Notes under the pieces: model-generated
The model's input: only the letters and a program-made list of their open reading frames with translations
What the model was told of the DNA's origin: nothing
The model's database searches: none
Translations under genes and position numbers: made by a program
Assembly: GCF_900021175.1 (NCBI RefSeq)
Contig: NZ_FCOP01000010.1
Span: forward strand, 124,001 to 188,000
Length of the DNA: 64,000 bases
Direction: 5' to 3'
Origin: Pseudenterobacter timonensis
Lineage (GTDB): Bacteria; Pseudomonadota; Gammaproteobacteria; Enterobacterales; Enterobacteriaceae
Shown: piece by piece, positions 1-64,000 of the stretch
Numbering within the stretch: the stretch's first letter is position 1
Layout of the letters: each line of letters opens with the position of its first letter

Positions 1-1
1 C

Positions 2-391
2 CAGGTCTCCAGCGGAGAAAGCGGGGCGACCTCGGTGGAATTTAAAGAGGCGGTGCTGGGGATGGAGGTGACGCCGGTCGTTCTGGCAAATGGGCGGGTG
101 CGGCTCAAGCTGCATATCAGCGAAAATATGCCCGGACAGGTGCTTAAACAGGCGGATGGCGAAACGCTGGCGATCGATAAACAGGAAATAGAGACGCAGG
201 TGGAGGTAAAAAGCGGCGAGACGCTGGCGCTCGGCGGCATTTTTTCCCAGAAAAATAAAAGCGGCAGCGACAGCGTGCCGGGACTGGCAAATATTCCCTG
301 GCTTGGGCAGCTTTTTCGTCACGACGCTAAAGATAAAGAACGCCGGGAGCTGGTGGTCTTTATTACCCCCCGTCTGGTGGGGCTTCCTTAA
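2..391 (+). CDS. hofQ: HofQ, secretin-like DNA uptake protein (3' end only)
   Basis: The reading frame is open from the left edge and encodes the last 129 residues of a secretin-family outer membrane pore protein. The C-terminal signature VPGLANIPWLGQLFR and the ending VVFITPRLV are typical of PilQ/HofQ secretins. HofQ is the last gene of the hofMNOPQ cluster, which lies just upstream of aroK in E. coli and is needed for use of DNA as a nutrient. The start and N-terminal domains lie outside the window. Identity rests on the motifs plus synteny. Confidence 0.9.
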   Translation, partial: QVSSGESGATSVEFKEAVLGMEVTPVVLANGRVRLKLHISENMPGQVLKQADGETLAIDKQEIETQVEVKSGETLALGGIFSQKNKSGSDSVPGLANIPWLGQLFRHDAKDKERRELVVFITPRLVGLP

Positions 392-687
392 CGGGTAACG
401 ATCCCGCAAGGATTTTGCGTTCAGTTTGTTGCAGATGTTTGACGTGGGGCATGAATTAGCATACAAGGAGTACCGATTTGAGCGTCAGCTTTCCCGGTCT
501 CTCCACTTGTTGATTTAAGCGTCTGATGCGGTGATTTAATCAGTTGCCAAACAAGCCGGACTACTGAGATAATTTTTAGTCTGACTCTCGCACTATCGCA
601 TATGAGGTTTCAGTTCATGTCCTGCTACGCCGGAAATCTGCGCGTCGGGGCTTATCATCAACGAATAGTCTTAGTAGTACCGAAAAA
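392..687 (+). promoter_or_regulatory. hofQ-aroK intergenic region, aroKB promoter and leader
   Basis: This 296-base gap contains no ORF I can support. In E. coli the equivalent stretch carries the aroKB promoters and an untranslated leader, and the block around 590-625 resembles that leader from memory. No single -35/-10 pair stands out enough to call. The region just before aroK (tagtagtaccgaaaaa) has no strong Shine-Dalgarno sequence, as in E. coli. Confidence 0.45.
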
Positions 688-1209
688 ATGGCAGAGAAAC
701 GCAATATCTTTCTGGTTGGGCCTATGGGTGCCGGCAAAAGCACTATTGGGCGTCAGTTAGCTCAACAACTCAATATGGAATTTTACGATTCTGATCAAGA
801 GATTGAGAAACGAACCGGAGCTGATGTGGGCTGGGTCTTCGATGTAGAAGGCGAAGAAGGTTTCCGTGACCGAGAAGAAAAAGTGATCAACGAACTCACG
901 GAAAAGCAGGGCATCGTACTGGCGACTGGCGGTGGTTCTGTTAAATCTCGCGAAACCCGTAACCGTCTCTCCGCCCGTGGTGTCGTGGTCTATCTTGAAA
1001 CGACCATCGAAAAGCAGCTTGCACGCACGCAGCGTGATAAAAAACGCCCGCTGCTTCAGGTTGAAACACCACCACGTGAAGTTCTGGAAGCACTGGCCGG
1101 TGAACGCAATCCGCTCTACGAAGAGATCGCTGATGTGACGATTCGTACGGACGATCAAAGCGCTAAAGTGGTTGCAAACCAGATTATTCATATGCTGGAA
1201 AGCAACTGA
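688..1209 (+). CDS. aroK: Shikimate kinase I
   Basis: This cytoplasmic enzyme phosphorylates shikimate at the 3-hydroxyl with ATP, the fifth step of the chorismate pathway. The 173-residue protein matches the E. coli length. It shows a Walker A loop (GPMGAGKST, residues 11-19), the shikimate-binding Asp34/Asp36 region, the GGG turn at 81-83 and the basic lid around KKRPLL (118-123). The start ATG follows a poor ribosome site, as in E. coli. It is first in the aroK-aroB-damX-dam-rpe-gph-trpS series and 76 bases from aroB. Confidence 0.98.
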
Positions 1210-1285
1210 CGCTGGCTTTAAATACACTCGCCCGCGGGTAAGAGCCTGATGGGCCAGGCGAAGCAATTAAGGTGGATGTCGCGCT

Positions 1286-2374
1286 ATGGAGAGGATCACA
1301 GTTACCCTTGGGGAACGGAGTTACCCCATCACCATTGCGGCTGGTTTGTTTAACGATCCAGCTTCCTTCTTACCCCTCAAAGCGGGCGACCAGGCAATGC
1401 TGGTCACCAATGAAACGCTGGCTCCGCTCTATCTCGACAAGGTGCGTCAGCAGCTTGAGCAGGCGGGGGTAAAAGTGGATAGCGTGATCCTGCCCGACGG
1501 TGAGCAATACAAAAGCCTGACGGTACTTGATACGGTGTTTACCGCATTGCTGCAAAAACCGCACGGTCGCGATACGACGTTACTTGCCCTGGGCGGCGGC
1601 GTAGTGGGCGATCTGACCGGTTTTGCGGCGGCAAGCTACCAGCGCGGCGTACGTTTTATTCAGCTCCCGACGACGCTGCTCTCGCAGGTCGACTCCTCCG
1701 TTGGCGGCAAAACCGCCGTCAATCATCCGCTTGGCAAAAATATGATCGGCGCGTTCTACCAGCCAGCTTCGGTGGTGGTTGACCTCGACTGTCTGAAAAC
1801 CTTGCCCCGGCGCGAGCTCGCCTCTGGCCTGGCGGAAGTGATCAAGTACGGCGTAATTCTCGACGGCGAGTTTTTCAGCTGGCTGGAAGAGAATATAGAT
1901 GCCCTGCTGCGGCTGGACGGCAAAGCGCTGGCCTGGTGTATTCGTCGCTGCTGTGAACTGAAGGCGGAAGTCGTTGCTGCCGACGAGCGGGAAACGGGCT
2001 TACGTGCTTTACTCAATCTTGGCCATACCTTTGGTCACGCGATTGAAGCGGAGATGGGCTACGGCAACTGGCTGCATGGCGAAGCGGTGGCGGCGGGGAT
2101 GGTGATGGCCGCCCGCACCTCTGAACGTCTTGGACAGTTTACGCCGGCAGAGACGCAACGCATTATTGCGCTGCTGACGCGTGCGGGATTACCGGTAACC
2201 GGGCCGCGCGAAATGTCGGCTCAGGCCTATTTACCGCACATGATGCGTGATAAAAAAGTACTGGCCGGTGAGATGCGCCTTGTGCTTCCGCTGGCAATAG
2301 GGAAAAGTGAAGTACGCGGCAGAGTGTCGCATGATGTAGTACTCGGCGCCATTGCTGACTGCCAGCAGGCGTAA
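1286..2374 (+). CDS. aroB: 3-dehydroquinate synthase
   Basis: AroB converts DAHP to 3-dehydroquinate, the second step of the shikimate pathway, using NAD and a divalent metal. The 362 residues include the NAD-binding GGGVVGD (103-109), the [15 protein letters not shown] stretch starting near 128, and the three metal ligands at the positions known for the family: Glu184, His247 (GHTFGH) and His264 (HGEAVAAG). The start is preceded by AAGGTGG. It follows aroK and is 89 bases before damX, consistent with one operon. Confidence 0.98.
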
Positions 2375-2463
2375 AAATTAGAAAGGTCAGGCTGCCGTAA
2401 GGCGGCTATTTAGCTTCAGGTGACATGCATGTGGTTGGCATGAACCGTTGAGTGGGGTGTTAA

Positions 2464-3756
2464 ATGGATGAATTTAAACCAGAAGACGAGCTGAAACCCG
2501 ATCCCAGCGATCGTCGTACTGGTCGCTCTCGTCAATCTTCCGATCGTGATAACGAGCCGCAAATCAATTTTGATGACGTTGAGTTAGACACTGAGGACCG
2601 CCGTCCCGCGCGTGGCCGTACCGTGCGTGATGAACAGGATGAAGAAGAGTTTGAATCCGATGAGGATTCAGTGGAGGAAGCGCCGGTTGAGCGTCGTCCA
2701 CGCAAGCGTAAAAAAGCGGTGGCGAAAAAGCCCGCCTCCCGCCAGTACATCATGATGGGGCTGGGCGTTTTTGTGCTGCTGCTGCTGATTATCGGCATCG
2801 GCTCTGCGCTGAAAGCGCCGTCAACCTCTTCCGGGTCGTCCGCCTCGGGCGAGAAGAGCATTTCGCTCTCTAATGATGCCGCTAATCAGGCGAATGGCAC
2901 CCAGCCGGCGCCGGGCACCACCTCCGCCGAGCAGACCGCGGGCAATACCGCGCAGGATGTTTCTCTGCCGCCGGTCGCCTCTACGCCGACGCAGGGCCAG
3001 GCGCCAGTCGCGCCGCAGGGTCAGCAGCGCGTAGAAGTGCAGGGCGATTTGAACAATGCCCTGACGCAGCCGCAGAGCCAGGAGCAGATGAATAACGTGG
3101 CGATCAACTCCACGCTGCCGACTGAACCGGCGACCGTTGCGCCCGTGCGTGGCGGTAACGCGCCGCAAGCCGCAGCGACAGAGACGAAGCCGCACCATAC
3201 GCAGCCCGCCTCTCGTCCTGAGCGCAAACAGGCGGTGATTGAGCCGAAACGCGAAACGAAACCGCAGCCTGTTGCGAAAGCGCCGGAAGCGAAACCCGTT
3301 TCCCAGCCGAAGCGTACTGAAACGGCAACGACCAGTACCCCTGTGAAAGCGCCTGCCACCACGACGACCGCGCCGAAACCGGCGGCTACAGCGGCGGCTC
3401 CTGCGCCTGCGAAAACGCAGACGCCAGCCGCAACTGCCTCTACAACAAGCGCGGCGGCGGGTAAAACCACCGGCAACGTGGGAGCGTTAACGTCGGCCTC
3501 TTCGAACAACTATACGTTGCAGTTGAGCAGCTCATCTAACTATGACAACCTGAACAACTGGGCGAAGAAATCGAACCTGAAAAACTTCGTGGTCTACCAG
3601 ACGACCCGTAACGGTCAGCCGTGGTATGTGCTGGTGAGCGGCGTGTATGGCTCCAAAGAGGAGGCAAAACGCGCGGTTGCTACGCTGCCCGCCGACGTTC
3701 AGGCGAAAAACCCATGGGCGAAACCGATTCATCAGGTTCAGGCCGATCTGAAGTAA
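2464..3756 (+). CDS. damX: Cell division protein DamX (SPOR domain)
   Basis: DamX is a bitopic inner membrane protein that goes to the septal ring by binding denuded peptidoglycan glycan. Visible parts are a charged cytoplasmic segment (1-92) with acidic stretches, one membrane helix (about 95-117), a long Pro/Ala/Thr/Lys-rich periplasmic linker (120-345) and a C-terminal SPOR domain (about 349-430, starting [12 protein letters not shown]). At 430 residues it is close to the E. coli protein. The linker is low-complexity, which explains the many spurious antisense ORFs here. Confidence 0.95.
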
Positions 3757-3823
3757 TGTATAAAGCGCAGGATGCTGTCGGAGCTTTCTCCACAGCCGGA
3801 GAAGGTGTAATCAGTTAGTCAGC

Positions 3824-4636
3824 ATGAAAAAAAATCGCGCTTTTCTGAAATGGGCAGGGGGGAAGTACCCCCTGCTCGATGATATTAAAAAGCACCTGCC
3901 GGAAGGCGAGTGTCTTATCGAGCCCTTTGTCGGGGCCGGGTCTGTGTTCCTGAACACGGACTTTTCTCGCTACATCCTTGCGGATATTAACAGCGATCTG
4001 ATTGGCCTGTATAACATCGTGAAGCTGCGTACCGACGAGTATGTCGAAGAGGCACGCAAACTTTTTACGCCGGAAAACAACCAACCAGACGTTTACTACG
4101 CGCTGCGCGCAGAGTTTAATCAGAGCGATGACCCGTTTCGCCGGGCGCTGCTATTCCTCTATTTGAACCGTCACGGATATAACGGCCTGTGCCGATACAA
4201 TCTGCGCGGTGAATTTAATGTGCCTTTCGGGCGCTATAAGCGGCCCTATTTCCCGCAGGCGGAGCTGTATCACTTTGCTAAGAAAGCGCAGAACGCTGAG
4301 TTTTATTGCCTCTCTTATGAAGCGTGTATGGATCTCGCTGAAGGAAATTCGGTGGTCTACTGCGATCCGCCCTATGCACCCCTTTCCGCGACGGCGAACT
4401 TCACCGCTTACCATACAAACAGTTTTAGCCCGAAAGAGCAGGCCCGGCTGGCTGAGATGGCGGAAAAGCTGGTCAGTAAGCAAATACCGGTGTTAATTTC
4501 GAACCATGACACGCCTGATACGCGCGAGTGGTATAAAGCCGCCACGCATTTTCAGGTAAAAGTGCGTCGCAGCATCAGCAGCAATGGCGGTACGCGTAAA
4601 AAGGTGGACGAGCTGCTGGCGCTCTATCGCCCCTGA
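3824..4636 (+). CDS. dam: DNA adenine methyltransferase (GATC)
   Basis: Dam methylates adenine N6 in GATC sites, marking strands for mismatch repair and timing SeqA-controlled replication. The 270-residue protein carries the AdoMet motif EPFVGAG (33-39) and the catalytic DPPY (181-184) of alpha-class N6-adenine methylases. The C-terminal part SSNGGTRKKVDELLALY is conserved, but the protein stops about eight residues sooner than the 278-residue K-12 enzyme, in a tail not known to be essential. It lies between damX and rpe as in E. coli. Confidence 0.97.
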   Translation: MKKNRAFLKWAGGKYPLLDDIKKHLPEGECLIEPFVGAGSVFLNTDFSRYILADINSDLIGLYNIVKLRTDEYVEEARKLFTPENNQPDVYYALRAEFNQSDDPFRRALLFLYLNRHGYNGLCRYNLRGEFNVPFGRYKRPYFPQAELYHFAKKAQNAEFYCLSYEACMDLAEGNSVVYCDPPYAPLSATANFTAYHTNSFSPKEQARLAEMAEKLVSKQIPVLISNHDTPDTREWYKAATHFQVKVRRSISSNGGTRKKVDELLALYRP

Positions 4637-4677
4637 GCCGTTTCGCCCGCCGCTAAACATAATTCAAGGAGATGCGG

Positions 4678-5355
4678 ATGAAACAGTTTTTGATTGCCCC
4701 TTCGATTCTCTCAGCCGATTTTGCGCGTCTGGGAGAAGATACCGCCAGCGCCCTGGCGGCGGGTGCGGATGTGGTTCATTTCGACGTAATGGATAACCAC
4801 TATGTTCCCAACCTGACCATCGGCCCGATGGTGCTCAAGGCGTTGCGCGGCTACGGCATTACCGCCCCGATTGATGTCCATCTTATGGTGAAGCCTGTCG
4901 ATCGCATTGTTCCCGACTTTGCCGCGGCTGGCGCCAGCATTATCACTTTCCATCCTGAAGCGTCTGAACATGTCGACCGCACTCTGCAGCTGATCAAAGA
5001 GCATGGCTGTAAGGCGGGGCTGGTCTTTAACCCGGCGACGCCGCTTACCTGGCTCGACCACGTGATGGATAAGCTCGATGTGATCCTGCTGATGTCGGTT
5101 AACCCGGGCTTTGGCGGTCAGTCCTTTATTCCCCACACGCTGGATAAACTGCGCGAAGTGCGCCGCCGGATTGATGAGTCTGGCTACGATATTCGCCTGG
5201 AAGTGGATGGCGGCGTGAAGGTGAGCAATATTGGCGAAATTGCGGCGGCGGGAGCCGATATGTTTGTGGCAGGCTCGGCGATTTTCGACCAGCCGGATTA
5301 CAAGAAAGTAATTGATGAAATGCGCAGTGAACTGGCAAAGGTAAGTCATGGATAA
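4678..5355 (+). CDS. rpe: Ribulose-phosphate 3-epimerase
   Basis: Rpe interconverts ribulose 5-phosphate and xylulose 5-phosphate in the pentose phosphate pathway. The sequence is a (beta/alpha)8 barrel with metal-binding HFDVMD, DVHLMV, the [10 protein letters not shown] phosphate loop and LEVDGGV. I chose the ATG at 4678 ([11 protein letters not shown]) over the in-frame ATG at 4672, because the AAGGAG ribosome site at 4667-4672 overlaps the earlier codon. This gives 225 residues, the E. coli length. The 3' end overlaps gph by eight bases. Confidence 0.97.
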
Positions 5356-6106
5356 AATGCAGGCAATTCGGGGTGTGGCGTTTGACCTCGACGGCACGCT
5401 GGTGGATAGCGCGCCGGGTTTAACCAGCGCCGTGGACCAGGCACTCTATGCGCTGGAGCTGCCGGTGGCGGGTGAAGAACGCGTTATTACCTGGATCGGC
5501 AACGGCGCGGATGTGCTGATGGAGCGCGCGCTGACCTGGGCGCGTCAGGAGCGCGCGGTACAGCGCGCGGCGCAGGGTAAGCCCAGCGTCGATCATGCGG
5601 ATATTCCCCAGGCGGAGCAGCTGCGTATCCTGCGTAAACTGTTCGATCGCTTTTATGCCGACACCGTGGAGGAGGGCAGCTTCCTCTTTCCGGACGTGGC
5701 CGAGACGCTGAGCGCTCTGCACGCCCACGGCCTGCCGCTGGGGCTGGTGACCAACAAGCCGACCCCGTTTGTTGCTCCGCTGCTGGAGGCGCTGGGTATC
5801 GCGCACTATTTCACCGCCATTGTCGGCGGCGATGATGTCGAAAACAAAAAGCCGCACCCGGAGCCGATCCTGCTGGTGGCAGGAAAATTATCCTTAACGC
5901 CGGACCAGCTGCTCTTTGTCGGGGATTCCCGCAATGATATTCTGGCGGCGAAGGCGGCGGGGAGCCTCTGCGTCGGCCTGACCTATGGCTACAACTACGG
6001 TGAAGCCATTACGCTGAGCGAGCCGGACGTGGTGTTCGATCGCTTCAAAGATCTCTTGCCCGCTCTCGGGCTTCCGTACAGTGAAACATCAGGAATTGAA
6101 AAATGA
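5348..6106 (+). CDS. gph: Phosphoglycolate phosphatase
   Basis: Gph is a HAD-superfamily hydrolase that removes phosphoglycolate made during repair of 3'-phosphoglycolate DNA ends. HAD motif I is DLDGTLVDS (nucleophile Asp13, acid/base Asp15). Motif II is VTNKP, motif III lies around NKKPHPEP and motif IV is FVGDSRNDI. The 252-residue length equals E. coli Gph. The start overlaps the end of rpe and the stop overlaps the trpS start in ATGA, so translation is probably coupled along rpe-gph-trpS. Confidence 0.97.
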
Positions 6107-7107
6107 CTAAGCCCATCGTATTTAGCGGCGCACAGCCCTCAGGTGAACTGACCATTGGCAACTACATGGGTGCGCTGCGTCAGTGGGTGAACATGCAGGA
6201 TGATTATCACTGTATCTACTGCATCGTTGACCAGCATGCCATCACCGTGCGCCAGGATCCGCAGCAGCTGCGTAAAGCGACGCTGGATACCCTGGCGCTC
6301 TACCTGGCCTGCGGTATCGATCCTGAGAAAAGCACCATTTTCGTTCAGTCTCACGTGCCGGAGCACGCGCAGCTGGGCTGGGCGCTGAACTGCTACACCT
6401 ATTTCGGCGAGCTGAGCCGCATGACCCAGTTCAAGGACAAGTCGGCGCGCTACGCGGAAAACATTAACGCCGGGCTGTTTGACTATCCGGTGCTGATGGC
6501 CGCCGATATCCTGCTCTACCAGACCAACCTGGTGCCGGTGGGGGAAGATCAGAAGCAGCATCTGGAGCTGAGCCGCGATGTCGCCCAGCGCTTTAACGCC
6601 ATCTACGGCGACATCTTCAAGGTGCCGGAGCCGTTTATCCCGAAATCGGGCGCGCGCGTGATGTCTCTGCTGGAGCCGACCAAAAAGATGTCCAAGTCTG
6701 ACGATAATCGCAACAACGTTATCGGCCTTCTGGAAGATCCGAAGTCGGTGGTGAAAAAAATCAAACGTGCGGTGACTGACTCCGAAGAGCCGCCGGTTGT
6801 GCGTTACGACGTGAAAGAGAAGGCGGGCGTCTCTAACCTGCTGGATATTCTCTCGGCGGTGACGGGTCAGCCGATCCCGGAGCTGGAGCAGCACTTCGAA
6901 GGCAAGATGTATGGCCATCTGAAGGGCGAAGTAGCGGACGCGGTATCCGGCATGCTGACCGAGCTGCAGGAGCGTTATCACCGTTACCGCAATGATGAAG
7001 CCTTCCTGCAGAAGGTAATGAAAGAAGGCGCGGAAAAAGCGAGCGCGCGCGCCTCTGAAACGCTGAAAGCGGTCTACGAAGCGATTGGGTTTGTAAGTAA
7101 ACCTTAA
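6103..7107 (+). CDS. trpS: Tryptophanyl-tRNA synthetase
   Basis: TrpS is a class Ic aminoacyl-tRNA synthetase that charges tRNA-Trp. The HIGH-like motif is TIGN (17-20), just after the PSGELT loop, and the KMSKS motif is exact at 195-199. At 334 residues it has the usual bacterial length. It is the last gene of the dam superoperon, overlaps gph by four bases, and is followed by a REP palindrome and a terminator. Confidence 0.98.
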
Positions 7108-7116
7108 GCCTGTTTT

Positions 7117-7142
7117 GCCGGGTGGGCTGATGCTTACCCGGC
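7117..7142. repeat. Single REP-type palindrome
   Basis: GCCGGGT and ACCCGGC arms flank a GATG-containing centre, the classic layout of an enterobacterial REP (PU) element. It sits right after the trpS stop, upstream of the transcription terminator. Such elements often stabilise upstream mRNA or bind DNA gyrase or Pol I. Confidence 0.75.
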
Positions 7143-7201
7143 TTATGGGACCGACGGCGAAGCCGCAGGTAAAAGCAAAACGTTTATCGTGCCGCCCAAA
7201 T

Positions 7202-7230
7202 AAAAAAACCGGGAATTTCCCGGTTTTTTT
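7202..7230. terminator. Bidirectional rho-independent terminator, trpS / yhfL
   Basis: CCGGGA and TCCCGG arms are bordered by a run of A on the left and of T on the right. It can therefore terminate both rightward trpS and leftward yhfL transcription, which converge here. Confidence 0.9.
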
Positions 7231-7246
7231 ATGTCCGCATAAAGGC

Positions 7247-7417
7247 TTACTGTTGCGCCGCCGGGCCGCAACCGCCGATGATCTTGGAAATAGAGATCGC
7301 CGGGTGCAGCAGGTAATCGTAGCTGCAGTTATTCTTAGTGTTCTGAACGTGACCTGTGCAGGCGGTGAGGGTGGATAACATGCCCACGACAAGCGCGGCC
7401 TTTGCCAGTTTAAACAT
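7247..7417 (-). CDS. yhfL: YhfL small lipoprotein
   Basis: This 56-residue ORF has a lipoprotein signal peptide: MFKLAKAALV, a hydrophobic core, then the lipobox LTAC with the lipidated Cys at residue 20. The mature part has three more cysteines (residues 31, 50 and the lipidated one's region excluded) and a GGCGPAAQQ tail. It closely resembles E. coli YhfL, whose function is unknown. Coding capacity is short but the match to the family is clear along the whole length. Residue after the Cys is Thr, which predicts outer-membrane sorting. Confidence 0.88.
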   Translation of the reverse strand: MFKLAKAALVVGMLSTLTACTGHVQNTKNNCSYDYLLHPAISISKIIGGCGPAAQQ

Positions 7418-7515
7418 ACCTATTCCTTGTATTCAAAAATATTCATACAGATAACGAGGGGAAAAAATGGAAAGATCCATTTATCGGGCGGTATGTTATC
7501 GACAGCAGGGGGACG

Positions 7516-7541
7516 GGAGTAGTCCATGTCCGGACTACTCC
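7516..7541. other. Hairpin downstream of cysG
   Basis: A perfect 10-bp stem (GGAGTAGTCC / GGACTACTCC, six-base loop) lies 28 bases beyond the cysG stop. There is no proper T-tract on the cysG side, so this may be an mRNA-stabilising 3' structure or a weak terminator. Confidence 0.6.
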
Positions 7542-7568
7542 TTTAACGCGAAGTATGTACAGGCATTA

Positions 7569-8942
7569 CTAATGGTTTGAAAACCAGTTTAACTTCTCGC
7601 GCAGGGCGACCACGTGACCCACGATGATGAGCGCGGGGCTTTCAACCTGCTGCGCCAGTTCGGCCAGCCGGGTGAGCTCGCCATCCACCACGCGTTGTTT
7701 AATGGACGTGCCGTTCTCGACCAGCGCCACCGGCATGGAGGGCGCCATACCGTGCTCCAGCAGCTTCGCCTGAATAGTCGCCGCCTGGTTAAGCCCCATA
7801 TAAAAGACCAGCGTCTGCTTTTCCGCGGCCAGGTTATGCCAATCCAGCTCGCTGCCGGTTTTGAGATGCCCGGTAACGAGACGCACACTCTGCGCGTAGT
7901 CGCGGTGGGTAAGGGGAATGCCCGCGTAGGCGGAACAGCCCGATGCTGCGGTGATGCCCGGCACCACCGAGAAGGGGATACCCGCGTTGCAGAGCGTCTC
8001 CAGCTCCTCGCCGCCGCGGCCAAAGATAAAGGGATCGCCACCTTTGAGGCGCACTACGCGTTTGCCCTTTTGCGCTTCCCGCAGCAGGATCTGGTTAATC
8101 TCCTCCTGCGGCACGCAGTGGTAACCCGCTCGTTTGCCGACGAAAACACGGTCTGCGTCGCGACGCACCAGATTCATGATCTCGTCGGAGACCAGCCGGT
8201 CGTAAACCACAATATCCGCCTGCTGGATCTGCTGAAGCCCTTTTAAGGTCAGCAGCCCCGCATCGCCCGGGCCAGCCCCCACCAGCACCACTTCGCCGCG
8301 ATGATCGAGCGGTTCGCGGAACAGCTGCTCGGTGGTCTCTTCCACCGCCTGCGTGTCCTGATTTGCCAGCGACTGCGCCAGACGATCATTGACGAAGAAC
8401 TTCTCCCAGAAACGGCGGCGCTCGCCTGTGGTGGCAAACTGCTTCTTCACCCGGGCGCGCAGGCGGCCCGCGTAGTGCGCTACCTGGCCCAGATGCTGTG
8501 GCAGGAGCGACTCCAGTTTTTCGCGCAGCAGGCGTGCCAGTACCGGAGACGTGCCGCCGGAGGAGACCGCCACCATCAGCGGAGAGCGATCGATAATCGA
8601 TGGCATGATAAAGCTCGCCGCTTTCGGCGCATCCACCACGTTGCAGAAAATCCGGCGGGATTCACAGGCCGCGCTGACCTGCTGGTTCACCGCATCGTTG
8701 TCCGTCGCGGCGATGGTCAGCCAGCAGGTATCGAGCAGGGATTCGTTAAATTCGCCCGGGGAAAGCGTCACCATCCCTTGTTCCGCCCAGACGATAAACT
8801 GCGGGGCAAAGTCGAGGGCGTTAACCGTCAGACGGGCGCCCGCCTCCAGCAGCAGACGCGCCTTGCGCTCGGCCACATCTCCGCCGCCGACCAGCAGGCA
8901 GTCGCGGTTGCGTAATTGACAGAATATCGGCAGATGGTCCAC
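7569..8942 (-). CDS. cysG: Siroheme synthase CysG (trifunctional)
   Basis: CysG makes siroheme from uroporphyrinogen III. The N-terminal half is a precorrin-2 dehydrogenase/ferrochelatase with a Rossmann GGGDVA motif (19-24), Asp104 (the catalytic Asp known from Salmonella) and Ser128. The C-terminal half, from about residue 215, is uroporphyrinogen III C-methyltransferase with the motif [12 protein letters not shown]. The length of 457 equals E. coli CysG. It ends the nir operon and supplies the siroheme that NirB needs. Here it follows nirD by 137 bases without nirC. Confidence 0.97.
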
Positions 8943-8994
8943 GACATTACCTCACAGCATAAACGGGGAAAGGGAGGGGGAATGGGTGCAAGGA

Positions 8995-9038
8995 TAACAG
9001 CAGGAATCACCCGAAACATACGGTTTTTCCTGCTGTTA
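8995..9038. other. Inverted repeat between nirD and cysG
   Basis: TAACAGCAGGA at 8995-9005 pairs exactly with TCCTGCTGTTA at 9028-9038 around a 22-base loop. It occupies the place where E. coli and Salmonella carry nirC. It could set differential stability of nirBD and cysG mRNA. No T-tract follows on the minus strand. Confidence 0.6.
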
Positions 9039-9079
9039 CCTATAAGGGGTCATAAGCCTTTCTTATTCAGCGGTCAGGC

Positions 9080-9406
9080 TTAAGCGCGTAGCTGGACAAC
9101 TCCCTCGACGACGCGGGCGTCATAGTGCTTCACGGAGTGGCTCTCTTCTTCCATGCACAGGCCGTCGCTCAGACGAAAGCGCTGTTTTTTCAGCGGGCTG
9201 GCAACCCACAGCTCACCCTCATGCTCGGCGATGATGCCGCGGGAGAGCACGCTGGCCTCGAAGAAGGGATCGATATTGCTGATAGCGAAGACCTGCTCAT
9301 CGTGACGCGGGCGGAAGATCGCCACCTGCTCGCCGTTCAGCAGGGCGCAAACGCCGGTTTCGGGCAGGATATCGTTAATCTTGCAGATGTTGACCCACTG
9401 GCTCAT
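9080..9406 (-). CDS. nirD: Nitrite reductase (NADH) small subunit
   Basis: NirD is the small subunit of the cytoplasmic NADH-dependent nitrite reductase that makes ammonium. The 108-residue sequence has the Rieske-like fold family pattern but lacks the CxH and CxxH cluster ligands, as in E. coli NirD, so it is not expected to bind a cluster. The start ATG overlaps the nirB stop by four bases. The residue 1 region MSQWVNICKI matches the family start. Confidence 0.96.
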   Translation of the reverse strand: MSQWVNICKINDILPETGVCALLNGEQVAIFRPRHDEQVFAISNIDPFFEASVLSRGIIAEHEGELWVASPLKKQRFRLSDGLCMEEESHSVKHYDARVVEGVVQLRA

Positions 9407-11946
9407 GCGTTTTCCTCCACCAGAGTTACCGGAATGCGTTCATACGGCGTGGCCGGACGATGCTGCTCGCGCTCAGGCACTACCTGCACGTTCGGGTCGC
9501 GACGATCGCTGTTGATAAAGTGTCTGAAGCGGGTCTGCGCCGCCGGCGTATTGACGGTTTCGGTCCACTCGCACACCACCGCGGCGCGCAGGCGTGCCAT
9601 CTCGGATTCCAGCTGTTCGTTAAGGCCCAGCTTATCGTCGATGATGACCGATTTGAGGTAGTCGATACCCCCTTCGAGATTATCCAGCCACGGGGCGGTA
9701 CGGGTCAGCTTATCGGCGGTGCGGATATAGAACATCATAAAGCGGTCGAGATACTTAATCAGCGTCTCGCGGTCGAGATCCGCCGCCAGCAGATCCGCGT
9801 GGCGCGGTTTCATGCCGCCGTTGCCGCAGACATAGAGGTTCCACCCTTTTTCGGTAGCGATAATCCCCACATCTTTGCCCTGCGCTTCCGCACATTCACG
9901 GGTGCAGCCTGACACGCCGAACTTCATTTTGTGCGGCGTACGGATGCCTTTGTAGCGGTTTTCCAGCTCAACGCCGAAGCCCACGCTGTCGCCCACGCCG
10001 TAGCGGCACCAGGTGCTGCCGACGCAGGTCTTCGCCATACGCAGCGCTTTGGCATAGGCGTGACCGGTTTCGAAGCCCGCTTCGATAAGCTGGCGCCAGA
10101 TTTCCGGCAGATCGTCTTTTTGCGCACCGAACAGGCCGATGCGCTGGGAGCCGGTGATTTTAGTGTAGAGGTTAAACTCACGGGCGATGCGGCCAACCGC
10201 CACCAGCCCTTCCGGGGTGATTTCGCCGCCCGCGGAGCGCGGGATCACCGAGTAGGTGCCATCTTTCTGGATGTTCGCCAGGAAGTTGTCGTTGGTATCC
10301 TGCAGCGGCGTGTGCTGCGGCTTGAGAATATACTCATTCCAGCAGGAGGCCAGCAGGGAGCCGACGGTCGGTTTACAGACTTCACAGCCGTAGCCCTGAC
10401 CGTGCTTTTTCAGCAGTTCGTCGAAGGTTTTGATCCCTTCCACGCGGATCAGGTGGTACAGCTCCTGGCGCGAATAAGAGAAGTGCTCGCAGAGGTTGTT
10501 ATTGACCTCGATGCCCTGTTTCGCCAGCTCGGCGTTCAGCACCTGAGTGACCAGCGGGATACAGCCGCCACAACCGGTACCGGCTTTAGTTTCGGCCTTC
10601 AGCGCCGCCACGGTATGGCAGCCTTTGTTGATAGCGGCGATAAGGTCGCCTTTGCTTACGTCGAAGCAGGAGCAGATCTGCGCGCTGTCCGGCAGTTTAT
10701 CCACCCCGATAGAAGGCTTACCGCCTGCGGCATGCGCCGGCAGGATCAGCGAGTCCGGGTTTTCCGGCAGTTCGATGGCGTTAAGCACCAGCTGCAGCAG
10801 GTTGCCGAAGTCGCTTGTGTCGCCCACCAGCACCGCGCCGAGCAGGGTTTTGTTATCCTGGCTGACGATCAGGCGCTTATAGACCTCTTTACTCTCATCA
10901 AGATAGACGTAGCTGCGTGCGCCCGGCGTACGGCCATGGGCATCCCCGATGCCGCCGACATCCACGCCCAGCAGCTTGAGCTTGGCGCTCATGTCCGCCC
11001 CTTCAAAGGCGTTAACGTTGCCGAGAATGTGGTCGACCGCCACCTGCGCCATTTTATAGCCCGGCGCGACCAGGCCATAAACGCGGTTGTTCCAGCTGGC
11101 GCATTCCCCGATGGCGTAGATGTCCGGGTCAGAGGTCTGGCAGGTGTCGTTAATCATGATGCCGCCGCGCTGGGCTACGGCCAGGCCACACTGGGTAGCG
11201 AGTTTGTCGCGCGGGCGAATACCGGTAGAAAAGACGATGAAGTCCACTTCCAGCTCGCTGCCGTCGGCAAAGCGCATGGTTTTACGCGCTTCGGTGCCTT
11301 CCTGCACAATCTCTTTGGTGTTTTTGCTGGTGTGAACCTTCACACCCATGCTTTCAATTTTGCGCTTGAGCTGGTCGCCGCCCATATGGTCAAGCTGCTC
11401 GGCCATCAGCATCGGGGCAAATTCGATGACATGCGTTTCGACACCGAGGTTTTTCAGCGCGCCAGCCGCTTCCAGACCCAGCAGGCCACCGCCCACCACC
11501 GCGCCGCGTTTGCTTCGACGGGCGCAGGATTCGATAGCGTTGAGATCTTCAATGGTGCGGTAAACGAAGCAATCCTGCGTTTCCGAGCCTTTAATCGGCG
11601 GGATCCACGGATAAGAGCCAGTCGCCATGATCAGCTTGTCGTAAAAAACCGTACGCCCGGCGCTGGAGTGGATCACTTTTTCCTGACGGTTGATGGTGAT
11701 GGCGCGTTCGCCCACCAGCACTTTCACGCCATGCTTCTCGTAAAACCCTTCGCGCACCAGAGAGAGCTCTTCGGCGGTGTGATGAGAGAAGTAGGAGGAG
11801 AGATGCACGCGATCGTACGCCTTGCGGGGTTCTTCACAGAACACGGTAATGTCAAACTGAGCGGCGTCGGCTTTATCAAGAAGATCCTCAATAAAGCGAT
11901 GGCCGACCATGCCGTTACCGATGATAGCGAGTCTGACTTTGCTCAT
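9403..11946 (-). CDS. nirB: Nitrite reductase (NADH) large subunit
   Basis: NirB reduces nitrite to ammonium with NADH, FAD, [Fe-S] clusters and siroheme. The order is a FAD/NAD(P)H domain (IIGNGMVGHRF at the N terminus and GGGLLGLEAAGAL near 150), BFD-like [2Fe-2S] elements (CSCF...GTGCGGC near 425-460), then a ferredoxin-nitrite/sulfite reductase half with CVGSTWC (C-X5-C) and CTREC (C-X3-C) ligating the [4Fe-4S]-siroheme centre. It has 847 residues, the family length. The promoter just upstream carries FNR and NarL/NarP sites, so expression should be anaerobic and nitrite/nitrate induced. Confidence 0.98.
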   Translation of the reverse strand: MSKVRLAIIGNGMVGHRFIEDLLDKADAAQFDITVFCEEPRKAYDRVHLSSYFSHHTAEELSLVREGFYEKHGVKVLVGERAITINRQEKVIHSSAGRTVFYDKLIMATGSYPWIPPIKGSETQDCFVYRTIEDLNAIESCARRSKRGAVVGGGLLGLEAAGALKNLGVETHVIEFAPMLMAEQLDHMGGDQLKRKIESMGVKVHTSKNTKEIVQEGTEARKTMRFADGSELEVDFIVFSTGIRPRDKLATQCGLAVAQRGGIMINDTCQTSDPDIYAIGECASWNNRVYGLVAPGYKMAQVAVDHILGNVNAFEGADMSAKLKLLGVDVGGIGDAHGRTPGARSYVYLDESKEVYKRLIVSQDNKTLLGAVLVGDTSDFGNLLQLVLNAIELPENPDSLILPAHAAGGKPSIGVDKLPDSAQICSCFDVSKGDLIAAINKGCHTVAALKAETKAGTGCGGCIPLVTQVLNAELAKQGIEVNNNLCEHFSYSRQELYHLIRVEGIKTFDELLKKHGQGYGCEVCKPTVGSLLASCWNEYILKPQHTPLQDTNDNFLANIQKDGTYSVIPRSAGGEITPEGLVAVGRIAREFNLYTKITGSQRIGLFGAQKDDLPEIWRQLIEAGFETGHAYAKALRMAKTCVGSTWCRYGVGDSVGFGVELENRYKGIRTPHKMKFGVSGCTRECAEAQGKDVGIIATEKGWNLYVCGNGGMKPRHADLLAADLDRETLIKYLDRFMMFYIRTADKLTRTAPWLDNLEGGIDYLKSVIIDDKLGLNEQLESEMARLRAAVVCEWTETVNTPAAQTRFRHFINSDRRDPNVQVVPEREQHRPATPYERIPVTLVEENA

Positions 11947-12004
11947 TTTTGCCTCGATTTCTTTTCTATTACTGCCTACCTTAACGATTCAGCAGGGGCA
12001 CTTA

Positions 12005-12018
12005 TTGATGCAAATCAA
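12005..12018 (-). promoter_or_regulatory. FNR box of the nirB promoter
   Basis: TTGAT-GCAA-ATCAA is a perfect consensus FNR half-site pair. In E. coli the nirB FNR site is centred at -41.5; the same geometry would put the start of transcription near 11970, followed by a leader very like that of E. coli nirB. Confidence 0.92.
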
Positions 12019-12031
12019 ATACGCCTTAACC

Positions 12032-12047
12032 TACCACTTAGTGGGTA
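12032..12047 (-). promoter_or_regulatory. NarL/NarP 7-2-7 site of the nirB promoter
   Basis: TACCACTTAGTGGGTA is a near-perfect palindrome in the 7-2-7 arrangement used by NarL and NarP. Its centre is 28 bases upstream of the FNR box centre, the spacing of the -69.5 and -41.5 sites in E. coli nirB. Confidence 0.85.
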
Positions 12048-12206
12048 TATCTATGATTTGTCAGGATTTTTATAAGTAGCGGATATTGCTCGTTTTTTGC
12101 TCTCGATCGATTTTTGAACAAAAATGGCGCAAATTTTGGTAAGGAGAAATCAGGGCGGGAAAAAGCGAGAAGCGCCCCTTTGCAGCGTGCAAAAGGGCGC
12201 AGAAGA

Positions 12207-13391
12207 TTAGTGCTGAGATGCCGCTGCGCCGTGCTGGCGGTGACGGGTCACAAAGCCCAGGATAAAGCACATCACAAATACCACCGCATATAAACCGTTA
12301 GCGGTATGCAGGGCGGCAATCGGGCCGCTATGGGCCACTATCGGGCCGGTGACCACAAAGGTCAGCATGGTACCGATGGTACCGCAGGTGAGCACGAAGT
12401 TAACCAGCTTCGGCGAAGCCACTTTGGTTTGCAGCGAGCCGAGGGTGATGATGGAGGTATAAATCGCGCTGGAGAAAAAGCCGAGCGTCAGGATGAACCA
12501 CGGCATATGTTCCGGCGAACCATTGATGAAGAGATACATCAGGACAGTAGCCAGGCCCGCCAGAACGGTGAGGATACGCTGCAGGTCGAAGAAGCGCAGG
12601 ATAAAGCTGAACGCCCACATGCCGAACATGTAAGACATCCAGAAATCGCTCACCAGCTTGCCCGCGTCATTCAGGCTCATGCCCAGCCCTTTGGCATATT
12701 CCGGCACCCAGGAGATAAAACCGAGCTGGCCGAGGATATAGCAGAGCGCCGCCACGGAAAGGAACAGCACGCCGATGCCCCACTTCTCTTTTACCACCGG
12801 CTCCGCGGACGGCTGTGCTTTTTTGCCGAGCACCGGAAATTCGCAGCCGAAGGTGAGAACAAAAATAGCGACATAAACCAGGCCGATACAGGCGTAGACC
12901 CAGTACCACTCAATGCTGCGCGCCAGCAGATAAGCGGCAACCATCGGGAAGATCATCCCGGCCATACTGAAGAAGGAGTCGGTAAAGAGCAGGCGCGCGC
13001 CGCGCTGACGGCCTTCATACATATGGGTAATGAGGAATGTCCCGATGGACATGGTGATCCCGCTGACCAGCCCCAGTACAAACATGGCGGCGGAGAAGAG
13101 GGCGATGCTGTGGCTTAACATCAGCCCCGCAACGGCGGCGATCATCAGTACAAAGCCGAAACGCAGCTGCGTTTTCAGCGGCACGATCTCCATCAGCCAG
13201 GCGTTGAGGAAGATGGAGATAAGGATACCCGCGTTCAGAAAGGTAAAGGTGTTACTCATGCTGGAAACGGGGAGCTGGAAATAGTCTGCGATATTTCCCA
13301 TCACCATCCCGGTGACAATTACCAGTGCGCCGGTGAGGGCGTAGGAGAAAAAGCTGATCCATGTGAGCTTGATACGATTGCTGTTAGTCAT
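12207..13391 (-). CDS. tsgA: TsgA, major facilitator superfamily transporter
   Basis: This 394-residue protein has the hydrophobic profile of a 12-helix MFS permease and matches E. coli TsgA (YhfC) in place and length. The substrate is not known. The Salmonella gene is reported as induced by tellurite and selenium. It lies upstream of nirB in the same direction, but the nir operon has its own promoter in between. A His/Ala-rich tail ends the protein. Confidence 0.92.
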
Positions 13392-13572
13392 GTCTGGCCT
13401 GTTGATCCACCCGTTACCGGCTGCCTGGCAGAGGCGTTATACCTTGCGCACAGGCGGTTTCGGGCTAAAAAAAGAAAAGCGCAAAGGTTGCGCTCGGGCG
13501 GGCAGATTCTAGCCATGAAAGTGATCCATTCATATCTTTTAAAGGAATATTGCTTTCTATTGCACTTTTTTA

Positions 13573-13588
13573 TGTGATCTGAGTCACG
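13573..13588. promoter_or_regulatory. CRP site in the tsgA-ppiA divergent promoter region
   Basis: TGTGA-N6-TCACG matches the CRP consensus at nine of ten core bases. ppiA is known in E. coli to be CRP-controlled, so this most likely serves ppiA, whose start lies 143 bases away; a tsgA role is possible. Confidence 0.75.
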
Positions 13589-13639
13589 CTATGGAGGAGG
13601 TGAACTAATCGTTTGCGTAGTTAAATCTGTTTCAAATTC

Positions 13640-13654
13640 GTAAAATTAGGTAAA
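13640..13654 (+). promoter_or_regulatory. CpxR box upstream of ppiA
   Basis: GTAAA-N5-GTAAA is an exact CpxR consensus. ppiA belongs to the Cpx envelope-stress regulon in E. coli, and the box lies 77-91 bases before the ppiA start codon. Confidence 0.82.
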
Positions 13655-13721
13655 AGACTGGCCTGGGTTCATACTGCTCTTTAGAATCAAGCCATTCGCT
13701 TTCTTTACTGCGCTTTGTTAA

Positions 13722-14303
<582 letters not shown>

Positions 14304-14407
14304 CCTCTTTACGCGGGTGGTTCTCACCCGCGCATTCTCCTCCTCCCTGCGAAAGCGCGTTTTGCTGCTTATACTTGTGGCAAACGGACTCTTCAGGGAG
14401 GCAGCAA

Positions 14408-14575
14408 GTGAAAAAACTCACCGACAGGCAAAAAAACCGCATCTGGGAGCAGCAGCGCAATACCAATTTCCAGGCCAGCCGCCGGCTCGAAGGGGTGGAC
14501 AGCCCGCTGGTTACGCTGACGGAACAGGAAGCGCAGGCGCGTCTTGAGGAGTTACGGAGGCACTATGAGCGATAA
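14408..14575 (+). CDS. yhfG: YhfG, class I Fic antitoxin-like protein
   Basis: This is a 55-residue protein with a GTG start at 14408, preceded by AGGGAG at 14395-14400; an upstream in-frame ATG at 14375 has no such site. It carries the class I Fic inhibition motif S-x-x-x-E-G (SRRLEG, in [10 protein letters not shown]), which places a Glu into the Fic ATP pocket. It overlaps fic by 11 bases, the usual order of antitoxin before toxin. The match to E. coli YhfG covers the full length. Confidence 0.9.
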
Positions 14576-15167
14576 AATCGGCGATGACCGCGATCCCTAC
14601 CTCTACCCCGGCCTTAACGTTATGCGCAACCGGCTCAGCATTCGCCAGGCCGATCGTCTGGAGCAGGCGGCTTATGAACTGACCGCGCTTCGCGCCGCGA
14701 CAATGCCGCTGGGGCCGGCGGTGCGCGGACTGCCGCATCTGTGCGCCATTCATAAACATCTCTATCAGGATATTTTTGAGTGGGCGGGCGCTATCCGGGA
14801 GGTCGATATCTATCAGGGTGATACCCGCTTCTGCCATTTCGGCTATATCGAAAACGAGGGCAATGCGCTGATGCAGGCGCTGGAAGAGGAGGGCTACCTC
14901 ACGGGGCTGGATCGCGAGGAGTTTATCGCCCGCTTAAGCCACTACTATTGTGAAATCAACGTGCTGCATCCGTTTCGCATTGGTAACGGCGTGGCCCAGC
15001 GGATCTTCTTTGAGCAGCTGGCGATCCACGCGGGCTATCAGCTGAGCTGGCAGGGTATCGATCCTGACGCCTGGGCGGCGGCGAACCAGAGCGGCGCGAT
15101 GGGCGATCTGAACGACCTTATCGCCATTTTCAGTAAAGTGGTGAGCGAGGCGCGAGAATCTGAGTAA
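14565..15167 (+). CDS. fic: Fic family protein
   Basis: Fic domains usually transfer AMP from ATP to target proteins. The 200-residue protein has the Fic fold with the core loop [12 protein letters not shown]. Compared with HPFx(D/E)GNGRxxR, the metal-binding acidic residue is Ile and the first Arg position is Val, close to the E. coli variant HPFRVGSGLAQR, so catalysis may be weak. The start at 14565 is preceded by CGGAGG; an upstream ATG at 14544 adds seven unlikely residues. Its partner yhfG overlaps it. Confidence 0.93.
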
Positions 15168-15196
15168 AATAGCGCGGTCTGAAACGAGGGGCCGCC

Positions 15197-15760
15197 ATGA
15201 TTTTACTGATCGACAACTACGATTCCTTTACCTGGAACCTGTACCAGTATTTTTGCGAGCTGGGGGCGGAGGTGGTTGTCCGACGCAACGACGAGCTGAC
15301 CCTGGCGGAAGTGGCGACGCTGGCGCCGCAAAAAGTCGTTATCTCGCCGGGGCCATGCACTCCCGACCAGGCGGGCATTTCACTGGATCTGATTCGCCAT
15401 TACGCCGGTAAGCTGCCGATCCTCGGCGTCTGTCTGGGCCATCAGGCCATCGCTCAGGCCTTTGGCGCCACCATCGTGCTGGCAGCGAAAGTCATGCACG
15501 GCAAAACCTCTCCGATAACCCATACCGGAACCGGCGTTTTTCAGGGCCTAAATCATCCTCTCACCGTGACGCGCTACCATTCCCTTGTGATTGATCCGCC
15601 GACGCTGCCGGACTGCTTTGAGGTCACCGCCTGGAGCGACACCCGGGAGATCATGGGTATTCGCCATCGCGACTGGGATCTGGAAGGGGTGCAGTTTCAT
15701 CCGGAAAGCATTCTGAGCGAGCAGGGGCACCAGCTGCTGGCTAATTTCCTGAATCGCTGA
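15197..15760 (+). CDS. pabA: Aminodeoxychorismate synthase component II (glutamine amidotransferase)
   Basis: PabA releases ammonia from glutamine for PabB, which makes 4-amino-4-deoxychorismate for folate. It is a class I glutamine amidotransferase with oxyanion PGPCTP (51-56), nucleophile Cys79 in GVCLGHQ (77-83) and the His/Glu pair in QFHPES near residue 170. The length of 187 equals E. coli PabA. The start follows GAGGGG, and the gene lies 29 bases after fic. Confidence 0.97.
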
Positions 15761-15776
15761 ATTGTTATTGCCTTGT

Positions 15777-15815
15777 TGTGATTTTTTATGCATATTTTGT
15801 GATTATATTTTCACT
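15777..15815 (+). promoter_or_regulatory. Tandem ARG boxes (ArgR operator) of argD
   Basis: Two 18-bp ARG boxes lie at 15777-15794 and 15798-15815, exactly 3 bp apart, the normal pair spacing. Their halves are TGATT-N4-ATGCA and TGATT-N4-TTTCA, each one base per half from TGAAT-N4-ATTCA. ArgR with arginine should repress argD from here. Confidence 0.85.
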
Positions 15816-15819
15816 GTAA

Positions 15820-17067
<1,248 letters not shown>

Positions 17068-17096
17068 TGCTCCGCATGGCCTGCCATCCGGCAAGG

Positions 17097-19184
17097 TCAG
17101 GATGATGCCCGCTTCAGGACGCGGGTGAGCCACACTCCATGATGCGGACGCTGGCGCCAGGCCACTGACGAAATAGTGTGCATGGCGCTCAGATGTCCCA
17201 ATACGCGCTGCAGATGTTGCTCCAGGGTACTCATCGGCCCGTGGGTCAACGTTTCCGGCGCTTCCAGAATATTCGACTCTCCCGATTCGCCCGGCGCGTC
17301 ATACTCGAGGCGCTGCTGGCAGCGCTGGAGTGCTATCTCGCAGGACTGGAGATAGCGCTCGGCCAGCGCCGGGGTCAGCATGGTATGCTCCCGCGCCAGG
17401 GTGGTCATGGCGTTAATATGCTCCACAATGAACTGGCTGTGCGTCACCCAGAGCTTCATATCCGCCAGATAGTCGGAATTAAATCCTGGCTCCTGCATCG
17501 CCTGGTTCAGGGAGTTGAACAGAGCGTTATGCGCCTGGTTTACCTTCATACGCTCATAGGCGAGCGGGGAGGGTTGCGGATCGCTGCTCAGGATGAGGCG
17601 TATCGCCCGCTGGTAGGCCTCCAGCGCGTCGTGAGCATTCTGGCGCAACAGCCCGCTCTGCCACTGCGGCCAGAGCCAGACCATGCCGCCAAAGGCGATC
17701 AGACAGCCAATCAGCGTATCGGCCAGTCGCGCGACAATATACTGCTCGCCGTTGAGCGTCAGCAGCTGCAGCGTATAAACCGCCGTCACCGTAAAGCCAA
17801 CCGTCGCCCAGCCGTAGTTCTTGCGGATAATCAGGTAGCTGACCAGGGTGATAATGAGCATGGCCGCCAGGGTATAGCCCTCCGGCACGTGGAAGTGCAG
17901 CGTCACGCCCGCAATAATCAGCCCCGCCATGGTGCCGCCCGCCCGGTGGAGGATGCGTACCCGCGTCGCGCCATAGCCGTTTTGCGTGACAAACAGCACC
18001 GTCATTAAAATCCAGTACGGTTTTGGCAGGTGCAGCGCCATTCCCATCAGGCTGGCGATGCTCAGCATCACGCTGATGCGCGCGGCGTTGCGCAGGGCGG
18101 CGGATTTGAGTGAGAGATAGCTTTTCAGGGCGGGCAGCAGCGGCAGGCGCTTTTGCTTGTCGGCCATCAGATCGCGCGTGTAAAGCGGGCGCTGGGTGCG
18201 TAGCACGCGGGCGATACGGCTGAAGTGCCAGGCGCAGAACTGCCCCACCGGGTTATCAGGATGCTGGCGGGCAATCTTTTCCAGCGCGCCGAGCGGTTTG
18301 TCCATGGTGAAGCGGGTAGGGTAACGGTGATAGAGAATGTCATCCGCCAGCACCCGCAGGCGCTCCGAGACGATGCGCGCGTTCCAGCGGATCACCGCCT
18401 CGGCGTGGCTGCGCTCCACCAGCTTCTGCACCTCCTGCGGCTGGTGCAGGCTTACGGAGATATGCTCCTGCAGATCCAGGCCGACCTGAAAGGTACGCAA
18501 TAACCGCTTGTACTCGTGATTGTTGTTGGCGGCGAGCATGTGAAGCTGCTGATAGCACTGGCTTATCAGATCGACCACCTTCTGCTGGCGCGTCAGCAGC
18601 GGGGGCAGGGCTTTTTCCGGGTCCGTATGCTGGGTCAGCAGGCTGTATTTCGCCTCGCAGTAATCGGCAAGCTGGCGATAGAGCAGGCTCAGGGATTCGC
18701 GCAGCGGCTGTTCGCGCCACAGCCAGAACCAGAACCAGTTGAATAACCCGTACCACAGCGTGCCGAGGGTGTAGATCAGCAGCGGCTCCCAGACGGGCAT
18801 ATTCCCGGCGAGGCTCAGGGTGAAGATGGCGGCAATCAGCGACGCAGGCAGCAGCCGCGCGTGCAGCGAGCCAATCTCTGCCGTGACGCCGAGGGTCATG
18901 GCCAGCACGGTGAGAATGACGGGCAGCGGAATATCGCGCATCAGCAGCAGCTGTACCGCCAGGCTACAGCCCGCAAACAGTGAACCGCCGACGATTAGCC
19001 GTTTGAAGAAGCGTTTATGGGGCGTGTCGAGACCGGCGATGTTGCAGCAGGCGGGAACAAGGGAGAAGAGCAGCCCCTGTTGCAGATGGCCCAGCATCAG
19101 CCCTACGGCCACGGGGAGGCAAAGCACCAGCGTTTGTCGCAGTGCGTAGTTAACTTCCGGGTGGTAAATCAGCCTTCGCCACAT
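17097..19184 (-). CDS. yhfK: YhfK, FUSC-family inner membrane protein
   Basis: This protein of 695 residues has two blocks of membrane helices (about 15-160 and 375-520 from the start chosen) separated and followed by soluble helical parts, the layout of the FUSC/YccS-like family that includes aromatic acid exporter AaeB. Function is not known. I start at MWRRLIYHP (19184) rather than the in-frame ATG at 19226, because the crp terminator hairpin covers the extra codons and E. coli YhfK begins here. It follows crp by 57 bases and converges on argD. Confidence 0.9.
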   Translation of the reverse strand: MWRRLIYHPEVNYALRQTLVLCLPVAVGLMLGHLQQGLLFSLVPACCNIAGLDTPHKRFFKRLIVGGSLFAGCSLAVQLLLMRDIPLPVILTVLAMTLGVTAEIGSLHARLLPASLIAAIFTLSLAGNMPVWEPLLIYTLGTLWYGLFNWFWFWLWREQPLRESLSLLYRQLADYCEAKYSLLTQHTDPEKALPPLLTRQQKVVDLISQCYQQLHMLAANNNHEYKRLLRTFQVGLDLQEHISVSLHQPQEVQKLVERSHAEAVIRWNARIVSERLRVLADDILYHRYPTRFTMDKPLGALEKIARQHPDNPVGQFCAWHFSRIARVLRTQRPLYTRDLMADKQKRLPLLPALKSYLSLKSAALRNAARISVMLSIASLMGMALHLPKPYWILMTVLFVTQNGYGATRVRILHRAGGTMAGLIIAGVTLHFHVPEGYTLAAMLIITLVSYLIIRKNYGWATVGFTVTAVYTLQLLTLNGEQYIVARLADTLIGCLIAFGGMVWLWPQWQSGLLRQNAHDALEAYQRAIRLILSSDPQPSPLAYERMKVNQAHNALFNSLNQAMQEPGFNSDYLADMKLWVTHSQFIVEHINAMTTLAREHTMLTPALAERYLQSCEIALQRCQQRLEYDAPGESGESNILEAPETLTHGPMSTLEQHLQRVLGHLSAMHTISSVAWRQRPHHGVWLTRVLKRASS

Positions 19185-19197
19185 AGATGCCAGAGAC

Positions 19198-19233
19198 AAA
19201 AACGGCGTGACATCCTGAGATGGCACGCCGTTT
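19198..19233 (-). terminator. crp terminator
   Basis: AACGGCGTG and CACGCCGTT arms form a 9-bp stem with a 14-base loop, followed on the minus strand by five T. It lies just after the crp stop and before the yhfK start, so yhfK is probably read by partial read-through or its own promoter. Confidence 0.85.
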
Positions 19234-19241
19234 GTTCGGAA

Positions 19242-19874
19242 TTAACGGGTTCCGTAGACGACGATGGTTTTACCGTGTGCGGAGATCAGGTTCTGATCTT
19301 CCAGCATTTTCAGGATACGGCCTACGGTTTCGCGGGAGCAGCCCACGATCTGGCCAATCTCCTGGCGGGTGATCTTGATCTGCATGCCGTCCGGGTGGGT
19401 CATGGCGTCCGGCTGTTTAGCCAGGTTGAGCAGCGTCTGCGCGATACGGCCCGTCACGTCCAGGAAGGCGAGGTTGCCCACTTTCTCGGAAGTCACCTGC
19501 AGGCGACGCGCCATCTGCGAGGAGAGGCGCATCAGAATATCCGGGTTAACCTGAATCAGCTGGCGGAATTTTTTATAGGAAATTTCAGCCACTTCACAAG
19601 CTGTTTTTGCGCGTACCCAGGCGCTGCGTTCCTGACCTTCTTCAAACAGGCCCAGTTCGCCGATGAAATCACCCTGGTTCAGGTAAGAAAGGATCATCTC
19701 TTTCCCTTCTTCGTCTTTAATCAGCACTGCCACTGAGCCTTTGACGATGTAGTACAACGTTTCCGCTTTTTCACCCTGGTGAATCAGCGTGCTCTTCGAT
19801 GGGTACTTATGAATGTGGCAATGAGACAAGAACCATTCGAGAGTCGGATCTGTTTGTGGTTTGCCAAGCACCAT
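19242..19874 (-). CDS. crp: cAMP receptor protein CRP
   Basis: CRP is the global cAMP-dependent transcription factor. The 210 residues hold a cyclic-nucleotide-binding domain ([15 protein letters not shown] near 72-86, including the cAMP phosphate ligands Arg and Ser), the dimer helix with TS at the cAMP contact, and a helix-turn-helix [19 protein letters not shown]. It is nearly identical to E. coli CRP; one visible change is Ser in place of the Ala of LMRLSAQMARR (residue 119 counting Met). Confidence 0.99.
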
Positions 19875-20185
19875 GCGCTGTTTTCCTCTGTTATAAGCTG
19901 GCTCCAGAGCTCCCTGCGATCAACGATCTGGCTCCGGGGTTGCAAGAAGTCTTCCCTCTACCTGGGAATAAGGCTGTCGTTCACGTCGCAGCCTGTAATG
20001 ATTGTTGTCCTCTGCATACATGTGCAACGTCAATGTATTACTGTAGCATCCCGAGTGTTTTAGCATAGCTTTCGCCGCCTGTCTCCTGGTGTCTCGCTTC
20101 AGCATGATACAGGTCGCCTTCCGTTGCCAGATTTGCCGCTCACGCGTAATCTGTGCTGAAAATTGCTAATCTGGAGTTAATAAAA
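19875..20185. promoter_or_regulatory. crp-yhfA divergent intergenic region
   Basis: This 311-base gap holds the divergent promoters of crp and yhfA. By alignment from memory with the E. coli crp promoter, the minus-strand segment around 20005-20045 (including CATGTATGCAGAGGAC) matches the -10/start region. The CRP autoregulation site reported there in E. coli is not obvious here as a good palindrome. No other feature is seen. Confidence 0.4.
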
Positions 20186-20590
20186 ATGCAAGCGCGTGTG
20201 AAATGGGTAGAAGGTTTAACGTTTCTTGGCGAGTCCGCTTCAGGGCATCAAATCCTGATGGATGGCAACTCCGGTGATAAAGCCCCCAGCCCGATGGAGA
20301 TGGTGCTGATGGCGGCCGGCGGCTGCAGCGCCATTGACGTGGTGTCGATTCTGCAAAAAGGGCGCCACGAGGTGACCGATTGCGAAGTGAAGCTGACCTC
20401 GGAGCGTCGTGAAGAGGCACCGCGCTACTTCACGCACATTAATTTGCACTTCGTGGTGACCGGCAAGGCGTTGAAGGATGCCGCCGTTTCGCGCGCGGTG
20501 GACCTCTCTGCGGAGAAGTACTGCTCCGTAGCGCTGATGCTGGAGAAAGCGGTAAACATTACGCACTCGTATGAAGTGATTGAGGCTTAA
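20186..20590 (+). CDS. yhfA: YhfA, OsmC-family protein
   Basis: This is a 134-residue member of the OsmC/Ohr superfamily. Two conserved cysteines are present in the expected segments, AAGGCSAIDV and EKYCSVALML, suggesting thiol-dependent peroxide chemistry, but the substrate of YhfA is not known. The start at 20186 follows GGAG at 20173-20176 and gives the E. coli length; an upstream in-frame ATG at 20153 adds eleven residues with no family match. Confidence 0.93.
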   Translation: MQARVKWVEGLTFLGESASGHQILMDGNSGDKAPSPMEMVLMAAGGCSAIDVVSILQKGRHEVTDCEVKLTSERREEAPRYFTHINLHFVVTGKALKDAAVSRAVDLSAEKYCSVALMLEKAVNITHSYEVIEA

Positions 20591-20642
20591 TGCTTTGGAG
20601 GGTGGCGCTTCGTCGGTCTACCCTACAAAAGCACAAACGCAG

Positions 20643-20668
20643 GCCCGGTAAGCGCAGCGCCACCGGGC
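20643..20668. repeat. Single REP-type palindrome between yhfA and prkB
   Basis: GCCCGGT and ACCGGGC arms surround AAGCGCAGCGCC, a REP-like unit related to the large array at 30.1 kb. It sits in the 85-base gap between the convergent yhfA and prkB genes. Confidence 0.75.
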
Positions 20669-20675
20669 AAATAAC

Positions 20676-21545
20676 TCAAGCGATCTGTTTCCCTTCCATC
20701 AGCCGCTGTACCAGCGGCGTCATAATCAACTCCATAGCCAGCCCCATTTTCCCGCCAGGCACGACCAATGTATTCATATGGGAAATAAATGAGCCCTGCA
20801 GCATCGCCAGCAGCCACGGGTAGTCGATGTTGTCGAGATTGCGGAAATGGATCACCACAAAGCTCTCATCCAGTGACGGAATGCCTTTGGCGGCGAACGG
20901 ATTGGAGGTATCCACCGTTGGCACGCGCTGGAAGTTAAGGTGAGTGCGGGAGAACTGCGGGGTGATGTAGTTGATGTAATCCTCCATGGAACGCACCACG
21001 GAATCCATCACCGCCTCGCGGGAGTGACCGCGCTCGCTGGTGTCGCGCACCAGCTTCTGGATCCACTCCAGGTTAACGATAGGCACCACCCCCACCAGCA
21101 GATCCACATGCTGCGCCACGTCATGCTGCGGCGTCACCACGCCGCCATGCAGCCCCTCATAGAAGAGTACGTCGGTTGGCTCCGGCAGCGGCTGCCAGGG
21201 GGTAAAGGTGCCCGGCACCTGATTCCAGGGTACCGCTTCGTCATAGGTGTGCAGATATTTTCGCGACTGGCCTTTACCGTGCAGGCCATATTCGACAAAG
21301 GTCTGTTGCAGCAGGCCGAAATCGTTGGCTTCCGGGCCGAAGTAGCTGATGTGCTTCCCGACATCGCGGGCTTTACGGATCGCCATATCCATCTCGGGGC
21401 GGGTATAGCGGTGAAAGCTATCGCCCTCCAGCTCGGCGGCGCGCAGGCCAAGCTGGGCGAAAATCTTGCGAAAGGCGAGGCTGGTGGTGGTGGTTCCCGC
21501 ACCACTTGAACCCGTAACGGCAATAACCGGATGTCTGGCGGACAT
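20676..21545 (-). CDS. prkB: Phosphoribulokinase-like protein PrkB
   Basis: The 289-residue protein matches the PRK/uridine kinase family, with a Walker A loop GSSGAGTT (12-19) and conserved RPEMDM and DVLFYEGLHGG segments. Its true substrate in enterics is unknown; a Calvin cycle role is not expected because no RuBisCO is seen. It is the last gene of the leftward yheT-yheU-prkB group. Confidence 0.92.
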   Translation of the reverse strand: MSARHPVIAVTGSSGAGTTTTSLAFRKIFAQLGLRAAELEGDSFHRYTRPEMDMAIRKARDVGKHISYFGPEANDFGLLQQTFVEYGLHGKGQSRKYLHTYDEAVPWNQVPGTFTPWQPLPEPTDVLFYEGLHGGVVTPQHDVAQHVDLLVGVVPIVNLEWIQKLVRDTSERGHSREAVMDSVVRSMEDYINYITPQFSRTHLNFQRVPTVDTSNPFAAKGIPSLDESFVVIHFRNLDNIDYPWLLAMLQGSFISHMNTLVVPGGKMGLAMELIMTPLVQRLMEGKQIA

Positions 21546-21574
21546 AGCAACTCCCAGAGTGATGAATGGCGCGT

Positions 21575-21793
21575 TCAGCCGCGAAACTGGTTGCGGGGCA
21601 TGATGTTGACCGACTCGTGAAGTTCAGACCAGACCAGCACCACTTCGCCGCGCTGAAGCTGGCGTTTCACGTCGTCGACCTTTTGCTCGAGCGAACGTTC
21701 CTGCTCACCATAATCGGTGCCTTCGCGTAATACAAAGCTTTCAATCAGATTATCCAGCGTTTCGGGAGCCAGATCCTGCCAGGGAATAATCAT
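21575..21793 (-). CDS. yheU: YheU, UPF0270 family protein
   Basis: This 72-residue protein of unknown function begins [13 protein letters not shown] and matches E. coli YheU at full length. I chose the ATG that overlaps the yheT stop in ATGA over the in-frame ATG at 21847, which lies inside yheT and adds 18 residues. The tight overlap implies translational coupling with yheT. Confidence 0.93.
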
Positions 21794-22812
21794 GACGCTC
21801 TCTCCAGATAAGGGGTAAGCCAGTCGGGAATGCGCCTCTCCAGCCACATCTCCGGATGGCGCAGCGTGCCGCCAACGAAACCGACGTGGCCGCCGTGTTC
21901 GGTCAGCTGATACTCTACATTCGCGGGCAGATGCGCCGGCGCGGGAATAGAGTGGTGATCCATAAACGGGTCATCCTTCGCATGAATGATAAGCGTGGGC
22001 CTGGTAATCTGGTTTAGCAACGGCATGGCGCTGCACTGGCGATAGTAGTCTGTCGCATCGGCGAAACCGTGAATTTTCGCGGTGATCAGGTCATCAAACT
22101 CACGGATACGGCGCACGCGCTTAAGCTGTTGCAGGCTTACCGGCAGGCTATCCGGGTAAGCTTTCAGCTTCCGCGAGGCGTTCGCCTTCAGCAGATTTAA
22201 CAAATAACGCTGATAGACACGTGAAAAGCCCTTTTCCATATGATAGCTGCACTGCTCCAGCATGAAGGGAGCTGAAACGATCACGGCGGCGTCCAGCGGG
22301 ACGTCATTCCCCTCTTTAGCCAGCAGGCAGGCGAGCATATTGCCGCCCAGGGAGTAACCAACGGCGGCGGTCGGCACCGCGCCAAAGGTGTTGCGCAACC
22401 AGTGCAAAAACCAGCTGCCATCTTCCGTTTCGCCGGAGTGGTAGATGCGTTTCTGGCGGTTCGGCTCCCCGCTACATCCACGAAAATGCATCACTACACC
22501 GAGCCAGCCGCGCGCGCGGGCGGCATTGATCAAACCGTGCGCGTAGGGGCTGTGCAGGCTGCCCTCCAGTCCGTGAAATACCACCAGACGCGGCTTATGC
22601 GCCGCCTGTTCCGGCGCTTCGCTCCAGGCCAGATCGACAAAATCACCATCCGGCAGGTCAAGGCGCTGCCAGTGAGGGGAAAACTGAAGCCTGCGGCGAA
22701 TTAAGCGCGGCAGCATGGTTTGCAGATGTCGGTTCGCCACGCCGCGCATCGGCACAAACGTGGCGCTCTCCTGGCAAACCTGCCCGAGGTCGGAAGGGAT
22801 AATATGAGTCAT
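21790..22812 (-). CDS. yheT: YheT, alpha/beta hydrolase
   Basis: The 340-residue protein belongs to the AB-hydrolase 4 (EMB8/YheT) group. Visible parts are the oxyanion segment HGLEGS, the nucleophile elbow GYSLGGN with the catalytic Ser, the acid region HAKDDPFMD and the His of [11 protein letters not shown]. The substrate is unknown; related proteins act on short-chain or lipid esters. In E. coli it follows yheS directly, but here the mdc cluster lies between them. Confidence 0.94.
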
Positions 22813-23068
22813 AACGTTGCGATAATCATTTTTGAGAGCCGTTAACTATACCTTTGTTAGCGGCGACTGTTTATGAAAACGAGGGGTTAATTCGGCGCCT
22901 TTCATCCTCCCGCCCATCTGAATCGATCCATGTCACAAAAAATTATTCTATTTATTACTCTCAGGCTAATGATTTAGCTCTACGCTTAATTGATGCCTTT
23001 CTCGCCAGAGTGCACACTTTACTCAACGTCAAGCAAATCAAAAGATGTGCTTAATCAGGAGGTTAATA
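22813..23068. promoter_or_regulatory. yheT-mdcA divergent intergenic region
   Basis: This 256-base, AT-richer stretch must hold the mdc operon promoter and probably the MdcR binding site, plus any new promoter for yheT. I saw no clear -35/-10 pair and no unambiguous T-N11-A LysR box. AGGAGG at 23057-23062 is the mdcA ribosome site. Confidence 0.5.
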
Positions 23069-24724
23069 ATGTTATCTGGGCAAACACCGACCCGGGTCTG
23101 GAACACTCGACGCACTGAGAAAGCGCGCCGTCTGGCTTCAGTACCGGTGCAGGGCAAGGTTCTGCCGACCGGCGATCTGGTCGCCATGCTGGAAAAACTG
23201 ATCGCACCCGGCGACAAAGTCGTGCTGGAAGGGAACAACCAGAAGCAGGCAGATTTCCTCTCCCGCTCGCTGGCAGAGGTTAACCCGCAGACCATTCACG
23301 ACCTGCATATGATTATGCCGAGCGTGGGCCGTAGCGAACATCTGGATATCTTCGAGAAGGGGATCGCCCGTAAGCTGGACTTCGCTTTCTCCGGTCCACA
23401 GAGCCTGCGCATCGCGCAGCTGCTGGAAGATGGCCAGCTCGAAATCGGCGCAATTCATACTTACATCGAGCTTTATTCCCGTCTGTATGTCGATCTCTCG
23501 CCAAACGTGGCGCTGATCGCGGGCTTTAAAGCGGACCGCAAAGGTAACCTTTATACCGGCGCGAGTACGGAAGATACGCCAGCGCTGGTTGAAGCGGCCG
23601 CCTTCCACGACGGAATTGTCATCGCCCAGGTGAACGAACTGGTGGATGACGAGTGCGATCTGCCGCGCGTGGATATCCCTGGCTCGTGGATCGACTTTGT
23701 GGTGGTGGCTGACAAGCCGTTCTTTATCGAACCGCTTTTCACCCGCGACCCGCGTCTCATCAAGCAGGAACATATCCTGATGGCGATGATGGCCATTAAA
23801 GGCATCTATGCGGAACATCAGGTGCAGTCCCTTAACCACGGTATCGGTTTTAACACCGCCGCGATTGAGCTGCTGCTGCCCACCTACGGCGAACAGCTGG
23901 GGCTGAAGGGCAAAATCTGTAAGCACTGGACCCTTAACCCGCATCCGACGCTGATCCCGGCGATTGAAAGCGGCTGGGTTGAGAGCGTGCACTGCTTCGG
24001 CGGCGAGCTGGGGATGGAAGAGTACATCCGCGCCCGCCCGGACATCTTCTTCACCGGTGCTGACGGCTCGATGCGTTCTAACCGCGCCTTCTGCCAGCTG
24101 GCAGGGCAGTACGCGGTAGATATGTTCATCGGCTCTACGCTGCAGGTGGATGGCTACGCTAACTCCTCTACCGTGACCCGCGGTCGTCTCTCCGGCTTTG
24201 GCGGAGCGCCAAACATGGGCCACGACCCGCACGGCCGTCGTCATGCGACACCGGCCTGGCTGAATATGATCACCGAACCCGATCCTATGCAGCGCGGTAA
24301 AAAGCTGGTTGTGCAGATGGTGGAGACCTTCCAGTCGGGCGTTAAGCCAACCTTCGTGGAAAAACTGGACGCCGTTGACGTGGCGAAAGCCTCCGGAATG
24401 CCGCTGGCGCCGGTAATGATCTACGGCGATGACGTCACCCACGTGCTGACCGAAGAGGGTATCGCTTACCTCTACCGCGCCGACAGCCTGGAAGAGCGCC
24501 GCGCGATGGTCGCCGCGGTTGCCGGTATTACCGATATCGGTCTGGGCGTTGATGCGGCGCGCGTTGCCGAGCTGCGTCGTAGCGGCAAAGTGGTCTATCC
24601 GGAAGATATGGGTATTCGTCGTACCGACGCCACCCGCTCACTGCTGGCGGCCGGCAGCGTTGCCGACCTGGTGGAATGGTCCGGCGGTCTTTATAACCCG
24701 CCTGCAAAATTCCGGAGCTGGTAA
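23069..24724 (+). CDS. mdcA: Malonate decarboxylase alpha subunit (ACP transferase)
   Basis: MdcA exchanges acetate for malonate on the acyl carrier protein (acetyl-S-ACP:malonate ACP transferase). The 551-residue length and sequence match Klebsiella pneumoniae MdcA, with conserved blocks such as KVLPTGDLVAMLEK, LDIFEKGIARKLDF, SLNHGIGFNTAAIELL and the Gly-rich GRLSGFGGAPNMGHD. AGGAGG is six bases before the ATG at 23069; the in-frame ATG at 23045 lies before that site. It opens the mdcABCDE block and overlaps mdcB by one base. Confidence 0.97.
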   Translation: MLSGQTPTRVWNTRRTEKARRLASVPVQGKVLPTGDLVAMLEKLIAPGDKVVLEGNNQKQADFLSRSLAEVNPQTIHDLHMIMPSVGRSEHLDIFEKGIARKLDFAFSGPQSLRIAQLLEDGQLEIGAIHTYIELYSRLYVDLSPNVALIAGFKADRKGNLYTGASTEDTPALVEAAAFHDGIVIAQVNELVDDECDLPRVDIPGSWIDFVVVADKPFFIEPLFTRDPRLIKQEHILMAMMAIKGIYAEHQVQSLNHGIGFNTAAIELLLPTYGEQLGLKGKICKHWTLNPHPTLIPAIESGWVESVHCFGGELGMEEYIRARPDIFFTGADGSMRSNRAFCQLAGQYAVDMFIGSTLQVDGYANSSTVTRGRLSGFGGAPNMGHDPHGRRHATPAWLNMITEPDPMQRGKKLVVQMVETFQSGVKPTFVEKLDAVDVAKASGMPLAPVMIYGDDVTHVLTEEGIAYLYRADSLEERRAMVAAVAGITDIGLGVDAARVAELRRSGKVVYPEDMGIRRTDATRSLLAAGSVADLVEWSGGLYNPPAKFRSW

Positions 24725-25581
24725 TGAAACTTCTGCCCCGGATCCAGGTTGAAGGCGGTGCCGAATGGCTGGCGCGAACCGCCACGCAGTGTCTGATTGA
24801 CGAAGCGCGACTGAGCCCGAAACCCGGACTGGTGGACAGCCGGGGGAACGGCGCGCATCTCGATCTGTCGCTTGCGCTGATGGAGCGTTCTGCGCGCAGC
24901 CTGACCCCGACTTTCCAGGCGCTGGCTCAGCAGAGCTGGCAGCGCCCGGCAGATATCTCGCTCAGACAAACCGTAGGGCGTCTTGGCCGGGAAGGTGAAC
25001 GGCAGATGATGCTCGCCACCGACGGCGTAAATACCCACCGTGGCGCGATTTGGGCGCTGGGGCTGCTGGTCAGCGCCGTGGCGATGCTGGGAGGAACGGG
25101 CAGGGCGGACGCCATTACCCGCACCGCGGCGGAGCTGGCGATATTGCCGGACAGCGCCGCGCCGAAAACCTTCAGTAAAGGGCTTCGCGCCACCCACCGC
25201 TATCGCGTGCCGGGTGCCCGCGAAGAGGCGCAGCAGGCGTTTCCGCATGTGATGCAGCACGCGCTGCCGCAGCTGCGACAGAGCCGTCTGAATGGCAGCA
25301 ACGAGACACACGCCCGGCTGGATGCGCTGATGGCGATCATGACCTCGCTGACCGATACCTGCGTGCTTTCTCGCGCAGGCATGGAAGGCCTGGAAACTAT
25401 GCAGCTCGGCGCCCGCACGGTGCTTCAGGCAGGCGGTACCGCTCAGCCTGAAGGGCAACGCGCGCTGGCCGAACTGGATCGCCGGATGCTGGCGCTGAAC
25501 GCCTCCCCGGGAGGCGCGGCAGACCTGCTTGCCGCCACGCTGTTCCTTGACCGCATCGAGACGCCTTACATTGCGAATTAA
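24724..25581 (+). CDS. mdcB: Triphosphoribosyl-dephospho-CoA synthase
   Basis: MdcB makes 2'-(5''-triphosphoribosyl)-3'-dephospho-CoA from ATP and dephospho-CoA, the precursor of the MdcC prosthetic group. It belongs to the CitG/MdcB family; the conserved SPKPGLVDSRGNGAHLDL and DGVNTHRGAIW segments are visible. The length is 285 residues. The ATG shares the last base of the mdcA stop (TAATG), so the two are tightly coupled. Confidence 0.95.
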   Translation: MKLLPRIQVEGGAEWLARTATQCLIDEARLSPKPGLVDSRGNGAHLDLSLALMERSARSLTPTFQALAQQSWQRPADISLRQTVGRLGREGERQMMLATDGVNTHRGAIWALGLLVSAVAMLGGTGRADAITRTAAELAILPDSAAPKTFSKGLRATHRYRVPGAREEAQQAFPHVMQHALPQLRQSRLNGSNETHARLDALMAIMTSLTDTCVLSRAGMEGLETMQLGARTVLQAGGTAQPEGQRALAELDRRMLALNASPGGAADLLAATLFLDRIETPYIAN

Positions 25582-25590
25582 GAGGATGTT

Positions 25591-25890
25591 ATGGAAAAAA
25601 TCACATTAACCATGCCCGCCAGCCGTGAATTAAGCGGCAGGGCGCTGGCAGGGGTTGTTGGTTCTGGCGATATGGAGGTGCTTTTCACCGCCGAACAGGG
25701 CCAGACCTTAACGATCGATATCACCACCTCCGTCGACAACAGCCGTAACCGCTGGGAAGCGCTGTTCAACCGACTGCAAACCACCAGCAGCCTGCCTGCC
25801 GGCACGCTGACGATTCATGATTTCGGCGCGACTCCCGGCGTGGCACGCATTCGTATCGAACAGGTTTTTGAAGAGGTGAGCTATGCGTGA
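25591..25890 (+). CDS. mdcC: Malonate decarboxylase acyl carrier protein (delta subunit)
   Basis: MdcC carries the acetyl/malonyl thioester on its dephospho-CoA-type prosthetic group. At 99 residues it equals the K. pneumoniae protein, and Ser25 in the VVGSGDMEV segment falls at the known attachment position. The start follows GAGG. The end overlaps mdcD by eight bases. Confidence 0.96.
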   Translation: MEKITLTMPASRELSGRALAGVVGSGDMEVLFTAEQGQTLTIDITTSVDNSRNRWEALFNRLQTTSSLPAGTLTIHDFGATPGVARIRIEQVFEEVSYA

Positions 25891-26716
25891 CGATCGTAGT
25901 TTTATCGAACTGAAAGCGCGTGCCCGTGCGCAGGCGCTGCTGGATGACGGCAGCTACCGTGAACTGCTGGATCCGTTTGAAGGGATCGCTTCACCGTGGC
26001 TGGGGCCGCAGGGCATTGTCCCGCAGGCGGATGACGGCATGGTTGTCGCAAAAGGCACCATTAACGGTAAACCTGCGGTGGTCGTTGCTATCGAAGGGGC
26101 TTTCCAGGGCGGCAGTATGGGTGAAGTCTCTGGCGCCAAGATGGCGGCAGCGCTGGAGCTGGCAGCGGAAGATAACCGCAACGGCATCCCGACTCAGGCG
26201 GTACTTTGCCTGGAAACCGGCGGCGTGCGTCTGCAGGAAGCGAACCTTGGCCTGGCAGCGATCGCCGATATCCACGCGGCGATTGTCGACCTGCGTCGTT
26301 ACACCCCGGTTATCGGGATTGTGGCGGGTACCGTCGGCTGCTTCGGCGGGATGTCAATTGCCGCCGCGCTCTGCAGCTACCTGATTGTGACGCGTGAAGC
26401 GCGTCTGGGTCTTAACGGCCCGCAGGTTATCGAACAGGAAGCGGGCATTCAGGAATATGACTCCCGCGATCGTCCGTTTATCTGGAGCATGACCGGGGGT
26501 GAAGTTCGTTACCAGAGCGGCCTCGTGGATGCGCTGGTAGATGACGGCATCAATGCGGTGAAAAAGGCGATGAACGACGCTATCGCGAAAGGCGTGCCGG
26601 CGAAACACCGTACCGACAATTATGACGATTACCTGACGCGTCTGACTCAATTCGACACCCGCAAACAGGCTGATGCCGAACAGATTAAAGCGCTCTTTGC
26701 CCGGGAGGTGAAATGA
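25883..26716 (+). CDS. mdcD: Malonyl-S-ACP decarboxylase beta subunit
   Basis: MdcD together with MdcE decarboxylates malonyl-S-ACP to acetyl-S-ACP. The 277-residue protein has the crotonase-like carboxyltransferase fold seen in acetyl-CoA carboxylase beta and related enzymes, with the oxyanion-type segments ETGGVRLQEAN and GTVGCFGGMSIAA. No biotin protein or sodium pump gene is present, so this is the soluble biotin-independent system. It overlaps mdcC and mdcE. Confidence 0.96.
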   Translation: MRDDRSFIELKARARAQALLDDGSYRELLDPFEGIASPWLGPQGIVPQADDGMVVAKGTINGKPAVVVAIEGAFQGGSMGEVSGAKMAAALELAAEDNRNGIPTQAVLCLETGGVRLQEANLGLAAIADIHAAIVDLRRYTPVIGIVAGTVGCFGGMSIAAALCSYLIVTREARLGLNGPQVIEQEAGIQEYDSRDRPFIWSMTGGEVRYQSGLVDALVDDGINAVKKAMNDAIAKGVPAKHRTDNYDDYLTRLTQFDTRKQADAEQIKALFAREVK

Positions 26717-27516
26717 TGACTGGCTCAGTAAGCCGTGGCGAATTATGGCTTGAAACCCTCGCCCCGAACGCAAAACGTCTTGAAGGGCTCTGCCCGTCCG
26801 TGCAGGCAGCTGACGGTGAGCTTAATGGCGAAACGGTACGTTTTATCGCCGTGGTGCCCGATGCGAATAACCACTATCCACGTGCAGCCCAGGGTGAAGT
26901 CGGTCTGCTGGAAGGCTGGACTCTGGCGAAAGTGGTTAGCGAAACCGTCGCGGCGGACGCTGATAAAGCGGTAAAACGCCCGATTATCGCCGTGATCGAC
27001 GTCCCAAGCCAGGCTTATGGCCGTCGTGAAGAGGCGTTCGGTATTCATCAGGCGCTGGCTGGCGCCGCCGCGGCGTATGCCAACGCGCGTCTGGCTGGCC
27101 ATCCGGTGATTGGCCTGATCGTGGGGAAAGCGATGTCCGGCGCGTTTCTGGCGCACGGCTACCAGGCTAACCGCCTGATCGCCTTCAACGATAAGGGCGT
27201 GCTGATCCATGCGATGGGTAAAGAGTCCGCTGCGCGTATCACGCTGCGTACCGTTGAGGCGCTGGAAAAACTGGCGGCGACTATCCCGCCGATGGCCTAT
27301 GACGTTAGCAACTACGCCACGCTGGGGCTGCTGGAAAATCTGCTCGATATCAGCAACCCGGACGCCCCTTCCGCTGACGATCTGGCGCTGGTGAAAACCA
27401 CGCTGGAAAACTCCATCAATGACGCCCGCCAGGATGCGACGCTGAAAAACCGACTCGGCGCCGACAACCGCCGCAGCTCTGCTCTTGTACGCGAACGTAT
27501 GCGAGCAAGCTGGTAA
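26713..27516 (+). CDS. mdcE: Malonyl-S-ACP decarboxylase gamma subunit
   Basis: MdcE is the partner of MdcD in the decarboxylase, again with a carboxyltransferase fold (VIDVPSQAYGRREEA, VGKAMSGAFLAHG). The length is 267 residues from the ATG at 26713; the adjacent ATG at 26716 is equally possible. The start overlaps the mdcD stop in ATGA. A GC-rich hairpin follows the stop codon before mdcF. Confidence 0.96.
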   Translation: MMTGSVSRGELWLETLAPNAKRLEGLCPSVQAADGELNGETVRFIAVVPDANNHYPRAAQGEVGLLEGWTLAKVVSETVAADADKAVKRPIIAVIDVPSQAYGRREEAFGIHQALAGAAAAYANARLAGHPVIGLIVGKAMSGAFLAHGYQANRLIAFNDKGVLIHAMGKESAARITLRTVEALEKLAATIPPMAYDVSNYATLGLLENLLDISNPDAPSADDLALVKTTLENSINDARQDATLKNRLGADNRRSSALVRERMRASW

Positions 27517-27547
27517 GTACAACAGACCTGCCGGATATGACTTTCCA

Positions 27548-27567
27548 CGGGCGCCCCGCGGCGCCCG
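27548..27567 (+). other. GC-rich hairpin between mdcE and mdcF
   Basis: CGGGCGCC and GGCGCCCG arms pair over 8 bp with a four-base loop. There is no T-tract, so this is more likely an mRNA processing or stability element separating the catalytic genes from mdcF than a terminator. The gap between mdcE and mdcF is 122 bases. Confidence 0.65.
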
Positions 27568-27638
27568 CAAAGGGGAGCATGTCCTGAAAATAATAATCAT
27601 CGCACGTGCTAGCGAATTTTCTTTACTACAGGTGATTT

Positions 27639-28598
27639 ATGACTTACGTGATTGTTCATGCTCTTGCACCGATTTTCATCATCATGCTACTGGGTTTCTG
27701 GGCCGGTAAAGCAAAGATGGTGGATAATAAAAATGTCTCCTTACTCAATATCTTTGTAATGGATTTCGCCCTGCCGGCCACGCTGTTTAGCGCGACGGTA
27801 CAGACGCCGTGGTCAGGCATCGTGGCGCAGTGGCCGCTGATTGTGGTCCTGACCCTGGCGATGTGGATCACCTACGCCGCGATCTATTTCCTTGCGACCA
27901 GCGTCTTTAAAAAATCACCGCAGGATGCCGCCGTGCTGACCCTGACCGTGGCGCTGCCGAACTACGCCGCGCTGGGCTTGCCGATTCTGGGCAGCGTACT
28001 GGGTGAAGGTGGTGCTACTTCTCTCTCCGTCGCGGTCTCTATCGCCTGTGGTTCCGTACTGATGACGCCGTTCTGCCTGCTGATTCTGGAGCGTGAAAAA
28101 GCGCGTGCCGAAGGGAATAACACCGGTTCTACGCTGGCGATGCTGCCGGTGCTGATGTGGCGCTCCCTGAAAAAACCGATCGTAATGGGTCCGCTGCTGG
28201 GGGTTATCCTCTCCGCTATCGGTATTAAAATGCCGGAGCTGCTGCTGGCGGCGATTAAACCGCTGGGCCTCTCCGCAACGGCTGCCGCACTGTTCCTGAC
28301 CGGTGTGATTCTGTCGGCCCGTAAGCTGAAAATTAATACCATGGTTATCACCTCCACCATCGCCAAGCTGCTGATCCAGCCTGCGATTGCCTGGGGTATC
28401 GTGCTGGTCATGGGTCTGCACGGTTCGGTGGCGATTACCGCTATCCTGATGATCGCGCTCTCTGCCGGCTTCTTCGGTGTGGTATTCGGTAACCGCTTTG
28501 GCGTGCAGTCGCCGGATGCGGAAGCGGTACTGCTCCTGAGCTCGGTTCTGTGTATCCTGTCGCTGCCGCTGTTTATCTCGCTGACTTCAGGGATCTGA
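27639..28598 (+). CDS. mdcF: Malonate transporter MdcF (AEC family)
   Basis: MdcF is a 319-residue protein with about ten membrane helices of the auxin efflux carrier (AEC) family and is the likely malonate uptake protein. Family features are NYAALGLPIL and the inverted-repeat layout of two five-helix halves. AGGTGA precedes the ATG. It is two bases before mdcG. Transport of malonate is known for the K. pneumoniae homologue only by inference from mutants. Confidence 0.93.
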   Translation: MTYVIVHALAPIFIIMLLGFWAGKAKMVDNKNVSLLNIFVMDFALPATLFSATVQTPWSGIVAQWPLIVVLTLAMWITYAAIYFLATSVFKKSPQDAAVLTLTVALPNYAALGLPILGSVLGEGGATSLSVAVSIACGSVLMTPFCLLILEREKARAEGNNTGSTLAMLPVLMWRSLKKPIVMGPLLGVILSAIGIKMPELLLAAIKPLGLSATAAALFLTGVILSARKLKINTMVITSTIAKLLIQPAIAWGIVLVMGLHGSVAITAILMIALSAGFFGVVFGNRFGVQSPDAEAVLLLSSVLCILSLPLFISLTSGI

Positions 28599-28600
28599 TA

Positions 28601-29218
28601 ATGACCACAACATATCGACCGCACGACCTTATCTGGCTTAACGCGCGTGATGCGCTGGAAGGTATCACCGAATCCTGGGTGGATGAGGTGTGGCATGCCG
28701 GCCTGCCGGTGGTGGTGCGTCGGGATGTTGATGGTGATAACCGTATTCCCGTCGGCGTGCGTGGCTTAAAGCGCCACCAGCGCGCGGCGGGATGGGTGAA
28801 GCCCGACGCCGTGGTGCGCGTGGTGTCCCCCGAAACGCTGGGCGAGGCATCGTTGCTGCTGCGCTCGTCCTTTATTTCTCAGCCCCCGGTTCAGGTAGCC
28901 CTGCAGCTTGCGCAGCAGGCGTGGCCGTGGACGTGGGGTATTACCGGCAGCACAGGTTATGCGCTGGCGACCGGCATTCCGGTTATTCATGCCGCCAGCG
29001 ATCTCGATCTGCTGATTCGCGCCCCGCAGCCTCTGGCGCGCGACGCGCTGGCTGTCTGGCAGGATGCGCTTGAAAATGCGCTCTGTCGCGCCGATACCCA
29101 GGTGGATACGCCGGAAGGCGGTTTTGCGCTGGCGGAGTGGCTGCGCGACGGAAAAACGCTGCTGAAAACAAGCCGTGGACCGCGTCTGGCGACCGATCCG
29201 TGGCGCAGGGAGGAGTGA
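28601..29218 (+). CDS. mdcG: Phosphoribosyl-dephospho-CoA transferase (holo-ACP synthase)
   Basis: MdcG attaches the triphosphoribosyl-dephospho-CoA made by MdcB to Ser25 of MdcC, releasing pyrophosphate. The 205-residue protein shows the nucleotidyltransferase-like GSTGY followed by DLD at 134-136, the expected catalytic acidic pair. I start at the ATG at 28601, two bases after mdcF, rather than an upstream frame opening at 28550 inside mdcF. The stop overlaps mdcH by one base (TGATG). Confidence 0.95.
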   Translation: MTTTYRPHDLIWLNARDALEGITESWVDEVWHAGLPVVVRRDVDGDNRIPVGVRGLKRHQRAAGWVKPDAVVRVVSPETLGEASLLLRSSFISQPPVQVALQLAQQAWPWTWGITGSTGYALATGIPVIHAASDLDLLIRAPQPLARDALAVWQDALENALCRADTQVDTPEGGFALAEWLRDGKTLLKTSRGPRLATDPWRREE

Positions 29219-30114
29219 TGAAAATCGTTTTTACTTTTCCAGGGCAGGGAACGCAGCATGCGGGCATGCTGCAGAATCTGCCGGGAGATGAGATGGCGCA
29301 GGCGCGCGAGGTACTGGGCGCAGAAACCGATACGCTTGATTCACCCGCCGCGCTGGAGCATACCCGCGCGGTACAGCTCTCTCTGCTGATTGCTGGTGTC
29401 GCCTGGGCGCGCGAGCTTGAGCGGCGCGGCGTGGCGCCGGATATTGTCAGCGGTCTTTCTATCGGGGCGTATCCGGCGGCGGTGGTCGCAGGCGCGCTCG
29501 ACTTTACCGACGCGCTGCGGCTGGTCGCGCTGCGCGGCGATTTGATGGAGCAGGCCTACCCGCACGGCTACGGCCTGACGGCGATTATGGGGCTCACCCT
29601 GCCGCAGGTGGAAACGCTGATTGAGGGGACTGGCACCTATATCGCCAACCTGAACGCCGAAACGCAAATTGTTATTGCCGGAACGGACGAAGGGATGGCA
29701 CAGGTGGCGGAACGCGCGCTGGCGAAAGGGGCGAGCAAAGCCCGTCGCCTGGCGGTGAGCGTTCCGTCGCATTGCGAATTGCTTCACGAGCCGGCCCTTA
29801 AGCTGGCTGAGGCTTTCAGCCGGGTAACACTCTCTCGTCCCCGCTGCGCCTGGCTGAGCGGCAGCACCGGACGCGTGCTGTGGCAGCCGGAAAAAATCGC
29901 CGACGATCTGGCGATGAATATGGCCCGCACGGTGCGCTGGCAGGAGGCGATGATTTCCGCCAGCGAACGTGACGGTCGGCTGGCAATTGAGATGCCGCCC
30001 GGCGGCGTGCTCACCTGCCTGACGCGCCAGGCGGCCTGGAAAGGGGAGGCTATCTCTCTGGAGCGCAGCGGCGTGGATGTGGCGGTGCATCTGGCGAAGC
30101 GGCTGAGCGCGTGA
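29218..30114 (+). CDS. mdcH: Malonyl-CoA:ACP transacylase
   Basis: MdcH loads malonyl from malonyl-CoA onto the carrier and so primes the cycle. It is a FabD-like acyltransferase with the N-terminal FPGQGTQ, the nucleophile Ser81 in GLSIGAY (FabD proteins usually have GHSLG), Arg106 and His185 in VPSHCELL. The length is 298 residues from the ATG at 29218; an ATG at 29137 within mdcG is rejected. It is the last gene of the operon, followed by the REP array. Confidence 0.95.
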   Translation: MKIVFTFPGQGTQHAGMLQNLPGDEMAQAREVLGAETDTLDSPAALEHTRAVQLSLLIAGVAWARELERRGVAPDIVSGLSIGAYPAAVVAGALDFTDALRLVALRGDLMEQAYPHGYGLTAIMGLTLPQVETLIEGTGTYIANLNAETQIVIAGTDEGMAQVAERALAKGASKARRLAVSVPSHCELLHEPALKLAEAFSRVTLSRPRCAWLSGSTGRVLWQPEKIADDLAMNMARTVRWQEAMISASERDGRLAIEMPPGGVLTCLTRQAAWKGEAISLERSGVDVAVHLAKRLSA

Positions 30115-30120
30115 TCTGTT

Positions 30121-30638
30121 GCCCGGTGGCGCTTCGCTTACCGGGCCTACGGGTAGCGGTGTGTTTGATTTGCAGGCCGGGTAAGACGCAACGCGTCGCC
30201 ACCCGGCAATTTGCCCGGTGGCGCTTCGCTTACCGGGCCTACGGGTAGCGGTGTGTTTGATTTGCAGGCCGGGTAAGACGCAACGCATCGCCACCCGGCA
30301 ATTTGCCCGGTGGCGCTTCGCTTACCGGGCCTACGGGTAGCGGTGTGTTTGATTTGCAGGTCGGGTAAGACGCAACGCGTCGCCACCCGGCAATTTGCCC
30401 GGTGGCGCTTCGCTTACCGGGCTTACGGGTAGTGGTGTGTCTGATTTGTAGGCCGGGTAAGACGCAACGCGTCGCCACCCGGCAATTTGCCCGGTGGCGC
30501 TTCGCTTACCGGGCCTACGAGTAGTGATGTGTTTGATTTGTAGGCCGGGTAAGACGCAACGCGTCGCTTACCGGGCTTACGGGTAGTGGTGTGTCTGATT
30601 TGTAGGCCGGGTAAGACGCAACGCGTCGCCACCCGGCA
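30121..30638. repeat. Tandem BIME array: six REP-pair units, 92-bp period
   Basis: Units begin at 30121, 30213, 30305, 30397 and 30489, an exact 92-base period, and a sixth unit is 30 bases shorter. Each unit has two opposed palindromes: one with GCCCGGT...ACCGGGC arms around GGCGCTTCGC, the other with GCCGGGT...ACCCGGC arms around AAGACGCAACGCGTCGCC, joined by a spacer of about 25-30 bases. The units differ by few bases. The sixth lacks the segment between two TCGC motifs. The array fills the gap between convergent mdcH and mdcR; no gene or separate terminator is needed to explain the 529-base gap. Confidence 0.95.
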
Positions 30639-30643
30639 AGCGG

Positions 30644-31576
30644 TCAGACAAGATCCTGCAAACTGCGCGCGTACATGCGCCCTTCCGCGGCCAGCGCCCG
30701 CAGGCTGGGGTCCTGCTCGCGATTGCGGGCAAAGACAATGGCAATAAGCTGCTGCATCTGATAGGGCTCAGCGAGCTTCAACAGTTGCAACGAGTTTTCA
30801 TAAACTTTTTTCATTCTGCCGGGCATCAGAGTAAATCCCACTCCGGCCTGCACCAGGCTTAACATCGAAAAAATGTCGTTAACCCGGGTGACAATCTCCG
30901 GCTCAAATCCGGCGATATGAAACGCTTCCTGAAAACCTGCATAGGTGGCAAACCCTTCCGCCAGCGCGACAAATTTCTGATCTTTATAATCCCGCAAATC
31001 GGCAAGCTCGCGGGTGTTAAGCGTGGCGGAGGCGGGAGCGGCCAGAAAAATATCGTCATGAAACAGCGGAAGTACCTCCAGGCTGTTACGATCGATATCG
31101 CTCTCGGAGATAGAGATGAGAATGGCATCCAGCGACCCCTCCTGCAGCATATGCAGGAGCATATCGTTGGAGCCCATCGTCAGATCCATTTCAAGGTCCG
31201 GGCGGCGCAGCTTCATTCCCATGATCAGCCGCGGCACCGTTTCCAGCGTCAGCGAATAGAGCGTGCCGACGCGCAGACGACCCTGGCCCACGCCAGCGAC
31301 TTTGCGCGCCTCTTCCAGCCCGCGATCGAGGATCTGCGCCATCTCCTGGCAATACTCCAGCAGTGTCCATGCTGAGGGGAGCGCGATCAAATTACGGCCT
31401 TTATGGGTGAACAGCGGGCAACGGACGTTCTCTTCCAGCGTGTGAAGCGCGCGATGCACGCTCACGCCGCTCAGATTCAGCGCCTCTGCGGTGCGCGCAA
31501 TTGTCCCTTTTTCCATAAAGGTCATGAATATAACGAGTTTACGAACGGTAAGGTCATTGTTTATGTCGAAACTCAT
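30644..31576 (-). CDS. mdcR: LysR-type regulator of malonate genes
   Basis: MdcR is a 310-residue LysR-type regulator. The helix-turn-helix is near residues 18-40 (FMTFMEKGTIARTAEALNL), followed by the effector-binding domain. In K. pneumoniae MdcR activates the mdc operon with malonate and represses itself. Here it is convergent to mdcH and separated by the BIME array, rather than divergent from mdcA, so it must act on a promoter about 7.5 kb away. It starts 15 bases downstream of the yheS stop. Confidence 0.93.
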   Translation of the reverse strand: MSFDINNDLTVRKLVIFMTFMEKGTIARTAEALNLSGVSVHRALHTLEENVRCPLFTHKGRNLIALPSAWTLLEYCQEMAQILDRGLEEARKVAGVGQGRLRVGTLYSLTLETVPRLIMGMKLRRPDLEMDLTMGSNDMLLHMLQEGSLDAILISISESDIDRNSLEVLPLFHDDIFLAAPASATLNTRELADLRDYKDQKFVALAEGFATYAGFQEAFHIAGFEPEIVTRVNDIFSMLSLVQAGVGFTLMPGRMKKVYENSLQLLKLAEPYQMQQLIAIVFARNREQDPSLRALAAEGRMYARSLQDLV

Positions 31577-31591
31577 AGCTCTCCTGCTCTG

Positions 31592-33496
31592 TTAGTCGCT
31601 TTGTAGCATCGCTTCCAGCTGTTCCTGTGCCTCCAGCCAGGCCATCTCGCACTCTTCCAGGCTCGATTTGGTTTTCGCCTGGGTTTGCAGACACTCTGTC
31701 AGCTCGGCTTTACGGCTCTGGTCGTAGAGATCGCTGTCGCCCAGCTTCTCCTCTACTGCTGTAAGCGTGGCGTTAAGCTTTTCCATCTCTTTTTCCAGAC
31801 GCGCGATCTCTTTACGCAGCGGCTGCGTCTGAGTGCGCAATTCCGCCTCGCGGCGCTTCTGATCTTTACGCGCCTGGGCGCTGTTAGCATTCTCTTTTGG
31901 CGCTTCTGTCGGCTGGCTCTCCAGCTTCTGCACATCGCTCAGCCACTGTTGGTAATCTTCCAGATCGCCATCAAACGGTTCGACTTTGCCATCGTGCACC
32001 AGATAGAGATCGTCGGTGGTGGAGCGGATCAGGTGACGATCGTGCGACACCACCACCAGCGCCCCTTCAAATTCTATCAGCGCTTCGGTGAGCGCCTGGC
32101 GCATATCGAGATCCAGGTGGTTAGTCGGCTCATCGAGCAGCAGCAGATTAGGGCGCTGCCAGACGATAAGCGCCAGCACGAGACGGGCTTTTTCACCGCC
32201 TGAGAAGCGGGCGGTCTGTTCCGTGACTTTATCGCCCTGGAAGCCGAAACCGCCGAGATAGTCGCGCAGCTTCTGCTCCAGCTCCTGTGGCGCCAGGCGC
32301 GCCATATGCTGCAACGGCGATTCGTCCGCGCGCAAAAATTCAAGCTGATGCTGGGCAAAATAGCCAAGCTTGATCCCTTTTGCGAGGCCAATTTCTCCGC
32401 TGACTGGATTAAGCTCACCCGCCAGCAGTTTAATCAGCGTCGATTTACCTGCTCCGTTGCGACCCAGCAGGCCAATGCGCGAGCCGGGTACCAGGTTAAG
32501 CTTAATGGAGTCGAGAATAGTGCGATCGCCATAGCCCGCGCTCACCTTCTCCATCTTCAGCAGCGGGTTCGGCAAGCTTTCCGGGGCGCGGAAGCTGAAG
32601 TGGAACGGATTATCCACATGCGCCGGAGCGATCATCTCCATCCGCTCCAGCATCTTGATGCGGCTCTGCGCCTGTTTGGCCTTTGACGCTTTCGCCTTGA
32701 AGCGGTCGACAAAACTTTGCAGGTGCGCCACGCGCTGCTGCTGGCTCTCGTACATCGCCTGCTGCTGGGCGAGTCGGGTGGCGCGCTGGCGTTCAAACGA
32801 GCTGTAGTTGCCGGTGTACTCGAACATCGACTGCTGCTCAATATGGATGATCTTATCCACCACCGGGTCGAGGAAATCGCGGTCATGGGAGATCAAAATC
32901 AGCGTGCCCTGATAGCTTTTCAGCCATTTTTCCAGCCAGATCACCGCATCGAGATCGAGGTGGTTGGTCGGTTCGTCAAGCAGCAGCAGGTCGGAGCGGC
33001 AGATTAGCGCCTGGGCAAGGTTCAGACGCATACGCCAACCGCCGGAGAAGTCACTCACCGGACGTTCGAGCTGCTCGTTGCTGAAGCCAAGGCCGTGCAA
33101 CAGGCTGGAGGCGCGGGAGCGGATGGTCCAGGCGTCGATGGCGTCGAGCTTGCCGTGGACGGTGGCGATAGCGTTGCCGTCGTTACGCTCGTTGGCCGCG
33201 TGGAGTTCCGCCTCGAGCTTGCGGTATTCGCGATCGCCGTCGATAACATAGTCGAGCGCCGGTACGCTCAGGGCGGGCGTCTCCTGGTTTACCCAGGCGA
33301 GCTGCCAGTTGCCGGGAAAGGTGAAACTGCCGCCGTCAGCGGTGATCTCATTTTTCAGCAGGGCAAGCAGGGTGGATTTGCCGCAGCCGTTTTTTCCCAC
33401 CAGGCCCACTTTCTGCCCGGGATTAATAGTGGCCGTCGCGTTATCCAGCAGAACGCGTACGCCGCGACGAATTTGTAACGAGGAGAAAACAATCAT
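31592..33496 (-). CDS. yheS: ABC-F family ATPase YheS
   Basis: YheS is an ABC-F protein with two ATP-binding cassettes and no membrane part; ABC-F proteins act on ribosomes. Walker A motifs are GKNGCGKST (34-42) and GRNGAGKST in the second half, each with an ABC signature (DFSGGWRMRL and [10 protein letters not shown]) and LLLDEPTNHLD. The linker and a C-terminal charged coiled coil (about 530-630) are visible. The length is 634. Recent work implicates E. coli YheS in relief of nascent-peptide stalls. Confidence 0.96.
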   Translation of the reverse strand: MIVFSSLQIRRGVRVLLDNATATINPGQKVGLVGKNGCGKSTLLALLKNEITADGGSFTFPGNWQLAWVNQETPALSVPALDYVIDGDREYRKLEAELHAANERNDGNAIATVHGKLDAIDAWTIRSRASSLLHGLGFSNEQLERPVSDFSGGWRMRLNLAQALICRSDLLLLDEPTNHLDLDAVIWLEKWLKSYQGTLILISHDRDFLDPVVDKIIHIEQQSMFEYTGNYSSFERQRATRLAQQQAMYESQQQRVAHLQSFVDRFKAKASKAKQAQSRIKMLERMEMIAPAHVDNPFHFSFRAPESLPNPLLKMEKVSAGYGDRTILDSIKLNLVPGSRIGLLGRNGAGKSTLIKLLAGELNPVSGEIGLAKGIKLGYFAQHQLEFLRADESPLQHMARLAPQELEQKLRDYLGGFGFQGDKVTEQTARFSGGEKARLVLALIVWQRPNLLLLDEPTNHLDLDMRQALTEALIEFEGALVVVSHDRHLIRSTTDDLYLVHDGKVEPFDGDLEDYQQWLSDVQKLESQPTEAPKENANSAQARKDQKRREAELRTQTQPLRKEIARLEKEMEKLNATLTAVEEKLGDSDLYDQSRKAELTECLQTQAKTKSSLEECEMAWLEAQEQLEAMLQSD

Positions 33497-33623
33497 AGAG
33501 CGCCGTATGTTCCGACTATGTTAATTTGTCATTATGATAATGTAAGGTGTGACAATCTTGCCGCACCGGGGCGCCATGGTAGCCCAAAACAACAACAATA
33601 GACAAAACATCACCGGGAGGGGA

Positions 33624-34178
33624 ATGATGTCCCAGACAGCAAAAGTGCTGCTGCTGTATGCCCATCCGGAATCACAGGACTCGGTAGCCAACCGGGTTCT
33701 GCTTAAACCGGCTCAACAGCTGAGTAACGTAACGGTGCACGATCTTTACGCGCACTATCCCGATTTTTTTATCGATATTCCACGTGAGCAGGCGCTTTTG
33801 CGCGAACACGACGTGATTGTCTTTCAGCATCCGCTCTATACCTATAGCTGTCCGGCGCTGATGAAAGAGTGGCTGGATCGGGTGTTAAGCCGCGGGTTCT
33901 CCAGCGGGGTGGGAGGAACCCAGCTGGCGGGAAAGTACTGGCGTAGCGTCATCACGACCGGGGAGCCGGAAAGCGCCTACCGCCACGATGGCCTGAACCG
34001 TTACCCCATGAGCGATATTCTGCGTCCCTTTGAGCTGACGGCGGCCATGTGCCGCATGCACTGGATGAACCCGATTATCGTCTACTGGGCGCGCCGACAG
34101 CCGGCGCAGGTGCTGGAGAGCCATGCGAAGGCCTACGGCGACTGGCTGGCGATGCCCGCCCTGACGGGGGGCCACTAA
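33624..34178 (+). CDS. kefG: KefG, ancillary protein of KefB potassium efflux
   Basis: KefG is a 184-residue flavodoxin-like (NAD(P)H quinone oxidoreductase family) subunit that KefB needs for full glutathione-gated K+ efflux. Visible motifs include [29 protein letters not shown] and [10 protein letters not shown] start at [11 protein letters not shown] (33624), preceded by GGGAGGGG; the ATG at 33549 adds 25 residues without a family match. The stop overlaps the kefB start by one base. Confidence 0.95.
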
Positions 34179-35983
34179 TGGAAGGTTCCGATCTGCTGTT
34201 AGCGGGCGTGCTATTTCTCTTCGCCGCGGTCGTGGCCGTGCCGCTGGCCGCCCGGCTGGGTATTGGCGCCGTGCTGGGCTATCTGCTGGCGGGTATTGCC
34301 ATCGGCCCGTGGGGGCTGGGTTTTATCAGCGACGTGGAAGAGATCCTGCACTTTTCCGAGCTGGGGGTGGTCTTCCTGATGTTTATCATCGGGCTGGAGC
34401 TTAATCCCTCCAAGCTCTGGCAGCTGCGGCGCTCGATATTTGGCGTAGGGGCGGCGCAGGTGCTGCTGAGCGCGGCGATCCTTGGCGGGCTCTTAATGCT
34501 TACCGACTTCAGCTGGCAGGCGGCGGTTGTGGGCGGCATTGGGCTGGCGATGTCCTCTACCGCCATGGCGTTGCAGCTGATGCGCGACAAAGGTATGAAC
34601 CGCAGCGAGGCGGGCCAGCTGGGCTTTTCGATACTGCTGTTTCAGGATCTCGCCGTCATCCCGGCTCTGGCGCTGGTGCCGCTGCTGGCGGGATCGGGCG
34701 ATGACCATTTCGACTGGATGAAAATCGGCATGAAGGTGCTCGCCTTCGGCGGCATGCTGGTGGGCGGGCGTTATCTGCTGCGGCCGGTCTTTCGCTTTAT
34801 TGCCGCCTCCGGCGTGCGCGAGGTCTTTACCGCCGCCACCCTGCTGCTGGTGCTGGGCTCGGCGCTCTTTATGGATGCGCTGGGACTCTCCATGGCGCTG
34901 GGGACCTTTATCGCGGGCATCCTGCTGGCGGAGAGCGAATACCGCCACGAGCTGGAAACGGCGATCGATCCGTTTAAGGGGCTGCTGCTGGGGCTATTCT
35001 TTATCTCGGTCGGTATGGCGCTTAACCTGGGAGTGCTCTATACCCATCTGTTGTGGGTGGTGGTCAGCGTGGCGGTGCTGGTGGCGGTCAAATCGCTGGT
35101 GCTCTATACGCTGGCGCGCCTCTACGGTCTGCGCAGCTCAGAGCGAATGCAGTTTTCAGGGGTGCTCAGCCAGGGCGGGGAGTTCGCTTTTGTGCTCTTT
35201 TCTACCGCCTCCTCCCAGCGCCTGTTCCAGCATGACCAGATGGCGCTGTTACTGGTGACGGTGACGCTCTCTATGATGACCACGCCGCTGCTGATGCGCT
35301 TTATCGACCGGGTGCTCTCCCGGCGCTTTAACACCGCCGAAGAGGAGAGCGAAACGCCGTGGGTCGAGGATGATAAACCCCAAGTGATCATCGTGGGGTT
35401 TGGCCGCTTCGGGCAGGTAATTGGCCGCTTGCTGATGGCGAACCAGATGCGGATCACGGTGCTGGAACGCGATATCAGCGCGGTCAAACTGATGCGCAAA
35501 TATGGTTATAAGGTTTACTACGGCGATGCGACTCAACTCGAGCTGCTGCGCTCCGCCGGGGCGGAAGCCGCCGAGTCGATTGTTATCACCTGCAACGATC
35601 CTGAAGATACGATGAAGCTGGTGGAGATTTGCCAGCAGCACTTCCCGCACCTGAATATTCTGGCGCGCGCCCGGGGACGCGTAGAGGCGCACGAGCTGCT
35701 GCAGGCGGGGGTAAAACATTTCTCCCGAGAAACTTTCTCCAGCGCCCTGGAGCTGGGGCGCAAGGCGCTCATCACGCTGGGCATGCATCCTCACCAGGCG
35801 CAGCGGGCGCAGATGCACTTCCGCCGGCTTGATATGCGTATGCTGCGGGAACTGATGCCGGTGCATACCGATACGGTGCAAATTTCCCGCGTACGGGAAG
35901 CGCGGCGCGAGCTGGAGGAGATCTTCCAGCGGGAGATGCAGCAGGAAAAACGCCAGCTCGACGGCTGGGATGAGTTTGAATAA
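34178..35983 (+). CDS. kefB: Glutathione-regulated K+/H+ antiporter KefB
   Basis: KefB releases K+ in response to glutathione adducts, acidifying the cell and protecting against electrophiles such as methylglyoxal. The first 380 residues are a CPA2 membrane domain ([21 protein letters not shown]). The rest is a cytoplasmic RCK/KTN domain with the nucleotide motif GFGRFG at 407-412. The length of 601 equals E. coli KefB. The start shares a base with the kefG stop. Confidence 0.97.
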
Positions 35984-35995
35984 AGGTAATTGAGT

Positions 35996-36196
35996 ATGGC
36001 TATACGTAAACGTTTTATCGCCGGTGCGAAATGTCCCGCCTGCCAGGCGCAGGACTCTCTCGCGATGTGGCGGGAAAATAATATTGATATTGTTAAGTGT
36101 GTTAAGTGCGGACACCAGATGCGCGAGGCGGATAAAGAGGCCCGCGAACACGTGCGCAAAGAAGAGCAGGTTATCGGCATTTTTCATCCGGACTAG
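35996..36196 (+). CDS. yheV: YheV, zinc-ribbon-like small protein
   Basis: This 66-residue protein of unknown function has two CxxC pairs (CPAC and CVKC) spaced as in a zinc ribbon. It matches E. coli YheV. I use the ATG at 35996; a TTG at 35990 is in frame but unlikely. It follows kefB by 12 bases and may be cotranscribed. Confidence 0.92.
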   Translation: MAIRKRFIAGAKCPACQAQDSLAMWRENNIDIVKCVKCGHQMREADKEAREHVRKEEQVIGIFHPD

Positions 36197-36290
36197 CGAT
36201 ATGCCCCGAGTTTTTTTAAGCTAAAGGGTACACGGGTGCAGATTTCCGCTACAATCTGCGCCAGCAATTTTCCCACGCTCAGGAGATATC

Positions 36291-36878
36291 ATGAAAGTAG
36301 CAAAAGACCTGGTGGTCAGCCTGGCCTATCAGGTACGTACAGAAGACGGTGTATTGGTTGATGAGTCTCCGGTGAGTGCGCCGCTGGACTATCTGCATGG
36401 TCACGGTTCCCTGATTTCCGGCCTGGAAAACGCGCTGGAAGGCCATGAAGTCGGCGACAAATTCGACGTAGCTGTGGGCGCGAACGACGCTTACGGCCAG
36501 TATGACGACAACCTGGTTCAGCGTGTGCCTAAAGATGTATTCATGGGCGTTGACGAGCTGCAGGTGGGTATGCGCTTCCTGGCGGAAACCGATCAGGGTC
36601 CGGTACCGGTTGAAATCACCGAAGTTGAAGATGACCACGTTGTGGTTGATGGCAACCACATGCTGGCTGGCCAGAACCTGAAGTTCAACGTTGAAGTGGT
36701 AGCGATTCGTGAAGCGACCGCTGAAGAGCTGGCTCATGGGCACGTTCACGGCGCGCACGGTCATGACCACGATCACGACCACGGTCACGACGGCTGCTGC
36801 GGCGGTCACGGCCATGATCACGACCACGAGCACGGCAAAGGTGGTTGCGGCGGTCACGGCGGCTGCGGTTGCCACTAA
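36291..36878 (+). CDS. slyD: Peptidyl-prolyl isomerase SlyD, nickel metallochaperone
   Basis: SlyD is an FKBP-type isomerase and chaperone that also passes nickel to hydrogenase maturation proteins. The 195 residues include an FKBP domain (1-70 and 129-150) interrupted by an insert-in-flap chaperone domain, then a His/Cys-rich metal-binding tail from about 150 (repeated GHDHDHDH, CCGGHGHD, CGGHGGCGCH). AGGAG precedes the start, and a shared terminator with slyX follows. Confidence 0.97.
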   Translation: MKVAKDLVVSLAYQVRTEDGVLVDESPVSAPLDYLHGHGSLISGLENALEGHEVGDKFDVAVGANDAYGQYDDNLVQRVPKDVFMGVDELQVGMRFLAETDQGPVPVEITEVEDDHVVVDGNHMLAGQNLKFNVEVVAIREATAEELAHGHVHGAHGHDHDHDHGHDGCCGGHGHDHDHEHGKGGCGGHGGCGCH

Positions 36879-36898
36879 TAGCGGCTAACGCCTCAGAC

Positions 36899-36927
36899 AA
36901 AAAAGCGGGAACTCTCCCGCTTTTTTT
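36899..36927. terminator. Bidirectional terminator, slyD / slyX
   Basis: GCGGGA and TCCCGC arms with a four-base loop are flanked by runs of A and T, so it can terminate both the rightward slyD and the leftward slyX transcripts. Confidence 0.88.
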
Positions 36928-36932
36928 ACGCC

Positions 36933-37151
36933 TCAATAGTGGGGCGGCGGGGTCTCTTCCGCCTGTGAAGCGATCTGCGATGGCTGCGTGGCTTTGAGTT
37001 TTTCCGTCAACAGGCGCATATGGTCGCGCAGTTTCGCCATCTCCAGCTCGTGCGCGGTGACGGTCTGGTTCAGTTCTTCGATGGTGATCTCCTGAAAAGC
37101 CAGGCGGCTTTCGAGTTCAGCCACTCTCTCTTCTAGTCCTGTGTTCTGCAT
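36933..37151 (-). CDS. slyX: SlyX protein
   Basis: SlyX is a 72-residue acidic protein predicted to form a coiled coil (heptads from residue 8 to about 50, [15 protein letters not shown]) with a Pro-rich TPPPHY ending. The function is unknown. It matches E. coli SlyX in length and sits between convergent slyD and divergent fkpA as expected. Confidence 0.94.
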
Positions 37152-37244
37152 GATGCACCTCGTGAGTATCTCTGACGCTAATAGGAACTGGCGGCGAATG
37201 TTATCTGACTTTGCGCTGGCGCGCAGTAACCATGGGATTGAAAA

Positions 37245-37272
37245 GAAACTTATTTAAACAAAAATAGTCTGA
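37245..37272 (+). promoter_or_regulatory. Sigma-E promoter of fkpA
   Basis: GAAACTT at 37245-37251, a 16-base spacer and TCTGA at 37268-37272 match the sigma-E consensus (GGAACTT, TCTGA/TCAAA). fkpA is a well-known sigma-E gene in E. coli. The fkpA start is 115 bases downstream. Confidence 0.85.
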
Positions 37273-37386
37273 AAAGAGGCGAGAATCTGGGGAGGTTGTC
37301 TGTAGATTTCTTCTGCGACGTTTTATAGTAACCTCCTTACCAACGTTAAATACCGGGGCGAGAGGCCCCGGCTCCTGGAGAAATGG

Positions 37387-38211
37387 ATGAAATCACTGTT
37401 AAAAGTCACGCTGCTGGCGACCACTATGGCCGTTGCTCTGAATGCTCCTCTGTCTTTCGCAGCGGATACCGCAGCGGCCGCTAAGCCAGCTGCTTCCGCC
37501 GACAGCAAAGCGGCTTTCAAAAATGACGACCAGAAATCTGCCTATGCACTGGGCGCATCTCTGGGGCGTTATATGGAAAACTCTCTCAAAGAGCAGGAAA
37601 AACTGGGCATCAAACTGGATAAAGATCAGCTGATCGCGGGTGTTCAGGATGCGTTTGCGGACAAGAGCAAGCTCTCTGACCAGGAGATCGAGCAGACTCT
37701 GCAGGCGTTTGAAACGCGCGTGAAGGGCGCGGCTCAGGAGAAGATGGAGAAAGACGCAACGGCTAACGAAGCGAAGGGTAAAGCGTTCCGCGATAACTTT
37801 GCGAAAGAGAAAGGGGTGAAAACTTCCTCTACCGGTCTGCTCTATAAAGTTGAGAAAGAAGGGACTGGCGCAGCACCGAAAGATAGCGACACCGTAGTGG
37901 TTAACTACAAAGGTACGCTGATCGATGGTAAAGAGTTCGATAACTCCTATACCCGCGGCGAGCCGCTCTCCTTCCGTCTGGACGGCGTGATCCCGGGCTG
38001 GACCGAAGGGCTGAAGAACATCAAGAAAGGCGGCAAAATCAAGCTGGTTATCCCACCGGCTCTGGCTTACGGTAAAACCGGCGTTCCGGGGATCCCAGCA
38101 AACTCTACCCTGGTCTTTGACGTAGAGCTGCTGGATATCAAACCGGCACCGAAAGCGGATGCCAAGCAGGCGCCAGCTGAAAACAAAGCAGCTGATGCTG
38201 CGAAGAAGTAA
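37387..38211 (+). CDS. fkpA: Periplasmic FKBP-type isomerase FkpA
   Basis: FkpA is a dimeric periplasmic chaperone and prolyl isomerase. The 274-residue precursor has a signal peptide with a likely cut after Ala25 (SFA-AD), an N-terminal helical dimerisation/chaperone part and an FKBP domain from about residue 145 (TGLLYKV, VNYKGTLIDG, FRLDGVIPGW, FDVELLD). A Lys/Ala-rich tail ends the protein. TGGAG lies just before the ATG. A strong terminator follows. Confidence 0.97.
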   Translation: MKSLLKVTLLATTMAVALNAPLSFAADTAAAAKPAASADSKAAFKNDDQKSAYALGASLGRYMENSLKEQEKLGIKLDKDQLIAGVQDAFADKSKLSDQEIEQTLQAFETRVKGAAQEKMEKDATANEAKGKAFRDNFAKEKGVKTSSTGLLYKVEKEGTGAAPKDSDTVVVNYKGTLIDGKEFDNSYTRGEPLSFRLDGVIPGWTEGLKNIKKGGKIKLVIPPALAYGKTGVPGIPANSTLVFDVELLDIKPAPKADAKQAPAENKAADAAKK

Positions 38212-38220
38212 ATCTGTGAA

Positions 38221-38250
38221 AAGCGCCGCCTGCCAGGGCGGCGTTTTTTT
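38221..38250 (+). terminator. fkpA terminator
   Basis: CGCCGCC (38224-38230) and GGCGGCG (38237-38243) form a 7-bp stem followed by seven T. Confidence 0.92.
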
Positions 38251-38374
38251 TATTAGGGCAGATATAATTAACACTGGAAAGCGTTACCTACGCTGTATTA
38301 ATTTAGTTGTCCATGTCACTATGAGCCTGCCCTGACCACTAACCGACAGGCTCCTGAAAAGGAGTGTTTTTTTC

Positions 38375-39097
38375 ATGTCCAGGTCGCTTTTAACCAACGA
38401 AACCAGTGAACTTGATTTACTGGATCAACGTCCTTTCGACCAGACCGACTTCGATATTCTAAAATCCTATGAAGCGGTGGTGGACGGGTTAGCGATGCTT
38501 ATTGGGTCCCATTGCGAAATCGTTCTGCACTCCCTGCAGGATCTGAAATGTTCCGCCATTCGAATTGCCAACGGCGAGCACACGGGCCGCAAAATCGGCT
38601 CGCCCATTACCGATCTGGCGCTGCGCATGCTGCACGACATGACCGGCGCCGACAGCAGCGTCTCCAAATGCTATTTCACCCGTGCGAAAAGCGGCGTATT
38701 GATGAAGTCAGTAACGATCGCCATCCGTAACCGTGACCATCGTGTGATTGGCCTGCTGTGCATTAACATGAATCTGGACGTGCCGTTCTCGCAAATTATG
38801 AGCACCTTTATTCCGCCGGAAACACCGGAGGTGGGATCGTCGGTGAATTTTGCCTCCTCGGTAGAAGACCTTGTGATGCAGACGCTGGAGTTCACCATTG
38901 AAGAGGTCAATGCCGATCGCAACGTATCGAACAACGCCAAGAATCGACAGATCGTGCTTAATCTTTATGAGAAAGGTATTTTCGATATCAAAGATGCCAT
39001 CAACCAGGTGGCCGATCGTCTGAACATCTCCAAACACACCGTCTATCTCTATATCCGCCAGTTCAAGAGCGGTGATTTTATGGGACAGGATAAGTAA
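38375..39097 (+). CDS. yheO: YheO, PAS and HTH domain putative regulator
   Basis: The 240-residue protein has an N-terminal YheO-type PAS domain (about 25-140) and a C-terminal DtrY/YheO-type helix-turn-helix ([22 protein letters not shown] near 205-230). Its role in enterics is not known. It has its own SD (AAGGAG) and overlaps tusD by one base (TAATG), so it is probably cotranscribed with tusDCB. Confidence 0.92.
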
Positions 39098-39453
39098 TGC
39101 GCTTTGCCCTGATGGTTACCGGTCCGGCCTATGGCACCCAGCAGGCAAGCAGCGCGCTCCAGTTTGCCCAGGCGTTGCTGGCGGCAGGGCATGAGCTTAA
39201 GAGCGTCTTTTTCTACCGCGAAGGGATCTACAACGCCAATCAGCTGACCGCCCCCGCCACTGATGAGTTCGATCTGGTACGGGCCTGGCAGGCGCTTAAT
39301 GAACATCACGGCGTCGAACTGCATATCTGCGTGGCGGCGGCCCTGCGCCGCGGCGTTACCGAAGGCGCTAACCTTCAGCCGGGGTTTTCCCTGAGCGGCT
39401 TAGGAGCGCTGGCCCAGGCCGCGCTGACCTGCGATCGGATGGTGCAATTCTGA
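39097..39453 (+). CDS. tusD: Sulfurtransferase TusD
   Basis: TusD takes sulfur from TusA in the relay that makes 2-thiouridine at tRNA wobble position 34, within the TusBCD complex. The sulfur-accepting Cys78 ([11 protein letters not shown]) is present. The protein has 118 residues against 128 in E. coli: the segment between RRGV and NLQ is ten residues shorter here. The C-terminal [20 protein letters not shown] is intact. It overlaps yheO and tusC. Confidence 0.95.
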
Positions 39454-39812
39454 TGAATCGTGTCGCTTTTGTATTTACCAGCGCGCCGCATGGCAGCGCT
39501 GCAGGAAGAGAAGGGCTGGATGCGCTGCTCGCTACCTCCGCGCTGACGGAGGATATCGGCGTCTTTTTTATCGGCGACGGCGTGTTTCAGCTTCTTGCCG
39601 GTCAGCAGCCGCAGATGGTGCTGGCGCGGGACTATATCGCTACCTTTAAGGTGCTGCCGCTCTACGATGTTGAGAATCTCTGGGTTTGCGCCACCTCGCT
39701 TCGCGAGCGCGGGCTTGATGAAGACGCGCCGCGGGTGCTGGACGCGCAGGTGCTTCCCCACGAGGCGCTGCGCGAGAAACTCGCCGGCTACGATACGGTA
39801 CTGACATTCTGA
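39453..39812 (+). CDS. tusC: Sulfurtransferase subunit TusC
   Basis: TusC is the second DsrF-like subunit of the TusBCD hexamer, needed for tRNA 2-thiolation. The 119 residues match E. coli TusC ([27 protein letters not shown]). It starts in the overlap TGATGA with tusD and is seven bases before tusB. Confidence 0.95.
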
Positions 39813-39819
39813 GGTCGCT

Positions 39820-40107
39820 ATGCTCCATACCCTGAGCCGCTCGCCGTGGCAGTGCGATATTGAGAATTTGCTAAGAATGGTGCGTGACGGCGATGAACTT
39901 CTGCTTATTCAGGATGGCGTATTCGCCGCTGTGGCAGGGGGGCGTTTCGTTGAAATTCTCAATGCCGCCCCCATTAAGGTCTTAGCCCTGAAGGAAGATC
40001 TCATCGCGCGCGGCTTAATTGGTCAAATTTCAACCAATATCGATGCGGTTGACTATACTGATTTCGTTAATCTTGCGGTTAAACACACCGGTCAGATGAG
40101 CTGGTGA
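39820..40107 (+). CDS. tusB: Sulfurtransferase subunit TusB
   Basis: TusB is the DsrH-like subunit of TusBCD. At 95 residues it matches E. coli TusB, with the conserved [10 protein letters not shown] segment. It is the last gene before the str operon promoter; no clear terminator was seen between them. Confidence 0.94.
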
Positions 40108-40128
40108 GTTTAGAACGCTGTATATTTC

Positions 40129-41173
<1,045 letters not shown>

Positions 41174-41258
41174 TCCCTTCGGAGTCATAGTCACCAGGCG
41201 GGCGCTTCAGAGAAGCTGCCCGCTCTGGGTTACTTATCTGAACGCCTTAATGTACTAA

Positions 41259-43385
<2,127 letters not shown>

Positions 43386-43412
43386 GCCGCAGGGTTAAAA
43401 CCAAAGTCCCGT

Positions 43413-44637
<1,225 letters not shown>

Positions 44638-44656
44638 TTCGTTATCCCTGGATTTG

Positions 44657-44680
44657 AAAGGGCGCTTCGGCGCCCTTTTT
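44657..44680 (+). terminator. str operon terminator after tufA
   Basis: AGGGCGC (44659-44665), TTCG loop and GCGCCCT (44670-44676) followed by a T-run: a stable tetraloop terminator. Confidence 0.95.
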
Positions 44681-44757
44681 GTTTGCCTGCGTTTTCCTGG
44701 TCACAAATTTTCGCATTTTTTGCACCTTACCGCCCCGATCCTGACCCTCTGTGCTAT

Positions 44758-44776
44758 TGTAATCATAATTATTCTC
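44758..44776 (+). promoter_or_regulatory. Fur box upstream of bfd
   Basis: The 19 bases match the Fur consensus (GATAATGATAATCATTATC) at 14 positions. bfd is iron-repressed by Fur in E. coli, and the site is 37 bases from the start codon. Confidence 0.75.
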
Positions 44777-44812
44777 ACTTACACTTTGCGCATATTTTGA
44801 ACGGGAGTGGTT

Positions 44813-45007
44813 ATGTACGTTTGTTTATGTAATGGTGTGAGCGACAAAAAAATACGTCAGGCCGTTCGCCAGTTTCACCCTCAATCTTTTCAGCAGCTGC
44901 GTAAATTTGTTCCGGTGGGAAATCAATGCGGTAAGTGCATACGCGCCGCGCGTGAGATCATGCAGGATGAATTGACGCAGATCCCGGAATACAAAGAGAT
45001 TGCCTGA
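44813..45007 (+). CDS. bfd: Bacterioferritin-associated ferredoxin
   Basis: Bfd is a 64-residue [2Fe-2S] protein that reduces bacterioferritin to release iron. The cluster ligands C4 and C6 (CLC) and the CGKC pair are present. I start at MYVCLCNG (44813), after GGGAGTGG; a GTG at 44807 is in frame but unlikely. In E. coli chiA lies between tufA and bfd; here it is absent. Confidence 0.96.
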   Translation: MYVCLCNGVSDKKIRQAVRQFHPQSFQQLRKFVPVGNQCGKCIRAAREIMQDELTQIPEYKEIA

Positions 45008-45022
45008 AGCCCTATCTTTTTT

Positions 45023-45050
45023 TTGACATCCCGGTAGCCCCTTCTACGCT
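45023..45050 (+). promoter_or_regulatory. Possible bfr promoter
   Basis: TTGACA at 45023-45028 and TACGCT at 45045-45050 with a 16-base spacer lie just upstream of bfr. The -10 is weak. Confidence 0.45.
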
Positions 45051-45079
45051 CTAATGAGTGGAAGCGGAGGGACTATATA

Positions 45080-45556
45080 ATGAAAGGTGATGTTAAAATC
45101 ATAAGTTATCTCAATAAATTATTGGGAAATGAGCTTGTCGCAATCAACCAGTATTTTCTTCATGCCCGAATGTTCAAGAACTGGGGCCTGATGCGTCTCA
45201 ACGACGTTGAATATCATGAATCTATCGATGAGATGAAGCACGCCGATAAATATATTGAGCGTATTCTCTTTCTCGAAGGTATTCCGAATCTGCAGGATCT
45301 GGGCAAGCTGGGTATTGGCGAAGATGTTGAAGAGATGCTGCGTTCCGATCTCGCTCTTGAGCTGGATGGGGCGCGCGACCTTCGCGAAGCGATCGCCTAT
45401 GCCGACAGCATACATGACTATGTCAGCCGGGATATGATGATTGAAATTCTGGCCGATGAGGAAGGACATATCGACTGGCTGGAAACCGAGCTGGATCTTA
45501 TCAGCAAGATTGGTTTGCAAAACTATATTCAGTCGCAGATCAAGGTGAAAGACTGA
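45080..45556 (+). CDS. bfr: Bacterioferritin
   Basis: Bfr is a 24-mer, haem-bearing iron store. The 158 residues carry ferroxidase ligands Glu18, Glu51 and His54 with the haem ligand Met52 ([11 protein letters not shown]); later Glu94, Glu127 and His130 regions are conserved. GGAGG precedes the ATG. The gene converges on a peptidase gene and overlaps its end by 17 bases. Confidence 0.98.
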
Positions 45557-46013
45557 CGAGCGTCTGCCAGCCTGAAAGTAAACCCGCTGCCGCCAGAAAT
45601 GGGCCAAACGGCAGCGGGTTTTTTAATACCTGCCGGCGGGAATAAAAGCGCAGCTGGATCAAAATAAAGATGGCGGCCAGGACCGCAGCGCTCAGTACCA
45701 GCGCGGGCAGGGCGGCCCATCCATGCCATGCCCCCAGCGCGGCCAGATATTTCACATCGCCATAACCGAGCCCTTCCTGCCTGCGCACCAGGCGATAACC
45801 CCAATAGAGTGCAGCGAAACCACAGTATCCTGTCATAGCGCCGGTAACCGCAGAGGCTAAAAAAGCAGGGTGAAAACAGAGATGCCAGAGTAAGCCGGCC
45901 CAGAGCAGCGGGCAGAGATATCTGTCCGGCAGTAAGCCCTCCCGCAGATCCATTTGAACCAATTTCCAGGTCAGGCTGGCGTAAAGCAGGTAGAAGGGGA
46001 GGGGAGTGAGCAT
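45540..46013 (-). CDS. Small A24 prepilin peptidase-like protein
   Basis: A 157-residue inner membrane protein with about five helices and the two catalytic aspartates of A24 peptidases: Asp22 in [10 protein letters not shown] and Asp86 in GLGYGDVK, followed by the conserved PFGPFLA. It resembles the C-terminal part of E. coli GspO (HofD), which sits at this locus, but lacks the N-terminal region and methylase domain. The start MLTPLPF is chosen because GAGG precedes it; the frame is open further upstream to 46190. No pilin or gsp gene lies nearby. Confidence 0.75.
45581..45624 (+). terminator. bfr terminator, inside the converging peptidase gene
   Basis: A perfect 12-bp stem (AACCCGCTGCCG at 45581-45592 with CGGCAGCGGGTT at 45609-45620) is followed by a T-run. 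It lies within the 3' coding part of the minus-strand peptidase gene. Confidence 0.92.
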
Positions 46014-46193
46014 CGTTTCTGCCTCAGTTATGAACGTCTGACTATCATCCCCGCATGACCACGGCCCTGCGAGAGGTGATAATTCAGAAACAGGCAGCGG
46101 CTTCAGGCAAATCCACCGTCTGCTGCAAGGTTGCGAAAGCGGTGCGAAGAGCCGCGCAAAACCGCTCGTCGTCGCTTGTTTTCTAAACAAGGC

Positions 46194-46221
46194 TTGCGTC
46201 CTGGCGAGATTTACGTATAAT
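46194..46221 (+). promoter_or_regulatory. S10 operon promoter
   Basis: TTGCGT at 46194-46199 and a perfect TATAAT at 46216-46221 with a 16-base spacer, followed by a GCGCGGG discriminator typical of stringently controlled promoters. Confidence 0.9.
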
Positions 46222-46227
46222 GCGCGG

Positions 46228-46707
<480 letters not shown>

Positions 46708-46727
46708 TCAGGTCATCGAGCGATTGA

Positions 46728-49123
<2,396 letters not shown>

Positions 49124-49136
49124 TTTTAGAGGATAA

Positions 49137-49418
<282 letters not shown>

Positions 49419-49423
49419 GGTAG

Positions 49424-51352
<1,929 letters not shown>

Positions 51353-51372
51353 TACAGTACCCTCTCAATACG

Positions 51373-51407
51373 AATAAACGGCTCAGCAATGAGCCGTTTA
51401 TTTTTTC
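51373..51407 (+). terminator. S10 operon terminator
   Basis: A 12-bp stem (AATAAACGGCTC / GAGCCGTTTATT) with a six-base loop is followed by TTTT. It lies between rpsQ and the spc promoter. Confidence 0.9.
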
Positions 51408-51436
51408 TACCCATATTGCAGAAGCGGTGTTATAAT
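51408..51436 (+). promoter_or_regulatory. spc operon promoter
   Basis: A perfect TATAAT at 51431-51436 is followed by GCCGCGCCC, as in the E. coli spc promoter. The -35 (about 51408-51413) is poor by consensus. Confidence 0.78.
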
Positions 51437-51504
51437 GCCGCGCCCTCGATATGGGGCTTTTTAACGGCTCTGATTTTAGAGTCTCAGGTAGTAGTTGACA
51501 TTAG

Positions 51505-52767
<1,263 letters not shown>

Positions 52768-52781
52768 GGTAGGGTTACTAA

Positions 52782-53087
<306 letters not shown>

Positions 53088-53114
53088 TTGTCACCAATTG
53101 AATCACGGGAGTAA

Positions 53115-54422
<1,308 letters not shown>

Positions 54423-54427
54423 GGTAG

Positions 54428-55561
<1,134 letters not shown>

Positions 55562-55568
55562 GTAGCAG

Positions 55569-57048
<1,480 letters not shown>

Positions 57049-57066
57049 TTATTTCGCATATTTTTC

Positions 57067-57095
57067 TTGCAAAGTTGGGTTGAGCTGGCTAGATT
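57067..57095 (+). promoter_or_regulatory. alpha operon promoter, overlapped by a hairpin
   Basis: TTGCAA at 57067-57072 and TAGATT at 57090-57095 have a 17-base spacer. The -10 is the loop of a 7-bp inverted repeat, GCTGGCT-AGATT-AGCCAGC (57084-57102), which is followed by a short T-rich run and may terminate spc transcripts. Confidence 0.72.
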
Positions 57096-57104
57096 AGCCA
57101 GCCA

Positions 57105-57551
<447 letters not shown>

Positions 57552-57564
57552 TCGGGGTGATTGA

Positions 57565-57957
<393 letters not shown>

Positions 57958-57987
57958 CGCGTTCGTTTCCAGGTTTGTTGGAGATAG

Positions 57988-58611
<624 letters not shown>

Positions 58612-58636
58612 AGCTTAGTACCAAAGAGAGGACACA

Positions 58637-59626
58637 ATGCAGGGTTCTGTGACAGAGTTTCTAAAACCGCGCCTGGTAGATATCGAGCAAGTGAGTTCGA
58701 CGCACGCCAAGGTGACCCTTGAACCTTTAGAGCGTGGCTTCGGTCATACTCTGGGTAACGCACTGCGCCGTATTCTGCTCTCATCGATGCCGGGTTGCGC
58801 GGTGACCGAGGTTGAGATTGATGGTGTACTGCATGAGTACAGCACCAAAGAAGGCGTTCAGGAAGATATTCTTGAAATCCTGCTTAACCTGAAAGGGCTT
58901 GCGGTGAGAGTTCAGGGTAAAGATGAAGTTATTCTTACTCTGAATAAATCTGGCATTGGCCCTGTGACTGCAGCCGACATTACCCACGACGGTGATGTCG
59001 AAATCGTCAAGCCGCAGCACGTGATCTGCCACCTGACTGATGAGAACGCATCTATCAGCATGCGTATCAAAGTTCAGCGCGGTCGCGGTTATGTGCCGGC
59101 GTCTGCCCGAATTCATTCGGAAGAAGATGAGCGCCCAATCGGCCGTCTGCTGGTCGACGCTTGCTACAGCCCTGTAGAGCGTATCGCCTACAATGTTGAA
59201 GCAGCGCGTGTAGAACAGCGTACCGACCTGGACAAGCTGGTCATCGAAATGGAAACCAACGGCACAATCGATCCTGAAGAGGCGATTCGTCGTGCGGCGA
59301 CCATCCTGGCAGAACAACTGGAAGCTTTCGTTGACTTACGTGATGTACGTCAGCCGGAAGTGAAAGAAGAGAAACCAGAATTCGATCCGATCCTGCTGCG
59401 CCCTGTTGACGATCTGGAATTGACTGTCCGCTCTGCTAACTGCCTCAAGGCAGAAGCTATCCACTATATCGGTGATCTGGTACAGCGTACCGAGGTTGAG
59501 TTGCTGAAAACGCCGAACCTGGGTAAAAAATCTCTTACCGAGATTAAAGACGTGCTGGCCTCCCGTGGTCTGTCTCTGGGCATGCGCCTGGAAAACTGGC
59601 CGCCGGCAAGCATTGCTGACGAGTAA
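58637..59626 (+). CDS. rpoA: RNA polymerase alpha subunit
   Basis: RpoA dimerises to nucleate RNA polymerase. The 329 residues comprise the N-terminal assembly domain (1-235), an acidic linker, and the C-terminal domain (from about 250) with the DNA- and CRP-binding helices ([25 protein letters not shown]). The length equals E. coli. Confidence 0.99.
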
Positions 59627-59642
59627 CCGGATCACAGGTTAA

Positions 59643-60053
<411 letters not shown>

Positions 60054-60066
60054 TCTGTAGTAACGT

Positions 60067-60095
60067 AAAAAAACCCGCTTCGGCGGGTTTTTTTA
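60067..60095 (+). terminator. alpha operon terminator
   Basis: ACCCGC-TTCG-GCGGGT with A and T tracts on either side (60067-60095): a UUCG tetraloop terminator, right after rplQ. Confidence 0.95.
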
Positions 60096-60162
60096 TTTCT
60101 CCCCCGGATTTCTCTCTTCATAATAGTCGTATCTTTTTTGATCACCTTTGTGGAGCACTCTG

Positions 60163-60531
60163 ATGTGGTTACTCGATCAGTGGGCAGAACGACACATTGT
60201 TGATGCCCAACGCCAAGGCGATTTCGACAATTTACCGGGCAGCGGTAAGCCGCTTATGCTGGATGATGATTCCCATGTTCCGGAAGACTTACGTGCAGGA
60301 TATCGGCTGCTTAAAAATGCGGGTTGCCTGCCCCTGGAGCTGCAACAGCGAAAAGAGGCAGTTGAGCTTGCGGATCTGCTCAAAGGAATCAAGGAGGAAG
60401 ATCCCCGTTATCGTGATCTACAACGACGTTTAACCCTGCTGGAAATTCAGCTTCGTCAGGCTGGACTGAGCACTGATTTTTTACACGGCGATTATGCCGA
60501 TCGGTTGCTTAAAAAAATGAATGAGGAATAG
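60163..60531 (+). CDS. yhdN: YhdN, DUF1992 family protein
   Basis: This 122-residue protein has the DnaJ-homologue-like DUF1992 domain (FDNLPGSGKPLMLDDD, RAGYRLLKNAG). Its function is unknown. I start at the ATG at 60163, after TGGAGC, matching E. coli; an in-frame ATG at 60148 is not expected. It is two bases upstream of zntR and likely shares its transcript. Confidence 0.93.
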   Translation: MWLLDQWAERHIVDAQRQGDFDNLPGSGKPLMLDDDSHVPEDLRAGYRLLKNAGCLPLELQQRKEAVELADLLKGIKEEDPRYRDLQRRLTLLEIQLRQAGLSTDFLHGDYADRLLKKMNEE

Positions 60532-60533
60532 TT

Positions 60534-60950
60534 ATGTACCGAATCGGTGAGCTTGCCCGTCTCGCAGACGTTACGCCCGACACCATCCGCTATTATGAAA
60601 AACAGCAGATGATGGATCACGAAGGTCGTACCGGAGGTGGTTTTCGCCTTTACACTGATAACGATCTTCAGCGACTAAAGTTTATCCGTTATGCCAGACA
60701 GCTTGGTTTTACGCTGGAGTCGATCCGTGAACTGCTTTCGATCCGAATCGATCCCGCGCATCATACCTGCCAGGAGTCCAAAAGCATTGTGCTGGCCCGG
60801 CTGAAAGAAGTGGAAGCGAAGATTGAAGAACTCCAGACCATGCAGCGATCGTTGCAACGTCTGAATGACGCCTGCTGCGGTACTGCCCATACCAGCCTTT
60901 CATGTTCCATTCTTGAAGCGCTGGAGCAGGGTGCAAGCGCAGAACGGTGA
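60534..60950 (+). CDS. zntR: Zn(II)-responsive MerR-type regulator ZntR
   Basis: ZntR activates the zntA export ATPase by bending its promoter when Zn(II) is bound. The 138 residues have the MerR helix-turn-helix ([19 protein letters not shown]), a dimer helix and the metal site (Cys79 near HTCQES, and CCGTAH...SLSC). It ends at GASAER, lacking the last few residues (including a Cys) of the 141-residue E. coli form; that Cys is not a main ligand. Confidence 0.95.
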
Positions 60951-61015
60951 GTTTGTTGATTTTTTACACCAACGTATCTACACTTGCGCCGAACCAACCA
61001 TTATCAGGAGAGGCT

Positions 61016-61231
61016 ATGAGCCGATATCAACATAAGAAGGGGCAGATCAACGATAACGCTATCGAAGCGCTATTGCATGATCCTCTGTTTCGTCAGCGAA
61101 TTGAGAAAAATAAAAAAGGGAAAGGAAGTTATCTGCGCAAAGGGAAACATGGCAACCGGGGTAACTGGGAGGCCAGTGGAAAAGAAGATAGTCGCTTCTT
61201 TCCCACTGGCCTTCTGCTTTTAGGCGCCTGA
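61016..61231 (+). CDS. arfA: Alternative ribosome-rescue factor A
   Basis: ArfA brings RF2 to ribosomes stalled without a stop codon when tmRNA fails. The 71-residue protein ([20 protein letters not shown]) has the basic [21 protein letters not shown] that enters the empty mRNA channel. The gene contains a hairpin (61170-61212) that in E. coli causes termination or RNase III cleavage, so the normal product is truncated and degraded through tmRNA. Start follows AGGAGAGG. The end overlaps mscL. Confidence 0.97.
61170..61212 (+). terminator. In-gene hairpin of arfA
   Basis: An 18-base arm at 61170-61187 pairs with 61195-61212 with one mismatch and a seven-base loop; a T-rich stretch (TTCTGCTTTT) follows. 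This is the expected terminator/RNase III site inside arfA. Confidence 0.9.
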
Positions 61232-61645
61232 TGATGGGCGACTATTTTGCTCTTTTAACAGGTCACGGATTTCAGTAAGCAGCACTTCTTCTTTAGTAGG
61301 GCCAGGCGCCTCTTTTGCAGGCTCCTCTTTTTTACGATTAAGTTTGTTAATGAGCTTAATCGCCATAAAGATGGCAAGCGCAACGATAATGAAATCAAAC
61401 ACGTTCTGAATAAACACGCCGTAATGCATCACAACAGCCGGGACATCTCCCTGCGCCTCTCTGAGCGTGAACGCAAACTGTTTGAAATCGATTCCCCCGA
61501 TCAACAATCCGAGCGGCGGCATAATAATATCTGCAACCAGGGATGAGACAATTTTACCGAACGCAGCACCGATGATGACACCGACAGCCAAATCCACCAC
61601 ATTCCCGCGCATCGCAAATTCGCGAAATTCTTTAATAAAGCTCAT
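61220..61645 (-). CDS. mscL: Large-conductance mechanosensitive channel MscL
   Basis: MscL opens under high membrane tension to release solutes in osmotic downshock. The 141 residues have the N-terminal helix ([20 protein letters not shown]), two membrane helices (about 15-45 and 75-100) and a cytoplasmic bundle (KKEEP...[15 protein letters not shown]). It is five residues longer than E. coli MscL, with the extra tail reading into the converging arfA end (12-base overlap). Confidence 0.97.
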
Positions 61646-61750
61646 ATTATTCTCCTTGTGCCAGCTGGTATTTATCAGTCTAACAAATCATTAGCCGATT
61701 TCCATTACAAGAAAATAACATTGGCCTTATAAATGAGAGGGTTAATAAGC

Positions 61751-61770
61751 AAAAGCGCTCGTGTGAGCGC
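61751..61770 (-). terminator. trkA terminator
   Basis: GCGCTC-GTGT-GAGCGC pairs over six bases and is followed by TTTT on the minus strand, 10 bases past the trkA stop. Confidence 0.78.
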
Positions 61771-61779
61771 CTTGCTGAC

Positions 61780-63156
61780 TTAAAGAAAGAAGGGGCTTGG
61801 CTGGAAAAGACGCTCTACGTCAGTAATGTATTTTTTATCCGTCAGGAACATAATGACATGGTCGCCTTGCTCGATTCGGAGATTATCGTTCGCAATCATC
61901 ACATCGTTGCCCCGTACCACCGCACCGATTATCGTGCCCGGAGGAAGCTTGATTTCATCAATAGCGCGACCCACCACACGGGAAGTCGTTTCATCTCCAT
62001 GCGCCACCGCCTCGATCGCCTCCGCCACGCCGCGGCGCAGGGAGGAAACGCCCACAATATCCGCCTTACGTACATGGCTGAGCAGCGCGGAAATTGTGGC
62101 CTGCTGAGGGGAGATGGCGATATCAATCACGCTACCCTGCACCAGATCAACGTAGGCCCGGCGCTGAATGAGGACCATCACTTTTTTTGCGCCCATGCGT
62201 TTTGCTAGCATGGCCGACATGATGTTCGCTTCATCGTCGTTGGTTACGGCAATAAAAAGATCGACCTGATCGATATGCTCTTCCGCCAGCAGCTCCTGAT
62301 CTGAGGCATCGCCATAAAAGACGATAGTGTTTTGCAGTTTTTCCGCAAGCTCAGCGGCACGCTGCTGATCTCGCTCGATCAGCTTCACGCTATAGTCTTT
62401 CTCAAGGCGACGGGCGAGGCCCGCGCCAATATTGCCGCCGCCGACCAGCATGATGCGTTTATACGGTTTTTCCAGACGCTGCAGCTCACTCATTACTGCG
62501 CGAATGTGCTGTGAGGCCGCGATAAAGAAGACCTCATCTCCTGCTTCTACAATGGTAGAGCCCTGGGGACGGATGGGCCGATCGTGGCGGAATATAGCCG
62601 CGACGCGAGTATCAATGTGGGGCATATGCTCTCGCATGGTGGAGAGCGCATTACCAATGAGTGGTCCACCGTAGTATGCCTTGACCACGGCCAGGCTTAC
62701 TTTTCCCTCCGCGAAGTTCACTACCTGCAGAGCACCGGGGTATTCAATCAGGCGGTAGATATTATCAATAACCAGTTGCTCGGGAGCGATAAGGTGATCG
62801 ATGGGCACCGCATCCGTGTTAAAGAGTTTATCCGCATCACGAACGTAATCCGGGGAACGGATACGGGCAATGCGATTCGGCGTATTGAAAAGAGAGTAGG
62901 CCACCTGGCAGGCAACCATATTCGTCTCGTCGGAACTGGTCACTGCAACAAGCATATCGGCATCATCGGCGCCCGCTTCACGCAATACCCGGGGATGCGA
63001 ACCGTGGCCCTGAACGACGCGCAGATCGAACTTGTCCTGCAGGCCACGCAGTCGATCGCCGTTCGTATCGACGATGGTGATGTCGTTATTTTCCCCCACC
63101 AGGTTTTCGGCAAGCGTACCGCCAACCTGCCCGGCTCCCAGAATGATTATCTTCAT
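61780..63156 (-). CDS. trkA: Trk potassium uptake protein TrkA
   Basis: TrkA is the peripheral NAD(H)-binding subunit of the TrkG/TrkH K+ uptake systems. The 458 residues form two RCK units, each with a Rossmann motif: GAGQVGG near residue 7 and VGGGNIGAG near 237. The start follows the rsmB stop by 22 bases and the pair is likely cotranscribed, as in E. coli. Confidence 0.98.
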
Positions 63157-63178
63157 AGCATGCGACCCGTATTCAACA

Positions 63179-64000
63179 TCACTCTTTGATTAGCTTAGCG
63201 TAAAAGAAGCCGTCACCTTCTTCCGCACCCGGCAGGTTCTGAATGCCCGGCTCATTAGGCGTGCCGGTATCGTGCAGTTTAGCGTCCGGCGTACGTTTCA
63301 GGAAGGCGGCAATTTGCTGGCTGTTTTCACCAGGAAGTATGGAGCAGGTGGCATACACCAACGTACCCCCAGGCTTGAGATGGGGCCAGATAGCGTCCAG
63401 GATAGCAGCCTGAAGCTGAGCCAGCTCGCTGATATCACGATCGCGACGCAGCCATTTAATATCGGGATGGCGACGAATGACGCCGGTAGCAGAGCAAGGC
63501 GCATCCAGCAGGATACGGTCAAACTGTTCGTCGCCGCACCACGCGGCGGGCGTTCTGCCATCGCCCTGTTTGACTTCCGCCTTCATTCCTAAACGCTTCA
63601 GGTTATCGTAAACGCGGGAAAGACGCTTTTCATCTACATCTACCGCCATGACGTTTGCCTGCGGAGCGACTTCCAGAATGTGGGTGGTTTTGCCGCCCGG
63701 CGCCGCGCAGAGATCCAGAATGCGTTCGCCGTTTTCCGGCTCAAGCCACTTCATACAGCCCTGAGCAGAGGCATCCTGAACGGTGACCCAGCCTTGATCA
63801 AACCCCGGTAAAGACTGGACCGATGCAGGCGAGGCCAGGCGTACCGCATCCGGATAGTGTTCGTGCGTAAAACCTTGCAAGCCTTCGGCCTCAAGCAATG
63901 CCATCCACTCATCCCGGCTGTGATGGTTACGGTTGATGCGCAGCCACATCGGCGGACGTTGGTTATTCGCCTCCACAATGGTTTCCCATTGCTGTGGCCA
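63179..64000 (-). CDS. rsmB: 16S rRNA m5C967 methyltransferase RsmB (3' part)
   Basis: RsmB methylates C967 of 16S rRNA. The 273 residues seen are the C-terminal catalytic domain, with the AdoMet motif [24 protein letters not shown], the [15 protein letters not shown] catalytic Cys motif and the TCS segment (YATCSIL) with the second Cys. The frame runs off the right edge; the start and NusB-like domain are outside. Confidence 0.97.

Follow-up and report, generated by a model that had tools for sequence, protein, structure and literature searches.

A tandem REP-pair array between mdcH and mdcR of Pseudenterobacter timonensis, a known kind of element very probably copied in place

The window analysed here, a stretch of 64,000 nucleotides, lies on a contig of the 4.2-Mb draft genome of Pseudenterobacter timonensis (13 contigs; G000 in our genome set). 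Two convergent genes, mdcH and mdcR, are separated in it by 529 bp, and an array of six head-to-tail REP-pair units with a period of 92 bp (about 522 bp in total) fills nearly all of this gap (Table 1). The name mdcR was given in an earlier sequence-only reading of the locus and is based on the position of the gene beside the mdc genes. Among named relatives, the closest MdcR proteins come from Enterobacter and Lelliottia (91-92% identity; own-species records were possibly excluded from this comparison). Single REP-like heads occur in two more convergent gaps of the window, an exact match at 20590-20675 and a match to a looser pattern only at 7107-7246. The window also holds a short tandem repeat of periods 12 and 51 (36749-36860) within a predicted gene (36291-36878); its codons read as a His-rich tail, metal-binding in appearance.

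Table 1. Genes and repeat units of the mdcH-mdcR interval, in window coordinates
Feature	Position	Strand	Basis
mdcH, malonate decarboxylase epsilon subunit, left convergent gene	29218..30114	+	TIGR03131 malonate_mdcH, 310 bits (cut-off 297.9)
Array of six units	30119..30639		TRF and unit comparison
Unit 1 (U1): REP-A head GTAG (minus strand, 30147-30150), linker, REP-B head GCAG at 30172	30119..30210		TRF and unit alignment
Unit 2 (U2): 1 difference from U1	30211..30302		Unit comparison
Unit 3 (U3): 1 difference from U1	30303..30394		Unit comparison
Unit 4 (U4): REP-A head GTAA, REP-B head GTAG	30395..30486		Unit comparison
Unit 5 (U5): 81 nt, 3' end missing, GTAG on both heads	30487..30567		Unit comparison
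Deletion junction U5/U6: 30 bp gone between TCGC repeats, one chimeric palindrome remains	30564..30571		Unit comparison
Unit 6 (U6): 72 nt, 5' end missing, identical to U4 across 72 nt	30568..30639		Unit comparison
mdcR, LysR-type regulator, right convergent gene	30644..31576	-	PF03466 and PF00126; adjoins mdc genes

The architecture of the array is well defined. At 30119-30567, TRF reported a 92-bp period in 4.9 copies (96% matches, score 828), and an additional row of period 62 bp at 30498-30629 corresponds to the shortened last step. Together with the unit comparison, this confirmed what had been proposed from the letters, namely six units, a 92-bp step and a last step that is 30 bases short at a TCGC motif. 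An array of 522 bp with 96% matches cannot have arisen by chance. In a full unit, a leftward REP-A is followed by a linker and a rightward REP-B. The two opposed palindromes that had been attributed to every unit are present in each of U1-U4; at the U5/U6 junction, a chimeric palindrome is common to both units, with an RNA fold of -26.7 kcal/mol (30535-30585). Taken together, U5 and U6 are exactly 30 nt short, and the stretch that was lost is the inter-unit palindrome; five placements of the deletion are possible, since TCGC flanks both sides. The heads of the 12 REPs are GTAG (7/12), GCAG (three) and GTAA (two), and every complete unit retains at least one GTAG head.

Comparison of the units reveals the order in which variants are shared. 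U2 and U3 differ from each other at two positions; U4 differs from U1, U2 and U3 at four, five and five positions, as does U5, which in turn differs at four positions from both U4 and U6. U1-U3 have in common the GCAG head on REP-B (TGCAGG), and TAGTG and TGTAGG are common to U4-U6. The proposed division into two groups of three therefore holds for U1-U3 and for these two motifs of U4-U6. It does not hold for the TTACG...TGTCTG variants, which are confined to U4 and U6, as is the GTAA head on REP-A; U5 lacks these variants and stands four differences away from the identical U4 and U6. U4 and U6 are identical though not adjacent, which points either to at least one copying event that spanned two or more units or to conversion.

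The mdc array belongs to a known kind of element, the BIME-2-like (tandem REPIN) arrays, and is of the enterobacterial GTAG class; in itself it is ordinary. Its REPs are imperfect palindromes of 20-40 nt with a GTAG-type head in alternating orientation, several consecutive extragenic units occupy a gap between convergent genes, and the REP is present in high copy (176 exact GYAGGCCSGGTAAG sites in 4.2 Mb, 89 + 87; the reversed control gave 0). The genome also codes for a RAYT (TnpA-REP) transposase, which may act on the REPs of the array. The assignment of the locus to REP pairs in a BIME-type array was thus borne out. By eye, the letters of REP-A equal those of the RAYT-linked REP of Citrobacter koseri in Table 1 of PMC2817692.

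Common linker motifs are a feature of E. coli BIMEs. BIME-2 elements of E. coli and other enterobacteria share with the mdc array two inverted REPs alternating in tandem, intergenic location, GTAG-class heads and a RAYT in the genome; the linker of the mdc array, in contrast, is locus-specific. Near-identical REP doublets repeated together with their flanks are also described for Pseudomonas fluorescens SBW25, where a second mechanism was inferred for tandem REPIN clusters that include flanking sequence (PMC3116915). Unlike those clusters, which comprise at most four REPINs, the mdc array is made of enterobacterial dimorphic REPs, counts six units and lies away from the RAYT gene. The REPtron of the same genome (tnpA-REP with flanking REPs, G000:C11:1434774-1435655) has the REP-A letters in common with the array, whereas the array is on a different contig and contains no transposase gene. 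No Rfam family exceeded its gathering score in 29500-31200, and megablast against E. coli genomes gave no match to the array. In a plasmid collection, 11 records carried short REP pieces (joined coverage at most 33%). A narrow literature query found no paper joining malonate decarboxylase, REP and Enterobacter, which does not imply a wider absence.

The search for a RAYT gene, suggested as a check in the sequence-only reading, was successful. NCBIfam NF047646 (cut-off 80 bits) matches it at C11:1434880-1435278 (L147:1875-2366), scoring 188 bits. Over residues 1-162, the protein of 163 aa aligns with E. coli TnpA-REP (PDB 4er8; E = 1.8e-81), and the aligned region reads HMH and YIYINP. The gene is intact and flanked by REP pairs, in which REP-A is letter-identical in three of four copies, with the head altered in the last. 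Judging by their reading frames, its neighbours are presumably a peptidase T-like and a cupin-like gene. The gene is intact, REP-flanked and TnpA-REP-like, and we therefore regard it as part of an ordinary RAYT-REP system. PF01797 found no RAYT in this genome (it matched in 8 of the 61 genomes of the genus), and a Pfam scan of the protein returned 0 families; given the NF047646 and 4er8 matches, Pfam alone yields a false negative here, and the reading of the array as RAYT-less was rejected. GCAG heads were counted by eye at 19 of the 100 listed REP places (of 176) and also occur beside the RAYT gene. This weakens the argument that units with dead GCAG or GTAA heads were copied and that RAYT was thus unneeded.

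To see where REPs sit between genes, we took gap orientation from a simple hexamer gene finder and excluded REP-like heads within predicted genes. The baseline of 150 gaps (40-1499 nt, in 304 kb) consisted of 94 tandem, 33 divergent and 23 convergent gaps. The 100 listed REP places fell into 63 distinct gaps, 35 of them convergent, 28 tandem and none divergent (versus baseline, p = 6.9e-9 for convergent and p = 4.4e-6 for divergent gaps). Nine gaps lie outside this tally: at least two loose-pattern heads were found in five convergent gaps and one tandem gap, and a single such head in one convergent, one tandem and one divergent gap. The latter, L222 (C10:7320-7525), holds the sole REP-like match in a divergent gap, to the loose pattern. 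In the listed set, clusters of at least five heads were convergent in 6/7 cases versus 29/56 for smaller ones (p = 0.12), and three further clusters, chosen for their resemblance to the mdc array, were all convergent (3/3). These observations suggest that arrays may be tied in particular to convergent gaps. The preference of REPs for convergent gaps is itself already in print (PMC1525189).

The history of the array can be followed in the 61 genomes of the genus (our own and 60 others). A 24-base linker pattern that includes the REP-B head, searched with up to three mismatches, occurs six times in our genome, always within the mdc array, and three times in the 60 others, each with three mismatches and on contigs or at places other than mdcR. 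MdcR was detected in 51 of the 61 genomes (E <= 1e-100), each of which gave a readable mdcH-mdcR junction, including G060, G074 and G061, in which MdcR is broken or partial. Measured between fixed codons, our junction spans 553 nt; of the other 50, 46 span 19-140 nt, three reach 1.9-2.9 kb and the remaining one has 262 nt. Among the 51, 17 junctions are REP-free at 19-20 nt, one has 30 nt, 16 (48-87 nt) contain one REP or a remnant, and 12 (100-140 nt) comprise nine headed REP pairs (single orthologous pairs are found, for example, in G075, G001 and G006), two degenerate ones and one run of N. The 262-nt junction (G084) bears a small independent run with five heads. Between-species variation in REP number is likewise seen in named relatives: Citrobacter, Kluyvera, Salmonella and Enterobacter have single pairs, others such as Buttiauxella have a junction without a REP-length gap, and one Enterobacter sp. 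(L038, 205 nt) combines several REP pieces in a longer, mixed run. The variation shown is between species; the collections searched yielded no second strain of P. timonensis. REP runs at the mdc junction are thus rare, not unique. Since the linker is confined to the array in the genomes searched (apart from the three hits at three mismatches) and relatives mostly have no REP, one REP or one pair, the array grew in place, by multiplication of a single, older pair within its own lineage. The proposed stepwise duplication is accordingly upheld, as a local process, by the linker search, the junction survey and the unit comparison.

Several junctions deserve separate mention. In G084 (L161), the 262 nt are a run of REP-B copies, and G083, whose MdcR is identical, has one pair in 106 nt (draft assembly); this is array growth between two close genomes. 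In seven gaps (L089, L092, L094, L095, L096, L153 and L154), the second REP is gone directly after the linker and the mdcR stop follows, a recurrent clean loss of one REP half. The three longest junctions (L148, L149 and L150, from G027, G009 and G008; 1.9-2.9 kb) are taken up by other DNA.

Arrays with locus-specific spacers are found elsewhere in our genome and in relatives, where they reach nine copies (L116, L118, L121 and others). An array of period 93 with 5.1 copies (L144:1648-2120, G000:C13), also scored as 187-bp double units, lies between convergent genes, the left of which reads as argS-like.

RAYT exceeds the NF047646 cut-off in 27 of the 61 genomes, with an internal stop in that of G084. 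Exact REP-head counts range from 86 to 350 with RAYT (n = 27) and from 0 to 239 without it (n = 34, of which G060, G032 and G016 are <90% complete); the ranges overlap, and counts are higher with RAYT (Mann-Whitney p = 5.5e-9, kinship ignored). At junctions of 21-999 nt in 30 other genomes, a headed REP (at most three substitutions) is present in 17/17 genomes with RAYT and 4/13 without (Fisher p = 5e-5, kinship ignored). Against a role in upkeep count the REP-free junctions of 19-20 nt, which occur in five genomes with RAYT as well as in 12 without. Several headless gaps still form a strong stem-loop (G081, G016 and G078, for example), while G014 and G005 do not. The MdcR tree, built from the 48 (of 51) rows longer than 280 aa, is poorly resolved and leaves our genome on an open fork; therefore, the tests ignore kinship.

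With regard to function, the array had been proposed as a terminator or insulator between the convergent genes, or as a gyrase or IHF site. No intrinsic terminator (GC stem plus T run) was found in 29900-30900, with 1.1 sites expected in shuffles, so that termination of this type is not supported, and the same interval gave no sigma-70-like promoter. The IHF consensus is WATCAANNNNTTR. No exact WATCAANNNNTTR is present on either strand of the array (the best site has two mismatches), so the IHF proposal is not supported, and the array shows no exact IHF site between REPs of the kind that characterizes BIME-1. REPs are known to protect RNA 3' ends. Candidate functions of an array placed between convergent genes are the stabilization of RNA 3' ends, attenuation through Rho and the binding of gyrase. 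Rho-dependent termination and gyrase binding are reported for REPs and BIMEs, and binding and cleavage by DNA gyrase for BIME-2 of E. coli (PMC2817692 and PMC6463007).

Taken together, the evidence makes it very probable that a BIME-2-like array of known kind was copied in place from a pair between mdcH and mdcR. The original REP pair would have been placed by the RAYT transposase lineage, and unequal recombination or replication slippage between the tandem units would then have raised the copy number, with at least one step copying more than one unit, or conversion. Slippage between TCGC repeats may account for the one 30-bp loss that removed the inter-unit palindrome. An alternative in which TnpA-REP itself drove the growth, by repeatedly cleaving and joining single-stranded REP units at the mdc site, could draw on the intact RAYT with same-class REPs at its flanks, on the GTAG head kept in each complete unit and on the higher head counts of RAYT genomes. 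We consider it unlikely: the copies include the locus-specific linker and keep an exact 92-bp period, and one head reads GCAG in each of U1-U3 and GTAA in each of U4 and U6, although GCAG is common beside RAYT. In PMC8266576, E. coli TnpA-REP is reported to be intolerant of GTAG changes. It is still harder to credit that assembly error turned a shorter or longer array into six units. Several 16S copies are expected in such a genome. The assembly is a 13-contig draft in which two 16S genes were found (26 of 98 first-look candidates scored), so that the unit number could be an assembly product, and one relative (G022, L096) has a run of N exactly in the mdcH-mdcR gap. Nevertheless, the array carries ordered private variants and a private deletion, beyond what simple mis-joining would invent, and similar arrays exist in relatives' genomes of one to five contigs (e.g. 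G035, G061, G084, G030, G009 and G079).

A further alternative is that the length of the array is adaptive. Six units could form a strong gyrase-loading, Rho-attenuating insulator that separates mdcH and mdcR transcripts and supercoils. The excess of convergent and lack of divergent gaps among REP places, the convergent setting of large clusters (with the three chosen for likeness) and the published convergent-gap preference and gyrase binding (PMC1525189, PMC6463007 and PMC2817692) agree with such a role, as do the very stable folds of both array strands (raw energies of -283.0 and -257.7 kcal/mol). This explanation is nonetheless quite improbable. A third of the junctions (17/51) are REP-free and most of the rest hold a single REP or pair; mdcH-mdcR therefore functions without an array, and the mdc genes probably have no need of six copies. 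Moreover, large clusters are not significantly more convergent than smaller ones. Under local copying of an ordinary pair, transcripts running past mdcH or mdcR would end in stable stem-loops that may protect 3' ends and aid Rho-dependent attenuation, and the array DNA may bind gyrase. Such effects would be generic to REPs, and tolerance of the six-fold dose is more likely than selection for it.

Across related genomes, a single gap has now been seen without a REP, with a single REP or pair, with a small run and with six tandem pairs, so that array growth becomes readable at one site. The comparison of 61 genomes further offers a testable connection between REP upkeep and the presence of the transposase. 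It is possible, if doubtful, that the REP state at the mdcH-mdcR junction follows the transposase and that in RAYT lineages the pair can run up into arrays, as in G084 and in our genome. If so, the host would select the bare stem-loop, RAYT would maintain the GTAG head and the pairing, and the mdcH-mdcR gap would serve as a natural clock of REP upkeep.
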